Shown: in pieces, positions 1 to 64,000 of the stretch
Numbering within the stretch: position 1 is the first letter of the stretch
How the letters are laid out: every line of letters starts with the position of its first letter
DNA from: Halohasta litorea
GTDB lineage: Archaea; Halobacteriota; Halobacteria; Halobacteriales; Haloferacaceae
Assembly: GCF_024494645.1 (NCBI RefSeq)
Contig: NZ_JANHDJ010000004.1
Location: forward strand, 186,001-250,000
Length of the DNA: 64,000 nucleotides
Direction: 5' to 3'
Notes under the pieces: generated by a model
Told to the model about the DNA's origin: nothing
What the model saw: the letters and a program-made list of their open reading frames with translations, nothing else
Databases searched by the model: none
Position numbers and translations under genes: made by a program

Positions 1-363
1 TACGGCCGGGATTTCTCGTTTCGGCGGCTCATCCGCGAGGGGTTCCAGTCGGTCGAGTTCGGGGACACCGAGGCGGAACGACGGGAGCGCGCCCACGGGC
101 TCGGAGAGTCGCTCCTCGTACCGATGGCCGATGCCATCGAGACGGTCGAGGAGGGCGAGCGACTCGGCGAACGCCACACGGTTCGCGCCGAGCCGCGGGT
201 CGTCGACGCGTTGTTGGATCATTTCCGCGAGCAGAGCCTTTCCATCGACATCGAGCGCGACCGCCGGGTCGAGGGCCAGCGGGTGCTCACGTTCTCCAAG
301 CAGATCCAGCGGTCGACCGACAAGATCGACACCTACCTCGACGGGACGATCGTCACAGAGTGA
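1..363 (+). CDS. Unknown haloarchaeal protein, C-terminal part only
   Basis: An open frame runs in from the left edge and stops at 361-363, giving 120 visible residues. The visible part is acidic and helical-looking, with a start-like Met at 124 that lies inside the longer frame and is probably internal. It ends TYLDGTIVTE. I do not recognise the family and see no catalytic motif or membrane segment. The next gene is a BolA-like protein 59 bp downstream with its own promoter-like T-rich stretch, so co-transcription is not required. Confidence 0.6.
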   Translation, partial: YGRDFSFRRLIREGFQSVEFGDTEAERRERAHGLGESLLVPMADAIETVEEGERLGERHTVRAEPRVVDALLDHFREQSLSIDIERDRRVEGQRVLTFSKQIQRSTDKIDTYLDGTIVTE

Positions 364-422
364 CCATCCCAGAGGCCGCGCGAAGCCTGTCCGTTTTTAG
401 TGGCCGACCCCAATTTCCAGTC

Positions 423-686
423 ATGAACGCCGACGACATCGAAGCCGCGATCGAAGCGGGGATCGAGGACGCGGAAGCGACTGTCAGTCTCCCGCGCCAA
501 ATCGACGAGGCACACGAGGACGCCCATTACGCCGCCGAAGTGGTCTCCCCGGCCTTCGAGGGCCAGAGCCTCGTCCAACAACACCAGCAGGTCTACGACG
601 CGCTGGGCGAGCACATGACCACGGACATCCACGCCATCGAACTGTCGACCTACACCCCCGAGGAATACGCCGACGAGACGGTCTGA
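423..686 (+). CDS. BolA family protein
   Basis: This 87-residue protein has the BolA core: an H-x-x-x-VVS-x-x-FEG-x-S stretch (DAHYAAEVVSPAFEGQSL) followed by QQHQQVYDALGEHM, the RHR-x-VY-x-x-L region of the family with Gln replacing the first Arg. BolA proteins bind Fe-S clusters with monothiol glutaredoxins or act in stress responses; the haloarchaeal role is not established. An earlier in-frame start at 360 would overlap the end of the preceding gene. The Met at 423 starts the conserved helix and follows a TTTTTAG element at about 393, which fits a leaderless transcript. Confidence 0.85.
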   Translation: MNADDIEAAIEAGIEDAEATVSLPRQIDEAHEDAHYAAEVVSPAFEGQSLVQQHQQVYDALGEHMTTDIHAIELSTYTPEEYADETV

Positions 687-751
687 ACGGGCGTTCCCAG
701 TGTCTGAGGAGATCAGTAGCTTTTACCCCGGAATCCCGCGTTGTGCCGCGT

Positions 752-2161
752 ATGTCCGATGAGTTCAGAACCGAAGCCGACAGTCTCGGAGAGATGCAGG
801 TGCCCGCGGACGCCTACTGGGGAGCCCAAACCCAGCGTGCCGTCGAGAACTTCCCCATCTCGGGGATCTCCTTCGGGCGTCGCTTCGTCCGCGCGCTCGG
901 AATCGTCAAGAAGGCCGCCGCGCAGGCCAATCGTGATCTCGGCCTGCTTGAGGAGGAGATCGCCGACGCGATCGTCGAGGCGGCCGACGAGGTCATCGCG
1001 GGCGACCTCGACGATCAGTTCCCGGTCGACGTCTTCCAGACCGGTTCGGGCACCTCCTCGAACATGAACGCCAACGAGGTGATCGCCAACCGCGCCGCCG
1101 AAATCCTCGGTCATGAAATCGGCGACCGCGCGGTCCACCCTAACGACCACGTCAACTACGGCCAATCGAGCAACGACGTGATCCCGACCGCGATGCACGT
1201 CTCGGCGCTCGAAGCCGTCGCCAAGGACGTGATCCCGGCGCTCGAAACGCTCGAATCGTCGCTGGCCGACAAAGAGGAAGAATTCGACGGCGTCGTCAAG
1301 ACGGGTCGGACGCACCTCCAGGACGCCACGCCGGTTCGACTCGGCCAGGAGTTCGGCGGTTACCGCGCCCAGATCGAGAAGGGGATCGAACGCGCCGAGG
1401 GTGTCACCGACCACCTCGCCGAACTCGCCCTCGGTGGGACCGCCGTCGGCACCGGGCTCAACACCCACCCCGAATTCCCCGAGCGCGCCGCCGAGTATAT
1501 GTCAGAGGAGACCGGCCTCGAGTTCCGCGAGGCCGACAACCACTTCGAGGCACAGGCCGCCCACGATGCGATGAGCGAGGCCCACGGCGCGCTGCGAACC
1601 GTCGCTGGCTCCCTCAATAAGATCGCCAACGATCTCCGGCTGCTCGCGTCGGGCCCGCGCAACGGCCTCGGCGAGATCGAACAGCCCGAAAACCAGCCTG
1701 GCTCCTCAATTATGCCCGGCAAGATCAATCCGGTCGTCGCCGAGTCGGTCAATCAGCTGCATAAACAGGTCGTCGGCAATGACGCCGCCGTCGCCGCGGG
1801 CGCAAGCGAGGGCCAGATCGACCTGAACCTCTACAAGCCAGTGTTAGCGCACAACCTCCTGGAGTCGGCGGAACTCATTGCGAATGGATCGGAAATCTTC
1901 GCCGATCGGTTCGTCGACAAACTCGAAGCTAACGAGGAGTACTGCGCCGAGCAGGTCGAACAGTCGATGGCGCTGGCGACCGCGCTCAACCCCGCGATCG
2001 GCTACGATAAGGCCTCGAAAGTCGCCAAAAAGGCGCTCGCCGAGGGGAAGACGGTCCGCGAGGTCGCTATTGATGAGGGATACCTGACACCCGAGGAGGC
2101 CGACGAGGTGCTCGACCCTGAGGCGATGACCCACCGCGGGATTCTCGGCACCAAGGAGTAG
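752..2161 (+). CDS. fumC: Fumarate hydratase, class II
   Basis: Fumarase interconverts fumarate and L-malate in the TCA cycle, in the cytoplasm. The 469-residue length is normal for class II enzymes. The superfamily signature GSSIMPGKIN is present at about residues 317-326, the active-site TGRTHLQDATP block at about 186-196, and the N-terminal conserved WGAQTQRAVENF near residue 20. The GTG at 743 is in frame, but ATG 752 begins the usual MSDEF-type start and follows a CTTTTACC element by about 25 nt. No frame damage is seen. Malic enzyme and citrate synthase, near the other end of the window, belong to the same network. Confidence 0.97.
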   Translation: MSDEFRTEADSLGEMQVPADAYWGAQTQRAVENFPISGISFGRRFVRALGIVKKAAAQANRDLGLLEEEIADAIVEAADEVIAGDLDDQFPVDVFQTGSGTSSNMNANEVIANRAAEILGHEIGDRAVHPNDHVNYGQSSNDVIPTAMHVSALEAVAKDVIPALETLESSLADKEEEFDGVVKTGRTHLQDATPVRLGQEFGGYRAQIEKGIERAEGVTDHLAELALGGTAVGTGLNTHPEFPERAAEYMSEETGLEFREADNHFEAQAAHDAMSEAHGALRTVAGSLNKIANDLRLLASGPRNGLGEIEQPENQPGSSIMPGKINPVVAESVNQLHKQVVGNDAAVAAGASEGQIDLNLYKPVLAHNLLESAELIANGSEIFADRFVDKLEANEEYCAEQVEQSMALATALNPAIGYDKASKVAKKALAEGKTVREVAIDEGYLTPEEADEVLDPEAMTHRGILGTKE

Positions 2162-2461
2162 GTCAGCCGACCCGTTCGAACTGACCGTCCGTTTTGCCAG
2201 TCCGCTCGCAGTGACCGGTCGACACGATCTATCGGCCAAGTGTGGTCGGTCGACACTGAACAATCGTGAGAGACAGAGGGCGGCTACGTTCGTATACAGC
2301 CGATTTTGAGAGAGATGCCTATCAGTGGTAATAAAAATACCGTGAGTCAATAACTCAATACCGACCGTTCAAACCGCAAGACGGGGCCGGATTATATCCG
2401 CTTACTGGCCGTTAGCCCCGAAAACGATATTTTGAAGCCCGTACCTGTAGAATCTCGAAGT
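2162..2461. other. Intergenic, 300 bp
   Basis: No convincing gene lies here. The stretch is less GC-rich after about 2300, with GGTAATAAAAATACC near 2325 and a small hairpin (GAGT-CAATA-ACTC) near 2343. The last 40 bases hold the promoter of the zinc-finger gene, with an AT-rich GATATTTTGAA at about 2426-2436, roughly 26-36 nt before its ATG. Short open frames on either strand here look like chance products. Confidence 0.6.
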
Positions 2462-2632
2462 ATGCCTCAGCTTCAGACACGGGGACGCGACTTGCTACTG
2501 TGCCGAAAATGTGGATCGACGTTCCCGGAGGGGCAGGCCACCCGCGACGGCTGGCACTACGAGTGCCCCGGTGAGGACTGCGACGCAGAGGGGCTCGGCG
2601 ACGGGCTCCGCCGCGTCCGATCCCAGAACTAA
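2462..2632 (+). CDS. Small zinc-finger protein (HVO_2901-like)
   Basis: This 56-residue protein has a four-cysteine zinc ribbon: CRKC at residues 16-19 and CPGEDC at residues 37-42, with conserved FPEGQATRDGWHYECP between and after. Small haloarchaeal zinc fingers of this size commonly have regulatory roles, but none can be read from the sequence. ATG 2462 was chosen over the in-frame ATG at 2432 because it follows an AT-rich promoter element by about 26-36 nt and matches the compact family length. It lies between fumC and gatE on the same strand, but gaps of 300 and 72 bp argue for separate transcription. The family name is from memory. Confidence 0.75.
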   Translation: MPQLQTRGRDLLLCRKCGSTFPEGQATRDGWHYECPGEDCDAEGLGDGLRRVRSQN

Positions 2633-2704
2633 CACCCCGTCTTTCTCGTTTTATCGCGCCAGCATCTCCATCCTTTTTAGGCCCCCGTGTCTCACGTTCG
2701 ATCA

Positions 2705-4579
2705 ATGAGTCACTCCGAGTACGACTACGAGTCACTCGGTCTCGTCGCCGGTCTCGAAATTCACCAACAGCTCGACACCGAAACCAAGCTGTTCTGTGAG
2801 TCGCCGACCGATATCCGCGAGCCCGAGGAATCCGAGCGGACGATTACTCGCTTCTTGCACCCCACCAAAAGCGAGCTGGGCGAACTCGACGACGCCGCCC
2901 TCGAAGAGAGCCGCGTCGACCGCGAGTTCGAGTATCTCGCCTACGACACCACCTGTCTGGTCGAGGAGGACGACGAGCCACCCACAGAAGTCGACGGCGA
3001 AGCCCTCGCGGTCGCCATGCAGATCGCCTCGCTGTTGGATATGAGTATCGTCGACCAACTGCACGTCATGCGTAAGCTGGTGATCGACGGCTCCAACACA
3101 TCGGGATTCCAGCGCACCATGCTGCTGGGCCAGGAGGGCGAAATCCAGACCAGCGAGGGGCCGGTCTCGGTCGTTGACCTCCTACTCGAAGAGGAATCGG
3201 CCCAGCGCGTTGAAGAGCGCGAGGATGGCGTGCTTTACAGCCTCGATCGCCTCGGCATTCCGCTCGTGGAAATCGGAACTGGCCCCGACATCCGGAGCCC
3301 ACAGCAGGCAAAGGAGGCCGCCAAACGGATCGGGATGCTCCTGCGCTCGACGGGCAAAGTAAAGCGTGGCCTCGGGACGATCCGCCAGGACGTGAATGTC
3401 TCCATCCAGGAGGGCGCACGCGTCGAGATCAAGGGCGTCCAGGCGCTCGATCAGATCGACGAGATCGTCGAACTGGAGGTCCAGCGCCAGTCCGAGTTGG
3501 TCGACATCGCCGCTGAACTCGACGACCGCGAGGCGAGCGTCGGCGACACGCAGGACGTAACGGGTGTCTTCGAGGACACCGACTCCGGCGTGATCGGCGG
3601 CGCACTCGGCTCCGGTGGCAAAGTCACGGCTGTCCCACTCTTTGGGTTCGACGGACTGGTCGGTCGGGAGATCCAGCCGGACCGTCGGCTCGGCACTGAG
3701 TTCTCGGATCACGCCAAACGCCACGGCGCGGGCGGCATCTTCCACACCGACGAACTGCCAGCCTACGGCGTCACGGAGGCGGAAGTCGACGCGCTGCGGG
3801 AGGCCGTCGACGCTGACCCCGACGACGCCGTCGCCATCGTTGCGGCCGACGCCGAAACCGCAGAGCTCGCCATCGAGGCCGTCGCCGAACGCGCGGAGAC
3901 GGCCATCGAGGGCGTGCCGGAGGAGACCCGCGATGCGACCGAGGAGGGAACCACGCGCTATCTCCGCCCGCTGCCCGGCGCGGCGCGGATGTACCCCGAG
4001 ACCGACGTGCCGCCGGTCGAACCCGATCCCAGCGAGATCCAGGAGCCCGAACTCCTCACCGAGAAGGTCGACCGCTATCAGGACGAATTCGGCCTCGACG
4101 CCGGGCTGGCCGAGCAGGTCGCCTACGGCCGCCGGATGCCACTGTTCGAGGAAGCTGTAGAGCAGGGCGTCGACGCTACCTTCGCCGCGTCCGTGCTCGA
4201 AAGCACGGTCACCGAACTCCGCCGGGACGGAGTGGCAGTCGAAAACCTCGCGGATGCGCACTTCCTCGCCGTCTTCGAGTTGGTCTCGGAGGACGAACTC
4301 GCAAAGGAGGGCGTCGAGGACGTGTTGACGGTGCTTGCCGACCAACCCGACCTCAGCGCCGAGGAAGCGGTCGAAGAGGCCGGGCTTGGCGGCGTCGACG
4401 ACGAGGAGGTCCGAGAGGTCATCGTCGGTGTCGTCGAGCGCAACGGCGACCAGGTCGCCGAGGAGGGGATGGCCGCCTTCTCGGGGTTGATGGGCGAATG
4501 TATGGGCGAACTCCGCGGGAAGGCCGACGGCGAGACGATCAGCAGTATTCTCCGCGAGGAGATCGGCAAGCGGAGCTAA
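2705..4579 (+). CDS. gatE: Glutamyl-tRNA(Gln) amidotransferase subunit E
   Basis: GatE is the archaeal tRNA-binding and kinase subunit of GatDE. This complex converts Glu-tRNA(Gln) to Gln-tRNA(Gln). The 624-residue protein starts with the GatB/GatE catalytic cradle (GLVAGLEIHQQLDTETKLFC), has the RLGIPLVEIGT-DI motif and GTIRQDVNVSI, then the GAD insertion domain specific to GatE (about residues 280-420), and ends in a YqeY-like helical tail. ATG 2705 gives the usual MSHSEYDYESLGLVAGLEIHQQ start; the in-frame GTG 2687 would add six residues and is less likely. The asparaginase-like partner GatD is not in this window. Confidence 0.96.
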   Translation: MSHSEYDYESLGLVAGLEIHQQLDTETKLFCESPTDIREPEESERTITRFLHPTKSELGELDDAALEESRVDREFEYLAYDTTCLVEEDDEPPTEVDGEALAVAMQIASLLDMSIVDQLHVMRKLVIDGSNTSGFQRTMLLGQEGEIQTSEGPVSVVDLLLEEESAQRVEEREDGVLYSLDRLGIPLVEIGTGPDIRSPQQAKEAAKRIGMLLRSTGKVKRGLGTIRQDVNVSIQEGARVEIKGVQALDQIDEIVELEVQRQSELVDIAAELDDREASVGDTQDVTGVFEDTDSGVIGGALGSGGKVTAVPLFGFDGLVGREIQPDRRLGTEFSDHAKRHGAGGIFHTDELPAYGVTEAEVDALREAVDADPDDAVAIVAADAETAELAIEAVAERAETAIEGVPEETRDATEEGTTRYLRPLPGAARMYPETDVPPVEPDPSEIQEPELLTEKVDRYQDEFGLDAGLAEQVAYGRRMPLFEEAVEQGVDATFAASVLESTVTELRRDGVAVENLADAHFLAVFELVSEDELAKEGVEDVLTVLADQPDLSAEEAVEEAGLGGVDDEEVREVIVGVVERNGDQVAEEGMAAFSGLMGECMGELRGKADGETISSILREEIGKRS

Positions 4580-4984
4580 CTGGCCAGTCGCTCGGAGATA
4601 TCGACTGTCGTCTCTCGGATGATTTTGCTGTGAATACCCGAGTAGGGATGGCCTACCTATTTTTGACGTATCTTACAGTAGTATGGTAACCATCTGAATA
4701 ACCACACGCTGTGAGTTTTGGTTGCTTTGTGTTTGTTTTGGACGGCACACAGACGGTTATGCAGGACAATCGGAATCCGCTCGTCGACACCCGCTCCAGA
4801 TGTGGCTCTCGGCTCCTCCGATGGCCCTCCCGACATTCCACGGACATCGACACCCTCGGAAATATGCTGTTAATCAGTTCGTATCCCACACATAATATAC
4901 AATCAAAATAGTCAAGCAAATCAATCTGTATTCTCACAAGGATAAGATCTGACTTACAATATCCCTGTTCGGTGAGCCTCGGAT
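4580..4984. other. Intergenic, 405 bp, AT-richer than surroundings
   Basis: No gene is supported. A CCTATTTTTGACG run near 4655 could help end gatE transcription. The right half (4860-4975) is clearly AT-rich, with ATAATATACAATCAAAATAG near 4896, and ends with a TATA-like CTTACAATAT near 4955, about 25-30 nt before the lipoprotein start. A 66-codon open frame at 4711-4911 has no recognisable features and a composition unlike nearby proteins. Confidence 0.6.
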
Positions 4985-6733
4985 ATGGAGTACACTCCTA
5001 CCAGACGAACAGTCCTCACATCGAGTGGGCTGCTCACAGCCGGTCTCGCTGGCTGTGTGGGTGCGGCTCAAGAAAACGGCGATCAAGAAGGACCGGAACC
5101 GGTCGACCTCGGGACGGCCTGTGAGTTTTCGATCCTGGCAAAATCCGGAATCTCGACCGTTCCCGACTCCGATATCGCCGGGGACATCGGCGTGAGCCCG
5201 ATCGCGTCGACTGCGATAACCGGATTCGATCTGACGTTGGATGCGACGGGCGTCTTCGCGACGTCGACGCAGGTGGGCGGACGGGTGTACGCGGCCAACT
5301 ATACGGAGCCGACCCCGTCCAGATTGACCACGGCCGTGAGCGATTTCGAAGCCGCATACACCGATGCGTTCGGCCGCGACTCCGACTTTACGAACGTGGG
5401 AGGTGGAAGTCTCAGCGGAGATACACTGACTCCAGGAGTGTACAGTTGGGATACCGACCTTTCGATCGACGACGATATCACCATCGACGGTGGGCCGGAC
5501 GACACCTTTATTTTCCAGGTTACGGGGGACCTCACCGTGGCGAGCGGGGTAACGGTCGATCTGGAAGGGGACGTGCAGGCTGAAAACATCGTCTGGGTGG
5601 TCGCTGGCGGTGCGGGTGTCGAGATCGGAACGGACGCCGAGTTCGCGGGGATCGTGTTGACCCAAACGGGAATCAACGTACTCACCGACGCAACGGTCGA
5701 CGGCTGTTTGTACGCCCAAACCGACGTCAACCTGCAGATGGCGACCGTTACTGGCTGCGACTGCGATCTCGTCGACCTACAGGTGAGTTCGGAGTGTGTC
5801 GATGGGGACGGTGAGATCACGGTAACGAACCCTAACGACAGCTCGGTGATGGTCACGATCACCGGTCCTGACGGATTCGAGGAGACGATAGAGGTTCCCG
5901 CAGAGGGTTCGGAAACGCTGGAGAGTCTCGCGGATGGAACGTACTCTCTTGAGACCGACGACAGCGAGATCAGCCTCGATATCACGACTCTCGACATCAG
6001 TTGTGATCCGGACATCCCTGACGTCATAACGACGCCAGCGACGGACGTCGACGAATCGTCGGCCACGCTCAACGGTGAGTTGACCGACCTCGGCGAGTTC
6101 GACGAGGTCGACGTCTTCTTCGAGTGGCGCGAAGTCGGCACCGAGGAGTGGAACACTACCGACACCCAGACGCTCGACGAAACCGGCGAGTTCGACGCCG
6201 AGATCGAGGGTCTCGAACCCGACACTACGTACGAATTCCGGGCGGTCGGAGTGGCAGACGGCGAGCGGGTCGAAGGAGCCATCCTCCTCGTCATCATTGG
6301 CGACGGCATGGACGATGATGATGATGACGAGGACATGGATGACGAAGATGACGACGATATGGACGATGACGAGGACATGGATGACGAAGATGATGACGAC
6401 GATGACGATGATGACGACGACGATGACGATGATGACGACGACGATGACGATGATGACGACGACGATGACGAGGACAAAAAGAAGCCGGATGTCGAGGACG
6501 ACGTCGACCTCAAGCTCGTCTCGAAAAAGAAAGGCGACAAGTACAAATTCAAGATATACAACGACACCGAACACGATATAAAGTTCTCGTGGGGCCTAGA
6601 CGACAGTAAGCACGGCGGGAAAGTCACCGTCGACGGCGAGTCCAGCGACACCTTCCACGTCCAGGGCGACGAGGAGGGGACCGTCTACCTCTACCACGAC
6701 GGCGATCAAGTCGACTCCGTCGACATCGACTAG
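4985..6733 (+). CDS. Secreted lipoprotein with ice-binding-type (DUF3494) domain, FN3-like domain and poly-Asp tract
   Basis: The 582-residue product starts with a Tat-type signal (TRRTVLTSSGLL) and a lipobox LAGC, so it should be anchored outside the cell. Residues about 40-255 match the ice-binding/DUF3494 beta-solenoid family: LGTACEFSILAKSGIS, a GDIGVSP-x-x-x-TAITGF block, LTPGVYSWDT, DDTFIFQV and VWVVAGGAGVEIGT. Residues about 345-430 look like a fibronectin III-type beta-sandwich (TTYEFRAVGVADG). Residues 443-497 are almost entirely Asp/Glu/Met. A basic linker (EDKKKPD) and a final beta-rich domain of about 85 residues follow. The domain family includes antifreeze and adhesion proteins, so surface adhesion is as likely as ice binding. 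It is flanked by its own AT-rich promoter and looks monocistronic. Confidence 0.85.
   Translation: MEYTPTRRTVLTSSGLLTAGLAGCVGAAQENGDQEGPEPVDLGTACEFSILAKSGISTVPDSDIAGDIGVSPIASTAITGFDLTLDATGVFATSTQVGGRVYAANYTEPTPSRLTTAVSDFEAAYTDAFGRDSDFTNVGGGSLSGDTLTPGVYSWDTDLSIDDDITIDGGPDDTFIFQVTGDLTVASGVTVDLEGDVQAENIVWVVAGGAGVEIGTDAEFAGIVLTQTGINVLTDATVDGCLYAQTDVNLQMATVTGCDCDLVDLQVSSECVDGDGEITVTNPNDSSVMVTITGPDGFEETIEVPAEGSETLESLADGTYSLETDDSEISLDITTLDISCDPDIPDVITTPATDVDESSATLNGELTDLGEFDEVDVFFEWREVGTEEWNTTDTQTLDETGEFDAEIEGLEPDTTYEFRAVGVADGERVEGAILLVIIGDGMDDDDDDEDMDDEDDDDMDDDEDMDDEDDDDDDDDDDDDDDDDDDDDDDDDDDDEDKKKPDVEDDVDLKLVSKKKGDKYKFKIYNDTEHDIKFSWGLDDSKHGGKVTVDGESSDTFHVQGDEEGTVYLYHDGDQVDSVDID
6311..6475 (+). repeat. 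In-gene tandem repeat coding for the acidic tract
   Basis: The Asp-rich linker of the ice-binding-domain lipoprotein is built from nested repeats of GAT/GAC codons. A 29-base block at 6323-6351 recurs identically at 6365-6393 (period 42 bases). Downstream, a 21-base unit of alternating GAT and GAC codons occurs about three times in a row up to 6468. Such repeats can change length by slippage or recombination without breaking the frame when units are multiples of three. Confidence 0.9.
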
Positions 6734-6835
6734 CGACGTTCCGGGAGTCGACACCGGGCTATCGCTGTTGGAGACTCCCTTCTGGCTGCTGTCGCAGTGG
6801 TCAAGGTTCTTACCGACTGTACCGAAACCCCATCT

Positions 6836-7279
6836 ATGACGCTCTATTTCGAAGACCTCGCGGTCGACGACGAGTGGACCAGCGACGAGTACGCGGTCAC
6901 CGAAGCTGAAATCCGCGAGTTCGCCGACCAGTATGACCCTCAGTGGTTCCACACCGATCCCGACCGCGCGGCCGAAAAGTCGCCCTATGGCGGGCTAATC
7001 GCCAGCGGCTGGCACACCGCCGCGATGTCGATGCGCCTGCTCGTCGACTGTTTTTTAACTGAGGCGGCGACGATGGGTGCGAAGGGCGTCGACGAACTCA
7101 GATGGCGCGAGCCGGTCCAGCCAGGCGACCGGCTCTCGGTTCGGGCCACCGTTTTAGAACGCGAGGTCGACAGCGACCAGCGCGGCACGGTCCGGCTCCA
7201 CGTCGAAACCACGAACGCTGCTGACGAGGTGGTGTTTTCGATGGTTGGTATCGTAATGTTCGCTCGCCGCGACACATAG
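6836..7279 (+). CDS. MaoC-like hot-dog fold (R)-hydratase
   Basis: The 147-residue protein has the MaoC/R-hydratase signature. FADQYDPQWFHTDPDRA carries the Asp and His that activate water on enoyl-CoA, followed by PYGGLIASGWHT. The C-terminal half (ELRWREPVQPGDRLSVRATV) matches the family's second beta region. Members hydrate trans-2-enoyl-CoA to (R)-3-hydroxyacyl-CoA, often for polyhydroxyalkanoate or fatty-acid metabolism; the substrate here is unknown. ATG 6836 is preferred over an in-frame GTG at 6797, because the family starts at this point and a GTTCTTACC element lies about 27 nt upstream. Confidence 0.88.
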   Translation: MTLYFEDLAVDDEWTSDEYAVTEAEIREFADQYDPQWFHTDPDRAAEKSPYGGLIASGWHTAAMSMRLLVDCFLTEAATMGAKGVDELRWREPVQPGDRLSVRATVLEREVDSDQRGTVRLHVETTNAADEVVFSMVGIVMFARRDT

Positions 7280-7319
7280 TCCCCAACGGTTTTACTGGCA
7301 GAGATACAACATAAAATCG

Positions 7320-7487
7320 ATGGGCAATGAAGACCGTGCGGTCGACGTGGGGCTGATCGTCTATTTTCTCGCACCACTCGTGGGGGTCTTCATCGGGCCG
7401 CTCGCAGCTATCGCTTTCGTGGTCGGCTACTGGCTGGCTCGCTCGACTGGCGAGGCCGGGACGACGGTTGCGTCGACGAACCGGTGA
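7320..7487 (+). CDS. Small membrane protein, 55 residues
   Basis: A short frame encodes MGNEDRAVDVGLIVYFLAPL at the start, then a second hydrophobic stretch (PLAAIAFVVGYWLA) and a polar tail ending in STNR. It would form one long or two short membrane helices. It starts 40 bp after the MaoC-like gene, with GTTTTACTGG about 30 nt upstream acting as a likely TATA element. No family is recognised. The hydrophobic pattern and codon use fit a real gene, but its small size keeps confidence moderate. Confidence 0.55.
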   Translation: MGNEDRAVDVGLIVYFLAPLVGVFIGPLAAIAFVVGYWLARSTGEAGTTVASTNR

Positions 7488-7600
7488 CTAGTGTGGACGA
7501 TCACTTGCAGTATGTATCCGTCTCATGTCAGTAGGTAGTCGACAACTGAAACCCCCACAAGAGACTTTGGTGAGGGCTCACACGCCCGGGGTGGTTTGAA

Positions 7601-7723
7601 AGCGCTTTTATGGGGGTGAGTCAAACGAAGGGGTACAGCCTATCGGGGTTGATGATACTCCTCGCCGTCAGGGACCTACCGTTCGGCGAGGACGTGCGAG
7701 CCCACAGATAGGAGAGGTAAAAT
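7601..7723 (+). promoter_or_regulatory. Promoter and structured 5' leader of rpl7ae
   Basis: A TATA-like CTTTTATGG lies at 7605-7613 and predicts a transcript start near 7634. The following roughly 90-nt leader can fold into nested pairs. An outer stem joins 7639-7644 (CCTATC) and 7707-7712 (GATAGG). An inner perfect 8-bp stem joins 7659-7666 (TCCTCGCC) and 7685-7692 (GGCGAGGA). TGATGA, the box C sequence bound by L7Ae, sits on the 5' side between the stems at 7650-7655. The outer stem's 3' arm overlaps the Shine-Dalgarno-like GGAGAGG (7711-7717) just before ATG 7724. L7Ae control of its own mRNA through a kink-turn leader has been reported in other archaea. I could not place the paired GA steps of a canonical kink-turn. 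Confidence 0.55.
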
Positions 7724-8086
7724 ATGCCAGTTTACGTAGATTACGACACCCCAGCCGACCTCGCAGAGCGCGCGCTTGACGCTCTCGAAGTCGCCCGAGA
7801 CACAGGTAGTGTAAAGAAAGGAACCAACGAGACCACCAAGGCCGTCGAGCGCGGGAACGCCCAGCTCGTCTACGTCGCCGAGGACGTCTCGCCCGAAGAG
7901 ATCGTGATGCACCTCCCCGAGATCGCCGAGGAGAAGGGCATTCCGGTCGTCTTCGTCGAGACCCAGGACGACGTCGGCCACGCAGCCGGACTCGAAGTCG
8001 GCAGCGCCGCCGCCGCGATCGTCAGCGCTGGCGACGCATCGGACGACGTCGAAGACATCGGCTCGAAGGTCGAGGAACTTCAGTAA
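7724..8086 (+). CDS. rpl7ae: Ribosomal protein L7Ae (kink-turn RNA-binding protein)
   Basis: L7Ae is a 50S protein in archaea. It is also a core protein of box C/D and H/ACA guide RNPs and of RNase P. The 120-residue product has the typical [28 protein letters not shown]-binding region (residues about 31-55), IPVVFV, and a [13 protein letters not shown]-terminal segment. A strong Shine-Dalgarno-like GGAGAGG precedes the start, which is unusual among the genes here. It heads a tight run with rps28e (6 bp gap) and rpl24e (stop and start share one base). Confidence 0.97.
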
Positions 8087-8092
8087 CTCACC

Positions 8093-8317
8093 ATGAGCGC
8101 AGAGGAGAACGCCACCGACTCGACGGCCGCAGAGGTCATCGAGGTCGTCGGCAAGACCGGGATGCACGGCGAGGCCATGCAGGTCAAGTGCCGCATCCAA
8201 GAAGGCTCGAACCAGGGCCGTATCATTACCCGCAACGTTCTGGGGCCGATCCGCGAGGGGGACATCCTCCAGCTGCGAGAGACCCAGCGTGATGCGGACT
8301 CCATCGGAGGCCAATAA
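8093..8317 (+). CDS. rps28e: Ribosomal protein S28e
   Basis: The 74-residue 30S protein has the conserved S28e pattern. [24 protein letters not shown] is followed by [24 protein letters not shown], giving the S1-like small beta-barrel. The final stop overlaps the rpl24e start in a TAATG junction, so translation is probably coupled. Gene order L7Ae-S28e-L24e-Ndk is the usual archaeal arrangement. Confidence 0.97.
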
Positions 8318-8496
8318 TGGTAGAAACACGAACGTGCGACTACTCAGGCGACGAGATCGAGCCCGGTACGGGCACGATGTTCGTCAAGAAAGACGGTACC
8401 GTCCTCCACTTCAAGGACTCGAAGGCAGAGAAGAACTATCTGCTCGGCCGCGAGGCCCGAGACCTCGAGTGGACCGAAGCAGGCCGCGAGAACTAA
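8317..8496 (+). CDS. rpl24e: Ribosomal protein L24e
   Basis: This is a 59-residue protein starting [19 protein letters not shown]. The family has a small zinc-binding fold, but only one Cys (C7) is left here and the expected C-x-x-C partner is replaced by S-G, as in some haloarchaeal L24e. The central GTMFVKKDGTVLHF and SKAEKNY motifs are diagnostic for L24e. Its ATG overlaps the rps28e stop by one base. It is followed 42 bp later by ndk. Confidence 0.93.
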   Translation: MVETRTCDYSGDEIEPGTGTMFVKKDGTVLHFKDSKAEKNYLLGREARDLEWTEAGREN

Positions 8497-8538
8497 CCCG
8501 GCCACCAGCGGTAACTATCTTCCCACCACCCACTAGTT

Positions 8539-9003
8539 ATGAGTAACGACGAACGGACCTTCGTAATGGTCAAACCAGACGGTGTCCAGCGCGGCCTGAT
8601 CGGCGAAATCATCTCCCGGTTCGAACACCGGGGGCTGAAGCTCGTCGGAGCCAAGGCCATCCAGCTCGACCGAGAGTTGGCCGAACAGCATTATGCCGAA
8701 CACGAGGACAAGCCGTTTTTCGATGATCTCGTCGAGTTCATCACCTCCGCGCCCGTCTTCGCGATGGTCTGGGAGGGCAAAGACGCCACCCACCAGGTCC
8801 GCCGCATGGTCGGCGAAACCGATCCCGCCGAATCCCCGCCGGGAACGATCCGTGGGGATTACGGCCTCGATCTCGGTCGGAACCTGATCCACGCCTCGGA
8901 CCACGAAGACCCCGGCTCGAACGAACGCGAGATCGAGCTGTTCTTCGATGAGGACGAACTGCTCGACTACGAGCAGGTCACCGCCGAATGGCAGTACGAG
9001 TAA
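8539..9003 (+). CDS. ndk: Nucleoside-diphosphate kinase
   Basis: Ndk moves the gamma-phosphate of ATP to nucleoside diphosphates through a phospho-histidine. The 154-residue length fits the family. The active-site motif NLIHASD places the catalytic His at residue 118, and the N-terminal [18 protein letters not shown] is canonical. ATG 8539 follows an ACTATCTTCC stretch at about 8513. It follows the ribosomal genes in the usual order. The infB gene that often follows ndk in archaea is not next door; a phosphate transporter is. Confidence 0.98.
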
Positions 9004-9144
9004 CCTCGGCGTAGCCGACTCCCTTACTGTGGTTTTTTAATACTACCAGTTGGCCGTCGACTGTGTTCTGCCCGATTGTTACACAAACTTCCTCACTGAG
9101 TTCAATGCGTTTTAGTCGGAGATAGCCAACCGTTAGCCACGACC

Positions 9145-10104
9145 ATGCCATCGCTCGTCTTGCTGGCTGTGGCACTGCTGATCTCGTTCGGTGTCGCGGC
9201 GGTGACCGGTGCGAGTAGCGTCTCGGTGTCGATGGCTCCGGCGATCGGCTCGAACTCGATTACCGTTCTTCGGGGGGCGCTGCTGGTCGGTCTCGTCGGG
9301 TTCGTCGGCGCGGTCGCCCAGGGTGCGACAGTCACTCGGGGGGTTGGGTCGGAGATCATCACGGGATCGGTCAGTTTCGAGATGGGGACGATCGCATTGC
9401 TCATCATCGGGCTCTACGTCGGCATGGGGATCTACTTCGAACACTCGATTCCGGTGGCCTTCTCGACGTTCGGCGCGGTCGCCGGTGTGGGGCTTGCGGC
9501 GGGCTCCGAGCCGAACCTCGACTACTGGTCGCTGACGTTCGCCTCCTGGATCGGATCGGGGATCGCCGCGGTCGGCCTCGCCTACGGGCTGGCTCGGCTC
9601 ATCGAGTACGTTCCCGAATCCGACCGGACCGACCACCTGATCGACCGGGGCGTACTGTTTTCGGGCATCGTCTTTTCGTTTATCGGCGGTGGGAGCCAGG
9701 TCGGACTGGCGGTGGGTCCACTCGTCGGGACGGTCACGGAGTTCGGGTTCGGGATTCTCCCGTTGATCGCCTTCGGTGGGTTGGGGATCATGGTCGGCGC
9801 GTGGACCAAGAGCCCGATCATGCTGCAGGCGGTCGCCCGGCAGTACGCCAGTCTCGGCCAGCGGACCTCACTGGCGGTGCTGTTGACGGCGATTCCGATG
9901 GTCCAACTGATCGCCAACGTCCTCGGCGTGCCGATCTCCTACAACCACATCATCATCAACAGCATCGCTGGCTGTGGGTTCGCCCACGGAAGCGGCGGTG
10001 TCGACCGCCGGAAGTATTTCGGAACACTTTCGAGCTGGGTCATTACGCTCATCGGGTCGACGCTGACTGCCTACGCGCTGTTTTCTGTGATCCAGCTCGT
10101 CTGA
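9145..10104 (+). CDS. PiT-family inorganic phosphate transporter
   Basis: The 319-residue protein is almost entirely hydrophobic, with about 9-10 predicted membrane helices and the inverted-repeat layout of PiT transporters. The two family signatures are present in changed form. GASSVSVSMAPAIGSN (residues about 22-37) stands where GAND-x-x-N is usual, and GGGSQVGLAVGPLVG (about 179-193) stands for the second. PiT carriers import phosphate with protons or sodium. The loss of Asp/Asn in both signatures may alter ion coupling or substrate. It appears monocistronic. Confidence 0.8.
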   Translation: MPSLVLLAVALLISFGVAAVTGASSVSVSMAPAIGSNSITVLRGALLVGLVGFVGAVAQGATVTRGVGSEIITGSVSFEMGTIALLIIGLYVGMGIYFEHSIPVAFSTFGAVAGVGLAAGSEPNLDYWSLTFASWIGSGIAAVGLAYGLARLIEYVPESDRTDHLIDRGVLFSGIVFSFIGGGSQVGLAVGPLVGTVTEFGFGILPLIAFGGLGIMVGAWTKSPIMLQAVARQYASLGQRTSLAVLLTAIPMVQLIANVLGVPISYNHIIINSIAGCGFAHGSGGVDRRKYFGTLSSWVITLIGSTLTAYALFSVIQLV

Positions 10105-10159
10105 TTCGAGCCACGTCGTAACCGGGAGCGTTTTTTCGACGATGACCCAACAATCCCCT

Positions 10160-10423
10160 ATGGGTGCCGACCACGTCGTGATCGAGTGTCTGGACTGCGA
10201 GTTTCGGGAGTCGTTCCCGAACCTCGGTCGGGCACGCCTCGCGCTTGACGACCACGAATCGTCGACCGGTCACGACATCGACTGGCAGATCGACCGCGTC
10301 GACGTCGGTGTCGCACAGGCCGGAGCCGATGCTGGCGTCTGTGGCGTCGACGGCTGTGAGAATCCGGACTCGCCGCTGCTCGACTGGCAGTCGGACGAGG
10401 CCGACGAGCAGAACGACGAGTAA
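10160..10423 (+). CDS. Small haloarchaeal protein with Cys/His pairs (DUF7542-like)
   Basis: The 87-residue product contains CLDC near the N-terminus, His residues in LALDDHESSTGHDIDW, and two further Cys (GVCGVDGC), a pattern suited to zinc binding like a C2H2 finger. The tail is acidic. ATG 10160 was chosen because a TTTTTT element at 10131-10136 lies about 27 nt upstream, as for a leaderless transcript; an in-frame ATG at 10142 would add six residues. I am not sure of the family name; the function is unknown. Confidence 0.65.
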   Translation: MGADHVVIECLDCEFRESFPNLGRARLALDDHESSTGHDIDWQIDRVDVGVAQAGADAGVCGVDGCENPDSPLLDWQSDEADEQNDE

Positions 10424-10659
10424 CAACGCGACATCGCTGTCGCTCACTGGTATAGAAGTGAGAACGCCATCAGCTACGGTCGGGCTCAGTGTGCGGTTTG
10501 ACGCGCATGGTTATCGAAACCCGACCGGCGGCATGACGTTCGCAACTGAACATCGGGTCGGTGGCGGCATATAGGTGTTGATCGACCTGTCTGTCGGTAG
10601 CGGGACACGATCCTTCCGGGATCCGTGCATACTTGCCTCCGGGTCGACTTCGTCCGGTG

Positions 10660-11760
10660 ATGAGCGTCGATCTTTTCACGCCGCTGTCGCTCCGGGAGAC
10701 GACTGTGCCGAACCGGGTGATGGTCTCGCCGATGTGCCAGTACTCCTGTGAAGGCCGTGACGGACGGGCCACCGACTGGCACGCCCAGCACCTCATGAGT
10801 CGGGCCGTCGGCGGGGCGGGCCTCGTGATGACCGAGGCGACCGCCGTCGACCCACAGGGCCGCATCTCGCCCGAAGACCTCGGGATCTGGGCCGACGACC
10901 ACGTCGAGCCACTCGCTGATATTACTGCATTTATAAAAGACCAGGGCAGCGTGCCGGGGATTCAGCTGGCTCATGCAGGCCGCAAAGCCTCGACCAGTCG
11001 GCCGTGGGAAGGCCACGACCCACTCCAACCCGCCGACGGTGGGTGGGACGTTCTCGGGCCGACCGACGAGCCGTATCCCTACGGCGACCAGGAGGCACCG
11101 GAGACGAGCCGAATGGACGATGAAGACCTAGAGGCAGTCACCGAGGCGTTCGTCGCGGCCGCCGAGCGAGCCGACAAAGCAGGCTTCGAGGTCGCCGAGG
11201 TCCATGCGGCCCACGGTTACCTGCTCCATGAGTTCCTCTCGCCGGTGACCAACACCCGCGACGACGAATACGGCGGTGATTTCAAGGGTCGGATTCGGTT
11301 CCCCCTGGAGGTCATCAGGGCCGTCCGCGAGGTGTGGCCCGAGGAGAAACCGCTCTTCGTCCGGATTTCGGCGACCGACTGGCTCGCCGACCGCGACTCC
11401 TGGACCGTCGAGCAGTCGATTCAGTTTGCCGACCGCGCCGCCGAGGCGGGCGTCGACTTCGTCGACGTGAGTGCGGGCGGGATTCATCCCGACCAGGAGC
11501 TCCCCTCAACCGGGCCGGGGTATCAGGTGCCCTACGCCCAGCGACTCAAAACCGAAACGGCCTCGGAGATCGCGGTCGGTGCTGTCGGCGGCATCACGGC
11601 TCCCGAGCAGGCCGACGCACTGATCCGAAACGAGCGGGCGGATATGGCGATTCTCGGCCGCGAACACCTCCGTGACCCCTACTTCACGCTCCACGCCGCC
11701 CAACAGCTGGGCCGTGAGGACGCGGTGTCGGTACCGCCACAGTACGAACGGGCGTTCTGA
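10660..11760 (+). CDS. NADH:flavin oxidoreductase, old yellow enzyme family (YqjM-like)
   Basis: This 366-residue protein is an FMN-dependent TIM barrel. It shows VSPMCQYSCEGRDGRATDWH near the start, GIQLAHAGRKAS, the AAHGYLLHEFLSPVTNTRDDEYGG signature with substrate-binding residues, and the C-terminal FMN-phosphate site GAVGGIT with ADMAILGRE. Such enzymes reduce activated C=C bonds with NAD(P)H. The Cys in PMCQYS is the redox-tuning Cys of the YqjM class. It lies 57 bp before RuBisCO on the same strand; a separate TATA-like element between them suggests independent transcription. Confidence 0.93.
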   Translation: MSVDLFTPLSLRETTVPNRVMVSPMCQYSCEGRDGRATDWHAQHLMSRAVGGAGLVMTEATAVDPQGRISPEDLGIWADDHVEPLADITAFIKDQGSVPGIQLAHAGRKASTSRPWEGHDPLQPADGGWDVLGPTDEPYPYGDQEAPETSRMDDEDLEAVTEAFVAAAERADKAGFEVAEVHAAHGYLLHEFLSPVTNTRDDEYGGDFKGRIRFPLEVIRAVREVWPEEKPLFVRISATDWLADRDSWTVEQSIQFADRAAEAGVDFVDVSAGGIHPDQELPSTGPGYQVPYAQRLKTETASEIAVGAVGGITAPEQADALIRNERADMAILGREHLRDPYFTLHAAQQLGREDAVSVPPQYERAF

Positions 11761-11817
11761 GCGGGGCGGCGGCAGCCGGTCGCAAACTTATCCGTCTCGG
11801 GTGTGAATAGCAATGAC

Positions 11818-13065
11818 ATGGCCGGAATTACCTACGAGGACTTCCTGGATACCAGCTACGAGCCCGCCGACTCGGAGCTCGTCTGTACGTTCAGCGTCGA
11901 TCCCGCCGCGGACATGGATATGGCCGCCGCGGCGAGCCGCGTGGCCTCCGAGAGCTCCAACGGGACGTGGGCGGAACTCCAGGTCGACGGCGAGATCACC
12001 GATCTGAGCGCAACGGCCTTCGAGATCGACGGGAGACGCGTGCAAGTCGCCTACCCCGACAGCCTCTTTGAGGCGGGCAATATGGCTCAGATCCTCTCGT
12101 GTATCGCGGGCAATATCATGGGGATGAAGGCCGTCGATCGGATTCGACTCCTAGACTGCGAGTGGCCCGAGGCGCTGACGGCCTCGTTTCCCGGCCCACG
12201 GTTCGGCTCGGCGGTCCGGGAGTCGATCTTCGGGGCGGGCGACCGTCCCATCACCGCGACGGTGCCGAAACCCAAGGTGGGCCTTTCGACCGACCAACAC
12301 GTCCAGGTCGGCTACGAGGCCTGGACCGGCGGTATCGACCTCCTGAAAGACGACGAGAACCTCACCGACCAACCCTTCAATCCCTTCAGAGATCGGCTGA
12401 TCGAGAGCTTCGGGGCCCGCGACCGCGCCGAAGCCGAGACCGGCGAAAAGAAATCCTACCTGATCAACGTCACTGCAGATACGAACACGATGTTGGAGCG
12501 CGTCGACATGGTCGCCGAGGAGGGCGGCGAGTACGTGATGGTCGACGTGATCACCTGCGGCTGGGCGGCCGTCCAGACGGTGCGGGATCAGTGCGAAAAG
12601 CACGATCTGGCGATCCATGCCCACCGGGCGATGCACGCGGCGTTCGATCGGGTACCGAACCACGGCGTCTCGATGCGCGTGCTGGCGCAGGTCGCCCGGC
12701 TCTGTGGCGTCGACCAGCTCCACACTGGGACGGCCGACCTCGGCAAGCTCGAAAACGAGGACTCTCGCGGGATCAACGACTGGCTCGCCAGCGATCTCCA
12801 CGGCCTGCGGGACGTGCTACCGGTCGCGTCTGGGGGATTGCATCCAGGACTCGTCCCCGAACTGGTCGACCGGCTCGGCACCAATATCTGCATTCAGGCC
12901 GGTGGCGGCATCCATGGCCACCCCGACGGGACCCACGCCGGGGCGAAGGCCCTGCGGCAGGCCGTCGACGCGACCGTTGCTGGGGTTGATCTCGACGAAT
13001 ACGCGGCGGAACACCCCGAACTCGAAACGGCCATCGGGAAATGGGGAACAGAGACTCCCCGATGA
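11818..13065 (+). CDS. rbcL: Ribulose-bisphosphate carboxylase, form III large subunit
   Basis: The enzyme carboxylates ribulose-1,5-bisphosphate to two 3-phosphoglycerates. The 415-residue length fits form III. Catalytic elements are complete: TVPKPKVGL with Lys151, the carbamylated Lys177 with Asp179 and Glu180 in GGIDLLKDDE, AHRAMH, His302 in LHTGT, loop-6 Lys310 in LGKLE, SGGLHPG, and the phosphate-binding GGGIHGHPDG. In archaea form III acts in AMP/nucleoside ribose salvage, not in autotrophy. It converges on a PfkB kinase and R15P isomerase operon that could supply its substrate. ATG 11818 follows AAACTTATCC (about 11783-11792) by roughly 28 nt, indicating a leaderless start. No small subunit is seen. 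Confidence 0.96.
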   Translation: MAGITYEDFLDTSYEPADSELVCTFSVDPAADMDMAAAASRVASESSNGTWAELQVDGEITDLSATAFEIDGRRVQVAYPDSLFEAGNMAQILSCIAGNIMGMKAVDRIRLLDCEWPEALTASFPGPRFGSAVRESIFGAGDRPITATVPKPKVGLSTDQHVQVGYEAWTGGIDLLKDDENLTDQPFNPFRDRLIESFGARDRAEAETGEKKSYLINVTADTNTMLERVDMVAEEGGEYVMVDVITCGWAAVQTVRDQCEKHDLAIHAHRAMHAAFDRVPNHGVSMRVLAQVARLCGVDQLHTGTADLGKLENEDSRGINDWLASDLHGLRDVLPVASGGLHPGLVPELVDRLGTNICIQAGGGIHGHPDGTHAGAKALRQAVDATVAGVDLDEYAAEHPELETAIGKWGTETPR

Positions 13066-13070
13066 CGTGT

Positions 13071-13094
13071 AATTATATTTGATTAAATATAATT
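13071..13094. terminator. Bidirectional AT-rich palindrome between convergent genes
   Basis: A perfect 10-bp inverted repeat (AATTATATTT, four-base GATT spacer, AAATATAATT) lies between the stop of rbcL and the stop of the convergent PfkB gene, which it overlaps by two bases. A further copy of AATTATATTT follows at 13091-13100. AT-rich and T-rich signals end transcription in archaea, so it may stop transcripts from both sides. Confidence 0.6.
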
Positions 13095-14004
13095 ATATTT
13101 CAGCGAGTCCCTCGACGGCCGCCCACGAGAGTTTAGTCCGGGCGGTCACCTTCTGGGCGGCCAGCGCGCCACAGGCGTTGCCAGCCGCCAGCGCGTCAGC
13201 GTACCGTTCGGCCTCGGCAGTCGCCCCCGATTCGTCGACCCAATCGCCATCGGCGAGCGTCGCCAGAAACCCGGCCGCAAAGGCGTCGCCAGCACCCGTG
13301 AGGTCGACCGGGTCGACGACAAACCCTTCGTGAGTCGTCTCGCCGTCGGGCGTGTAGACGGTCGCGCCGTCGCCGCCGTGTTTGACCACGACGGTCATCT
13401 CAGTGGGCTGGGTCGGCGACAGCACGCCGCTGTCGGCGACGAGATCGGCCTCCCGCTGATTTAGAAAGAGGAGGTCAGTCGACGCCAGCGCCTCGCTGTA
13501 CCCCCGGTCGGCCACCTGGCGTCCTGGATCGAAACTCACCGAGAGCCCCAGATCGCTCGCCAGCCGCGCCAAAAGCGAGGCCATCTCCGGCGATTGGCTC
13601 GTCAGGTGGAGGTGGTCGACGCCGCGGAACAGTTCGGCCGAGATATCCTCGCTGCAGAACGCCTCGTTGGCTCCCGCGTTGGAGAACACCATTACCTCGC
13701 CGGTGGCATCGACGACGAGATATTTCACCGAGGTCGTCCCCTCGGCGTCGATGAAGACGTGCCCGCAGTCGACGCCTACGCGGTCGAGTTCACGGAGGGC
13801 CAAGGCTCCCGTATCGTCGCCACCGACGCTGCCGTACAGCGATGCCGACTGGTCGAGCCCGACGAGTCCGGCGGCGACGTTGGCGGCCGAGCCGCCGCCC
13901 GACTGGATCAGCCGCTCGATTCGGACTTCGCCGTCGGGGTCAGGGAGGCTATCGACGTGCATCGTCACGTCCCAGTTGATGTGGCCCGCACAGAGGACGC
14001 TCAT
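13093..14004 (-). CDS. PfkB-family sugar kinase, probable ribose-1-phosphate kinase
   Basis: The 303-residue ribokinase-fold protein has the GGGSAANVAAGL substrate site near residues 36-47 and the ATP/anion-hole motif DLTGAGDAFAAGF with the catalytic Asp near the C-terminus. Its ATG overlaps the stop of the R15P isomerase gene by four bases (ATGA), so the two are translationally coupled. Haloarchaea are known to phosphorylate ribose-1-phosphate to ribose-1,5-bisphosphate with an ATP-dependent PfkB kinase in nucleoside degradation. The coupling to the isomerase makes that the best substrate guess, but other nucleosides or sugars remain possible. Confidence 0.85.
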   Translation of the reverse strand: MSVLCAGHINWDVTMHVDSLPDPDGEVRIERLIQSGGGSAANVAAGLVGLDQSASLYGSVGGDDTGALALRELDRVGVDCGHVFIDAEGTTSVKYLVVDATGEVMVFSNAGANEAFCSEDISAELFRGVDHLHLTSQSPEMASLLARLASDLGLSVSFDPGRQVADRGYSEALASTDLLFLNQREADLVADSGVLSPTQPTEMTVVVKHGGDGATVYTPDGETTHEGFVVDPVDLTGAGDAFAAGFLATLADGDWVDESGATAEAERYADALAAGNACGALAAQKVTARTKLSWAAVEGLAEI

Positions 14005-14972
14005 TCGGTTTCCCCCGTGGGCTCCTCCCAGGGCTCGCCGACGCTCTCGCCGAACAGTTCTCTCATTAGCGTCACGATGCTTTCGGGCGGGAACTGCCCG
14101 CGTTCGGTGATGATCGCATCCACGTAGCGCGGCGGTGTCACGTCGAAGGCGGGGTTTTCGACGGCGATGTCGCCGATCTCCGCCCGGGTTTCGCTGTCGA
14201 CCACCTCGCTTTCGTCCCGCATCTCGATTTCGACCGTGTGGCCGGTCAGCGTGTCGGGGTGGAGTTTGATCGTCTGGGCGGCGGCCATGATCGGCGTCCC
14301 GCGATCGCGGGCGTTGACCGCCAGCCCACTGGTTCCGATCTTGTTGATCAGGCTGCCGTCGGCGGCGATGCTGTCGGCACCGACCAGCACGTGATCGACC
14401 GCACCGAGATACCGGCGGGCCGCGCTGTCGACGATCAGCGTCACGTCGACGCCCAGATCGCGGAGTTCGCGGGCGGTGATGTGGCCCTGATTTCGCGGGC
14501 GGGTTTCCTTGACGACCGCCGAAATCCCTTTGCCCTGCTCGACGGCAGCCTCGATACAGGCCAGCGCATCCGTCGAGTGGCAGTGGGTCATCACCCGATC
14601 CCCGTCGCGGAGACGGTTGGCCCCGACCGCGCCGAGATCCGCCTGTGCCCGGTCGAGCCGGTCGACGAACTCGTCGGCCGCCCGGATAACCGAGGCCCGA
14701 AGCCCACCGACGGTTTCGCCGTCCATCCGCTGGAGCACATACCGGAGCGCGTTGGGGAGGCTGACCGCCGTTGGCCGCGTGGCCTGTAGCCGCCGCCCAG
14801 CCGCCCGGAGCGTCGACTCGAAGCCCGCGGGTGTGGCGGCGGTCGACTCGACGGCTTGGGCCCGGAGTGCGCTGGCGGCGGCTGCGGCGATCGGCGCCGC
14901 GCCCCGAACCTCCATCGAGGCGATCTCCGTGGCGGTCGCCTCGACTGTCGGATGGAGCTGTGGATCTGCCAT
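14001..14972 (-). CDS. Ribose-1,5-bisphosphate isomerase (eIF2B-like fold)
   Basis: The 323-residue protein belongs to the eIF2B alpha/beta/delta-related isomerases. The two residues used by the characterised Thermococcus enzyme appear in the right motifs: Cys131 in THCHSTD and Asp200 in LVGADSI, followed by NKIGT. It would turn ribose-1,5-bisphosphate into ribulose-1,5-bisphosphate, the RuBisCO substrate. ATG 14972 follows a CTTGTAT element by about 28 nt; an in-frame upstream codon at 15002 falls inside that promoter. First gene of a two-gene operon with the PfkB kinase. Confidence 0.92.
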   Translation of the reverse strand: MADPQLHPTVEATATEIASMEVRGAAPIAAAAASALRAQAVESTAATPAGFESTLRAAGRRLQATRPTAVSLPNALRYVLQRMDGETVGGLRASVIRAADEFVDRLDRAQADLGAVGANRLRDGDRVMTHCHSTDALACIEAAVEQGKGISAVVKETRPRNQGHITARELRDLGVDVTLIVDSAARRYLGAVDHVLVGADSIAADGSLINKIGTSGLAVNARDRGTPIMAAAQTIKLHPDTLTGHTVEIEMRDESEVVDSETRAEIGDIAVENPAFDVTPPRYVDAIITERGQFPPESIVTLMRELFGESVGEPWEEPTGETE

Positions 14973-15025
14973 CGTCCTCCCGGGTAGGACGCCGGGATAC
15001 AAGAGCCTGCGGGAACTTTCGGGAG

Positions 15026-15379
15026 TTACTCGCCGTAGTTAATCAGGAGTTCCCGGTCTGCATCGTACTCCAGGACGCTCTCGCGAGCCAGTCGTGGGAG
15101 CAGTCGCTCGGTCAGTACCGTCCGACAGATCGACCGATCGATTGCTTCGGGTTCGCGCTCGACGAGTACGTCGACGAGGTGGTCGACCGGGACGACGCCG
15201 TAGTCGGCGGTGAGAAACATTTCGACGATCCAGCGACGCCACTCGCGGCGTTGGTCGGCGGTCAGTCGCGGCGACCCGTTGTCGGTCCCATCACAGTCCG
15301 CATCGCCGTTCGGTGGGTCGTCGTGTGGGTCTTTTCCCGGCTCGGCGTCGGCCCGGTGTGCCCCATGGCGGAAGGTCAT
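15026..15379 (-). CDS. Probable winged-helix regulator (DUF7344-like)
   Basis: The 117-residue protein has a poorly conserved acidic N-terminus. Residues about 45-117 form a helical domain (WRRWIVEMFLTADYGVVPVDHLVDVLVE) ending with LPRLARESVLEYDADRELLINYG. That ending is typical of haloarchaeal ArsR-like winged helices, with the beta-wing at the end. It lies 53 bp upstream of the R15P isomerase gene on the same strand and 247 bp from the divergent PAS-GAF regulator. A role in regulating a neighbour is plausible but unproven. Confidence 0.7.
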   Translation of the reverse strand: MTFRHGAHRADAEPGKDPHDDPPNGDADCDGTDNGSPRLTADQRREWRRWIVEMFLTADYGVVPVDHLVDVLVEREPEAIDRSICRTVLTERLLPRLARESVLEYDADRELLINYGE

Positions 15380-15626
15380 GGTTCGTGTTTCGTCCGAGCA
15401 GATCCAACGGAATAACGGTTCGGCTCCCTCCGAGTATACTGTCAGTATCGGACAGTAGCTGGCCGGAACAGGTCGTGTTTGTGGAATAAAAACAGATACC
15501 AGCCACGACAGGGAGCATCAGCGTCGAACGGTCCGGCCGGTAACTGTATCTGTCTCTCGGTAAGTCGACACTAAGCGACACTATCCCGTATGATGGGCTT
15601 ATTCGGCTCAAAGACCACTTCTCTGT

Positions 15627-17219
15627 ATGGATAGCCGTCTGCAGCTCTTGGGCAAATCTCTGGACGCGCTCCCCGTGAACGTGTCGCTGCTGGACGAAGA
15701 GGGGAGGATCCTCCAGACCAACGACGCGTGGCGCGAGTTCGGAACGCGCAACGACATTCGCATGGCGGCCGATACGATCGGCATCAACTATCTCGACGTC
15801 TGCGAGCGGTCGAGGACCGACACGGCCCGACGGGCCCGGCGTGGGCTCTCGGAGCTCCTTGCGGGTACCCGCGAGGAGTTTCAGCTGGAGTATCCCTGTC
15901 ATTCGCCGGTCGAACAGCGCTGGTTTCTGTTGGTCGCAGTACCGGTCACCGTCGACGGTCGGCGACACGCCGTCGTCGCCCACATCAACGTCACCGAGTA
16001 CAAACTGGCCGCCCGCCAACGCGAGCGGCAGGTGGCGCATCTCGAAGCCCTCAGGGATCTCAGTGCGGCGATTCGGGAGGTCACCCACGTCATCATCGAC
16101 CAGTCCTCGCGGTCGGAGATCGAACGAACGGTCTGTTCGGCGCTCGTCGAGACCACGGGCTACAACTGTGTGTGGATGGGTACTGTCGATGGTAGAAGCG
16201 GCGCGATAACGGTTCATACCAGCGCAGGCGACTGCGGGGATACTATCAACGGCGAGTTCGAGGGAATGCTCGGCGAAACAATCGTCCGGCAGGCGATCTG
16301 GACCCACCAAGTCCAGGCGACGACCGACACCCACGAGGACCCGGCGTTCGACTGGCGAAACGACGCCGATCAGGCCTACAGCGAGCAGGCCCTCGCAGCC
16401 GTCCCGATTATCCACGGCGGAGCGTTGTATGGGATCTGCTGTGTGTACTCCGACCGGTCGACAGCCTTCGGCTCCGACGAGCGGGCGATCCTCGCCCAAC
16501 TCGGGACGGTCGTCGGCCACGCGATCGCCGCCAGCGAGCGGACACGGGCGCTAATGAGCGATGAGCTGATCGAAGTCGATCTGTTGATTCCGGCGTTGTT
16601 CGGGCAATTGCCCTCGGCTACCGACTGGCGGATCGAAATCACCCAGACAGTCGCCACCGACGGCAACTACGTGATGTACGGGACGACCTCGGCCGCAGAG
16701 ATCGACACCATTACTGCCGTCTTCGAACCACTCGACGACGCCGACCTCACGGTCATCAGTGGCACGGACGAGAGTCGACGCATCGCCATCCGACTCGCTC
16801 GACAGTGTGTGATCCCCCTTCTCGCAACCCACGGCTGGTCGACCGAGACGGCGATCCTCGAAAACGGCGACTGTTCTCTGACGGTCCATCTCCCGTCGAG
16901 CGACACGGTCCGTGAGTTGATCGAGGTCGTCCGCGAACACCATCCCGACGTGGAGCTACGTGCCCGTCGACAGATCCACGTCGATCCAGGAACCGACGCC
17001 GAGCGCGCGGCATCGGCGCTGGGCGACCTCACCGACCGACAGCGGACGGTCCTCCAGACTGCCCACGCGGCGGGCTACTTCGAGTGGCCACGGGATGCCT
17101 CCGGCGAGGAGGTCGCCGAGACGCTGGGAATCGCCTCGCCGACGTTTCACCAGCATCTCCGCGTCGGCCAGGGAAAACTAATGAACGCGATCTTCGAGGA
17201 GCTCCCGGTGACCGCCTAA
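15627..17219 (+). CDS. PAS-GAF sensor with bacterio-opsin-activator HTH (Bat-like regulator)
   Basis: The 530-residue soluble protein has a PAS-like domain (residues about 5-130, LPVNVSLLDEEGRILQTNDAWREFG), a GAF domain (about 145-305, GALYGICCVYSDRSTAFGSDERAILAQLG), a linking bacterio-opsin activator domain (about 310-460), and a C-terminal HTH_10 helix-turn-helix (about 475-525, LTDRQRTVLQTAHAAGYFEWPRDASGEEVAETLGI). Such proteins sense light, redox or small ligands and act directly on transcription. The signal and targets are not visible here. Neighbours on both sides read away or converge, so it is monocistronic. Confidence 0.9.
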   Translation: MDSRLQLLGKSLDALPVNVSLLDEEGRILQTNDAWREFGTRNDIRMAADTIGINYLDVCERSRTDTARRARRGLSELLAGTREEFQLEYPCHSPVEQRWFLLVAVPVTVDGRRHAVVAHINVTEYKLAARQRERQVAHLEALRDLSAAIREVTHVIIDQSSRSEIERTVCSALVETTGYNCVWMGTVDGRSGAITVHTSAGDCGDTINGEFEGMLGETIVRQAIWTHQVQATTDTHEDPAFDWRNDADQAYSEQALAAVPIIHGGALYGICCVYSDRSTAFGSDERAILAQLGTVVGHAIAASERTRALMSDELIEVDLLIPALFGQLPSATDWRIEITQTVATDGNYVMYGTTSAAEIDTITAVFEPLDDADLTVISGTDESRRIAIRLARQCVIPLLATHGWSTETAILENGDCSLTVHLPSSDTVRELIEVVREHHPDVELRARRQIHVDPGTDAERAASALGDLTDRQRTVLQTAHAAGYFEWPRDASGEEVAETLGIASPTFHQHLRVGQGKLMNAIFEELPVTA

Positions 17220-17229
17220 AAAAGAAGGG

Positions 17230-18303
17230 TTAGTCGGCCAGCGGCACCGGTTCGTCGAGATCGATCTCGCCAGCATCGAGTTCGGCTTCGATCTCGCGGG
17301 TCGCTTTCACGAGGTTCTCCATCTTGCCGTAGGCGACCTCCCGCGGCAGCAGTTTGACGCCACAGTCGGGGCTGATCGTGAGTTTCTCCGGCGGCACGAC
17401 CTTGAGGCCCTGCAAAATGTTTTCCTTGATTTCTTCGACGCTCTCGACTTCGGCGGTGTGGACGTCGACGACGCCGAGGGCGAGATCCGGCACGAACTCA
17501 GGGTCGGTGAAGACGTCGATCTGCTCGTAGCCGCCGTTACAGAGTTCCAGATCAACCTCGTCGACCGGGTAGTCGTTGAGTTCGGGGTAAATACGGGAGT
17601 AGTCGCCGTAACAGACGTGGAGGCCGATGCGGACGTCTTCGGGAATCCCGCTGACGATCCGTTCGAGTGCCTCGCCGACGATGGCGTGGTCGTCCGGTGT
17701 GGTTGCGAGGGCTGGCTCGTCGATCTGGATGTATTTGGCTCCGGCTTCGACGAGTCGCTCGACCTCGATGTTCACGAGATCCGCGAGGTCATAGACGAGT
17801 TCCTCTTCGGTCTCGTAGGCCTCGTTGAACGCCCAGTTGCCGAGGGTGTAGGGACCCGTAATCGGGACTTTCACCGGCTTGCTGGCGACGTTGTCAGTGA
17901 ATTCGAACTCGTCAACGAGCCACGGCTCGTCGTAGCTGACCTCGGCGGAGACCGAGGGTTTGTCGAAGTAGTTGTGGCCCCAGACCTTGACTGGACCGTT
18001 GAACTCGTAGCCGTCGATGCGGTCGGCGAAGAACTCGACCATTTCATTTCTCCTGACTTCGCCGTCGACCACGGTATCCAACCCACAGCGCTCGTGTTCG
18101 TGGGTGATGACGCGGGCGGCGTCGTCGTGAGCTTCCTTGAGGTCCTCCTCGTCGAACTTTGAATCCTCGTCGCCGACGAGTTCGTCGGCACGGTTGAGCC
18201 ACTTGGGCTTGGGGTAGGAGCCGACGACGGTCGTCAGCAGGAAGTGGTCGTTGGGGTGGTCCTCGGGTCGGAACTGTTCGCGGTTGTCGGCAGGTCGGCT
18301 CAT
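17230..18303 (-). CDS. metE: Cobalamin-independent methionine synthase, catalytic (MetE C-terminal-type) protein
   Basis: The 357-residue TIM-barrel protein carries the complete zinc site of MetE. His229 and Cys231 are in GLHVCYGDY, Glu253 in LELCNGG, and Cys314 in SPDCGVK, with the same spacing as in full-length bacterial MetE. VGSYPKP and GVVDVHTAEVES motifs are also present. It methylates homocysteine to methionine; the methyl donor of short archaeal forms may differ from the polyglutamyl folate of bacterial MetE. Its ATG overlaps the stop of the upstream MetE-like gene by four bases, so the two are co-translated. Confidence 0.93.
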   Translation of the reverse strand: MSRPADNREQFRPEDHPNDHFLLTTVVGSYPKPKWLNRADELVGDEDSKFDEEDLKEAHDDAARVITHEHERCGLDTVVDGEVRRNEMVEFFADRIDGYEFNGPVKVWGHNYFDKPSVSAEVSYDEPWLVDEFEFTDNVASKPVKVPITGPYTLGNWAFNEAYETEEELVYDLADLVNIEVERLVEAGAKYIQIDEPALATTPDDHAIVGEALERIVSGIPEDVRIGLHVCYGDYSRIYPELNDYPVDEVDLELCNGGYEQIDVFTDPEFVPDLALGVVDVHTAEVESVEEIKENILQGLKVVPPEKLTISPDCGVKLLPREVAYGKMENLVKATREIEAELDAGEIDLDEPVPLAD

Positions 18304-19310
18304 GCTGTTACCTCCTCTTCGTCAATGTTGGCTGCCGCAGCGATCGCGGCGAGCTTCTCGCGGTGTTTGTTCACGGGTAGATAGAACGGCTCGGTGTTGG
18401 TCGACAGGTAGAGTCGGTCGAACTCCTGGACCGGGATCTGGTCTTCGAACCACTCGACGCGCTCTTCGAGCGTCTCGGCCGACTCCACGAGGGTATTCTG
18501 TCCATCCGCAATGCCGAGTGCGGCGGCGTCCTTCGTACCGAACTCGGTGATGTTCGACAGCGTATCCTGGCGGTCGCCCGCGACGAGATCGAAGCCGAGT
18601 GCCTCGACATCGGCGTCCATCAGGTGGGCGTAGGTCTTCTCGTCGAGCGCGCCGAAGTAGGTATGGACGACCACGTCGGCGTCAGTCTTGCTTGCGACGG
18701 TGTCGACGGCCTCGGCCAGCTGCTCCTGGAGGTCCTCGTTCGGTGCGTTCTCCACGAGGGAGGGCTCCAGCAGGAACAGCGTTTCGTGGTCCGGGAACGC
18801 CTCGACTTCGTCGCCGAGGAACTCCGAGACCGCCTCGAAAAAGTCTCCCTCGTCGCCGTAGTAGTCGTCGGTCGCCAGATCCATCAACGAGTAGGGGCCC
18901 GGGAGCGTCGCCTGGAGGGCGTCGTCGCCGAGCAGCTCGGTCGCAGCCGTGAGTTCGTTGGCCACGTCACCCGAGAAGGTGAGGTCACCTTCGACGACGG
19001 GGTCGCGGTAGAAGTTGTTGTTGTCGTAGTAGCGGACGATTCCCTTCGCACTGACGTTCTCGTGGGTCGTCAACGGGTGGGCCAGCATATCGTCCCACCG
19101 GAGTTGCCCCTCGACGATCCGGTCGAGCCCGGTCGACTGCTGTTGGTCGATCACTTCGCCGCGGTACTCCTCGTAGGCCGCCGCGATCTCCCCGCCCTCG
19201 GTGCCGGAGATCAGATCGCCCTTCTGGTGGCCTTTTAGGTCCGAAAGCTGTTGTTTCGCCGCATCGGGAAGCGGGAACAGCCCCGGTGTCGTCGCAACTC
19301 GTTCGGTCAT
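18300..19310 (-). CDS. MetE-like partner protein lacking the zinc site
   Basis: This 336-residue barrel protein resembles the MetE/UROD family (IVEGQLRWDDMLAHPL, LPGPYSLMDLA). It has VVHTYFGAL where the His-x-Cys zinc pair stands in the catalytic protein, and STNTEPFYLP where the PDCG Cys stands. It is first in the operon and overlaps metE by four bases. The likely role is the half that binds the methyl donor or shapes the complex, like the non-catalytic N-terminal half of bacterial MetE; this is an inference. ATG 19310 is used because a TATA-like AAATATTAAG lies about 30 nt upstream. Confidence 0.85.
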   Translation of the reverse strand: MTERVATTPGLFPLPDAAKQQLSDLKGHQKGDLISGTEGGEIAAAYEEYRGEVIDQQQSTGLDRIVEGQLRWDDMLAHPLTTHENVSAKGIVRYYDNNNFYRDPVVEGDLTFSGDVANELTAATELLGDDALQATLPGPYSLMDLATDDYYGDEGDFFEAVSEFLGDEVEAFPDHETLFLLEPSLVENAPNEDLQEQLAEAVDTVASKTDADVVVHTYFGALDEKTYAHLMDADVEALGFDLVAGDRQDTLSNITEFGTKDAAALGIADGQNTLVESAETLEERVEWFEDQIPVQEFDRLYLSTNTEPFYLPVNKHREKLAAIAAAANIDEEEVTA

Positions 19311-19348
19311 ATACACCCGTCTTTGGGATGAGGTCGCTTAATATTTAC

Positions 19349-19367
19349 TAAGACAGATTATGTCTTA
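19349..19367. promoter_or_regulatory. Candidate operator upstream of the methionine synthase operon
   Basis: A perfect 7-bp inverted repeat (TAAGACA, five-base spacer, TGTCTTA) sits directly upstream of the TATA-like element (about 19338-19347, minus strand) of the metE-like/metE operon. Relative to the predicted transcript start near 19315 it covers about -34 to -52. That is a place where haloarchaeal regulators bind next to the BRE/TATA region. No second copy was noticed elsewhere in the window. Confidence 0.5.
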
Positions 19368-19431
19368 CAGTAATTCAGCGAGAGTAGCGAGGCCGTTCGG
19401 CCATCGTCGACCAAACGTCGCCGTCGACCGA

Positions 19432-20028
19432 TCAGTTCTCGACGTGCTCGCCGATATCGGTGAACTCCTCGATGGCGAACGCCCCCATCACACCGTCGAA
19501 ATCGTCGGCTCCGAAGACGACGACGATGTGTTCGGCGGCCGGATCGGCGACGTCGACGCTCCGCTCGGCGGTGGTTTCGCCCTCAATCGCGCTGTCGTCG
19601 TCCAGTGTGGCCGAGACGGTATACTCGCCAGCCCCGGTGAGCACGTCCGCGTAGGTTGCCCCCGACTCCTCGTCGACAGTGCCTTCGCTCTCGTTTGCTT
19701 CGCCGCCGTCTTCGCTCCCGTTTGCTTCGCCCTCGTCGTCGGTCTCGGGTTGGATCTCGAAGGACTCGTCGAGCACCGTCTCCGCTGCGGGATCAGTCAC
19801 CGAAATCGTGCCGGTGAGCTGCCGGTCGGTCTGGTTGAACAGATTCACGTCCTCCAGGACGAGCCCGGCGATGTAGTTGGCGACCTGCGCACAGCCAGCC
19901 GTCCCGACGACGGCCACGGATGCGCCCGCCGCCAGCAGGCGGCGTCGGCTGAGTCGATCACCGAGTCGGTCGGTACTGGGTGCTGTGTTCGACGACGATT
20001 CCTCACGAGCGGCTGCCTGTCGGTCCAT
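19432..20028 (-). CDS. Tat-secreted lipoprotein, unknown function
   Basis: The 198-residue protein begins with a variable N-terminus, then SRRRLLAAGASVAVVGTAGC, a twin-arginine signal with a lipobox Cys. The mature part has an immunoglobulin-like beta pattern (LFNQTDRQLTGTISVTDPAAETVLDESFEIQP), an acidic insertion rich in Glu, Gly and Asn, and a second beta region. Such haloarchaeal lipoproteins are common and mostly uncharacterised. ATG 20028 gives a normal Tat signal; a longer frame from 20061 would place extra residues before it. Confidence 0.8.
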   Translation of the reverse strand: MDRQAAAREESSSNTAPSTDRLGDRLSRRRLLAAGASVAVVGTAGCAQVANYIAGLVLEDVNLFNQTDRQLTGTISVTDPAAETVLDESFEIQPETDDEGEANGSEDGGEANESEGTVDEESGATYADVLTGAGEYTVSATLDDDSAIEGETTAERSVDVADPAAEHIVVVFGADDFDGVMGAFAIEEFTDIGEHVEN

Positions 20029-20099
20029 ATGTACGACGTATCGACAGGACCCAAAATCCACGTGGCACAGTTTCCGAGTCTGAAAGTCGGAGCGGACGC

Positions 20100-20699
20100 T
20101 CAGACCGGCTGCAGCCGCAGGATCGACAACACCTCGAATGGGTAGGACTCCTGGACGACCTCGTCGACCGAAAACCCGGCGTCCTCCGCGAGCTCAACAA
20201 CGATATCGTACCCCGTGAGACTGCTCACCAGCAGGTAGACCTCCCCGCCGGGAGCCAACACGCGGCCTACATCTTTTAAAAAGGGGACGATGAGCCGCCG
20301 ACCGTCCTCGCCGCCCGACAGCGCGTGTTCCATCCAGTCGTCCCACTCGTTGTCCGGGTCGGTCGGCAGGTAGGGCGGATTGAACAGGACGGCATCGAAG
20401 GCGTCGGCGGCGAAGGGGGCAAGCAGATCGGCCCGTACAGCCTCGACACCCCGATTGCGGGCCTGTCGGCAGGCGTGTGGGTTCAGATCGCTCCCGATCA
20501 CTCGGGCACTTGTTTCGGTGGCAACCTGCTCGGCGACCCACCCCGAGCCGGTGCCGACCTCCAGGACGACTTCGGGCTCCGACAGCGAGTCGACGGCGGC
20601 CTCCGCCAGCAGCCCCGAATCCTCCGCCGGTTGGTAGACCTCGGGGTCGAGCCCCCGCCGCTCGGCCAACTGCGAGCGGGAGTCCTGCGAATCAGTCAT
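20100..20699 (-). CDS. HemK2/Mtq2-type methyltransferase (release factor glutamine methyltransferase)
   Basis: The 199-residue class I SAM methyltransferase has motif I EVGTGSGWVAEQVA (residues about 47-60), acidic motif DLNPHACRQA, and the catalytic NPPY motif (VLFNPPYLP) found in N5-glutamine methyltransferases. The family methylates the GGQ glutamine of release factor aRF1, probably with Trm112; targets may be broader in haloarchaea. Its ATG overlaps the end of the mscS gene by eight bases, and it is the last gene of the ksgA-mscS-methyltransferase run. Confidence 0.9.
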   Translation of the reverse strand: MTDSQDSRSQLAERRGLDPEVYQPAEDSGLLAEAAVDSLSEPEVVLEVGTGSGWVAEQVATETSARVIGSDLNPHACRQARNRGVEAVRADLLAPFAADAFDAVLFNPPYLPTDPDNEWDDWMEHALSGGEDGRRLIVPFLKDVGRVLAPGGEVYLLVSSLTGYDIVVELAEDAGFSVDEVVQESYPFEVLSILRLQPV

Positions 20700-21849
20700 C
20701 GTCCTCTCCCTCGCTCGATTGGGGCTGCTTTTTGACCGATGTGCCGTCCTGACTGGGTCTCTCGGTTACTGACTGCTCGCCGTCAGCCAGCCGGAACCCG
20801 CCGGTTTCGGCGCGTCCCGAGAGTTCCCGCTGTGGGAACGGGATCTTGATATCTTCGGCCGCAAACGCCTCCCTGATCGCGGCGATCATTCGGGTACGGG
20901 CCTGCCACCGTCGGCGGGCGCTCGGGTTTTCGATCCAGCCCCGGACACCCAAGACAATCGATGACTCGCCGAACTCCTTGCCGACGACCTGTGGAGCCGG
21001 GACGTCCAGGATGCGGTCGACCTCGCTGACTGCGTCGGTGGCGATCTCGCCCGCCCGCTCGGGGTCGGTCTCGTAGTCGACGCCGACATCGACCTCGATG
21101 CGGAGCCGCCCCCGACGGGTTCGGTTTCGTACCGGGTTGCTGGTGACCGTATCGTTCGGCACCATCACGTACTCGCCGTCGAACGACTGGATGCGCGTGT
21201 TGACGATCGTGATCTCGGTGACGGTGCCCTCGTCTTCGCCGATGACGACCCAATCGCCGACTTCGAACGGTTTCGAGAACATGATGACGAAGCCCGCAAG
21301 CACCGCTCCCAGCGTCTGGCGGGCGGCCATCCCGACGACCACACCGAGGAAGCCAGCGCCGACCAGCAGGCTGCCGATGTTGTCGGTGAACAGCCCGATG
21401 ACGACCAACAGCGCGAAGGCGTAAATGGTGATCTGGGTGGTCCGATGGAGGATCTCCCGTTCGTGTTCGCTGATGGCGTTTTGCTCTCTGGCGAGATCCT
21501 TGATCAGGTGGCCGACGAAATCCGACAGCGCGTAGGCCCCCCCGAGGATCACCACCGACAGCACGATGTTGGCGATCTGTCGGCCGAGGTCGACGCCGTC
21601 GTAGGCGCTGTACAGCGTCCCGGTGAGCCCCCAGACCGCCACCAGCGACGAGAGGCCACCCGCGATGCAGACTGCCAGCACCGCCGAGATCACCAGTGCG
21701 ATCCGCGGGGTGACCTCCCGGTCCCGTCGCCAGCGATCGACGAGCTGTTTGAGACCGATCAGCCCGCCGAGCACCGCGACGGTGACAAGCAGTCGCTGGG
21801 TGTTGTCGACCAGCCACAGACCCACCCCGCTGGCGATCTCAGTCACCAT
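20692..21849 (-). CDS. Small-conductance mechanosensitive channel (MscS family)
   Basis: The 385-residue protein has about five N-terminal membrane helices. The pore-lining segment and beta domain follow: LLVGAGFLGVVVGMAARQTLGAVLAGFVIMFSKPFEVGDWVVIG, then GTVTEITIVNTRIQSFDGEYVMVPND. The cytoplasmic domain continues to a hydrophilic acidic tail. MscS channels open under membrane tension to release osmolytes on hypo-osmotic shock. ATG 21849 lies inside the end of ksgA; the genes overlap by 11 bases, which implies coupled translation with an rRNA methyltransferase. Confidence 0.94.
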   Translation of the reverse strand: MVTEIASGVGLWLVDNTQRLLVTVAVLGGLIGLKQLVDRWRRDREVTPRIALVISAVLAVCIAGGLSSLVAVWGLTGTLYSAYDGVDLGRQIANIVLSVVILGGAYALSDFVGHLIKDLAREQNAISEHEREILHRTTQITIYAFALLVVIGLFTDNIGSLLVGAGFLGVVVGMAARQTLGAVLAGFVIMFSKPFEVGDWVVIGEDEGTVTEITIVNTRIQSFDGEYVMVPNDTVTSNPVRNRTRRGRLRIEVDVGVDYETDPERAGEIATDAVSEVDRILDVPAPQVVGKEFGESSIVLGVRGWIENPSARRRWQARTRMIAAIREAFAAEDIKIPFPQRELSGRAETGGFRLADGEQSVTERPSQDGTSVKKQPQSSEGEDDD

Positions 21850-22723
21850 TGGCGGTCGAGTCACCACCGTCGATCCCGTACTCCGCGGCGACCGCCGCGA
21901 GGGCGGCGAACTCCGCGGGCGCGACGTTGCCCGCCCGCCGACCCAGCAGCTCCTCGTCGGCGGCCTCGACGACCGCCGCCGGATCGTCGAGCCCCGAGAT
22001 GTGGGCAGTGTTCCGAATCCCGTTTCGGATCGTCTTCCGCCGCTGGGTGAAGATCGCTTTCACGAAATCCAGGAAGAACGTCTCGTCGTCGACCTCGTAG
22101 TCGGGAGCCCGCGGTGTCAGTCGCACGATTGCACTCTGGACGGCGGGCTGGGGATCGAACGCCGTATTCGGGACGTACTCGACGACCTCGACATCGGCGT
22201 AGTGTTGGGCGCTCACCGAGAGCCGACCGTACTCGTCGCTCCCGCTTTCGGCGGCCATCCGGTCAGCGAACTCCTTTTGGAACATCAGTACAAGGGGTTT
22301 GCCGAGCGGCAACAGTCGAAACGCGATCTCACTGGAGGCGCTGTAGGGGAGGTTCGAAACGCAGGCCGAGAACTCGGGGAGGTCGACCTCCAAGGCGTCG
22401 CCCTCGATCACGGTGAGTCGATCCGCCTCGCGGGCCGCCGCGAACTCCTCGCGGAGGTGGTCGGCAAAGGTCGGATCACGCTCGATGACGGTGACGCGGT
22501 CGGCGACCGCCAGCAGCCGGTCGGTCAGGATGCCCGGCCCGCCGCCGATTTCGAGGACGTGGCTGGTGTCGCTCTCTGCGGGGAGAAACGTGGGAATCCG
22601 ATCGACGACGCGGTCGTCGACGAGGAAGTGCTGGTCGAAATCCGGGTTGCCGCGTTCGCCAGCCCGCCGAATGAGTGCGGCGGGATCACGGCTCCCAACG
22701 TCTGTGCGGTCGGAGACAGTCAT
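21839..22723 (-). CDS. ksgA: 16S rRNA (adenine-N6,N6)-dimethyltransferase KsgA/Dim1
   Basis: KsgA/Dim1 dimethylates two adjacent adenines near the 3' end of 16S rRNA during small-subunit assembly. The 294-residue protein shows FDQHFLVDDRVVDRI, SAM motif I EIGGGPGILTDRLL, and the catalytic NLPYSASSEI motif, with a C-terminal helical domain carrying FTQRRKTIRNGIRN. It lies downstream of DUF655 by 43 bp and overlaps mscS. The order DUF655-ksgA-hemK-like is usual in archaea; mscS is an extra gene within it. Confidence 0.96.
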   Translation of the reverse strand: MTVSDRTDVGSRDPAALIRRAGERGNPDFDQHFLVDDRVVDRIPTFLPAESDTSHVLEIGGGPGILTDRLLAVADRVTVIERDPTFADHLREEFAAAREADRLTVIEGDALEVDLPEFSACVSNLPYSASSEIAFRLLPLGKPLVLMFQKEFADRMAAESGSDEYGRLSVSAQHYADVEVVEYVPNTAFDPQPAVQSAIVRLTPRAPDYEVDDETFFLDFVKAIFTQRRKTIRNGIRNTAHISGLDDPAAVVEAADEELLGRRAGNVAPAEFAALAAVAAEYGIDGGDSTANGD

Positions 22724-22766
22724 TACATGGGGTTCCGACTCTGTCGGCCTAAACGTCTCGTTTCGG

Positions 22767-23354
22767 CTACTCCGGCCGGACGAAGATTTTGTATTTGAGG
22801 TCGTCGTCCCGCAGTTCCTCCTGGATTCGCTCGATGAGGACCTCCTTGGGGCGATGCAATCCCCCGACGCGCTCGGAGAGCTCCTCGAAACTCTCGAAGG
22901 GGCCGCGCTTCCGGGTATCGATGATCTTGTTGCGGAGCTTCTTGCCGATCCCCGGCAGGAGATTCAGCTGGTGGAGCCGGAGGGTGATCGGCTGGGCATC
23001 GTTGTAGAAGTCAACAAAGCGCTGTTCGTCGGCGTCGATGATCGCCTCGATGGCGTACTCCAGTTCCGACTCCGCCGAGCTGGTGAGTTCGTCGTAGTCG
23101 ATCTCGCGGACGGTGTCGATCTGTTCGTCGTCCGGCGGCTCGACCGCCACGCGGTCGACGATGTTGATGTCGGCCTCGTCGGTCAAAGTGAGCTCCAGGA
23201 GGTCGAAGGAGTCCTCGGTCAGAGCGTAGGCGACCGCGTCCTTCTGGTACTGGGGTCGGTTGTCGTCCGACCGACCGTGGGGGAGATAGTCGAGAACAAC
23301 GGCGTGGGTGGTCGACTCAGCGTTGTCACCGCTGCCGTTTTCGGGAGTGGACAT
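22767..23354 (-). CDS. DUF655 family RNA-binding protein with helix-hairpin-helix
   Basis: The 195-residue protein starts with an OB-like region (AVVLDYLPHGRSDDNRPQYQKDAVAYALTEDSFDLLEL). It ends with helix-hairpin-helix motifs (LLPGIGKKLRNKIIDTRKRGPFESFEELSERVGGL). DUF655 genes sit between rpoF and ksgA in most archaea, which suggests a role in transcription-coupled ribosome assembly; the activity is unproven. ATG 23354 follows a TTTTTTAAG element by about 20-25 nt; a longer frame reaching 23453 would run through this promoter. Confidence 0.9.
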   Translation of the reverse strand: MSTPENGSGDNAESTTHAVVLDYLPHGRSDDNRPQYQKDAVAYALTEDSFDLLELTLTDEADINIVDRVAVEPPDDEQIDTVREIDYDELTSSAESELEYAIEAIIDADEQRFVDFYNDAQPITLRLHQLNLLPGIGKKLRNKIIDTRKRGPFESFEELSERVGGLHRPKEVLIERIQEELRDDDLKYKIFVRPE

Positions 23355-23522
23355 ACCGAACTGTAGGGTAACAAGCCACTTAAAAAATCGCCTCGAAGCG
23401 ACGCCGCCAGCCGACTGCCGGATCGTCGGCAGTGTTCGGCGGGACGGTGCCAAATACGGACAGTATACGACTAGTTTATCACCAGAAACGACCGATATAC
23501 TGCGATTGCGAGTGTTTCACAA

Positions 23523-24077
23523 ATGACCACACCATCTCCCCACCAACCGGCCCGGAACATCTCCAGACGCCACGTACTCGGTGCAGTCGGATCGCTCTGT
23601 ACGGCTGGCTCGGTCGCGTTGGCGGGCTGTCTCGACGGCGATCTGGCCGGAACGGCGACCAACGGCTACCGTTCGTGTGAGTCGTTCAATCTCGTTCCTG
23701 GAGAGGATCTCAACAACGAAGACCTCTCGAACTGTGATCTCTCCGAGATGGAGATACAGGCTGTGCGGTTCCGGTTTGCCGACCTCTCGGGGGCGAACTT
23801 CGAAGGGTCGCGGCTGTATATGATGGATGTCACCGGCGCGACGCTCGACGGCGCCAACTTCCGCCGGGCGGATCTGGGCGCGACGAACTTCCTGAAAGCA
23901 TCGGCACGAAACGTCGACTTCCGGGAGGCGGATCTCACTCGGGCGGATTTCCAGGGGTCCGATCTCACGGGGTCGGACCTCACCGATGCGACGGTGACTG
24001 GAACTCAGTTTGTGGGGGCGACCATGCCCGACGGATCGAGATACGCACACGGCGACGAGATCGTTCGAACGCCGTAG
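23523..24077 (+). CDS. Tat-secreted pentapeptide-repeat lipoprotein
   Basis: The 184-residue protein has a twin-arginine signal (ISRRHVLGAVGS) and a lipobox (ALAGC). About fifteen pentapeptide units of the A(D/N)LXX type fill residues 60-170 (LSGANFEGSRL, LDGANFRRADLGATNF, READLTRADFQGSDLTGSDL). The fold is a right-handed four-sided beta-helix. Some cytosolic members mimic DNA and bind gyrase, but an exported lipoprotein more likely binds surface partners. It lies on the opposite strand inside the rpoF-DUF655 gap, and its promoter is divergent from DUF655. Confidence 0.88.
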   Translation: MTTPSPHQPARNISRRHVLGAVGSLCTAGSVALAGCLDGDLAGTATNGYRSCESFNLVPGEDLNNEDLSNCDLSEMEIQAVRFRFADLSGANFEGSRLYMMDVTGATLDGANFRRADLGATNFLKASARNVDFREADLTRADFQGSDLTGSDLTDATVTGTQFVGATMPDGSRYAHGDEIVRTP

Positions 24078-24160
24078 CTCGGTCCGTATGTATCGGCCGA
24101 GAGAAACACAACAGCAGGTAAAACCCTTCGCAGATCGGCAACCGACCGTTTCCAGGAGTC

Positions 24161-24517
24161 TCAGGCGTACTGCGCGACGAGGTTGAGGATCTCGTCGAGC
24201 TCCTCGCCGTCGAGCGCAAAGCGCTCTTTGGCGTAGATCGACCGCAGCTCGGTGCGGTCTTCCGGGAGGGTGTCGACGATCTTGTGGGCGGTTTTCTCGT
24301 TGACCTTGTCGAGTTCGATCAGTTTCTCGACGAGTTCGCGGGCCTCCTCGGGGTCCAATACCGCATAGCGGTTGACGTGTTCGATCGCGCGGGCGAGCTC
24401 GTAGCGCAGCTCGCGGTCCTCGTCGACGGCGCGTTCGGCTTCGACCTCGCCGAGGAGCGGTTTGACCTCCGAGATGGTGATATACTCCTCGTCGACTTTT
24501 TCCTTGAAGATAGTCAT
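24161..24517 (-). CDS. rpoF: RNA polymerase subunit RpoF (Rpb4)
   Basis: RpoF pairs with RpoE to form the stalk of archaeal RNA polymerase. The 118-residue protein is helical throughout. The N-terminal tip helix ([21 protein letters not shown]) and the HRDC-like C-terminal domain ([46 protein letters not shown]) match the family. It overlaps rpl21e by four bases (ATGA), so the two are coupled. Confidence 0.95.
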
Positions 24518-24807
24518 TCGGTCTGTTCTTTGAGGTGAGCGGCGCGGGCGATGACTGTCTTCTCCTTGCCACCGTCGTTGATGCTCACCGTAAACGCGCT
24601 GCCCTGTTTCCCGGTGACCTCACCGGTCAGGCCGTTGAAGCGCGGGTGGAACCGCCCCTCTCGCACGCTCGGGTCGAGTTTGAGGTGGACCTTCTGGCCC
24701 GCCTCGAACTCCTGGATCGCGCGCTGCGGCGGCGAAGTGCCGCGGTCGCGTGGGTCGTTCGAAAGCTTTCCTCGCGTCCCCTTCATGGGCCCATTGGAAC
24801 TCGGCAT
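24514..24807 (-). CDS. rpl21e: Ribosomal protein L21e
   Basis: The 97-residue 50S protein shows the archaeal L21e pattern: [69 protein letters not shown], here read as several conserved blocks. A TTTTATAAC promoter element lies about 30-35 nt upstream of ATG 24807 on the minus strand. First gene of the rpl21e-rpoF pair, an order conserved in archaea. Confidence 0.97.
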
Positions 24808-24888
24808 AGTCGTAGCTTCCCGTTGTCCCGGTCCAGTTATAAAACGTGCGTTCCGCGCCTGCCACGGTACTTGTCCCCATGGCCCCGC

Positions 24889-25365
24889 TCAGCGATTGAA
24901 AAACTCCGAGACCTTGTCGCGAATAGAGCTATCTTCGCCCAGTTTCAGGTAGAAGGCGTCGCCATTGTCCTCGTAGTAGTTGTCGATCCGGCGGGTGATC
25001 TGGAATCCGAGGTGTTCGTAGAAGCCGAGTGCCTCTTCATTTGTCGTCCGCGCATGGCAGGTCACTGTCCGGTGTCGGTCGGCGATCTCGGCGATCAGCC
25101 GCTGGCCGTAGCCGCGGCCGCGGGCGTCGGGGCGCACCGCGAGAAACAGGATATAGCCGTCGCGTCGGACCGAGGCGAAGGCGACGAGATCGCCGTCCTC
25201 GAAAAACAGGTGGGTCGTCGACCGGCGGTAGGCGTCGATAAAGAAGCCACGGCGCTGTTTGAGCACGCCCTCCGTCCGGCGGATGTGTTCTTTCAGGTGC
25301 CAGGCGGCCTCGACGTAGTCGGTCTCACCCGCCTCGTCGACGCGCTGTTCGACAGTGACGCTCAC
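24889..25365 (-). CDS. GNAT-family N-acetyltransferase
   Basis: The 158-residue protein contains the acetyl-CoA binding motif of GNAT enzymes (LAVRPDARGRGYGQRLIAEI, Q/R-x-x-G-x-G/A) and the C-terminal NEEALGFYEHLGFQI motif. Substrate is unknown; RimI-type protein N-acetylation or small-molecule acetylation are both possible. GTG 25365 is proposed as the start because a TTAATAT TATA-like element lies about 28-30 nt upstream; an ATG at 25392 falls inside that element. Confidence 0.82.
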   Translation of the reverse strand: MSVTVEQRVDEAGETDYVEAAWHLKEHIRRTEGVLKQRRGFFIDAYRRSTTHLFFEDGDLVAFASVRRDGYILFLAVRPDARGRGYGQRLIAEIADRHRTVTCHARTTNEEALGFYEHLGFQITRRIDNYYEDNGDAFYLKLGEDSSIRDKVSEFFNR

Positions 25366-25478
25366 TACTGTAGCTATAGCGCCCACAAGCATATTAACTC
25401 CTCCGGGCCACTGGTCGTCCCTCGGGTGGGTCGCCGGGAGTCGAAGCCGTCATGTCGACCGGGGCCGACTGGCCACTA

Positions 25479-25901
25479 ATGAGCTACACGCTCCGGGAGC
25501 ACACCGCCGACATCGCCGTCGAGGCAACCGCGCCGGAGCTCGGCGGCCTCTTTGGGGCGATCGCCGAGGGACTCGCCGCGGCGATGTGCGAGTCGGTCCC
25601 CACCAGCGGCGGCGACCGCTTCGAAATCGAGTGCCGCGCGGAGTCGGTCGAAGCCCTCCTGTATGAGTATCTCGACCAACTCATCTACGAGCGGGACGTT
25701 CGGCTGGTATTGCCGGTCGACAACGAGGCGACCGTCCAGGACCCCGAAACACCAGGTGGGGAGTGGCGCGTCACTGCCAGCGCCCGCGGCGTCCCGCTGG
25801 CCGAAGTCACGGCCCGCGAGATCAAGGCCGTCACCTACTCCGAGATGGTCGTCGAGCAGCGCGACGACGAATGGTACGGCTACGTCGTCTTCGACGTGTA
25901 A
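25479..25901 (+). CDS. Archease, RtcB ligase activator
   Basis: Archease speeds the guanylylation and turnover of the RNA ligase RtcB. The 140-residue protein has the HTADIAVEATAPELGGLFGAIAEGL start of the family, with metal-binding Asp and His, and ends with AREIKAVTYSEMVVEQ and a C-terminal Val after FD. The start at 25479 follows the family; a GTG-like extension to 25452 adds nine residues. The rtcB gene lies 2.8 kb downstream on the same strand, with one gene on each strand between. Confidence 0.93.
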   Translation: MSYTLREHTADIAVEATAPELGGLFGAIAEGLAAAMCESVPTSGGDRFEIECRAESVEALLYEYLDQLIYERDVRLVLPVDNEATVQDPETPGGEWRVTASARGVPLAEVTAREIKAVTYSEMVVEQRDDEWYGYVVFDV

Positions 25902-25906
25902 ACCGA

Positions 25907-27280
25907 TCAGCTATTACTGGCGGCTGGCGGCTGGTTCGACTGTGCCGACTCTGTTGTCCCAGTATCGTCGGGTTCCGCCGAGCTGTCGGTCGATCGATCG
26001 CCTGCGACGACGACAGTCCCGGCGAGCCGATCGCCGAGATGCTGGTGGCGGCTCGTCACAGCCACCAGCAGGCCGCCGACAAGATAGCCACCCAGCAGGC
26101 TCACCGGCCGCAGGAGGTTCCGAGCCAGTGCCGAACGACCCGAGATATCGTCGCCTGCGCGGTCGACGACCACCAGGCCAAAGAGCCGTTTGCCGACTGT
26201 CGTCCCGAAACGCCACTCCAGGAGGACGTGGTAGCCGACCACCATCACGGCCGGGAATCCGATCAGTACCGCCCCGACCGTGGCTGTCGGGTCGCTGGTG
26301 GCAATCGAGGCGACGACGGCGAAGACGACCCAGAGCACTGCCGTCGGAATTCCAACGACCAGCAGATCCACCACGGCCGCGCCGACGCGTCGGGCCAGCG
26401 GCCCCAGCCCGGAGTTCGGGGTGAGGTCGTTAGTGGGGGCGAGTGTTTTCCTGCCGATGGTCGGGAGATCCTCGGGCTCGAAGTCGGTGATCGTTGTTCC
26501 GGCGCGCAGCCATCGTGAGATGTGGACGCGGGGAACTGCGAGCTCCTGACCGCTGGCGAGGGAGGCCAACCCCCCGAGATGAGCCTTCCCCGTGACGAGG
26601 ACCGCTTCGTCGTAGTCCGCCTCGGTCGACCGTTCTTCGATCCGATCGAGCATAACTTCGTTTCGGTGATCGAGCGTCCAGACGATCACCACGACGAACA
26701 GCAGCCCACAGCAGAACAGCCAAACTGACCACAACCCTTCGGCCACCAGCCAGCCCGCGAGACCGAGCCCACAGATGGCCGCAGCGAGGCCCCCGTACCG
26801 GTGGCCGCGGCGTCTGATCAAAATCGGGACCAGCCCGCCGCCGACCGCGACCGCGGCCGTTGCTGCCGTCGCCACTGGTTCAAGCCACCCTACCACTCCA
26901 AACACGAGCCAGTTGAGGACGATCAGCCGCGGTCCGGCCCGACTCAGCGTCTCGTTGGGATGTTCGTCGACGGCCTGCACCGACAGCCCGTTGCTGTCGG
27001 CGACGCGTCGGGCGGCGGCCAACTCGGTCGGGAGCAGATCGCGATTAAACAGGAGAAACAGCGGCGTATAAATGGCGAGCTGTAACAGCAGCGCGCCGAA
27101 GGCGTAGGCGGGCACCCGCGCGAACAGCGAGCCGTACTGCCGGAGGCCCATCGAATCGGTGGGTGACTCGATGAAGATCGTCTCGCTATCGCCGACGAAC
27201 GCCTCCAGTTCCCGTGTTACTTTGCTGAGTCGGTCTATGTGGATCACACCAAACAGACCGAGCTTCCGTGGGGACGACAT
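25907..27280 (-). CDS. TraB-like domain fused to RDD membrane domain
   Basis: The 457-residue protein starts with a segment like the TraB/PrgY family (GLFGVIHIDRLSKVTRELEAFVGDSETIFIES). Hydrophobic helices follow (about residues 60-210), then a second TraB-like motif (VLVTGKAHLGGLASL, about 240). It ends in an RDD domain of three helices (about 300-430) with LARRVGAAVVDLLVVG and TVGKRLFGLVVVD. TraB proteins limit peptide pheromone activity or act in membrane homeostasis; RDD domains occur in transporters. The function of the fusion is unknown. ATG 27280 was chosen because the longer frame to 27397 runs into the divergent promoter region. Confidence 0.7.
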   Translation of the reverse strand: MSSPRKLGLFGVIHIDRLSKVTRELEAFVGDSETIFIESPTDSMGLRQYGSLFARVPAYAFGALLLQLAIYTPLFLLFNRDLLPTELAAARRVADSNGLSVQAVDEHPNETLSRAGPRLIVLNWLVFGVVGWLEPVATAATAAVAVGGGLVPILIRRRGHRYGGLAAAICGLGLAGWLVAEGLWSVWLFCCGLLFVVVIVWTLDHRNEVMLDRIEERSTEADYDEAVLVTGKAHLGGLASLASGQELAVPRVHISRWLRAGTTITDFEPEDLPTIGRKTLAPTNDLTPNSGLGPLARRVGAAVVDLLVVGIPTAVLWVVFAVVASIATSDPTATVGAVLIGFPAVMVVGYHVLLEWRFGTTVGKRLFGLVVVDRAGDDISGRSALARNLLRPVSLLGGYLVGGLLVAVTSRHQHLGDRLAGTVVVAGDRSTDSSAEPDDTGTTESAQSNQPPAASNS

Positions 27281-27454
27281 TTGGGTGGTGTTTCGTACTC
27301 CGATTCGATAAAAAACAGTTGTGAACGGTTCAGTCGAGTGCTGACTGTCGAGAGCGATTGATCGACCGCGTATTTCAGGTATGTTTGTGAGAGACACCTA
27401 CCGGCGAACTGAGAAAACCGCTGCAGTTAGAACCCCGAAGTACCTAGAGGTGGT

Positions 27455-28597
27455 ATGCACACCAATCGTCGCCTCCTCGGGGGTAGTGTTGCCCTACTGG
27501 CCGCGCTCGTCGCCTTCGTCGGTTCGGCAACCGCCCACGTCGAGTACGTGAGGCCACCCGGCAGCCAGCCCGCAAACGTCGTCGACTTCCTCGTCGCGGC
27601 GTTCACCACCCCGTTCATCGTCGGAACCTTGCTGGTCGGTTTCATCGCGGTCCTCGCGGGAATCGGCGGCTATCTGTACCTCCGACCGTTCCCCGCGGAT
27701 ATCGCGGCGTTCCGGGCGGCGATGGACGACTACCGTGATCTGTTGGGGTGGTTGCTCCGGCTCAGCATGGGGATGCCGCTGATCGCCGCGGGGTTTCAGG
27801 GCTACCTGTTCAGCCCCTCGGTCACGTTGCCGTACCCCACGGCACTGCGGCTGTTCGGCATCTCGGTCGGCTTCTTCCTCCTCTTTGGGCTGGCAACGCG
27901 GGTAACGGCCGTTTGGGCCCTGTTCGTCTATCTGGTCGCCCTCCCGTCGCACCCGGGGCTCCTGTTGGCCTTCGAGTACGTTCCTGGACTCTTGGCGGTC
28001 GCGCTCGTCGGCGGCGGTCGGCCCAGCGCCGACGCCGTTATCGCCCGGATGGCCGACGACGACAAGACCCTCTACTCGCAGTTCGACCCCTTCTACCGCC
28101 GGGTGGCGGTCCCCTTCGCCACGCGAATCAAGCCGTATAAAGAACTGGCCCCGGTCGTCCTCCGGGTCGGGATCGGGATCGCCTTCATCTATCTCGGGAT
28201 CACCCAGAAGCTGATGCGCCCCGGCGAGGCGCTGGCGGTCGTCGAGAAGTACGATCTCACCGCGATCGTGCCGGTCGACCCCGCGCTGTGGGTGATCGGA
28301 GCCGGACTCACTGAAGCCCTCGTTGGCGTGATGCTCATTGCGGGTGCCTTTACGCGGGGTTTCTCGCTGGTGGCGTTCGGCCTCTTTACGACCACGCTGT
28401 TCGGCCTGCCGGACGACCCCGTGGTGGCCCACATCTCGCTTTTCGGTCTCGTGTCGGCGCTGCTGATCACGGGGGCGGGTCCCTACTCGTTCGATGCGTG
28501 GCTCGCCGAGCGGATTCGGACCGCCAACGAGGTTGCCACGCGAGCGGCCGATCTCACCGAGCCGGAGCCAGCTGACGAGACGCCCACCGACGACTGA
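27455..28597 (+). CDS. DoxX-like membrane protein with duplicated domain
   Basis: The 380-residue protein begins with a signal-like hydrophobic segment ending SATAHVEYV. Two stretches of four helices follow. The second (residues about 230-350, LRVGIGIAFIYLGITQKLMRPGEALAVV) is typical of DoxX, and the first (LGWLLRLSMGMPLIAAGFQGYLFSP) resembles it. DoxX proteins associate with quinone and respiratory or redox systems. A short charged tail faces the cytoplasm. The divergent neighbour is the TraB/RDD gene; rtcB follows after 63 bp. Confidence 0.75.
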   Translation: MHTNRRLLGGSVALLAALVAFVGSATAHVEYVRPPGSQPANVVDFLVAAFTTPFIVGTLLVGFIAVLAGIGGYLYLRPFPADIAAFRAAMDDYRDLLGWLLRLSMGMPLIAAGFQGYLFSPSVTLPYPTALRLFGISVGFFLLFGLATRVTAVWALFVYLVALPSHPGLLLAFEYVPGLLAVALVGGGRPSADAVIARMADDDKTLYSQFDPFYRRVAVPFATRIKPYKELAPVVLRVGIGIAFIYLGITQKLMRPGEALAVVEKYDLTAIVPVDPALWVIGAGLTEALVGVMLIAGAFTRGFSLVAFGLFTTTLFGLPDDPVVAHISLFGLVSALLITGAGPYSFDAWLAERIRTANEVATRAADLTEPEPADETPTDD

Positions 28598-28660
28598 GCC
28601 TCGGCACCCCATCCGGCGGCTGACGCAACCCTCTTTCACCCCGGCCGCCGATTGCCCACT

Positions 28661-30124
28661 ATGACTACGACACGCGAGTTCCAGGACATCACGCTGGAAC
28701 GGGTTCGGGAACACGTCTGGGAGATCCCCAAATCCGGCGAGATGCGCGTCCCCGCACGCGTCCTCGCCAGCGAGGAACTGCTCGAACAGATCGGCGACGA
28801 CAAAACCCTCCAGCAGCTGAAAAACGCCACCCAGCTGCCGGGCATGCAGAAGTACGCCCTCTGTATGCCCGATGGCCACCAGGGGTATGGGTTCCCGGTC
28901 GGCGGCGTCGGCGCGATCGACGCCGAGGAGGGCTGTATCTCGCCCGGCGCCGTGGGCTTCGACATCAACTGCGGCGTCCGCATGATCCGGACGAACCTCA
29001 CCTACGAGGACCTCCAAGGGAACGAGGAGGAACTCGTCGAGACCCTCTTCGAGAACGTCCCCTCCGGCCTCGGCGGCGGTGGCGTCGTCGAAACCGACGT
29101 CAAAACCGTCGAGGAGATCCTCGAACGCGGCCTCGACTGGGCGATCGAAGAAGGGTACGCCACCGAGGCCGACCGGCTCCACTGCGAGGACGAGGGCCGC
29201 CGGCCCAACGCCGACGCCGACGCCGTCTCCGAGAAGGCGAAAAATCGCGGCAAGAATCAGGTCGGGAGCCTCGGCTCGGGCAACCACTTCCTGGAGGTCC
29301 AGCGCGTGACGGACATTTATAAGGAAGACGTGGCCGAGGCGTTCGGTCTCGAAGCCGACCAGATCGTCGTCCTCATTCACTGCGGAAGCAGGGGTCTAGG
29401 CCACCAAGTCTGTTCGGACTACGTCCGGAAAATCGAGCAACGGCACGGCGATCTGCTCGCGGAGTTGCCCGACAAGGACCTCGCGGCCGCGCCCGCGGGA
29501 AGCGAACTCGCCGCCGAGTACTACGGCGCGATGGGCGCGGCGATCAACTTCGCGTGGGTCAACCGCCAGCTGATCACCCACCAGACCCGCAAGGTCTTCG
29601 AGCGCGTCTTCGGCCGCGACTGGCAGGACATGGAGATGGAACTGCTGTACGACGTGGCTCACAACATCGCCAAAAAGGAGCCCCACGACGTCGACGGCGA
29701 GACCCGTGAACTGTACGTCCACCGGAAGGGCGCGACCCGAGCCTTCCCCGCGGGCCGCGAGGAGGTCCCGCGGGCCTACCGCGACGTGGGCCAGCCGGTC
29801 ATCATTCCCGGCAGCATGGGCGCGGGGAGCTACGTCCTCCGCGGCGGCGCGGAGTCGATGCAAGAAACGTTCGGTTCGACGGCCCACGGCGCGGGCCGGA
29901 CGATGAGTCGGACGCAGGCCAAACAGGACTACTGGGGCGAGACCGTCCAGGACGAACTCCAGGAACAAAACCAGATCTACGTCAAAGCCCAAAGTGGCGC
30001 GACGATCGCCGAGGAGGCTCCTGGCGTATATAAGGACGTCGACGAAGTGGTTCGGGTCTCCGAGGAGCTCGGGATCGGCGATGCGGTCGCCCGGACGTTC
30101 CCGGTCTGCAATATAAAGGGCTGA
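28661..30124 (+). CDS. rtcB: RNA-splicing ligase RtcB
   Basis: RtcB joins RNA 2',3'-cyclic phosphate and 5'-OH ends using GTP and Mn2+, and is needed for archaeal tRNA splicing. The 487-residue protein shows MPDGHQGYGFPVGGV, metal ligands Asp101 and Cys104 in FDINCGVRM, GSGNHFLEVQ, HCGSRGLGHQ, and GSMGAGSYVLRG with the GMP-binding region near the C-terminus. Numbering is close to the characterised Pyrococcus enzyme. There is no intein, although several archaeal RtcB genes have one. The archease activator gene lies 2.8 kb upstream. Confidence 0.97.
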   Translation: MTTTREFQDITLERVREHVWEIPKSGEMRVPARVLASEELLEQIGDDKTLQQLKNATQLPGMQKYALCMPDGHQGYGFPVGGVGAIDAEEGCISPGAVGFDINCGVRMIRTNLTYEDLQGNEEELVETLFENVPSGLGGGGVVETDVKTVEEILERGLDWAIEEGYATEADRLHCEDEGRRPNADADAVSEKAKNRGKNQVGSLGSGNHFLEVQRVTDIYKEDVAEAFGLEADQIVVLIHCGSRGLGHQVCSDYVRKIEQRHGDLLAELPDKDLAAAPAGSELAAEYYGAMGAAINFAWVNRQLITHQTRKVFERVFGRDWQDMEMELLYDVAHNIAKKEPHDVDGETRELYVHRKGATRAFPAGREEVPRAYRDVGQPVIIPGSMGAGSYVLRGGAESMQETFGSTAHGAGRTMSRTQAKQDYWGETVQDELQEQNQIYVKAQSGATIAEEAPGVYKDVDEVVRVSEELGIGDAVARTFPVCNIKG

Positions 30125-30140
30125 ACCGCTCGCAGGTCGG

Positions 30141-31181
30141 CTACTCTCGATCAGGCACCGGGTCGCCGCCAGTCTCGTCACGGAGGGTCAGCATCGACAC
30201 GTATCCGACGACGATCCCCGGCCAGTAGGTCGTCAGCCGGAACAGGACGGCCGCGCTCAGGGCGGTCGCCAGATCAACCGAATAGAAGAACGTCATCAGC
30301 CCCGAGAAGGCCGCCTCGTAGGTGCCCGAGCCGCCGGGGGTCGGCGACAGCGTGGCGACCGTCGACAGCGTCACCAGGAAGTAGATGGGGACGAACCGCG
30401 GCTCGATGCCCATCGACAGGAAGACAAAGTACAGCGAGGCGATCTGGGCGACGATGGCGAGATGTGAGACCGCGGCCGTCTCGGCGAGGAACCGCCGGTC
30501 GTTGCCCGCGGCCTGAAACGATTCTTCGATCCGTTCGACACTGTCTTTCAGGGAGTCGAAGACGCCCTCGAACCGTCCGACTCGGGCTTCGAACCAGTCC
30601 AGGAGACCGTGGACCGATTCAGTGAGCGTGCCGTTGTCCGACCAGAGCAGATAGGCGACCAGTCCGCCGACGGTCAGGATAACGGTTGCAATGATACCGA
30701 TGTCGACGAGGAACCCCGCAAGCGTCCCGAAGACGGCCAGATAGAGGATGCCGCCGAGGGTGAACGTAAAAAACGGGGCGGCGTTGATGATATCGGAGGA
30801 GACCACGGCGGTCAGCGATCGCTCGTATTCGGAGTCGGTCGTCTCCGAGATGATGTAGGCCATGATCGGTTCGCCGCCGAACTGTCCCAGCGGCGTGATC
30901 GAGTTCAGGAAGTGGCCTGTCATGAACATCCGCAGCGTCTGTGAGACCGTCGACCGGATCGCCAGCTGGCCGAAAAACCGGTACCAGACCCACGCCCAGA
31001 CCCCCAATGAGGAGAAGCCGACCGCCACCGCCACCGCAAACAGCGGAATATCGACCTGATTGAGCGTGGTTACGAACCGCTCGGCATCGGCGAAATACAG
31101 CAGTCCGACGAACAGCAGCCCCGTGATGGCATACCAGAGCCACTTGTTCGATTTCCAGTCGTCGCCGAGTGAGAGGTTCAT
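30141..31181 (-). CDS. Flippase-like integral membrane protein (LPG synthase TM family, UPF0104)
   Basis: The 346-residue protein has about eight membrane helices and the family blocks FFGQLAIRSTVSQTLRMFMTGHFLNSITPLGQFGGEP and LSTVATLSPTPGGSGTYEAAF. Relatives flip or modify lipids, and similar proteins accompany glycosyltransferases in cell-surface loci. ATG 31181 is used; a longer frame to 31238 starts only about 10 nt from the TATA-like CTTATATT. It is followed, going upstream on the same strand, by the sulfatase-fold gene. Confidence 0.88.
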   Translation of the reverse strand: MNLSLGDDWKSNKWLWYAITGLLFVGLLYFADAERFVTTLNQVDIPLFAVAVAVGFSSLGVWAWVWYRFFGQLAIRSTVSQTLRMFMTGHFLNSITPLGQFGGEPIMAYIISETTDSEYERSLTAVVSSDIINAAPFFTFTLGGILYLAVFGTLAGFLVDIGIIATVILTVGGLVAYLLWSDNGTLTESVHGLLDWFEARVGRFEGVFDSLKDSVERIEESFQAAGNDRRFLAETAAVSHLAIVAQIASLYFVFLSMGIEPRFVPIYFLVTLSTVATLSPTPGGSGTYEAAFSGLMTFFYSVDLATALSAAVLFRLTTYWPGIVVGYVSMLTLRDETGGDPVPDRE

Positions 31182-31288
31182 ATGTGGGAAGTCACTGACC
31201 ACTGTGCGGACCAGTCTATTTGCCGAAGCGTTCGGCACAGCAATATAAGATGCCTTTGTTCTGTGGCGGCTGTTTCCGCCACGGAGAA

Positions 31289-32662
31289 CTACCGGTAGCC
31301 GAGTGCTTCGAGCCGGTCTTCGATCTCGTCGTCGACCGCCTCGCCGTCTTGCTCGTCGGAATCGTCGCCCGTGTCGCCAACGTCGACGTCGCCGATCGCG
31401 TCGACTTCGCGTTTCAGGTCCTCGGGAACCGGGATCTCCTCGCCGGTGTCGAGATCAACGGCCTCGTAGCGTGCGTTCCCGTCTTCGTCGGTTGATTTGA
31501 CGACCTTTGTGCCGTCGCGTTTGACGTATCTGGCCTGCCGGTAGTAGTCGTCCCACTGGTCGCTTGGAATGTAGCCGGTGAAGTTCTCGGGGAACTCGTA
31601 GCCGCCCCGAATCGTCTCGCCGAAGGCGTTGGGTTCGGTCGGCTCGATCCCGGCCCAGTAGGGGACGAGATCGGACAGTCGCCGGAGTTCGAACGGGCGC
31701 TTCTCGCGCCGTCCATCGAGGTCGGGGTGATCGACCATCAGCACCGTGTTGATCACCGGCTCGGCGACGGTGAACTGGTGGCCGAAGACACCGTCCTCGC
31801 CGAGTGCTTGGCCGTGGTCCGACAGCAGCACGACGACCGTATCGTCGTCGAGATCGTTGGCTTCCAGCGCGCTCGTGATTCGGCCGACCAGATCGTCGGT
31901 GTAGTCGACCGAAGCGTCGTACATCCGCCGGAGTTCCTCGTAATCGATATCGTCCTTGGTGAACATATCCTTCTGCCGGTGGGGAATGACCGACTCGTCG
32001 GTGACGCCATGTGTATCGACGTACCGCTGGGGCGGATGATACGGCTCGTGGGGCTCCATCAGATTCACGTAGAGGAAGAAGTTCTCGTCGGGCTCTCTGT
32101 CGCCGAGGTACGCCTCGACGGCTCCGACCGTCTCCTCGGATTTACACGAGTCGTCGACGCCGAACAGCCGGAAGGCCCGGTCGAGTTGGCGGCCGAGGAT
32201 TCGCTTGGGGAGGGTGCCGAGGCTGTCGTAGAGCTTGGTCGTGAACTTCGAGATCCGGCGGCTCAGTGAGTTGTCCGCGCTGCCAAGGAAGTTTTCGACC
32301 GTATCGCAATCCTCAGTCATTCCCTTGTGTGGGGTGATCCAGACGTTCGGCGTGACCGCGCCAGTGGTGTAGCCCGCCTCGCGAAGTTGGCCGATAAACG
32401 TCTCTTCGTCGCCCGTGGCGTAGCTGCGGGCCTGTGTGGTGCCATGGTCCCACGGATACTGGCCGGTGAACATCGAGGCATGCGAGGGCAGGGTCCAGGG
32501 GGCCTGGGTGACGGCGTTCTCGAAGACGATTGAGGAGTCGACCAGCTCGTCGATATGGTCGGTGAAGTCGATGCCCTCGTTGTATGCCGAGACGCGGTCG
32601 GTCCGCAGCGAGTCCAACACGAGGAAGACGACGTTGTTCCGCCCGGAAGTGGCGTCGCTCAT
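31289..32662 (-). CDS. Sulfatase-fold enzyme with Thr at the nucleophile position
   Basis: This 457-residue alkaline phosphatase superfamily protein has metal-site motifs FLVLDSLRTDRVSAY at the N-terminus and LLSDHGQALGEDGVFGHQ further on. Where sulfatases have C/S-x-P-x-R it has TLPSHASMFTG. A Thr nucleophile is typical of phosphotransferases of this fold, such as lipoteichoic acid synthase and phosphoethanolamine transferases, so a phosphatase or phosphotransferase activity is possible. No membrane helix or signal is visible, so it is probably cytoplasmic. The tail is acidic and disordered. ATG 32662 begins MSDATSGRNN. Confidence 0.88.
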   Translation of the reverse strand: MSDATSGRNNVVFLVLDSLRTDRVSAYNEGIDFTDHIDELVDSSIVFENAVTQAPWTLPSHASMFTGQYPWDHGTTQARSYATGDEETFIGQLREAGYTTGAVTPNVWITPHKGMTEDCDTVENFLGSADNSLSRRISKFTTKLYDSLGTLPKRILGRQLDRAFRLFGVDDSCKSEETVGAVEAYLGDREPDENFFLYVNLMEPHEPYHPPQRYVDTHGVTDESVIPHRQKDMFTKDDIDYEELRRMYDASVDYTDDLVGRITSALEANDLDDDTVVVLLSDHGQALGEDGVFGHQFTVAEPVINTVLMVDHPDLDGRREKRPFELRRLSDLVPYWAGIEPTEPNAFGETIRGGYEFPENFTGYIPSDQWDDYYRQARYVKRDGTKVVKSTDEDGNARYEAVDLDTGEEIPVPEDLKREVDAIGDVDVGDTGDDSDEQDGEAVDDEIEDRLEALGYR

Positions 32663-32767
32663 ATCCCTACCAAACGGTAGCGAGTAGTTAGTCACTCTGG
32701 TTGCGACTGTTCGACAGTCACGGGCAGTTTATATTTGTGCACCTGGTGGGAACAGACAGAGCCGTCT

Positions 32768-33724
32768 ATGAGTACGAAAGTAGCGATCGTCTACTGGTGT
32801 GATGGGGCGGGCCACGCGGCCAGAAGCATTCCCGTCGCCAAGGAACTCGAAGCCCGCGGCGTCGACGTCGCCATCGGCGGCGGCGGCCAAGGCGAGCCGT
32901 TCGTCGACATGAACGGATTCGACCAGCCCGACCTTACCAAAGTCGCCGTCAAGGGCAGCACGCCCCGCGCCTTTCTCGAACACACCCTGTTCGATCTGAT
33001 CCCCTCTTCGGTGCGCCGCTTCCGTGAGCTGTATCGGTGGCTTGACGACGAGGACCCCGACGTGCTGGTGACCGACGACATCTTCGCGGCCTTTGTGGCG
33101 ATCCTCCAGGACATCGATTTCTACCGCATCGACCACCTGACGACCGACCTCTTCGACCGCCGGTGGGGCATCCCCCTCGAAATCTATAATCGGACGTCGC
33201 TGCAGTTTGCCGAAGGAATCCTCGTCACCTCCCTTTGGAAAGACGAGCCCGATCCCGAGAGAATCACCCGCGTCGGCCCGCTGGCCCAGGAGGGCGACCC
33301 GGACGACGAAGTCGAACCCTACGATGTCCTCTTAAATCCGGGCACCCACGGCGAGGATTTCGACGAGATCCGTCGACGACTCGAACGCATGGGGTACGAT
33401 GTGCGAACGGTGGGCGACGACGAGTGGGAGACGAAACCGGCGATGACGCCCTACACGGCGGCGGCGGATGTCGTCGTCTGTACCGGCTTTTCTTCTATTG
33501 CCGATACGGTCGTCGCGGGGACCCCGTGTGTTATCTATCCCTTCCTGCCGTTCCAGAAAGCCCTCGCAGCGCGGGCCGACGCACTGGATATCGAGGGCGT
33601 CTCACAGGCGACCTCCGTCGAGGCCGTACTCGATGCGGTCTCCTACTACTGTACCGCCGACGAACAGCCGGACTTCGAGAACGGCGCGCCCGAGTTCGTC
33701 GACACATTGGTACGCAATATTTGA
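32768..33724 (+). CDS. Glycosyltransferase, MurG-like (GT28-type)
   Basis: The 318-residue protein has a GT-B fold. The start VAIVYWCDGAGHAARSIPVAKELEARG has the glycine-rich acceptor loop of MurG/UGT-like enzymes. The C-terminal half has the donor-binding stretch TAAADVVVCTGFSSIADTVVAGTPCVIYPFLPFQKALA. Such enzymes move a sugar from a UDP-sugar to a lipid or prenyl acceptor. It is 63 bp from the GT4 gene and divergent from the sulfatase-fold gene, sharing its promoter region. Confidence 0.85.
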   Translation: MSTKVAIVYWCDGAGHAARSIPVAKELEARGVDVAIGGGGQGEPFVDMNGFDQPDLTKVAVKGSTPRAFLEHTLFDLIPSSVRRFRELYRWLDDEDPDVLVTDDIFAAFVAILQDIDFYRIDHLTTDLFDRRWGIPLEIYNRTSLQFAEGILVTSLWKDEPDPERITRVGPLAQEGDPDDEVEPYDVLLNPGTHGEDFDEIRRRLERMGYDVRTVGDDEWETKPAMTPYTAAADVVVCTGFSSIADTVVAGTPCVIYPFLPFQKALAARADALDIEGVSQATSVEAVLDAVSYYCTADEQPDFENGAPEFVDTLVRNI

Positions 33725-33787
33725 CACATTCGCGGACGTATCTCGGTAGATGTAAAAACGAGGTCGACAAACAGGATACCCAATCGA

Positions 33788-34864
33788 ATGAGAATCGGCT
33801 TTTTCACCGATAGCTACTTCCCGGGGATCGACGGGGTCACCTACACGATCAAGGCGTGGCGCGAGCGGCTGGAAGCCCGCGGCCACGAGGTGTACGTCGT
33901 CTACCCCGAGAGTAGCCACGAGCCGAGCGAATACGAGATTCCCGTCCCTGCGCTCCCCAACCCCTTTTATAAGCAGTACCGACTGCCGATCTACCGGCGG
34001 CTCTCGACGCTGCCCGAACTGGATGTCGTTCACTGTCACGGTCCGGCGACGACCGGCCTGATGGGTCGGCGCTACGCCAAAAAACACGGCTGCAAATCGG
34101 TGTACACCCACCACACGCCGATCGAGGACTACCTCATTCGGGCGCTCCGCTTCGAGTCGCTCTCCCAGCGCGTCGGGGATCTGTATGTCGCCTACGAGAA
34201 CCGGTTTTTGAACTCCTTCGACTGTGTGACCGCCTCCACATCGCGCATCCGGCGAAACGTCGACCCCCACCAGCTCCCGGTCGGCATCGAAATGGACTTT
34301 TTCGAGCCCCAGCCCGACACGCTGTTCGACGACGACAGGCCGATCGTCGGCTACAGCGGGCGGATGAGCACGAAAAAGAACCTCGACGAGATCGTCCGGC
34401 TGGCCGAGGCCTGTCCCGACTACCGGTTCGAGCTCGTCGGCGAGGGCCCTGCTCGGAAGCACCTCGAAGCTATCGCCCCCGACAACGTGACGTTTCGGGA
34501 CTTCATGCCCCGCGAACAGCTGCCGACCTTTTACTCCTCGCTGGACGTGTTCGTGACCGCCTCGACCTGCGATACCCTCGGCTTATCGACCCTGGAGGCC
34601 AACGCCTGTGGCACGCCAGTGGCCGCCGCCGACGTCCAGCCGTTCGACGAAACTATCGGCCGGGAGAACGGTGCGCGATTCACCTACCAAGACATCGACG
34701 ACATGAAGCGGGCGGTCAGGGAATGTCTGCTCGAACCGAAAGAGACCCGATCCGTCGTCGAAGCGTTCTCCATCGACCGCACGGTCGACGAACTCGAATC
34801 GATCTATGGCGTCGAGGACGCCGACGAGAGCCCGAGCCGCGTCCCGACCGCTGCGCCACCCTGA
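33788..34864 (+). CDS. Glycosyltransferase family 4
   Basis: The 358-residue GT-B enzyme begins MRIGFFTDSYFPGIDGVTYTI and carries HCHGPATTGLMGRRYAKKHG. The donor-site motif (LSTLEANACGTPVAAADVQPF with E-x7-E) follows at about residues 265-285. It resembles archaeal and bacterial glycolipid mannosyl- or glucosyl-transferases acting on diacylglycerol-type lipids. With the MurG-like enzyme upstream it could act in two steps. The C-terminal tail is disordered and proline-rich. Confidence 0.9.
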   Translation: MRIGFFTDSYFPGIDGVTYTIKAWRERLEARGHEVYVVYPESSHEPSEYEIPVPALPNPFYKQYRLPIYRRLSTLPELDVVHCHGPATTGLMGRRYAKKHGCKSVYTHHTPIEDYLIRALRFESLSQRVGDLYVAYENRFLNSFDCVTASTSRIRRNVDPHQLPVGIEMDFFEPQPDTLFDDDRPIVGYSGRMSTKKNLDEIVRLAEACPDYRFELVGEGPARKHLEAIAPDNVTFRDFMPREQLPTFYSSLDVFVTASTCDTLGLSTLEANACGTPVAAADVQPFDETIGRENGARFTYQDIDDMKRAVRECLLEPKETRSVVEAFSIDRTVDELESIYGVEDADESPSRVPTAAPP

Positions 34865-34895
34865 CGCCCGAAACCACGCCACCAGAAACACCCAC

Positions 34896-35279
34896 TTACC
34901 AGAAGCCGCCGCTTCCGCCCGGTCCCGACGGTCCTGATGGCCCGCTGGGACCTCGCGTCGATCGCGGCCCCTCATCGGCGATTTCGACCCGCTCGCTCGG
35001 CTTGCGCGGGTCGACCTCCTCGCCGTCTTCGAACTTGACGAAACTGAGATAGAACGTCTCCCCGCAGCCCCCGCCGTCGTTTTTAAGCGTGCCGTCCTCG
35101 CCGCAGACGAACTCGACGCCGTCGACGTCCTCCCGATCTTCGAAGGGTTCGTCGGGTGAGACGTAGCGCCACCCCTCGAAGGGGAACGGTGTTACCGCCT
35201 TATCTGCGAGATAGCCGTCGCGTTCGAGTTCGACTAGCGTCTCGCAGTGCGGGCAGTAGTAAGTGACCGGGAATGACAT
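34896..35279 (-). CDS. Zinc-ribbon protein with Gly-Ser-Pro tail
   Basis: The 127-residue protein opens with YYCPHCETLVELERDGY, a zinc-ribbon knuckle. A later Cys pair (EFVCGEDG and GGGCGETFYLSFVKFEDG) would complete it. The last 25 residues repeat PSGPSGPSGPGG and end GGFW. I do not recognise a named family. The C-terminal aromatic after a flexible Gly-rich linker suggests a docking tail, which is a guess. Confidence 0.7.
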   Translation of the reverse strand: MSFPVTYYCPHCETLVELERDGYLADKAVTPFPFEGWRYVSPDEPFEDREDVDGVEFVCGEDGTLKNDGGGCGETFYLSFVKFEDGEEVDPRKPSERVEIADEGPRSTRGPSGPSGPSGPGGSGGFW

Positions 35280-35325
35280 ACCGGGAGTAGGGCGTCGAGG
35301 GGCTTACTTTGTGTGGTCCTGTGAA

Positions 35326-36981
35326 TCAGCCGATCCGTTCGAGCGCCCACGCTGCCCGCGCCCGGACGGCCTCGCTGGGGTCCTCCCGGCGGTGTTCAGT
35401 CAGCGGGTCGACGGCCTCGTCCGCCTCGCAGTGGCCCAACACCCAGCAGGCGTGGACCCGACTCCGCGTCCAGCTGTCCTCCAGGAGTTCGATCGTTCGC
35501 GGGACGAACGGCTCGATCCGGGCGGGGTACTCCTCGGCGATCCGGGCGAGGGTGCCCGCCGTGTTCGAGCGCACCGTGGGATCGTCGTCGTCCAACAGCG
35601 GGGCGATCTCCTCGGTGTAGGGGGCAACGTCCATCGGGAACCCCTGGGCGATGTCGCCGAGAATACCGACCGAATTTCCGCGTAGTTCGGGATCATATGC
35701 ACCGAGTTGATCCAACAGCGTCGGGACCACGGGCGTCGCCGCGTCGGGGTACGCCGAGGTGACGTGGCCCAGGGCGGCGGTACAGCTGATCCGATAGGGG
35801 TCGTCGTCGGCATCCAACAGCGAACACAGCTGCGGCACCAGCGGCCGGACCTCCTCGGGGAAGGATTCGGCGATCACGCTCAACACGGCCAGCGCCTGCC
35901 GACGCGCCCGCGTCGGCGTCGGCGACAACAGCGAGGCGATCGCCGGGGTGGCATCCAGTGCCGCGGCGGGGTCGTGTTCGGCGACCGCCAACAGGAACTG
36001 GGTAGCCGCCGTGTTCAGAAGCGAACTTTCGGCGTTCAGTTGGTCGACGATTTCCGGGGTTACGTCGACGACAGCTTCGGGGAACCGCTCGGCGACGGTC
36101 GCCAGCGACCGGACGGCGTACAGCCGGATCGACCGGTCGTCGTCGAGCCGGTCGGCCAACCGGTCGACGGCGGTCAGCCCGGCCTCGGGGCGGTCGTCGA
36201 CGACCGATTCGACGGTCCGCATCGCGTCGTACCGCACCGCCTGCTCTTCGGCGTCGATCAGCGGCCACAGCGAGTCGGTCTCCAGGAGGCCGGGGGCGAC
36301 CGCCGCAAGCTGTCGGTAGCGGTCGACGCGGTCGTCGGGCGGCCCCTCGTCGAGGGTGGGGAGCGACGCCCGCGTGACGGCTTCGACCGCGGCGATCTCC
36401 GGCAGGGCGATTCGGATCTGCCGGGGTGACTGTTCGACCGTCGTGCATTCGAAGGTGGGCGGCGCTGTCAGCCCGACCGCGGCCGCCGGAAGCCGTGTCG
36501 GCCCGGCGAACGGTCGCTTGGTCTCGACTTCCGTCGCCGATTCCGCGCCGACGATCCGAAACGCCGTCGAGGAGTCGAACTGGTCGAAAAACGCTTCGAG
36601 CGCCGCCCCGGAGTCGGGGGCCGCCCGGATCTGCAGCGGCTCGCCGGAGGGTCCAGGAGCGAACCACGCGATCGGCTCGCCACCCTCATCGGTGTGTCGG
36701 CGCAGACACTCGCGGACGGAGTCGCAACCGACCGCATCCCGCATCGTCAGGTGGTCGCGGCGGCCCGCTCCGGGCTCGACGGTGTACTGTCGCCAGCATT
36801 TGTGGCCGTCGATGAAGACCGGGTTGGGCTCGCCGCGGGTGGCAGGTCGACCGTCCTCGGTTTCGGCCCGGCCGTCGCAGACCGCACAGACCGGGTTCGG
36901 AACGGACCCGGCGGCCGGGGCTCCGACAGTGTTGCCACAGATACTACAGGGCGGCTGTCGGCGAGTCGGCGTCGAAGGCAT
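35326..36981 (-). CDS. Zinc-ribbon and HEAT-repeat scaffold protein
   Basis: The 551-residue protein has an N-terminal ribbon with CSICG and CAVCDG Cys pairs (residues about 10-40). A middle region without recognised family (about 45-225) follows, then roughly seven HEAT-like helical repeats (about 240-550, with LADRLDDDRSIRLYAVRSLATVAERFP and CTAALGHVTSAYPD-type units). HEAT arrays bind proteins or nucleic acids. No catalytic residues are visible. ATG 36981 is used; a longer frame extends through the promoter of the divergent eIF2B-like gene. Confidence 0.75.
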   Translation of the reverse strand: MPSTPTRRQPPCSICGNTVGAPAAGSVPNPVCAVCDGRAETEDGRPATRGEPNPVFIDGHKCWRQYTVEPGAGRRDHLTMRDAVGCDSVRECLRRHTDEGGEPIAWFAPGPSGEPLQIRAAPDSGAALEAFFDQFDSSTAFRIVGAESATEVETKRPFAGPTRLPAAAVGLTAPPTFECTTVEQSPRQIRIALPEIAAVEAVTRASLPTLDEGPPDDRVDRYRQLAAVAPGLLETDSLWPLIDAEEQAVRYDAMRTVESVVDDRPEAGLTAVDRLADRLDDDRSIRLYAVRSLATVAERFPEAVVDVTPEIVDQLNAESSLLNTAATQFLLAVAEHDPAAALDATPAIASLLSPTPTRARRQALAVLSVIAESFPEEVRPLVPQLCSLLDADDDPYRISCTAALGHVTSAYPDAATPVVPTLLDQLGAYDPELRGNSVGILGDIAQGFPMDVAPYTEEIAPLLDDDDPTVRSNTAGTLARIAEEYPARIEPFVPRTIELLEDSWTRSRVHACWVLGHCEADEAVDPLTEHRREDPSEAVRARAAWALERIG

Positions 36982-37108
36982 CGCTACTGGGTACCGTTCG
37001 CAGGGGGCTACCGTCTCAAAAATCTTCCGTGGCAAATTACCGGTTTGATAATTGGCCGCCTGCAGACTGGCCCGGAACACATTTGAGCCGAGGGACGAAC
37101 GTTCCTGT

Positions 37109-37957
37109 ATGATCGATGAGACAGTCGAGGAGATCCAAGGAATGCAGAGCCACAGCTCCTCGCTGATCGCTATCAAGGCGACACAGGCGCTCTCGGAGCT
37201 ACTCGACCGCGAGTACGCCTCCGTCGAGGAGTTCGAACGCGACCTCGAACGCAACGCGGGCGCGCTTCGACGGGCCAACCCCTCTCATGCGTCGCTCCAC
37301 AATGCGGTCCGGGCGGTCGAACGCTCGGTGTTAGATGTGTCCAACAGTGTCGAGGAGGCCAAGGACTTCACCCGCGAGATGATCGACCGTGTGGTCGAGG
37401 ATATCGAGACCGGCAAGCGCCGGGCAGCGATCAACGCCGCCGAAACCTTCGAAGACGGCGAAACCTTTCTGACGCACGATTTTTCCTCGACTGCGCTTGC
37501 GGCGGTCGAAGCCGCCGCCCTCGACGGCAACTACCTCACGGCCTACGTAATGGAGGCCCGCCCCCGATACATCGGCCGCGGAACCGCCCGAATGCTCGCG
37601 GCGATCGACCGGGTCGAGCCGCATCTGATGGTCGACAGCGCGCTGGGGCACTTCCTCTCGGAGTGCGATCGCGTCATCATCGGGATGGACTGCATCGTCG
37701 ACGACACCCTGTATAACCGGATCGGCACGCTGCCGCTGGCGGCGACCGCCCAGGAGCTCGGCGTTCCAGTTGTCGTCGTCGGCTCAGGGGCCAAGGTCAT
37801 CGAGGAAGGCTTCGCCTTCGAGAATCAACACCGCTCGACGTCGGAAGTCATGCTCGAACCCGTCGAAGGCATCGAGATCGAGAACCCGGCCTACGATGCC
37901 ACTCCTGTCGAGTACATCGACCAGCTCATCACCGAGACCGGCATCCACGAGTTCTAG
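37109..37957 (+). CDS. eIF2B-like family protein lacking the isomerase Cys
   Basis: The 282-residue protein has the eIF2B alpha/beta/delta-related fold. At the position of the catalytic Cys of ribose-1,5-bisphosphate isomerase it has Asp124 (THDFSS), while the Asp motif remains as IIGMDCI. It is therefore not a standard R15P or methylthioribose-1-phosphate isomerase and may be a regulatory or translation-related homologue. Its stop overlaps the stop of a convergent small membrane protein gene by three bases. An in-frame start at 37052 is not supported; 37109 starts the conserved region. Confidence 0.85.
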   Translation: MIDETVEEIQGMQSHSSSLIAIKATQALSELLDREYASVEEFERDLERNAGALRRANPSHASLHNAVRAVERSVLDVSNSVEEAKDFTREMIDRVVEDIETGKRRAAINAAETFEDGETFLTHDFSSTALAAVEAAALDGNYLTAYVMEARPRYIGRGTARMLAAIDRVEPHLMVDSALGHFLSECDRVIIGMDCIVDDTLYNRIGTLPLAATAQELGVPVVVVGSGAKVIEEGFAFENQHRSTSEVMLEPVEGIEIENPAYDATPVEYIDQLITETGIHEF

Positions 37958-38136
37958 CGCCAGTCGAACTTCCGGCCACGGATCGCCCGCACGGCCAGGA
38001 ATCCAACGAGCCCCATCGCCATAAACATGAACAGCGAGAGGGACTCTTGGAGGTAGCCAGTGTACGACAGAACCGTTCCGATCAGCAGAATGAGGATGCT
38101 GGTGATGATAATTTCGTATCCTTCTACCTCTACCAT
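37954..38136 (-). CDS. Small two-helix membrane protein
   Basis: The 60-residue protein (MVEVEGYEIIITSILILLIG start) has two hydrophobic helices separated by YTGYLQES, and ends with a basic RAIRGRKFDWR tail. It overlaps the stop codon of the convergent eIF2B-like gene. A three-residue longer start at 38145 is possible. No family is recognised. Confidence 0.65.
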   Translation of the reverse strand: MVEVEGYEIIITSILILLIGTVLSYTGYLQESLSLFMFMAMGLVGFLAVRAIRGRKFDWR

Positions 38137-38178
38137 AGCTATCACTCCCGGTAGTCATGAAAAACCGTTTCGGTTTTT

Positions 38179-39321
38179 TCACTCCTGACCGTTGTCGACG
38201 CTGACCCACTCGCCGTGCTCGTCGGCCTGCTCGATGCCATCGAGAACCTCCTGGACCTCATAGGCCTCGGCGAAGGAGGGTGAGAACTCGGTTCCCTCGG
38301 CGACTGCTGAGAGGAACTCGAAGTTTTCGTGGACGAAACTGTGCTCCCAGCCGATGGTGTGGCCCGGCGGCCACCAGTGGTCGACGTAGGGGTCGGTTTC
38401 CTCCGTCACGAGCACCGTCTCGTAGCCCCGACTGTCGCCGGTTAGCACTTCTAACTCGTTGAGCCGTTCGAGGGCGAATTTCAGGCTCCCCTCGGAGCCA
38501 TGAATCTCGATGGTGTGGTCGTTTTTGTGACCCGTCGCCATCCGCGAGGCTTCGAAACTCCCCACGGCTCCGTTGGCGAACTCGGCCTGTGCAGTGTAGG
38601 CGTCGTCGACGGTCACTGGCCGATACTCCTCGATTTCGCCCACATCGTCGTAGACGGGGCGTTCCTCGACGAACGTTTCGAGGTGGCCCGACACGCGGTC
38701 GATCCCACCGGTTCGGTCGCCGACGAGGAAGCGGACGAGGTCGACCGTGTGGGCACCCAGATCGCCGAGCGCGCCCGACCCCGCGAGGTCGGCGTCCATC
38801 CGCCAGGCCCACGGTGCCTCTGAATCGACGAGCCAGTCCTGGAGATACCGCCCACGAACGTGACGGATCTCGCCGAGTTCGCCGTCGGCGATCAGCCCCT
38901 TAGCGTACTGGATCGCCGGTAAAAAGCGGTAGTTGAAGGCACAGCCAGCCGGAACCGTCGCCTGCGCCGCCGCATCGCGCATTCGATCGGCCTCGTCGAG
39001 GGTCGGCGCGAGCGGTTTCTCACAGAGTACCGCAGTGCCTGCTTCGAGGGCCGCAATCGAGGGCTCGGCGTGGAGGTGGTTCGGCCCGAGGTTGTAGAAG
39101 ACGTCGACCTCGCCGACCACGTCTTCCCAGTCGGTCGCAGTGTTGTTAAATCCGAACTGGTCGGCCGCCTCGGCCAGCGCCTCCTCGTCGCGGCCAATGA
39201 GTGTATGACGTTCGACCGCGGGCGCGTCGGGGAAGAACATCGGCAACCGAGCGATCGCGTTCGAGTGGGCTCGACCCATAAACCGGTAGCCGAGCATCCC
39301 GATGGTGAGTGGTTCCGTCAT
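38179..39321 (-). CDS. Gfo/Idh/MocA-family oxidoreductase
   Basis: The 380-residue protein has an N-terminal Rossmann fold (IGMLGYRFMGRAHSNAI), the EKPLAPT motif with the catalytic Lys, and the second alpha/beta domain with GALGDLGAHTVDLVRFLVG carrying the conserved Asp and His. Relatives oxidise inositol, glucose or related cyclitols with NAD(P). It lies 2 bp after the sugar isomerase gene, so both are co-transcribed and likely act on the same sugar. Confidence 0.93.
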   Translation of the reverse strand: MTEPLTIGMLGYRFMGRAHSNAIARLPMFFPDAPAVERHTLIGRDEEALAEAADQFGFNNTATDWEDVVGEVDVFYNLGPNHLHAEPSIAALEAGTAVLCEKPLAPTLDEADRMRDAAAQATVPAGCAFNYRFLPAIQYAKGLIADGELGEIRHVRGRYLQDWLVDSEAPWAWRMDADLAGSGALGDLGAHTVDLVRFLVGDRTGGIDRVSGHLETFVEERPVYDDVGEIEEYRPVTVDDAYTAQAEFANGAVGSFEASRMATGHKNDHTIEIHGSEGSLKFALERLNELEVLTGDSRGYETVLVTEETDPYVDHWWPPGHTIGWEHSFVHENFEFLSAVAEGTEFSPSFAEAYEVQEVLDGIEQADEHGEWVSVDNGQE

Positions 39322-39323
39322 GG

Positions 39324-40292
39324 TTATGCCGCCCAGTAGGCATCGCCGGGTTCGGTCGTAAAGAGCGCGCGGGAGAGCACGTCGACGGCCTTTTCGAGGC
39401 CCTCCGTGGCCGAGGTCAGCGAGTCCTCGTGTTCGATCGACAGCGCACCCTCGTAGCCGACCATCCGGAGCGTCGAGACGATGTCCTTCCAGTGGCTCTC
39501 GCTATGTCCGTAGCCAATGGATCGGAACAGCCACGAGCGGTCGGCCTCCTCGGTGTAGGAGGTCGTGTCCAGGACACCCTTCTCACGGGCCTGTGACTCG
39601 TATATTTTGGTGTCTTTCGCGTGGGCGTGGTGGATGGCGTCGTGGTCCCCGAGGAGTCGGATCGCCTCGGTGACGTCGATCCCCTGCCAGTAGAGGTGTG
39701 AGGGGTCGAAGTTCGCGCCGAGCCGTTCGTTGGTTCGCTCGCGGAGTTCGAGCAGGCCGTGGGGTTCGTAGACGAGCATATTGGGATGCATCTCGATGGC
39801 GATATCGACGCCCTGCCGGTCGGCGAGATCGGCGAGTTCCGACCAGTAGTTTTCGGCGACCGTCCACTGGTATTCGTGGGCCTCACGGTGTTCGGTCGGC
39901 CACGGCGCGGTGATCCAGTTGGGCACCTCGTCGTTCGGCCCGCCCGCCGGAAGGCCCGAAAAACAGGTCACGGTGTCGACGCCCATCTGGGCGGCGAGAT
40001 CGACGGTCTCCCGCAGCTCCCGGTCGGCCTCGGCCGCGCGGCTCTCGTCGGGATGGAGGGGGTTGTTGTGGGTCGCCAACGCGCTGATTTCGAGGTCGTA
40101 TTCGGCGACCGTGTCGAGAAACGCCCCCTGGGCCTCGGGGTCGTCCAGGAGTCCGGAGCGGTCGAGGTGGTCCGAGCCGGGATAGCCGCCAGTGCCGAAC
40201 TCGACAGCCTCTACGCCGAGTTCCGAGAGATACGCGAGGGCGTCGTCGATTGGCTGGTCGCCGAGCGGGACGGTGAGCACGCCGAGCTTCAT
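39324..40292 (-). CDS. Sugar phosphate isomerase/epimerase (xylose isomerase-like TIM barrel)
   Basis: The 322-residue protein starts MKLGVLTVPLGDQPIDDALA and has the metal and substrate motifs of the AP-endonuclease-2/IolE-like barrel: EFGTGGYPGSDH, ALATHNNPLHP, DIAIEMHPNML with Glu, GANFDPSHLYWQG, and IEHEDS. It precedes the Gfo/Idh gene with a 2-bp gap, a common pairing in sugar and inositol catabolism. An open frame continuing upstream to 41363 is a non-coding extension overlapping the DUF1508 gene. Confidence 0.93.
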   Translation of the reverse strand: MKLGVLTVPLGDQPIDDALAYLSELGVEAVEFGTGGYPGSDHLDRSGLLDDPEAQGAFLDTVAEYDLEISALATHNNPLHPDESRAAEADRELRETVDLAAQMGVDTVTCFSGLPAGGPNDEVPNWITAPWPTEHREAHEYQWTVAENYWSELADLADRQGVDIAIEMHPNMLVYEPHGLLELRERTNERLGANFDPSHLYWQGIDVTEAIRLLGDHDAIHHAHAKDTKIYESQAREKGVLDTTSYTEEADRSWLFRSIGYGHSESHWKDIVSTLRMVGYEGALSIEHEDSLTSATEGLEKAVDVLSRALFTTEPGDAYWAA

Positions 40293-40390
40293 ACCGGACG
40301 TACAACGACGTCCCGAATAAATGGGTATGCTGTCTGCTACCGAATATTCGCTATCAATTGTCGCGTCAGGTACCGACACGCCCTCTCCAT

Positions 40391-41044
40391 TCACTCCGTG
40401 CGTTCGACTGGCGCACCCCGAACGTTCGTCTTGACGCTGTCGAGTCCCTGTTTGGCCTTCTGTTTCGAGGCATAGCCCTGCCCGCCGTCGGCGATGATGT
40501 TGCCGTTGTCGTGGACGAGCCGCCAGCGCCACTTGCCGCCCTTGTCTGCGAACAGTTCGAACGTCGCGTGGCTCCCGCCCTCCTCGACGGTCGCCTCGTG
40601 GTCGTCCTTCGAGGTGTCGACCACGTAGCCGCCGGGGGCATTCCGCTTGACGCTGTCGAGTCCCTGTTCGGCCTTCTGGGCGGAGGCGTACCCCTCGCCG
40701 CTGTCGGCGATGATGTTGCCGTTGCGGTGGACCAGCCGCCAGCGCCACTTGCCCTCCCGGTCTTCGTACAGCTCGAACCGCGCTTTGCTCACGTTGGTCT
40801 CGGTGTCGACGTCGTCGGCCTCGCCCTCCCACTCCATCTCGATGTCGAGACTGAGGGTTTCGCCTTCCTCTTCGACCTCGATCTCCATTGCGGGTTCGGC
40901 CGCCGGGGTCACCGTCACCGTCTGTTCGTCGTCGACCGGCACCGGCTTTCCTCGACCGAGTGCTTTCGCCAGCCGACGCAGATAGGTCGCGATCGACCGC
41001 CGACTCCGTTTCGTTTCGGATTTGTATATTGTTTCGTCCGCCAT
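40391..41044 (-). CDS. Tandem DUF1508 (YegP-type) protein
   Basis: The 217-residue protein has an acidic N-terminal region (TVTVTPAAEPAMEIEVEEEG). Two DUF1508 repeats follow, at residues about 85-135 (ARFELYEDREGKWRWRLVHRNGNIIADSGEGYASAQKAEQGL) and about 160-210. The two copies are about 75 percent identical in the core by eye, which suggests recent duplication. Function is unknown, though the family includes small stress-linked proteins. Basic N-terminal residues (TKRSRRSIATYLRRLAKALGRG) could bind membranes or nucleic acid. It is divergent from the MFS gene. Confidence 0.85.
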   Translation of the reverse strand: MADETIYKSETKRSRRSIATYLRRLAKALGRGKPVPVDDEQTVTVTPAAEPAMEIEVEEEGETLSLDIEMEWEGEADDVDTETNVSKARFELYEDREGKWRWRLVHRNGNIIADSGEGYASAQKAEQGLDSVKRNAPGGYVVDTSKDDHEATVEEGGSHATFELFADKGGKWRWRLVHDNGNIIADGGQGYASKQKAKQGLDSVKTNVRGAPVERTE

Positions 41045-41172
41045 ACGGTTCGTACTCACATGGCACACATATAGTGGTGTTCCCGAAAGAACAGTTTAGT
41101 CGGACTTGTTGCTCGGGTCGACAGTCACGCACAATCGGAGGCCATATGGGCGGGCCGTCTGCAAGGGGAGCT

Positions 41173-42480
41173 ATGTCCGACCGTTGGCTGTACGGCTGGG
41201 GACTGGGCTCGGTCGCCCTCGGCGGCGCGTCGCTGGTCGTCCCATTGTACGCCGTGGACCTCGGCGGCGGCCCGTTCGTCTTGGGGCTACTCGCAGCGGT
41301 CGCCGCCCTCGTCGGGGTTCCGGGTGCGCTCGGTGCGGGCCGGATCGCCGACCGAACCGGCAACTACCGGCTGCTCCTGCTTGGCACGCTCGTGTTGATT
41401 GCCGGAGCGATTGCCGTGATCCCACTGCTCGAAAGCGTGACACCAGTAATTCTCGCAAACGGTGTGCTTTGGTTCGCCTTCGCCGCCGCCACGCCGGTGG
41501 TGACGCTGCTGGCAGTCGTCGACGCCCCCGCCGAAGCGTGGAGCGAACGGATCGCCCTATTAAACAAATATCAGGGGATCGGCTGGGCTGTCGGCCTCTT
41601 TGTGGGATCAGTGTGGACCGGGTTCGGAACGCGGCTGCTGGCCCCGGAGCTGGTGATCCGGAGCCTGTTCGTCCCGCTGGCGGTCGCTGCAGCCCTCGGC
41701 CTCCTGTGGAGCGGTCGAACCCTCCCGGCCGATCCACCCGCCCAGCAACGGATCTCGGCCGACCGACTCCGGCGAGCCCTCCAGCGGGCCAATCGGTTCA
41801 GCGTCCGCAGCGCCACCTTTCCGTTTACGGTGAGTCGGGCCGACTTCCGGGAGTTCCACCCGCGTCGGTTCGTCGACCGGTTTTCGCCCACGCTCGCGCT
41901 CTACTTTCTGGCGGTCTGCCTCTGTTTCGCCGGCTTTGCAGCCTTTTTCGCGCCGCTGCCGGCGTTTTTGGCCGATGCGGGCTACGGATCGGACGGGATC
42001 TTCGCACTCTACCTGATCAACAGCCTCGCCGCGGCCGCCGTTTTCGGTCCCACCGGACGACTGAGCGCGAAATGGGGGGCCGAACTGGTGCAGATCGTCG
42101 GCCTCTCGGTCCGTAGCCTCGCCTTTTCGCTGGTCGTGGTCGTCGACCTCGCGCTGGGAGCTACCGCCTTCGGCTTCGGAATCGCCGCGGCCGTCTTCGC
42201 GCTGATCGGCGTGACGTGGGCGATCATCGCCGTCACCGCCAGCACGCTTGTCACCGAACTCGCCCCGGTGACGATCCGTGGCGAGGCCCTCGGGATGTAC
42301 GCCGCCCTCAGCGCGCTCGCCGGGGGCGTCGGCAGCCTCCTCGGCGGCTGGCTCGCCGCCGGGAGCTACCTCGTCGCCTTCGGCGCGGCCGGGGGGCTCG
42401 TCTTCGGTGGCGCAGTGACCGTCGTGTTCGTCCGCCGGCGGACTGTGGTCGACCGCAACACTGCGCGAACGCCCGCCTGA
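41173..42480 (+). CDS. Major facilitator superfamily transporter
   Basis: The 435-residue protein has about 12 membrane helices, with the MFS loop motif LGAGRIADRTGNYRLLLLG after helix 2 and a central hydrophilic loop. Substrate is unknown. The start at 41173 gives MSDRWLYGWGLGSVALG; a longer frame extending back to 40888 covers the DUF1508 gene on the other strand and is not coding. It is followed 85 bp later by an SDR-like gene. Confidence 0.85.
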   Translation: MSDRWLYGWGLGSVALGGASLVVPLYAVDLGGGPFVLGLLAAVAALVGVPGALGAGRIADRTGNYRLLLLGTLVLIAGAIAVIPLLESVTPVILANGVLWFAFAAATPVVTLLAVVDAPAEAWSERIALLNKYQGIGWAVGLFVGSVWTGFGTRLLAPELVIRSLFVPLAVAAALGLLWSGRTLPADPPAQQRISADRLRRALQRANRFSVRSATFPFTVSRADFREFHPRRFVDRFSPTLALYFLAVCLCFAGFAAFFAPLPAFLADAGYGSDGIFALYLINSLAAAAVFGPTGRLSAKWGAELVQIVGLSVRSLAFSLVVVVDLALGATAFGFGIAAAVFALIGVTWAIIAVTASTLVTELAPVTIRGEALGMYAALSALAGGVGSLLGGWLAAGSYLVAFGAAGGLVFGGAVTVVFVRRRTVVDRNTARTPA

Positions 42481-42565
42481 TTCGGCAGGCTGGACCCATG
42501 CCCACGGAATCGGATCTATCAGACCGGGCAAACTCTATTGACGGAGTCGTACATAGAGGGACGTA

Positions 42566-43468
42566 ATGCGTATTCTCGTTGTCGGGGCGACCGGGTTCGT
42601 CGGCAGTCGACTGGTCGCTCGGCTTGCGGAGTTGGGTCACGATGTCGTCGCGTTCTCGCGGAGTGCGAGACGAGAGTCGTTCTCCGACGGCGTCGAGGCC
42701 TTCGAGGGCGATCTTGCCGACGCCGACTCAGTAGCCGATCTCTGTGCGGGCGTCGACGTCGCCTACTACCTGATTCACTCGCTGACCGCCGACGATTTCG
42801 CCGCCCGCGACCGGGAGTACGCCCGGCGGTTCCGGGATGTCGCCTCCGAAGCGGGCGTCGACCGCGTCGTCTACCTGAGCGGTATCAGCGGCACCGGGGT
42901 CGACCTCTCGCCACATCTCGAATCCCGGCGCGAGGTCGAGGCGATCCTGGCTGGCGGCGAGTTCGATCTCACCGTCCTGCGGGCGGCGGTCATCATCGGC
43001 GCGGAGAGCGCGAGTTTCAGAATCCTCCACGATCTGACCGACCGGCTCCCGATCATGGCGGTCCCCCAGTGGGTTCGTACCCCCTGTCAGCCGATCGGGA
43101 TTCGGGATACGATCAGCTATCTGGTCGGTGTCCTGGATGCCGAAGCGACCCGCGGCGGGACCTACGACATCGGCGGTCCGTCGGTGTGGAACTACGAGTC
43201 GTTGCTCCAGTTGACCGCCAGAGAGAAGGGGAAGACGGTGTATATTGTGCCGGTGCCGGTGATGACGCCGAAGCTCTCGTCGTACTGGCTCCGACTGACG
43301 ACCGACGTGCAGTTCGATATCGCCCGGGCGCTGGCCGAGAGTATGCGCAATCCGGTGACCGTCGACGCCGCAAGCGATCTGCAAACTGTCGTGCCGATCG
43401 ACCAGACCCCGATCGAAACGGCAGTACGGGACGCGCTGGCCGAACTCCGAGCGTCCGCCGAACGCTGA
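42566..43468 (+). CDS. Atypical short-chain dehydrogenase (NmrA/NAD(P)-binding)
   Basis: The 300-residue protein begins with the Rossmann motif MRILVVGATGFVGSRLVARL and has the YLSGISG loop. The classic Tyr-x3-Lys catalytic pair is not evident, as in atypical SDRs that act as epimerases, reductases or redox sensors. RRY- and electron-transport-linked homologues in haloarchaea are annotated as NAD(P)H-binding proteins. The substrate cannot be read. It shares the strand with the MFS gene, with an 85-bp gap. Confidence 0.85.
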   Translation: MRILVVGATGFVGSRLVARLAELGHDVVAFSRSARRESFSDGVEAFEGDLADADSVADLCAGVDVAYYLIHSLTADDFAARDREYARRFRDVASEAGVDRVVYLSGISGTGVDLSPHLESRREVEAILAGGEFDLTVLRAAVIIGAESASFRILHDLTDRLPIMAVPQWVRTPCQPIGIRDTISYLVGVLDAEATRGGTYDIGGPSVWNYESLLQLTAREKGKTVYIVPVPVMTPKLSSYWLRLTTDVQFDIARALAESMRNPVTVDAASDLQTVVPIDQTPIETAVRDALAELRASAER

Positions 43469-43495
43469 GACGGTCGATGACGCCTGATAGTCGAC

Positions 43496-43909
43496 TTACT
43501 CCTGACGGTCAGCGTGATCCTGCCGAATCTCGTCGATGTACTCCCGAGCGTCAGGATCGAGTCTGTAGGTGCCGTGGATCTCGGCGGGGGCTTCCCCGTG
43601 GACGACACGGCCGAAGGGTGCGGCGATTTTGGGGTACAGCGCCTCGAAGCCACGGGCCACCGGCGAGGCGATCCCGCGGGCGTACATCGCCTTTTTAACG
43701 GCTGTCTCGCCAGCGTGGACCGCGTTGTCCTCGATCAGCACGAAAACGAACGGTCGGCTACCGAACTGGGCTTCGAGGAACTCTTGGACAACGTCGGACT
43801 CCCACGGGACGGCGATGACGTCGTCCATCCCGTAGGTCAACACGTCGACTGCGGTTCGAAACGCCGCTTTGCGGCCGTCATAGATGAGAACCGACAGTGG
43901 ACTACTCAC
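43496..43909 (-). CDS. DCC-like (DUF393-type) protein without the redox cysteines
   Basis: The 137-residue protein resembles the thiol-disulfide DCC/DUF393 family in layout. VLIYDGRKAAFRTAVDVLTY stands where DGDCPFC is expected, and GETAVKKAM matches the later G-x-x-A block. Both Cys are absent, so a redox role is unlikely. The GTG at 43909 is the likely start. It converges on the SDR-like gene and diverges from the membrane-GAF gene. The family assignment is moderate. Confidence 0.55.
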   Translation of the reverse strand: MSSPLSVLIYDGRKAAFRTAVDVLTYGMDDVIAVPWESDVVQEFLEAQFGSRPFVFVLIEDNAVHAGETAVKKAMYARGIASPVARGFEALYPKIAAPFGRVVHGEAPAEIHGTYRLDPDAREYIDEIRQDHADRQE

Positions 43910-44013
43910 GACCGCTGGTATGTCGCCGAGCGGCGTGATTCTTTCGAACGGCCCGAATCGAGGGACCGACGAGCAGGCGGTTTTATGTTTCTATCTGACA
44001 TTGGTGATTTTAA

Positions 44014-44892
44014 ATGCAGTATCGAGCAGCTATCGGCGGCGGCCTCGTGGTCTCCGGTGTTCTCCTCGGCGTGCTGCAGATTGTGCAGTATCTCCAGTTC
44101 CCCGCGGCCGCGACGACGCTCCTGTTCAACACGGTCCCGTTTATATTGGTGTCGGCGGCGATCGTCTTCACTGGCGTCACTATCGTCCGCGATGACGCCT
44201 ACAGCGAGTACGCGACGCTCATTATCTCCTGGGGCGTCGGGAGCGCAGTCGCCTTCGTCGCCGTTTTTACGCTCATCACCGGCACCAGCCAGCAGGCGGG
44301 CCTCACGCTGCTGTTCGGAGCCGCCGACGCGGGCAGTGCTGGCGGGCTCGCCGGACTGTTGATCGGTCTGTACGACGCCCGGAGTCGGCAGACGTTGGCC
44401 ACCGTCGAGCGGTCGGCCGAGAAACTGAAGGGGCTCAACAAGTACGGTAAGGTGCTCAACGAATCCTCGAACGTCGAGTCGGTCAGCGCCCTCTGTATCG
44501 AGGTGCTCGAATTCGTCCTGGATAGCGACGGGGCCGTCTTCGTCCATGGCGACGGCGACTCCTGGCGGATCGTCGACACCACGCTCCCGGATGTCGAGAC
44601 CGATGGCGCGCTCGGCCGGGCCGCCCGCGACGCGAGCGACCGCGAAAAGCTTCAGACGGTTACCGACGGCGAGGGGTTCGACGAGATCCGCAACGGCGAA
44701 CCCGGCTCGACGCTGGCGGTGCCGATCCCCTACGGCGCGGGCACTGTCGTCCTGTTCGCCGTCTACTACGACATCTCCGAACCGGATACCGAAAACGTCG
44801 ATCTCTTCGAGATCCTGGCGGCCCACGCCGCGACCGCGCTGTCGTCGGTCGACACAGCGGCCCGAGCGGCCGACGAGCCAGAGCCGCTGTAA
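44014..44892 (+). CDS. Membrane sensor: four-helix domain plus GAF, no output domain
   Basis: The 292-residue protein has about four N-terminal membrane helices (residues 1-125). A short coiled linker (VERSAEKLKGLNKYGKVLNESSNV) and a GAF-like domain (about 150-285, GAVFVHGDGDSWRIVDTTLP to VDLFEILAAHAATALSSV) follow. No kinase, HTH or receiver domain follows, so it must signal through a partner or act as a free sensor. An ATTTTAAATG element at the start codon suggests an AT-rich promoter. Confidence 0.78.
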   Translation: MQYRAAIGGGLVVSGVLLGVLQIVQYLQFPAAATTLLFNTVPFILVSAAIVFTGVTIVRDDAYSEYATLIISWGVGSAVAFVAVFTLITGTSQQAGLTLLFGAADAGSAGGLAGLLIGLYDARSRQTLATVERSAEKLKGLNKYGKVLNESSNVESVSALCIEVLEFVLDSDGAVFVHGDGDSWRIVDTTLPDVETDGALGRAARDASDREKLQTVTDGEGFDEIRNGEPGSTLAVPIPYGAGTVVLFAVYYDISEPDTENVDLFEILAAHAATALSSVDTAARAADEPEPL

Positions 44893-44943
44893 GCCTGCCC
44901 CCGAGTCACAAGGGCTATTTTTCGGCCGGTCGTTCTGTCTCCA

Positions 44944-45714
44944 ATGGAGGTTGCCCTGATTACCGTCGGCGATGAGCTACTGTCGGGCGACACGGTGAAC
45001 ACGAACGCCAACTGGCTCGCCGCGCGGCTCGCCGACCGCGGCGTCACGGTCACCCGTGTCCTCTCGCTGCCCGACGATCAGGAGACGATTGCCGCCCACG
45101 TCGACGACTACAGCACGGCCTTCGACCGCGTGATCGTCACCGGCGGCATCGGCGGCACGCCCGACGACGTGACGATGGAGGCGGTCGCCGACGCCTTCGG
45201 CCGCGAGCTGGCGGCCTCGGAGCTGACCCGCGAAGCCGTAGACCAGCGACTCGCCGAGATCGAGGGGCGCATTCCGGACCGCGAGATCGATGTCGACCGG
45301 GAGGCCGAGGCCGCGATTCCAGCGGAGAGCCGACCCCTCATAAACGACGCCGGGCTCGCACCGGGCTGTGTCCTCGCCAACGTCTACGTGCTGCCCGGCA
45401 TTCCGGAGGAACTGAAGGCGATGTTCGAGTCGGTTGCCGAGGAGTTCGCCGGGAATCGCCGCTCGGCGTTCCTGTATACGGTCGAACCGGAGGCCAATAT
45501 CGTGTGGGCCCTCGAGGAGGCGATGGATCGCTTCGCGGTGACCGTCGGCTGCTATCCCGACCGGGAGGCCGACCACAACCGGCTGAAGCTCACCGCGACC
45601 GACGAGGCGGTGTTGAGTGGAGCCGCCGACTGGCTGCTGTCGAACATCAACGCGAGCGACACGCCGGTCTCCCGCGACTGGGACACCGACGAGCCCGCAA
45701 GCACGGACGAGTGA
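44944..45714 (+). CDS. CinA/MoaB-type molybdopterin-binding domain protein
   Basis: The 256-residue protein matches the MoCF_biosynth/COG1058 domain: ALITVGDELLSGDTVNTNANWLAARLADRGVTV and VIVTGGIGGTPDDVTMEAVADAFGREL, then LPGIPEELKAMFE. Proteins of this type in archaea are annotated as CinA N-terminal homologues, with ADP-ribose or nicotinamide nucleotide repair suggested in bacteria. The amidase CinA C-terminal domain is absent. It stands alone between divergent promoters. Confidence 0.9.
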   Translation: MEVALITVGDELLSGDTVNTNANWLAARLADRGVTVTRVLSLPDDQETIAAHVDDYSTAFDRVIVTGGIGGTPDDVTMEAVADAFGRELAASELTREAVDQRLAEIEGRIPDREIDVDREAEAAIPAESRPLINDAGLAPGCVLANVYVLPGIPEELKAMFESVAEEFAGNRRSAFLYTVEPEANIVWALEEAMDRFAVTVGCYPDREADHNRLKLTATDEAVLSGAADWLLSNINASDTPVSRDWDTDEPASTDE

Positions 45715-45859
45715 CGATACTACGACTGGTGCGACTTTTATAACTGGATTACCGACACGACCCCCTCGCTCGATCTACAGACGGTCGGTACAGTTGGGCC
45801 CGTCGACCACTCACTCGATTCGAACTAGAACTACCCATCTGGTCGCCGACGACCTGCCA

Positions 45860-47197
45860 ATGCGCTATCTCGAAATCACGATCCCCGAGGGTCGCCGCCG
45901 GGCCGTCCTGGACGTGCTCGACGAGGCGAGCGTCGACTACGTGATGAGCGACGAAACCAGCGGCGAGAAGTACAGCGATGTCGTCCGGTTCCCGCTGCCG
46001 AATCGGGCGGTCGAGCCGGTCCTGGACGACCTCGCGCAGGTCGATATCGAAGACGCTCGCGTGGTCGTCATCAACGCCGAGACCGTGATCTCCGAGGAGT
46101 TCGACGCCGTCCGCGACCGCTACAGCGGGGGCGGAGCCAAAGGCGAACGCACCTCCCGGCAGGTGCTCCGAACGAAGGCCGACGAGTTCACGCCCGCATT
46201 CCCGATTTATATCGTGATGCTGCTGATCAGCGCGGTCGTCGCCACCGCAGGGCTGCTGGGTGATTCGCCCGCCGTCGTCGTCGGCTCGATGGTGATCGCG
46301 CCGCTGCTCGGCCCGGCGCTCGCCGCCAGTATCGGCATCGTCACCGGCGACGACGATCTTCGGCGGGAGGGGTTTATCTATCAGTTTATCGGCGTCGCGG
46401 TCGTGATCGCCGCCTCGGTCGGCCTCGGGCTGCTCGCTCGGCTGGCGGGGTTCGAACCGGGCGGCGTCGACATCGTCGTCGTCGCCGAACTCGAAGAGCG
46501 CGTCTCGCCGAACCTGCTTTCGATCCTGGTCGCGCTGGGTGCCGGAATCGCTGGCATCCTGAGTCTCACGCGTGGCTTTTCGGAGGCGATCGTCGGCGTG
46601 ATGATCGCCGCCGCGCTCATTCCACCGTCGGCCGCCGTCGGGATCACCGCTGCCTGGGGGATGGACGGCGCGGCTCTGGGGGCGTTCACGCTGGTCGTCG
46701 TCAATCTGTTGTCGATCAACGTCGCCGCGCTGGGGACGCTCTGGGTGGCGGGCTACCGCCCGCAGGGGATGTTCGACGTCTCACCCACCCGCCGGTCGAC
46801 ACTGACCTACGCGACGATCTTCGGTGTCGGCCTCCTGGTGCTGGCGGCCCCGCTGGCCAGTATTACGCTGCTCGATTTCCAGACGACACAGATGGAAGCC
46901 AGCGCGGAGGAGGGCGTCGAGTCGGTCCTCGCTGCTCCCGAGTACGACGGGATCGAACTCGATGAGATCGAGGTCGTCCTGGACGACGATTATCCGGTCC
47001 GGTCGGTCGACCGAATCGTCATCACCGTCACCGGCCGGGAACCGGGGCCGAACCCGCCACTCGCGGACGATCTGTATCGGGCTCTGGCCGACCGGATCGG
47101 CGAGCCGCTCCGCGTCGAGGTCGAGTACGTGGTCTCCGAGGAACGCGGCCAACAGCCCGACGAGCAGAGGGTCGTTCCGACAGTCCCCGAGTCGTGA
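45860..47197 (+). CDS. TIGR00341/DUF389 integral membrane protein
   Basis: The 445-residue protein starts with an ACT-like soluble domain (MRYLEITIPEGRRRAVLDVL, residues about 1-95). It has about six membrane helices with the family motif GSMVIAPLLGPALAASIGIV and IVGVMIAAALIPPSAAVGI, and a soluble C-terminus. The transport role is not known. The ATG at 45860 matches the family; an open frame reaching back to 45617 overlaps the preceding gene. The C-terminal part converges on the DJ-1 gene with only 14 bp between stops. Confidence 0.88.
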   Translation: MRYLEITIPEGRRRAVLDVLDEASVDYVMSDETSGEKYSDVVRFPLPNRAVEPVLDDLAQVDIEDARVVVINAETVISEEFDAVRDRYSGGGAKGERTSRQVLRTKADEFTPAFPIYIVMLLISAVVATAGLLGDSPAVVVGSMVIAPLLGPALAASIGIVTGDDDLRREGFIYQFIGVAVVIAASVGLGLLARLAGFEPGGVDIVVVAELEERVSPNLLSILVALGAGIAGILSLTRGFSEAIVGVMIAAALIPPSAAVGITAAWGMDGAALGAFTLVVVNLLSINVAALGTLWVAGYRPQGMFDVSPTRRSTLTYATIFGVGLLVLAAPLASITLLDFQTTQMEASAEEGVESVLAAPEYDGIELDEIEVVLDDDYPVRSVDRIVITVTGREPGPNPPLADDLYRALADRIGEPLRVEVEYVVSEERGQQPDEQRVVPTVPES

Positions 47198-47211
47198 GGC
47201 CGGTTGGCTCG

Positions 47212-47808
47212 CTATGGGACGACTGCCTCTGCTGGCTCGTATTCCATCTGCGTGGCGACGCGCTGGGCTACTTCGTCGCCGAACTCCCGTGCGACCAGAT
47301 GGAAGGCGAGATCAAGCCCGGCGGTGACGCCACCGGCGGTCACGAGATCGCCGTCGTCGACCACCCGGCCGTCGGCGAGTTCGGCACCTGATGCTTCGAG
47401 TTCATCGCGTGCGCTCGCGTGCGTCGTCGCCGGTCGTCCATCAGTCACTCCGGCGCGAGCCAGCAGCATCCCGCCGGTACAGACTGCCGCGAGATCGACG
47501 CCCGCCTCCTGGAGGCAAGCGATTGCTGCGGGGAGATCGCCCCGTTCGGCTTCGGCCCACGCGCCGGTCTCGCCGCGGGCTCCCCACTGGCCGCCCGGGA
47601 CGACCAAGAGATCGGGGTCGAGATCGTCGAGCCGGTCGTCGATGCCGATCCGGAGCCCGTGGCTCGCGGTGATCTCGCCGGGAGCATCGAGCGTGCAGAG
47701 CGTGACACTGAGGTCCGCGCCCGCCTGTCGGGCGTTCTCGAAGACCTCGAAGGGGGCGATGGCGTCGAGTTCGTCGACGCCCTCGAAGACGACGATTGCG
47801 ATATGCAT
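47212..47808 (-). CDS. DJ-1/PfpI family protein
   Basis: The 198-residue protein has the class I glutamine amidotransferase-like fold. The nucleophilic Cys110 is in AVCTGGMLLA, with Glu in FEGVDELDAIAPFEVF and His in TTHAS. Such proteins are glyoxalase III or deglycase-like, chaperone or regulatory enzymes. The sequence most resembles the archaeal isonitrile hydratase/AraC-type DJ-1 group, with no DNA-binding domain. Its upstream neighbour on the same strand is the TRAP permease remnant, 42 bp away. Confidence 0.9.
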   Translation of the reverse strand: MHIAIVVFEGVDELDAIAPFEVFENARQAGADLSVTLCTLDAPGEITASHGLRIGIDDRLDDLDPDLLVVPGGQWGARGETGAWAEAERGDLPAAIACLQEAGVDLAAVCTGGMLLARAGVTDGRPATTHASARDELEASGAELADGRVVDDGDLVTAGGVTAGLDLAFHLVAREFGDEVAQRVATQMEYEPAEAVVP

Positions 47809-47850
47809 GGCTATGGTCGGCTGGGTGTCGAAAAAAGGGTTCCGTCGGTG

Positions 47851-49740
47851 TTACTCGGTGTCAGGTTCGACCGATGGGGTTGTCGACCCGCCGGAGGACC
47901 CGACGAGGTTGCGGATGTTCGCAACCGGGTTCGGTTTGCCGGTGATCGTCTGGATGACGTACATCGCGATGATGGCCGCGAACGCCCCGAACTGAACGAG
48001 CCGCGAGGGGTGGACCATCGTCACGATCCCGAGGACGAAGAACGCGACACCGGCACCGAGCGAGACCGCCTTGCCGAAGCCGAAGCGGTAGTTGATGCCG
48101 TGGATCACCGCGATCGCGCCGATCATCGCCAGCGATCCCGAAACCAGCGTCTGGGTGCCGAACTCCGCCGAGACGACTTCCGGATGGTAGACGAAGACGA
48201 ACGGCAGGATGAACAGCGGCGCGGAGATCTTGATCGCCTCCAGGCAACTCCTCCAGAAATCCGCCCCCGCGATCCCGCAGGCGACCGCCACACAGGTCGC
48301 AATCGGCGGCGTCAGCCCCGCGAGGATCGCCGCGTAGAACACGAAGAAGTGGCTGGCGAACTGCGGCAGGAGGAACTGGTTGGTCAGCGTCGGCGCGATC
48401 AGTAACGCGACGATCGTGTAGGAGGCGGTCGTCGGCATTCCAAGCCCGAGGATGATACAGATGATCATCGCCAGGATGGCCGCCACCAGCAGGATACCGC
48501 CCGAGAGATCCATCAGCGTCAGCGAGATCTTGGTCGGCACGCCGGTCGCGGTGAGGATGTCGACGACGCCGTTGATCGCCGCCAGAATGATCGTCACCGG
48601 CGCGAGGACGACGACGCCCTCGCGCATCCCGTTGAGCGTCTCCCAGACGTTTCGCTTGGTCGTCTCTACCATCGTCGCGTCGGTGACTCCCGTCAGCGAC
48701 TGGAGCTGCGGGATGATCGTTCCGGTCGCCAGCATCGTGACCGAGGTGTAGAGTGCCGCCGTCATCACCGTCACCTGGACGATGCCCAACAGGTAGATGA
48801 GCACCGCCAGCGGGAGGCCGTATTTGACCAACTCGGTCGCGAACTCGCTGCGTGGCATCGAATCCTGGATCAGGATCTCGGGATCGACGTCGTCGAGCTG
48901 CGGCACCGAGACGTAGTGGACCGCGATGGCGATCGTCACCACGAGGATCGCCGCCGGGATCAGCCCCGCGACGATCACGTCGGCGTAGGTGACACCCGTA
49001 ATGAGCGACGCCATAATGAACGCCGCCGCACCCATCACGGGCGGCAGCACCTGGCCGGAGGTCGAGGCGACGGCCTCGATCGCCCCGGCGGTTTCGGGTT
49101 TCATCCCGTTGCGTTTCATCAGCGGAATCGTAAAGGAGCCGGTCATTCCGGCGTTTGCGGTCTGGCTCCCGTTGACCGAACCGATGACCGCACTCGCCAG
49201 TACCGCGGTCTGGGCGATCCCCGAATCGATGTAGCGGGCCGACCGGAACGCCAGCCGCATGATGAGATCGAACGCGCCGTAGGATTTGAGGAAGCCCGCA
49301 TACAGCAGGAACAAGGCGATCCACGCGGCGACCAGCTGGGTCAGGAAGCCGAAGAAGCCGTCGACGCTGATGACGAGCGTCCGCAGGATCCGCTCCCAGG
49401 TGAGCCCGCCGTGTGAGAGCGCTCCTGGAGCGAACGCCCCGTAGCGCCCGTACAGAATGCCGAGGAAGATCACAGACAGGAACGTGATTCCGAACGAGCG
49501 CCACGTCAGGTAGATGATGACGAACGTGAACACGACCGCCATGATGTACTCGTTGGTGGTCGCCCGGCCGAGGTTGGAGACGTACAGCTCCTGAAAGTTC
49601 GTCGCGATGTAGGTGATCGTCACCAACACATCGAGCGCCGAGAACGTCAACAACCCGGCATGGAGCCGGTTCCCCGGTCCGTAGGCTTTCTTCAGATCCT
49701 CGATGATGTGTCCGCGGCCGCCGCCCGCGTCACGGTGATC
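47851..49740 (-). pseudogene. TRAP transporter fused permease (4TM/12TM), 5' truncated
   Basis: The frame encodes the large DctM-type membrane region of a TAXI-type TRAP permease. Motifs include AGMTGSFTIPLMKRNGMKPETAGAIEA, STSGQVLPPVMGAAAFIM and GLGMPTTASYTIVALL. Residues before the first in-frame ATG (49525 or so) also look like TRAP sequence (HIIEDLKKAYGPGNRLHAGL), back to about 49740. There is no credible start codon there: only TTG 49653, and the frame reaches a stop at 49795. The N-terminal small-subunit-like helices are missing. Right upstream, in another frame, lies the first third of a uspA gene. The TAXI solute-binding gene is absent. Most likely a deletion has joined the two. If translated from an internal start it would be a shortened permease. 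Confidence 0.6.
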
Positions 49741-49829
49741 TCGTCGTCTCCCGGCAGCGTCGTCAGCGTCTCGAGCTGTTTGTCGAGTCGATCTTCATCG
49801 CCGTCGACCGGTAGCAGCACGTGATACAT
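49692..49829 (-). pseudogene. Truncated universal stress protein (uspA) fragment
   Basis: From ATG 49829 the frame encodes MYHVLLPVDGDEDRLDKQLE, the start of a UspA domain, then GDDEITVT. It changes to unrelated RAAAADTSSRI and stops at 49692. A full UspA is about 140 residues; only about 34 family residues remain. Its last codons overlap, in another frame, the beginning of the TRAP permease remnant. UspA genes often accompany TRAP-TAXI genes in haloarchaea, so the pair was probably one operon before a deletion. An AT-rich promoter (TATATTATATAT) lies about 25 nt upstream. Confidence 0.6.
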
Positions 49830-50037
49830 GGCTCGGGATTTATCACGATATATAATATATGTTTCGAGACATTGGAATAATGAAAAATTGACAACAGAAT
49901 GTATATATGAACCGGGAATCGGTTCGCCAGCTGGGTGGCGTCGCTCACGTTTCCCGGCTGTTATCGGCGAACTGCGTCGGTCAAACCGTACGACTGGACC
50001 AATAATTATTAGCCACCCTGTGTAACTATCAGATCAC

Positions 50038-51282
50038 GTGGACACCAACGACCAGTCAATTGTCGGCTTCGTAATGGTTAGTCACTCGATGGTCCACATC
50101 TACGAGCTGTCGGTGCCGATCCTGATGACGGTGTGGCTGGTGGAGTTTTCGACGACGTCGGCGGTCTTGGGGACGGCGGCGGCAATCGGCTACGGGCTGT
50201 TCGGCGTCGGTGCCCTGCCGGGCGGGCTGTTGGTCGATCGGTTCGGCTCCCGCCGGCTCATCGTCGCCTGTCTGGTCGGGATGTCTGTGTCCTTTCTCGT
50301 CCTGAGCCTCGCGCCGGGAGTCATCGGTATCACAGTCGCCCTCGCGCTGTGGGGACTCGCCGCCAGTATCTACCACCCGGCTGGACTGACACTCATCAGC
50401 AACGGGGTCCAGGATCGCGGGCAGGTGTTTGCCTACCACGGGATGGCTGGCAACGCTGGCATTGCTGGCGGTCCACTGGTGACGGCGCTGCTGTTGCTCA
50501 CCTTCGAGTGGCGGCTCGTGGCGGCAATCCTCGCCGTTCCGGCCGCGATTGCGGCCGTCATTGGACTCACCGTCTCGTTCGATCCGACCGCCGCCGTCGA
50601 CGTCGACGACGGCGAGCCGGAGCGGCGCTCACCGGCGAGTCTCGCCGAGTTCGGCAGCGAGACGCGGCGGCTGTTTACGATCGGCTTTCTGTTGGTGTTC
50701 TGTATCGTCTCGTTCAACGGGCTCTACTACCGTGGTGTGCTGACCTTCCTGCCGGAGCTGCTCGGCGACTTCCTGACGGCGGCGGTCGGTGACGTGCAGC
50801 TGGGTCTGTTCGATCCCGATAGCCCGGTGGCCGCCGAGTTCGACCTCTCGCGGTATCTGTACGCCGGGCTGCTGACCGTCGGCATCGGCGGGCAGTATCT
50901 CGGCGGTCGGCTCACCGATCGCATCGAGCCCGACCGTGGGCTGACGGTCATGCTCGGTGTGCTCACGACGATCGCTCTCGTATTCGTCCCGCTGGTCCAA
51001 ACTGGACTGGCAGGGCTCCTGCTCGGGAGTTTCGTCCTCGGCGTCGCCCTGTTTGCGATCCAGCCGCTGTCGCAGGCGACGATCGCCAAATACTCGCTGC
51101 CGGAGTCCCGCGGGCTGTCGTTCGGCTACACCTACCTCGCCATCTTCGGGATCGGTGCCCTCGGTGCGGCGATCACCGGGACGGTGCTCACCTACAGCTC
51201 GGTGTCGGTCATGTTCCTCGTCCTCGCCTCCTTGTCGACGATCGGCGTCTCGCTGGGGATTACGCTGCTTCGTAGACAGTAG
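50038..51282 (+). CDS. Major facilitator superfamily transporter
   Basis: The 414-residue protein has 12 predicted membrane helices, with ALPGGLLVDRFGSRRLIVACLVG as the A-like motif. A hydrophilic central loop (SFDPTAAVDVDDGEPERRS) separates the halves. GTG 50038 is used because AATAATTATTAG at 50000-50012 lies about 30 nt upstream; an ATG start at 50074 is also possible. Resembles fosmidomycin-resistance-like exporters, with no direct evidence of substrate. Confidence 0.85.
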   Translation: MDTNDQSIVGFVMVSHSMVHIYELSVPILMTVWLVEFSTTSAVLGTAAAIGYGLFGVGALPGGLLVDRFGSRRLIVACLVGMSVSFLVLSLAPGVIGITVALALWGLAASIYHPAGLTLISNGVQDRGQVFAYHGMAGNAGIAGGPLVTALLLLTFEWRLVAAILAVPAAIAAVIGLTVSFDPTAAVDVDDGEPERRSPASLAEFGSETRRLFTIGFLLVFCIVSFNGLYYRGVLTFLPELLGDFLTAAVGDVQLGLFDPDSPVAAEFDLSRYLYAGLLTVGIGGQYLGGRLTDRIEPDRGLTVMLGVLTTIALVFVPLVQTGLAGLLLGSFVLGVALFAIQPLSQATIAKYSLPESRGLSFGYTYLAIFGIGALGAAITGTVLTYSSVSVMFLVLASLSTIGVSLGITLLRRQ

Positions 51283-51354
51283 CGGCTCGGTCGCGCCTTT
51301 GAGCAGTCTACTCGGCGAGATATGGCATCACGCACCACAACAGTGCCATCCGAG

Positions 51355-52563
51355 TTAGTCCTGCGGGTCAGTGGACCCGACCGCCGCCTGAGACTGGGTT
51401 GGCGGCTCCTGGCGGATCACCCGGACGACGAACACCGTTGCAAACAGCGAGAGCCCCGCGAGCATGAACCAGCTGGCCCGATACCCCAGCACGTCCGAGA
51501 GATAGCCGAACGTCGGCGGAGCGACGAGCGCGCCGGTGACCAACGCGAGCTGTCCACCCCCGGTCGCGCTTCCCATCTCCTCGGCCGGAACTAGCGTCGC
51601 CAGACACGAGAAGTAAATCCCGGTAAAGCCGAGCGCAAAAAAGCCGAGGAGGACGAACAGCGCCGCCGCAAGCAGCCGACTGTCGACGAGCGCGACGGCG
51701 ACGAACAGCACCGCGCTGGCGGCGGCCTGAATGAGGAGGATCGTTCCGATTCGCCGCCGGGGCTCGCCCGGCAGCACGTCACTCAGCCAGCCGGTGACGA
51801 CGCGCCCGGCGCTCCCCGAGACCTGGATCGCGGCGAGCACCAGTCCGCCGAAGGCGACGGTCGCCCCCACCGACTCGTTGATGTAGATGATCGTGTAGCC
51901 GGTCGTCGTGAACAGTCCCGCACCGAGACAGACCCCGACTACTGTTAGCGACAGGTAGGGGGTGTTGTCCAGGAGAGTGCGGTACTCGGGATACTCGGCG
52001 TCGCCGTCGACTGGCGTACCACGGTAGGCGATCCAGAAGACGGCTGCGACGACGATGCCGACCACTGCAGCGACGTAGAATCCGGCCTCCCAGAACAGCA
52101 CCCCTGCGATCCCGGTCACCAGCAGTGCGCTCGCGCCGCTGCCAGCGGTCACGCCGACCTGCTTGATGCCGACTGCAAGGTTCTGTCGACCGACGGCCAC
52201 GTTGTCGAAGATGGCCTTGTTCGTTCCGGGCATCGCCGTTCCGTATAGCGATCCAAGGAGGAAGGTCCCGATGAGCAGTGTGGGATAGGACCATGCCCCG
52301 GCGACGAGCACCGAGCCGATCGAGAGCCCGATCAGGCCGACGGTGAGCATTCGCCGCTCGCCGAACCGGTCGGTCATCGCACCCAACGGGAGCAGAAACG
52401 CGGCGTACCCAAGCGACAGCGCCGTCAGTACCAACCCGACCTGTGCTCCCGAGAGCCCGAACTCGTCCCGGAAAAAGGGTGTTGCAGCGAAGACGGTGTA
52501 GTAACAGATGCTTGCTGCGAGTTGCCACAGGAACACGAGTGACAGAATCCGACGGACGTTCAT
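51355..52563 (-). CDS. Major facilitator superfamily transporter
   Basis: The 402-residue protein has 12 helices and an A-like motif LPLGAMTDRFGERRMLTVGLIG. The start at 52563 (MNVRRILSLVFLWQLAAS) is used; a longer frame back to 52677 adds a non-hydrophobic tail and seems unlikely. It converges on the MFS gene at 50038-51282 with 72 bp between stops. The substrate is unknown; oxalate/formate-like or sugar transporters of this size are possible. Confidence 0.85.
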   Translation of the reverse strand: MNVRRILSLVFLWQLAASICYYTVFAATPFFRDEFGLSGAQVGLVLTALSLGYAAFLLPLGAMTDRFGERRMLTVGLIGLSIGSVLVAGAWSYPTLLIGTFLLGSLYGTAMPGTNKAIFDNVAVGRQNLAVGIKQVGVTAGSGASALLVTGIAGVLFWEAGFYVAAVVGIVVAAVFWIAYRGTPVDGDAEYPEYRTLLDNTPYLSLTVVGVCLGAGLFTTTGYTIIYINESVGATVAFGGLVLAAIQVSGSAGRVVTGWLSDVLPGEPRRRIGTILLIQAAASAVLFVAVALVDSRLLAAALFVLLGFFALGFTGIYFSCLATLVPAEEMGSATGGGQLALVTGALVAPPTFGYLSDVLGYRASWFMLAGLSLFATVFVVRVIRQEPPTQSQAAVGSTDPQD

Positions 52564-52989
52564 TGGCTCGCTCTCTGTCGAAGCCAGTATAAAATACTCA
52601 GCATTCCTTCGACCCAGTCGACACCTTCGAACTCTGTATAGCAGTATACAATTCATGTGTCGGCTATACTCCGGCAATCACTGGATCGAACGTCGACATG
52701 ATGGGTGACTGACCTCACAAATAACGGGAACGGCTGTCTCTGTCCATCAGCTGACAATGACGACCTCACAGTAGCACACAGAGTGGGTATCCCACGACGG
52801 GGCTCGCACCAACGGTATCGTCGCAGTCGATTGATCGAACCGACGATGGACCCGCGTCGACCAGCCGAGAACGAGCGTTGTCGCTCCGAGAAGCGAGCCG
52901 GGCTTCGGGAACAGAGGTTATCTCTGTGGGGCTGTGCCCCGTGTCGGTCGACCGTCGGATGTAGGTAGTCACCACTCGAACCGCGAGCT
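52564..52989. other. Intergenic, 426 bp, with clustered hairpins
   Basis: No protein-coding gene is supported. From 52783 to 52940 a run of inverted repeats could fold in RNA. These are GTGGG-TAT-CCCAC (52783-52795); ATCGTCG with CGACGAT (52817-52823 and 52841-52847) enclosing a TCGAT/ATCGA pair; TCGCT/AGCGA (52881-52896); ACAGAG-GTTAT-CTCTGT (52911-52927); and GGGG-CTGTG-CCCC (52928-52940). The left part holds the promoter of the divergent MFS gene. The run lies just upstream of the btpA frame on the plus strand. It may be a structured leader, a small RNA or chance. Confidence 0.45.
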
Positions 52990-53819
52990 ATGACACTTAG
53001 CGAGTGGTTCGGAACCGACAGGCCGATCGTCGGCATAGTGCATCTCGATCCGCTACCGAGGGCTCCAGGGGCCACAGACGAGCTTGCAAGCGTCTGTGAG
53101 GCTGCCGTCAGAGACGCCGACAGACTCGCCACAGGCGGCGTCGACGGCCTCATGATCGAAAACTACGGCGACGTCCCGTCTACCCCGACGACGTGCCGAA
53201 ACACACCGTCGCGGCGCTGACGCGCGTCGGGACCACGGTGAGCGAGGCCGTCGACTGCCCCATCGGGATCAACGTCTTGCGGAACGACGCCGAGGCCGCG
53301 CTCTCGGTTGCCGCGGCTGTCGGCGCCGACTACGTGCGGATCAACGTCCACACCGGGGCGGCAGTTACTGATCAGGGCGTCATCGAGGGACAGGCCCACG
53401 AAACCCTGCGACTCCGGGAGCAGCTCGGTGTCGACACGAAGGTTCTGGCTGATGTCGACGTCAAACACGCCGCGCCGCTCGGTGCCGAGCGATCGGTCGG
53501 CGACCAGTTCGCCGATCTCGTCGAGCGAGGGCTGGCAGACGGCGTGATCGTCAGCGGTGCTGGAACGGGCGCGTCGGTCGACACCGACACTCTCGAAGGG
53601 GTGGCGGCGGCGCGCGCCGATCGTGGACTGTCGACGCCGCTTCTGATCGGCAGCGGCCTCACCGCCGACTCGGTCGACCAACTGCTATCCATCGCCGACG
53701 GCGCGATCGTCGGCACCGCACTGAAAGAGGGTGGCCACACCACGAATCCGGTCGACGTCGACCGCGTCGAGGAGGTGATGGCTGCCGTCGAAACGATCCG
53801 CGGTGAGAACCGTTCGTAA
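52990..53819 (+). pseudogene. BtpA/SgcQ-family TIM-barrel protein, frameshifted
   Basis: The first frame starts MTLSEWFGTDRPIVGIVHLD and reads MIENYGDVP, then goes out of frame and stops at 53220. The family continues F-Y-P-D-D-V-P-K-H-T, which is found in the +1 frame from about 53180 (VPKHTVAALTRV) to the stop at 53819, with ADVDVKHA and LIGSGLTADSVDQLL motifs. A single base, probably T near 53179 (CCGTCTACC for CCGTTCTACC), seems to be missing. Otherwise all family blocks are present over about 275 codons. BtpA is needed for photosystem I in cyanobacteria; in archaea it is uncharacterised. A sequencing error is possible. Confidence 0.85.
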
Positions 53820-54171
53820 CCTATGTCTGAAACAAGAGGTGTTTCCCGATCCAACCGAACCGCTACCGCCTAAGCTGAGGATTCGAACGACGCATCGATC
53901 CCCCGATCGAAGCGTGACTGACCGAGAAGCGGCTACCCACATCGTGGCTGAGTCGACTGGACAAACCGTACCTGTTGATATACCAATAAAATCCTGACTC
54001 AACAGTACGGTCAAATATCGTCCCAAACGATAGTAAACAGTACGATATACACAAGCATTTTAGACGATATTCGACATTCAGCTGTCGAATCCCACTATCA
54101 AATCAGCGCATAAGATCCCTTATCATCTACTGTACAACCAGATTAAAGTGAGTGTACTGCAAGACTGAACT
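53820..54171. other. Intergenic, 352 bp, AT-richer, with inverted repeats
   Basis: No gene is supported. The region from about 54000 is AT-rich. A perfect 8-bp inverted repeat lies at 54069-54076 and 54083-54090 (ATTCGACA, TTCAGC spacer, TGTCGAAT), and a weaker ATAAG-ATCC-CTTAT lies near 54105. An AGATTAAAG element at about 54141-54149 is about 25 nt before the DUF5805 start and serves as its likely TATA box. Confidence 0.55.
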
Positions 54172-54567
54172 ATGAGCGAGGAGGCCGAAACCGAGCGGTC
54201 GACTGTCATGACCTACGTCCCGGCGTATCAAAAAGCCGAATGGAAGGCCCACGCCGACGAGCTCGGCATGAGTCAGGCCGAGTATGTCAGAACCATGGTA
54301 CAAGCGGGCCGAAAGGGGTTCGAACTCGACTCACAAGAAGCCGATCTGGAGGGGTCTTCTCCCCCCTCTGACCCTGGGGGTAGCGGCCTCGAAAGGAGGG
54401 TCCTCGATGCCCTCGATTCGGCCGATCCACTCTCCTGGAACGAGTTGGTCGAGTCGCTTTCGAGCAACTTCGAGGACCGCCTAGAGGAAACACTCGAATC
54501 GCTCCAGAACGACAACCGGATTCGGTACAGTGGCCGTGAGGGTGGCTACAGGCTGGTCGACCAATGA
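54172..54567 (+). CDS. DUF5805 protein, recombinase partner
   Basis: The 131-residue protein has an N-terminal ribbon-helix-helix-like part (STVMTYVPAYQKAEWKAHADELGMSQAEYVRTMVQAGRKG, residues about 10-50). A linker with PPSDPGGSG and a C-terminal winged-helix-like part (RRVLDALDSADPLSWNELVESLSSNFEDRLEETLESLQNDNRIRY) follow. It overlaps the recombinase start by four bases (ATGA). Haloarchaeal genomes often pair such proteins with a chromosomal tyrosine recombinase, so it probably helps bind or control the recombination site. Confidence 0.85.
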   Translation: MSEEAETERSTVMTYVPAYQKAEWKAHADELGMSQAEYVRTMVQAGRKGFELDSQEADLEGSSPPSDPGGSGLERRVLDALDSADPLSWNELVESLSSNFEDRLEETLESLQNDNRIRYSGREGGYRLVDQ

Positions 54568-55616
54568 GTGCGAGTCAGTCGGGCGACAACCCGGAAGACC
54601 CGATCGGCTACTTCCTCGAAGACCTCACCTTCCACGGCAAAACCGAGCGGACACGGGAGGGCTACGGCCGCGTCCTCCGGCGGTTCGAGTCGTTTCTGGC
54701 CGATCGCACGGGCGAAGCCACCACCCCGGCGGAGGCGACCCACCGCGACTGTATGGCGTGGGTTCACAGCCTTCGTGGGACGGTCGCCGACAGCACGATC
54801 GCCAGCTACGCCGCCTATCTGCATCGGTTTTACGCCTATATGACCCAAGTCGGCGTCTTCGAGGCCAATCCGATGACGTTGGTCGTCGAGGAGATGGACG
54901 AAACCATCGAGAAAGACCCACAGCGCCGCGAAATCGGTCTCGACCGAATGCGATCGTTCGTGGCCGATATCCACCATCCGCTCGACCGTGCGTTGATCCT
55001 GACGCTATTAAAAACCGGGATGCGTGTCGGCGAACTTTGTAACCTGGATCTCCGTGATATAGCGCTCGACGATGGAGAGATCGCGGTCGCCTTCGAGACC
55101 AGCCCCCGGCCACAACTGGATACGCGACCGGATTCGCTCTACGTCGACAGCACGCCCTCACGTGGGGAGGTGGTTAACGGCGAGGAGCGGACGGCCTCGA
55201 ACAAACGCAAGCGGGCAACGGTGATTCCGGTCGACGAGGAACTCAAAACCGCACTCAAGCGATGGCTTGCGGTCCGCCCCGACAGCCGGTCACCCGCCGA
55301 GCCGCTGTTCGTCTACACTGCGGGAGAGTGGGGCGACCGACTCACGCCGCGAGCGGTCCGGAACGTCGTCTCGGGTCACGCCCGGGAGATGGGCTGGTAC
55401 CGAACCGGTGGCGACGCCTCCGAGAACGTCACTCCCCACTACTTCCGGCACTTTTTCACGACACACTTGCGGGAGCGAACCGGCGACCGCGGCATCGTCA
55501 AATACCTCCGCGGCGATGTCGCCGAGGACATCATCGACACCTACACCCACAACTGGGGCGACCAAGTACGGGAAACCTACGAGGCCAATATCTACTCGAT
55601 CTCCGGTCGACGATAA
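54564..55616 (+). CDS. Tyrosine recombinase (XerC/D-like integrase)
   Basis: The 350-residue protein has an N-terminal SAM-like core-binding domain (residues about 12-105) and a catalytic domain. The latter has Arg154 in KTGMRVGELCNL, His292 and Arg295 in HYFRHFFTTHL, and the nucleophile Tyr327 in IDTYTHN. At the GH position of the usual LGH motif the sequence is LRGDVAED, with Asp318 for His. The family inserts, excises or resolves DNA at specific sites. It is paired with DUF5805. No integrated element, att duplication or tRNA was seen nearby, so it looks like a chromosomal recombinase. Confidence 0.93.
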   Translation: MSASQSGDNPEDPIGYFLEDLTFHGKTERTREGYGRVLRRFESFLADRTGEATTPAEATHRDCMAWVHSLRGTVADSTIASYAAYLHRFYAYMTQVGVFEANPMTLVVEEMDETIEKDPQRREIGLDRMRSFVADIHHPLDRALILTLLKTGMRVGELCNLDLRDIALDDGEIAVAFETSPRPQLDTRPDSLYVDSTPSRGEVVNGEERTASNKRKRATVIPVDEELKTALKRWLAVRPDSRSPAEPLFVYTAGEWGDRLTPRAVRNVVSGHAREMGWYRTGGDASENVTPHYFRHFFTTHLRERTGDRGIVKYLRGDVAEDIIDTYTHNWGDQVRETYEANIYSISGRR

Positions 55617-55943
55617 GAGTCTATTTTCGAATACATCGGGAGCAATCTGATTCAGAACGTGTGAGAAACTGGTCTCTCCGCGACTTGTAAATTACATACC
55701 GCTATATGAATACTGAGCGTGACCGTGAGGAGAGCTGGGGGCTTCTCCTGACAAACATCCAGGACTCGAATTCGATCAGAATGAGCAGTAGGCGGCTGAA
55801 TCCAGCGTATTCGCGGACGAACTGGAGGCTAGTGGTCTGTTTGCTGCTGGTAGTGTGGATGGTACGGTCCGTACTGTGGTCGAGCGAGAATATCCGTTCT
55901 GTGCACAATATACTTAACTCTGATACCCACCTCTCTCGGTGCA
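55617..55943. other. Intergenic, 327 bp
   Basis: No supported gene. A moderately AT-rich stretch follows the recombinase. Open frames on both strands (about 87 and 144 codons) overlap each other or the next gene, have compositions unlike the neighbours and match no family I know. The last 30 bases include CACAATATACTTAAC, the likely TATA element of the glutaredoxin-DinB gene. A decayed gene remnant cannot be excluded. Confidence 0.5.
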
Positions 55944-56774
55944 ATGAGTGCCACAGATACAGCAACGCATCTCTACTGGGCTACTGGGTGTACGAGCTGT
56001 CTCAGAGTCAAGGAGTTTTTGGAACGGACCAACACGTCGTTCGTCTCACACAACGTGGTTCGAACGGACGGAACGACAGCCGACGACGATGTCGAAGCAA
56101 GCGTCGGCATCCAGGGCGTCGACCCGGAGCTCATGGATGAGATGGCCGAGTTGGGCCTCCCTCAGCACGTCCCGATCGTGAGACGTGGCGAGGAGTGGGC
56201 CGACGGGAAGGATCTGAAAAACGTCGCGGAGTTGCTCGACATCGACTACGACGCCGAGCCACTCCCGGTTGGGGAACTGTATGATCGGCTGACTATCCTC
56301 CTGGAGACCACCCAGGAGTATCTCGAATACCTGCCGGACGACGAACTGGAGACACATATCCCCAACCGGCCGCGGAGCTACGCCGATCTCGTCCAGCACA
56401 TCTACAGCCTTCCCGATGTGTTCATGATGCACGAGGCGGGCGTCCCGATGACAGGCGTTCCCCGAATGGAACACGACTGGGACCACAACTCGAAGGTCGC
56501 CCTGCGGACCTACGGCTCATCAGTTCAGGGTCGACTCGACGACTGGTTCGAAAGCACTGGCCAAACCTGCGACTGGTCGGAGACGGCCGACGTGTTCTGG
56601 GGCCAGCCGACCAAACACGAGTTCTTCGAGCGCACGACGTGGCACACTGGCCAACACGTCCGCCAACTGGAGTGGGTGCTCCAGGAGGTCTGTGGCGTCG
56701 AAATCGAGAACCCACTCGACGACGCACTCTGGGAAGACCTCCCGATGCCCGAGAAAGTCTGGAACGACAACTAA
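55944..56774 (+). CDS. Glutaredoxin-DinB fusion protein
   Basis: The 276-residue protein joins a glutaredoxin-like domain (residues about 1-95), with the CTSC redox motif at 16-19 and HVPIVRRGEEWADG, to a DinB/YfiT four-helix domain (about 105-265). The DinB part has conserved His positions in HIYSL, MHEAGVP and RTTWHTGQHVRQLEWVLQ, which in relatives bind a metal. DinB-type enzymes include thiol transferases for mycothiol and bacillithiol. Haloarchaea use gamma-glutamylcysteine instead, so a thiol-dependent detoxification or reduction enzyme is a reasonable guess. The start follows an AATATAC promoter element by about 29 nt. Confidence 0.85.
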   Translation: MSATDTATHLYWATGCTSCLRVKEFLERTNTSFVSHNVVRTDGTTADDDVEASVGIQGVDPELMDEMAELGLPQHVPIVRRGEEWADGKDLKNVAELLDIDYDAEPLPVGELYDRLTILLETTQEYLEYLPDDELETHIPNRPRSYADLVQHIYSLPDVFMMHEAGVPMTGVPRMEHDWDHNSKVALRTYGSSVQGRLDDWFESTGQTCDWSETADVFWGQPTKHEFFERTTWHTGQHVRQLEWVLQEVCGVEIENPLDDALWEDLPMPEKVWNDN

Positions 56775-56784
56775 ACGCGGTCTG

Positions 56785-59034
56785 CTACTGATTCTGGGCG
56801 TCGACGACAGCCACACCGGCCAGATTCACGATGTCTTTGACCTCGTCGCCACGCTGGAGGACGTGGATCGGTTTGTCCATCCCGACCAACATTGGGCCGA
56901 TGGCTTCCGCACCACCGAGCCGCTGGAGGAGTTTGTAGCCGATATTTCCGGCTTCGAGGTTCGGGAAGATCAACACGTTCGCCGGTCCATCGAGCGCCGA
57001 GAAGCTGTAGGTGTCGTCGATGATCTCCTCGACGACGGCGGTGTCGGCCTGCATCTCGCCGTCGACGGGGAAGTCGACTCCTGGATCACTGTGGAGACGG
57101 TCGACGGCCTCGCGTATTTTGGCCGTTCCCTCGTTGCGAACACTGCCGAAGTTGGAGTAGGACAACATCGCTGCCTGCGGCTCGACGTTGAAACTGCGGG
57201 CCAACTCGGCGGTGTGTTTGGTGACCTCCGCGAGCACGTCCGCATCCGGGTCCTGGTTGACGGTCGTATCCGCACAGAAGACGACGCGGTTCTTGAACGT
57301 CAGCAGGTAGACGCCCGCCGCATAGTTGGCGGCGGCGGCGGTGCCGATCACCTGTAGGGGTGGCCGAAGCGCCGAGGGGTAGTGGTGGGTCAGCCCGGTC
57401 AACATCGCATCGGCGTCGCCCATCTCGACCATGACGCTCCCCAGATAGTTCGTATCCTTCGCAACGAGTTCGGCCGCCTCACCGCGTGTGATGCCTTTCC
57501 GTCGGCGTCGTTCGTAGAGCCGGTCGGCATACACATCGAGTGACTCTGCATGTGGGTCGACGACCTCCGGCTCGAAGGCGAGCCCGAGCTGCTGTGCGAT
57601 CCGCGTGATTTCCTCGTGGTCGCCCAACAACACCGGTTCGGCGATCCCCTCCTCCTGGAGCTGATAGGCCGCTCGAATCATCTTTTCGTCCGTCCCTTCG
57701 GCCAGCGCGACCCGCTTGGGATCGCTTTTGGCCTTGTTGAGGACGATCCGCATCATTTCGCGGGATTTACCGAGCCTGGCCTCCAGTGTTTCGGTGTAGG
57801 AGTCGATATCTTCGATCTCGACCCGTGCCAGACCGCTGTCGACGGCGGCCTCAGCGACCGCGGGCGCAACCTCGAACAGCACGCGGGGGTCCAGCGGTTT
57901 GGGAATCACGTAGTCGGGACCGAACTGCAGCGGCTGGTCGCCGTAGGCTTTGACGACCGCGTCCGGGACGTCCTTGCGGGCCAGATCCGCCAGCGCCATC
58001 GCCGCCGCGCGTTTCATCTCCTCGTTGATGCCGGTCGCCCGCACGTCGAGTGCACCACGGAAAATGAAGGGGAATCCAAGCACGTTGTTGACCATGTTGG
58101 GGTAGTCCGACCGTCCAGTGGCGACGATCACGTCATCGTCGCGGGCGGCTTTGGCGTCCTCGTAGCTGATCTCGGGATCGGGGTTGGCCATCGCGAAGAC
58201 GATTGGGTTGTCGGCCATCGACCGGACCATCTCCTGGGAGACGATGCCACCGACCGAGAGGCCGACGAACACGTCTGCCCCCGCCATCGCGTCGGCGAGG
58301 CTCCCGCCGTCGACATCGCTGGCAAACTCCTGTTTGTGGCTGTTGAGGTCCTCGCGGTCTTCGGTAATGATCCCTGAAGAGTCACACATCGTAATGTTCG
58401 ATTTCGTCGCGCCCAGCGAGACGTAGAACTTCGCCGTGGCTAATGCCGACGCGCCTGCACCCGAAAAGACGATCTGCAGGTCTTCGAGGCTTTTGTCGGT
58501 GATGTCAGCGGCGTTCAGCAGGGCGGCCCCCGAGATGATCGCCGTCCCGTGTTGGTCGTCATGGAAGACGGGAATGTCCATTCGCTCGCTGAGGCGGCGC
58601 TCGATCTCGAAACATTCGGGAGCCTTGATATCCTCCAGGTTGATGCCGCCGAACGTTGGCTCCATGGCGGCGACCGACTCGACGATCCCGTCTGCGGTAT
58701 CGAGGTCGAGTTCGATGTCGAAGACGTCGATATCCGCGAACCGCTTGAAGAGGACACCCTTGCCCTCCATCACCGGCTTGGAGGCTTGGGCACCGATATC
58801 GCCGAGGCCGAGGACCGCCGAACCGTTGGAGACGACGCCGACGAGGTTGCCCTTGGCGGTGTACTGAAAGGCGTCGTCTGGGTTCTCGTCGATATCCCGA
58901 CAGGGGGCAGCAACGCCCGGCGAGTAGGCTAAACTGAGATCGCGCTGCGTGTTGGTCGGTTTCGTCGTTGCGATTTCGATCTTGCCGGGCGGATCGCTGC
59001 GGTGATACTCCCGAGATTCGTCATCGATTCCCAT
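56785..59034 (-). CDS. maeB: NADP-dependent malic enzyme fused to phosphotransacetylase-like domain
   Basis: Malic enzyme decarboxylates malate to pyruvate with NAD(P). The 749-residue protein has the malic domain (residues about 1-160; [14 protein letters not shown] and [11 protein letters not shown]), a Rossmann domain (about 165-410, [16 protein letters not shown] and [10 protein letters not shown]), and a phosphotransacetylase-like domain (about 430-749, [22 protein letters not shown]). The fusion is standard for the MaeB type; the PTA part is usually regulatory, responding to acetyl-CoA. ATG 59034 is the family start. GTATACATACC about 30 nt upstream is the likely promoter. Confidence 0.96.
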
Positions 59035-59191
59035 ACTACTGCGGTTTGTGTAGTCAGTCAAAAAGGTATGTATACCAGTCTAACAAAGTTGAGGATAATC
59101 GTCAAATAGTGCTCCAGTACCCGTACTACAATGTACAGAAGAATTGAAAAGTAAAGGCGAATGGACAGTCGACAGTGGGCGTTGTCAGCTC

Positions 59192-60265
59192 CTAATCATC
59201 GGCTGGCTGGATCGCACTGGAAAATCGCGTCCGTATGTCAGCAGACGTCGACCCCATCCCGACACCGAGGTACTCGTTGGTCAGCGCCATACTCTCGTCG
59301 GCGGTTCGCTCGCCGCCGAGTGCTCGGATCGCATCGATGTTTTCGGGGACAACGTCGGCCTCCTGGTGGATCGACTGCATCAGATACAGGTCGGTTCCCT
59401 CGACAGCGATCGACTCCTGCCAGAGACAGTTCTCCCAGAGATCTCCCCGGGGTCGACCGCTGTCGGCGGCGAACTCCTTGAGGTCGGCCGTCCCGTCGAT
59501 ATCCAGCGTCTCGTCGACGAGGAAGATCCGTGACTGTCGCCCGAAGAGGTCGGCGAGCGCCGAGCGGGTCGGAGCGGTGTCGAGGGTGACGTTCACGCTG
59601 TGGACGTGCATCAGCGTCGCCGGGACGGTCAGTCCGACGGTGTCGATATCCACCTCGGGGAGGATCGTGTTCACGTCGGGGCCGTGGTGGGAGGGTACCG
59701 TCACTGGATCCGGAAGGATGTCGTTGATCGGTCCCCGATCAGTCTGACCGGGATCGCCACCGCGCCGAACGAGGGTCACTCGGACCTTTTCGATCCCATA
59801 CTCGCGGTCGAGCGGGTCGAGCAGTCGCGACAGGCCGGTCGTGTTACAGGAGACGACACGCAGGAGGTCCGCGCCCGCGGCCTCGTCGTAGTTGACTCCG
59901 GCAACGAAGCTCGCGTCGACACAATCGGCGGACTCGCCACCCTGCAGGATCGCTGGGGTGTCGTGGGCCCGATAGCGGTCGGCGTTCTCCGCACCGACGC
60001 CCGAGGGCGTCGCGTCGACGATCACATCACTAGCGCGAACGAGGTCGTCGACGTCTCCCGCAAGCTCCATGCCTGCCTCGGCGAACAGATGGGATCGTTC
60101 GGGGATAGCACTGTACAGCGCGTAGCCGTTCTGGAGGGCGGTTGCAGCTTCGTAGTTCGGGCGGGTTTTTGCGACACCGGTGAGCTGCATGTCGGGCTGG
60201 AGACGGACCGCGTCGGCAACGCGTTTACCGATGGTTCCGTAGCCATTGACTCCCACGCGGATCAT
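59192..60265 (-). CDS. gap: Glyceraldehyde-3-phosphate dehydrogenase, archaeal type II
   Basis: The 357-residue archaeal GAPDH has [18 protein letters not shown] at the NAD(P) site and the catalytic Cys140 in [22 protein letters not shown] and PSHHGPDV blocks are also present. It is the phosphorylating enzyme used mainly for gluconeogenesis in archaea. ATG 60265 is preferred because AATTATACC at about 60288-60296 lies 25-30 nt upstream, giving a leaderless transcript; longer starts at 60286 and 60313 fall too close to or before that element. Confidence 0.95.
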
Positions 60266-60376
60266 GTGGGGAGATGCAGGGGCCATAGGTATAATTGTTT
60301 CTGTAATTTTCACAAAGAAATTAACTCTACGGCGAGTAACTGACTCGCGGTCGGTGGCGTCGGCTCGACGATCCGG

Positions 60377-61342
60377 TTACTGGTCGAAGATGGCCGGGTT
60401 GGCGACGAACTGCGGGTCGACGTCCCTGCCACCGAGGACCGCCAGCATGTTCTCGGCGGTCGTCCGGAGCATTCGGGTCCGTGTTTCGACTGTCGCACCC
60501 GCGAGATGGGGCGTCACCGAGGCGTTCTCACAGTCGAAGATCGGGTCGGTCGGCTCCGGCGGCTCGCTGGGATAGACGTCGATCACCGCGCCGCCGATCC
60601 GATCATTTTTGAGCGCCTCGACCAGCGCGTCGTGGTCGACGACCCGCCCGCGGGCCGTATTTATCAGGACGGCCGACTCCTTCATCCGGTCGAAGGCTGC
60701 GGCGTCGATCATGTGGGTCGTCTCTTCGGTCAGCCGGACATGCAAGCTGACGAAATCCGACTCGGCGAGGAGGTCCTCGCGGTCGACCAGCCGCCCGCCG
60801 ATCTCGTCGACCCGCGATTGGTCGACGTAGGGATCGGCAACGAGGAAGTCGACGCCGAACGGTTCGAGTCGCTTTGCGGTCTCGTAGCCAGCCGCACCGA
60901 GGCCGACGACTCCCACCGTCTTCTCCCGGAGTTCGGTCCCCCACCAGTCGGGCGAGCGCCAGCCACCCTCCTGGACATGGTTCGCGGCAGCCTCGAACTC
61001 GCGGATATGCGAGATGACGCGGCCGACGACGAACTCCGCAACCGCAATCGCGTTCATCCCCGGCGTGAAGACGACCGCGATGTCGTTGGCGGTCGCGGCA
61101 TCGAGGTCGATGTTGTCGAGTCCCGAGCCCGGTCGACCGATGACACGGAGGTCCGGCGACGCTTCGAACAGCGCCGACGTGTACTGGTTTTCCGAGTGAA
61201 CGAACAGACCGCTCGCTCCCTCAGCATGGGCGATGAGTTCGTCGTCGGTGTACTGCTGCTTCGGTACTACGGTCAGGTCTACATCCTCGAAGGCGTCGGC
61301 GATACGCTCCACTGATCGGAGGCTGACGATTTGCTCAGTCAT
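60377..61342 (-). CDS. D-isomer-specific 2-hydroxyacid dehydrogenase
   Basis: The 321-residue protein has the NAD-binding motif VGVVGLGAAGYETA and the Arg-Glu-His catalytic set: Arg in INTARGRVVD, Glu in DVYPSEPPEP, and His in VTPHLAGAT. Related enzymes are phosphoglycerate, glyoxylate and lactate dehydrogenases. It lacks the C-terminal ACT domain of SerA, so serine synthesis is not certain. The gene is monocistronic between gap and citrate synthase. Confidence 0.9.
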   Translation of the reverse strand: MTEQIVSLRSVERIADAFEDVDLTVVPKQQYTDDELIAHAEGASGLFVHSENQYTSALFEASPDLRVIGRPGSGLDNIDLDAATANDIAVVFTPGMNAIAVAEFVVGRVISHIREFEAAANHVQEGGWRSPDWWGTELREKTVGVVGLGAAGYETAKRLEPFGVDFLVADPYVDQSRVDEIGGRLVDREDLLAESDFVSLHVRLTEETTHMIDAAAFDRMKESAVLINTARGRVVDHDALVEALKNDRIGGAVIDVYPSEPPEPTDPIFDCENASVTPHLAGATVETRTRMLRTTAENMLAVLGGRDVDPQFVANPAIFDQ

Positions 61343-61478
61343 CACTGACTGTTCTCACCAATGGTATGTGAGTGATTCGCTAGGTGGCAACGGATTGTCG
61401 ACTGTGGCTGTCATTTATAACCGGTCGGTCAACGGAACAGTCGGCAACAGCGAGCCGTTTATAAAGACTGTGTGCTGG

Positions 61479-62615
61479 CTATCGTTCGTCGAGTGGGGTG
61501 ACCGTCTTGTCGTGGTCGCCGACGTAGTCACCCAGCGGCCGGATGAGGCGGTTGTTCTCGTACTGCTCGAAGAGGTGGGCGAGCCAGCCAGCCATCCGCG
61601 AGATGGCGAAAATGGGCGTGTAGATGTCGATCGGGATGTCCATCACGTAGTACATGCTTGAGGAATAGAAATCGACGTTCGGCTGAATGCCCTTCGTTTC
61701 GGCGAGATGCTGCTCGATCTCGGTGCTGTAGGCGTACCACTTGGTCTCGCCCGCAGCTTCCGCGAGGGCCTTCGAACGCTCCTGGAGGACGACCGCCCGC
61801 GGGTCTTTGACCTGATAAACCCGGTGGCCGAAGCCGGGGATGCGGTCGCCGCGGTCGATGGCGTCGTCGATCCACTCGGTGGGCGATTTGTCGCTGGCGT
61901 CGACTTTCTGCAACATTCGCATCACGTCGGCGTTGGCTCCACCGTGGAGCGGTCCCGACAGCGCGGCGAGCGAGCCGGTCACCGAGCCGTAGACGGTCGC
62001 AAGGGTACTCGCGTTGACCTTGCCCGAGAAGGTTGAGGCGTTGATGCCGTGGTCGAGATGGAGTACGAGCGCGGTATCCAGCGTGTCGGCGACGACCGGA
62101 TCGGGCTCCTCGCCGGTCAACATGTAGAGGAAGTTCGCGGCATGGCCGAGATCGGCCCGCGGCTCGATCGGTTCGTTGCCGTCGCGGAGGCGGACGAAGG
62201 TGGCGATGATCGTCGGCACGACTGCCACCAGCCGAATGGCGGCGCCTTCGGCGTCCTCGCGGCTTTCCGTGGCCTCGTCCGACGCCGGGTCGCTGGCAGT
62301 GAGCGCCGAGATCGCCGTCCGGAGGGCGTCCATCGGATCGTCGTCTTGATCGACCAACGAGGCCAGCAACGTGGGCAAGGGCTCGGGCAGCGCGCGATTG
62401 GCTGCCAGCCTGTCAGTGAAGGCGTCGAGTTCGGCGGCGGTCGGTAGTTCGCCGTTCCAGAGTAGATACACCGTCTCCTCGTAGCTCACCGTTCCGGCGA
62501 GCTCCTCGATGGGATACCCTCGATAGGTGAGTTGCCCAACCGCGCCGTCGACACCGCTGAGTTCGGTCGGTCCGAGGACGATCCCATCCAGCCCAGGATT
62601 GTACTCCGTCGTCAT
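61479..62615 (-). CDS. citZ: Citrate synthase
   Basis: The enzyme condenses oxaloacetate and acetyl-CoA. The 378-residue length fits archaeal type I citrate synthases. Motifs include LDHGINASTFSGKV with the first catalytic His, GPLHGGANADVM, GFGHRVYQVKDPRA with the second His, and the Asp in NVDFYSSSMYY. The start MTTEYNPGLDGIVLG is typical. A TATA-like element is not obvious immediately upstream, where the last 80 bases separate it from the MFS gene. Confidence 0.97.
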   Translation of the reverse strand: MTTEYNPGLDGIVLGPTELSGVDGAVGQLTYRGYPIEELAGTVSYEETVYLLWNGELPTAAELDAFTDRLAANRALPEPLPTLLASLVDQDDDPMDALRTAISALTASDPASDEATESREDAEGAAIRLVAVVPTIIATFVRLRDGNEPIEPRADLGHAANFLYMLTGEEPDPVVADTLDTALVLHLDHGINASTFSGKVNASTLATVYGSVTGSLAALSGPLHGGANADVMRMLQKVDASDKSPTEWIDDAIDRGDRIPGFGHRVYQVKDPRAVVLQERSKALAEAAGETKWYAYSTEIEQHLAETKGIQPNVDFYSSSMYYVMDIPIDIYTPIFAISRMAGWLAHLFEQYENNRLIRPLGDYVGDHDKTVTPLDER

Positions 62616-62696
62616 AGGTATCGTACCCAGTCAATCGTGAAAAACATAGCGTTCAGCGAATTCGGGGAATCTCCGGGCGCGATCTGCGGCCGACGG

Positions 62697-64000
62697 CTAC
62701 TGCCGTTCAGGCTCCGTTTCGGCCGCAGTCGACGTTCGCTGGCGGTAGAGTCGCGGACTGTACAGCAGGGCGATTCCTGCGATGCCGACGAGCGTGCCCG
62801 CGGCGAGATACTGGAAGCTCGCCTGGATACCCACCGTGTCTCCGAGATAGCCGATCACCAGCGGGTAGCCCGAGCTGACGAGCAGGACGATCGTCCAAAA
62901 GTACCCGAACGTCCGCCCCTCGTAGGCGGGCGGCGTGATGTCACTGATAAGGGCGTCCCGAATCGGGTTGATGCCGAACAGACAGGCGCCGACGAGAGCG
63001 AACACAGCCACCAACACCACCGGGGTTAGCTGTCGTACGGCGAGCACAGCGAGTCCGGCCGTGGTCAACGCGAGCAGCCCGATCAAGAGGAGCCGGTAGT
63101 CGAACCGTTTGGCTACGGCTCCGACAAGCAGTTGCGAGAGGGCCCCACTGAGCAGTAACACCGAAAAGTAGGCGTTGGCAACCGATTCGGAGGGGATTAC
63201 GAGATCACCGACCGAAAGCGAGTAGCCGTACACGTCAGTGATGAACACCGGCGCGAAGGTGATCAGGCCGTTCGTCGCGAACAGAATGAAGCAGAAGGCG
63301 AGTAGAATCGTCACCATGGGATACAGGAACTGCCGCGGGTTGGCCCTCCAGGAGCCACCGGCTGCGCCCGACGAGTCACGCGACGAACGACCAGTTGAGG
63401 CTCTCGATGACCCACCGGCCGACGCCTCGCCGAGAGCCGACGGTGGGCGGGTCTCGATATCGCTGGCCCGAAAGACGAGCCACAGCCAGCTAGCGTAGAC
63501 GAACCCAAACAGGCTCACGCCGACGAGAATCCACTCCCATGGGACCACCAGAATGAGTCCACCGATCAACAGCGGAGCGAGGGTATCACCAAGCTTCGAG
63601 GCGCTGCCCCACATCCCCAACACGGTAGCTTTCCCTTCGGCGCTGATGTTCGCCGAGATCAGCGGATAGCCAACCGGATGAATCCCGCTGTAGCCGACGC
63701 CCGCGACGAACATCCCACCGGCCATGATCTGGTAGGTCCCGCTGAAACTGTGTCCGAACAGCTCCACCGCCGGGAATGCCGGGCCGACGGCCGAGCCGAG
63801 GACGAACAGCAGATAGCCAACCGACATCAGTCCGATCGCTGGCAGCAGGATGTACTGGCGGTCGAATTTGTCGACCAAAATCCCCATCGGGGCCTGGCCG
63901 AGACCACCGGCGAACAGGTAGATACTGACGAGCGAACCCAACTGCCACAGCGGCGAGTCGAGCCCGATGACCAGAATCGGGATCAGCGGCGGGAACAGCC
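62697..64000 (-). CDS. MFS transporter, N-terminus cut by the window edge
   Basis: The frame is open to the right edge; 434 residues are visible and the true start lies beyond 64000. It has about eleven membrane helices, with the MFS A-like motif GQAPMGILVDKFDRQYILLPAIG. A long hydrophilic central loop is rich in Ser and Gly (GGSSRASTGRSSRDSSGAAGG). It resembles the fosmidomycin-resistance exporter group. No substrate can be read. The 81-bp gap to citrate synthase and the shared strand make co-transcription possible. Confidence 0.88.
   Translation of the reverse strand, partial: LFPPLIPILVIGLDSPLWQLGSLVSIYLFAGGLGQAPMGILVDKFDRQYILLPAIGLMSVGYLLFVLGSAVGPAFPAVELFGHSFSGTYQIMAGGMFVAGVGYSGIHPVGYPLISANISAEGKATVLGMWGSASKLGDTLAPLLIGGLILVVPWEWILVGVSLFGFVYASWLWLVFRASDIETRPPSALGEASAGGSSRASTGRSSRDSSGAAGGSWRANPRQFLYPMVTILLAFCFILFATNGLITFAPVFITDVYGYSLSVGDLVIPSESVANAYFSVLLLSGALSQLLVGAVAKRFDYRLLLIGLLALTTAGLAVLAVRQLTPVVLVAVFALVGACLFGINPIRDALISDITPPAYEGRTFGYFWTIVLLVSSGYPLVIGYLGDTVGIQASFQYLAAGTLVGIAGIALLYSPRLYRQRTSTAAETEPERQ

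Follow-up and report, generated by a model that had tools for sequence, protein, structure and literature searches.

The locus described here lies in a 64,000-nt stretch of Halohasta litorea DNA (the window) and very probably encodes the core of the haloarchaeal carboxylating pentose bisphosphate pathway, that is, the enzymes that form and consume ribulose-1,5-bisphosphate (RuBP). All three enzymes, a form III RuBisCO, a ribose-1-phosphate (R1P) kinase and a ribose-1,5-bisphosphate (R15P) isomerase, gave equivalog-level HMM matches above cut-off, with active sites intact. We infer a route in which a nucleoside phosphorylase encoded elsewhere would free R1P from guanosine, the kinase would convert R1P and ATP into R15P, the isomerase would turn R15P into RuBP, and the RuBisCO would carboxylate RuBP, so that the path from guanosine would end in two molecules of 3-phosphoglycerate entering central metabolism. 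Substrates, carboxylation and flux would be those of characterised family members. The route and its distribution are already published, and the locus is the second variant of Sato et al. (PMC9700705). What is new is comparative detail on the exits from RuBP, on a TATA-like element and on the erosion of the module in the genus. Shown by the analysis are the family assignments, the intactness of the key residues, the gene set and its linkage. The features of the locus are:

10633..11760, + strand, old-yellow-enzyme-type flavin oxidoreductase (PF00724), left flank of the module in the genus
11784..11793, + strand, TATA-like element about 30 nt 5′ of the RuBisCO ATG, at an A+T peak common to haloarchaeal RuBisCO genes
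11818..13065, + strand, form III RuBisCO large subunit (TIGR03326; catalytic residues; archaeal structural relatives)
13093..14004, − strand, PfkB-family kinase of the R1P-kinase family, 303 aa (NF053626; PF00294; TGAGD)
14001..14972, − strand, R15P isomerase, 323 aa (TIGR00511; C131, D200; structure matches)
15026..15379, − strand, small ORF of 117 aa, 5′ of the isomerase, conserved in four genus members

The RuBisCO gene and its probable promoter

The RuBisCO ORF runs from the ATG at 11818 to the stop at 13065 (415 aa) and is intact, without signs of decay. A profile search with the type III RuBisCO model TIGR03326 gave 623 bits (cut-off 497), and the closest solved structures are archaeal RuBisCOs (2cwx, E=2e-130). 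The original prediction of a catalytically complete form III enzyme was confirmed, as K151, K177, D179, E180, H302 and K310 were all found at the positions that it had claimed. Further residues of the RuBP site and the N-domain were recognized (K153, E45, T50, W51, N99, H269, R270, S338 and G362-363). By analogy with the family, RuBP carboxylation is the exit step proposed for this protein. A literature search found no carboxylation data for any haloarchaeal form III RuBisCO, and in a survey of 250 enzymes those form III members that were soluble proved slow or inactive (PMC12663927).

The window sequence at the TATA-like position is AAACTTATCC. Across about 75 RuBisCO loci of named haloarchaea, A+T content reaches 71-84% at positions −31 to −27 from the ATG, between flanks of mostly 20-45% A+T and in DNA that is otherwise G+C-rich. 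In haloarchaeal leaderless transcripts, the TATA box is typically located about 27 nt 5′ of the first base. Because the element at about −30 is conserved and agrees with this spacing, the RuBisCO gene probably has its own promoter and a leaderless transcript starting at 11818. The distance of about 30 nt between the conserved element and the ATG also makes a longer start, at the GTG at 11803, unlikely. Co-transcription with the upstream flavin oxidoreductase across the 57-nt gap is less likely, since the element is kept across differing gene neighbours.

Erosion of the module within the genus

RuBisCO was present in one of the four genomes of the genus, that of the window. In G068, a single contig rated 99% complete, the locus (L088, G068:C1:158000-177000) carries the flavin oxidoreductase, kinase, isomerase, small ORF, a BAT/HTH_10 regulator and two MetE-like genes, in an order collinear with the window minus RuBisCO. 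Its kinase and isomerase have their full length, share 85-86% identity with those of the window and retain their catalytic motifs. Pairwise dN/dS between G000 and G068 was 0.16-0.19 for isomerase and kinase (0.04-0.30 for neighbours), which shows constraint on the two genes and is silent on whether that constraint outlasted the loss of RuBisCO. In G145, the small ORF directly follows the flavin oxidoreductase. None of the three module genes is left at this site, and the DNA matches to them found elsewhere in the genome do not exceed stretches of 50-60 bases; for both G145 and G146, the search for the R1P kinase and isomerase was made at the DNA level only. G146, a draft rated 83% complete, keeps a RuBisCO stump inside one contig, at the orthologous site (L117, G146:C136, reverse complement, 2768-2904). 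There, the TATA-like element, the ATG and about 29 codons (MVRIAYADFIDTSYEPRPSDLVCTFSLES) are followed by the small ORF, and the flavin oxidoreductase is also truncated.

The module is eroding in the genus: G068 lost RuBisCO only, G145 lost all three genes cleanly and G146 keeps a stump. The differing junctions in these sequences suggest that the losses were separate in the three species. Since the stump persists at the orthologous place, RuBisCO stood at this site in the ancestor shared with G146, and loss is therefore more plausible than recent gain. A late transfer of the gene into the genus is disfavoured, as the stump predates the divergence of G146; in the RuBisCO tree, the window sequence was placed without support. 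The flavin oxidoreductase is retained where the module is lost and is not part of the pathway. The 117-aa ORF, which is 46-55% identical in three genus mates and matched no Pfam or NCBIfam family, is probably outside the pathway because it too is retained where the module is lost. Just 5′ of the flavin oxidoreductase in G068 are a MOFRL/DUF4147 protein of glycerate-kinase type and a GntP permease (L088:4222-7079); the corresponding place in the window holds a PHO4-type transporter.

The RuBisCO step is dispensable, since three of the four species of the genus live without RuBisCO. It could be argued that the route mainly detoxifies or recycles R15P and RuBP as a housekeeping function, and that carbon flux through RuBisCO is small, hence its frequent loss or replacement. 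The absence of RuBisCO from the three other genus members, in three differing locus states, and the tendency of form III enzymes to be slow (PMC12663927) would fit this explanation, but an evolved Thermococcus kodakarensis strain needs RuBisCO for nucleoside-dependent growth (PMC12628685) and the window gene bears no trace of decay, and we consider it unlikely.

The genus is a natural experiment, in which near-identical loci occur with RuBisCO, minus RuBisCO only and minus the whole module, and which includes a species expected to make RuBP without a known enzyme to consume it. This species is G068, which should form RuBP to judge from its intact kinase and isomerase, and in whose genome neither RuBisCO nor RuBP phosphatase was found above cut-off. 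The isomerase also occurs without either exit above cut-off in G024 (L101), G079 and G140, and in the latter two the R1P kinase is below cut-off as well. Two species with the isomerase and neither exit were noted by Sato et al. (PMC9700705). It is possible, though doubtful, that G068, G024, G079 and G140 use a third, undescribed RuBP sink, in which case the exit would be a module that can be exchanged, and haloarchaea would have at least three solutions for it. For genomes of the G068 type, either an undescribed enzyme acts on RuBP, or the two enzymes that remain are vestiges in the process of being lost.

The kinase and isomerase operon and the rest of the pathway

The predicted convergence of RuBisCO on a coupled operon of a PfkB kinase and an R15P isomerase was borne out. 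Isomerase and kinase form an operon on the − strand (14972-13093) with an ATGA overlap at the kinase start, and 27 nt separate the stops of the convergent RuBisCO (+) and kinase (−) genes. The isomerase reached 468 bits with TIGR00511 (cut-off 314), contains both catalytic residues, C131 and D200, and is matched by the structures of the T. kodakarensis R15P isomerase (E=3e-88). R15P isomerase activity has been demonstrated for haloarchaea (PMC9700705).

The assignment of the PfkB protein as an R1P kinase, which had been drawn from gene order, is now supported by sequence family: the R1P-kinase model NF053626 gave 395 bits (cut-off 330), compared to 94 for ribokinase, the nearest rival, 66 for archaeal nucleoside kinase and 56 for KDG kinase. 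The protein belongs to Pfam PF00294 and carries the PfkB motifs GGGSAANVA and TGAGD (D240). For one member of its family, Hx-RbsK, ATP-dependent R1P kinase activity has been demonstrated (PMC9700705). PfkB enzymes are promiscuous, and that source also describes weak activity of Hx-RbsK on xylulose, 2′-deoxyguanosine and ribulose (PMC9700705); nevertheless, the distance between these scores and the translational coupling of the kinase to the R15P isomerase make it highly improbable that the window protein is a ribokinase or a nucleoside, fructose or KDG kinase instead of an R1P kinase.

The remaining steps of the route were sought in the window genome (rated 99.9% complete). Profile searches of this genome gave no match above cut-off for NMP phosphorylase (best 41 bits versus 535), RuBP 5-phosphatase (NF053830, best 59 versus 330) or Ru1P aldolase (NF053831, four matches, best 236 versus 300). 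Two genes of the PNP/uridine-phosphorylase family are present. One of them (C23:532671-533333) is 73% identical to the phosphorylase adjoining the R1P kinase in G067, a Halobacterium-type genome. The G067 protein is the equivalent of the guanosine phosphorylase described by Sato et al. (PMC9700705), and that of the window genome is, as judged by sequence, a guanosine-phosphorylase-type enzyme. The second gene lies directly 3′ of a cytidine-deaminase-like ORF.

The window genome also encodes a protein of about 450 aa with two tandem class II aldolase (FucA-like) domains (L090:8485-9828, − strand), and the same architecture is found in G068 (G068:C1:2583122-2584405). Both domains, scored singly, fall below the Ru1P-aldolase cut-off, and more FucA-like and sugar-kinase-like ORFs lie near the tandem protein.

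Exits from RuBP across Halobacteria

Counts were made in 145 Halobacteria genomes and rest on curated model cut-offs, uncorrected for relatedness. RuBisCO was above cut-off in 50 genomes, R15P isomerase in 94, R1P kinase in 117, NMP phosphorylase in 23 and RuBP phosphatase in 44. As exits, RuBisCO and RuBP phosphatase almost exclude each other: of the 94 genomes with the isomerase, 46 had only RuBisCO, 41 had only the phosphatase, 3 had both and 4 had neither (Fisher p = 2.5e-18, uncorrected for relatedness). By genus, RuBisCO was found in 28, phosphatase in 13 and both in 2. One of the two is g22, where no single sampled genome carries both exits, and the phosphatase-bearing members G025 and G107 hold RuBisCO fragments (L102:8762-9106 and L103:6022-6485, respectively) that are 88-90% identical to a Natrinema gari protein. 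We read these fragments as the result of RuBisCO decay after an exit switch. The last step of the pathway is readily lost or swapped.

The isomerase was present in 49 of the 50 RuBisCO-bearing genomes, which, together with the exclusion of RuBP phosphatase, fits a substrate derived from R15P and ties haloarchaeal RuBisCO to nucleoside-ribose salvage, not autotrophy. It is very improbable that RuBisCO instead acts with phosphoribulokinase (PRK) in a Calvin-like or reductive hexulose-phosphate route and adjoins the kinase and isomerase only incidentally: such a route with RuBisCO and PRK exists in methanogens, but the organisms named by Kono et al. in their PRK survey are, in the part of the paper drawn on here, methanogens and hyperthermophiles, with no haloarchaea among them (PMC5241800).

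A survey of neighbouring genes placed kinase and isomerase both within 8 kb downstream of RuBisCO in 19 of 80 named haloarchaeal loci, always convergent; the isomerase alone was within this distance in 35 of the 80. Because 19 loci share the convergent layout, the adjacency of the three genes is not due to chance.

Comparison with published variants

The view of the locus as an unusual mix of two known pathways did not hold. RuBisCO, R1P kinase and R15P isomerase occur together in 48 of the 145 genomes, 28 of them without NMP phosphorylase, and the combination 'Rubisco without NMP phosphorylase', with the same kinase, was published for 11 of 63 haloarchaea (PMC9700705), which rules out its novelty. 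In that paper, Sato et al. (2022) distinguish three haloarchaeal variants among 63 species, with Rubisco and NMP phosphorylase (14 species), with Rubisco and without NMP phosphorylase (11) and non-carboxylating (17), the ATP-R1P kinase being common to all. Within the genus Natrarchaeobius, two strains were described in 2025 that between them have the carboxylating and the non-carboxylating version (PMC12343721).

The window genome has the RuBisCO, R15P isomerase, R1P kinase and guanosine-type phosphorylase of variant (ii), and NMP phosphorylase is not above cut-off. As drawn in Fig. 5b of PMC9700705, this variant has the same set of nucleoside phosphorylase, ATP-R1P kinase, R15P isomerase and Rubisco genes and, like the window genome, no NMP phosphorylase and no RuBP phosphatase, so that gene content does not differ; the tight convergent layout of the three genes is not mentioned for it in the text considered. 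The non-carboxylating pathway of Halobacterium and Halorubrum (PMC9700705) shares its kinase and isomerase, in many cases encoded as an operon, with the window, whereas its exit consists of RuBP phosphatase and Ru1P aldolase instead of RuBisCO, neither of which is above cut-off in the window genome. The Thermococcales pathway (T. kodakarensis TK2290/TK0185/TK0352/TK2029) has R15P isomerase and form III RuBisCO in common with the window, but relies on NMP phosphorylase and an ADP-dependent R1P kinase, in contrast to the window genome, which has no NMP phosphorylase above cut-off and a kinase of the ATP-dependent halophile family.

Two further arrangements were seen among the surveyed genomes. 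G021, which belongs to another family, has NMP phosphorylase and RuBisCO genes on the same strand, 56 nt apart (G021:C14:11844-14568), and no R15P isomerase above cut-off (best match 204 bits). G020 and G046 carry NMP phosphorylase, R1P kinase, R15P isomerase and RuBP phosphatase without RuBisCO, a fourth combination that conflicts with the published claim that NMP phosphorylase occurs only with RuBisCO (PMC9700705).
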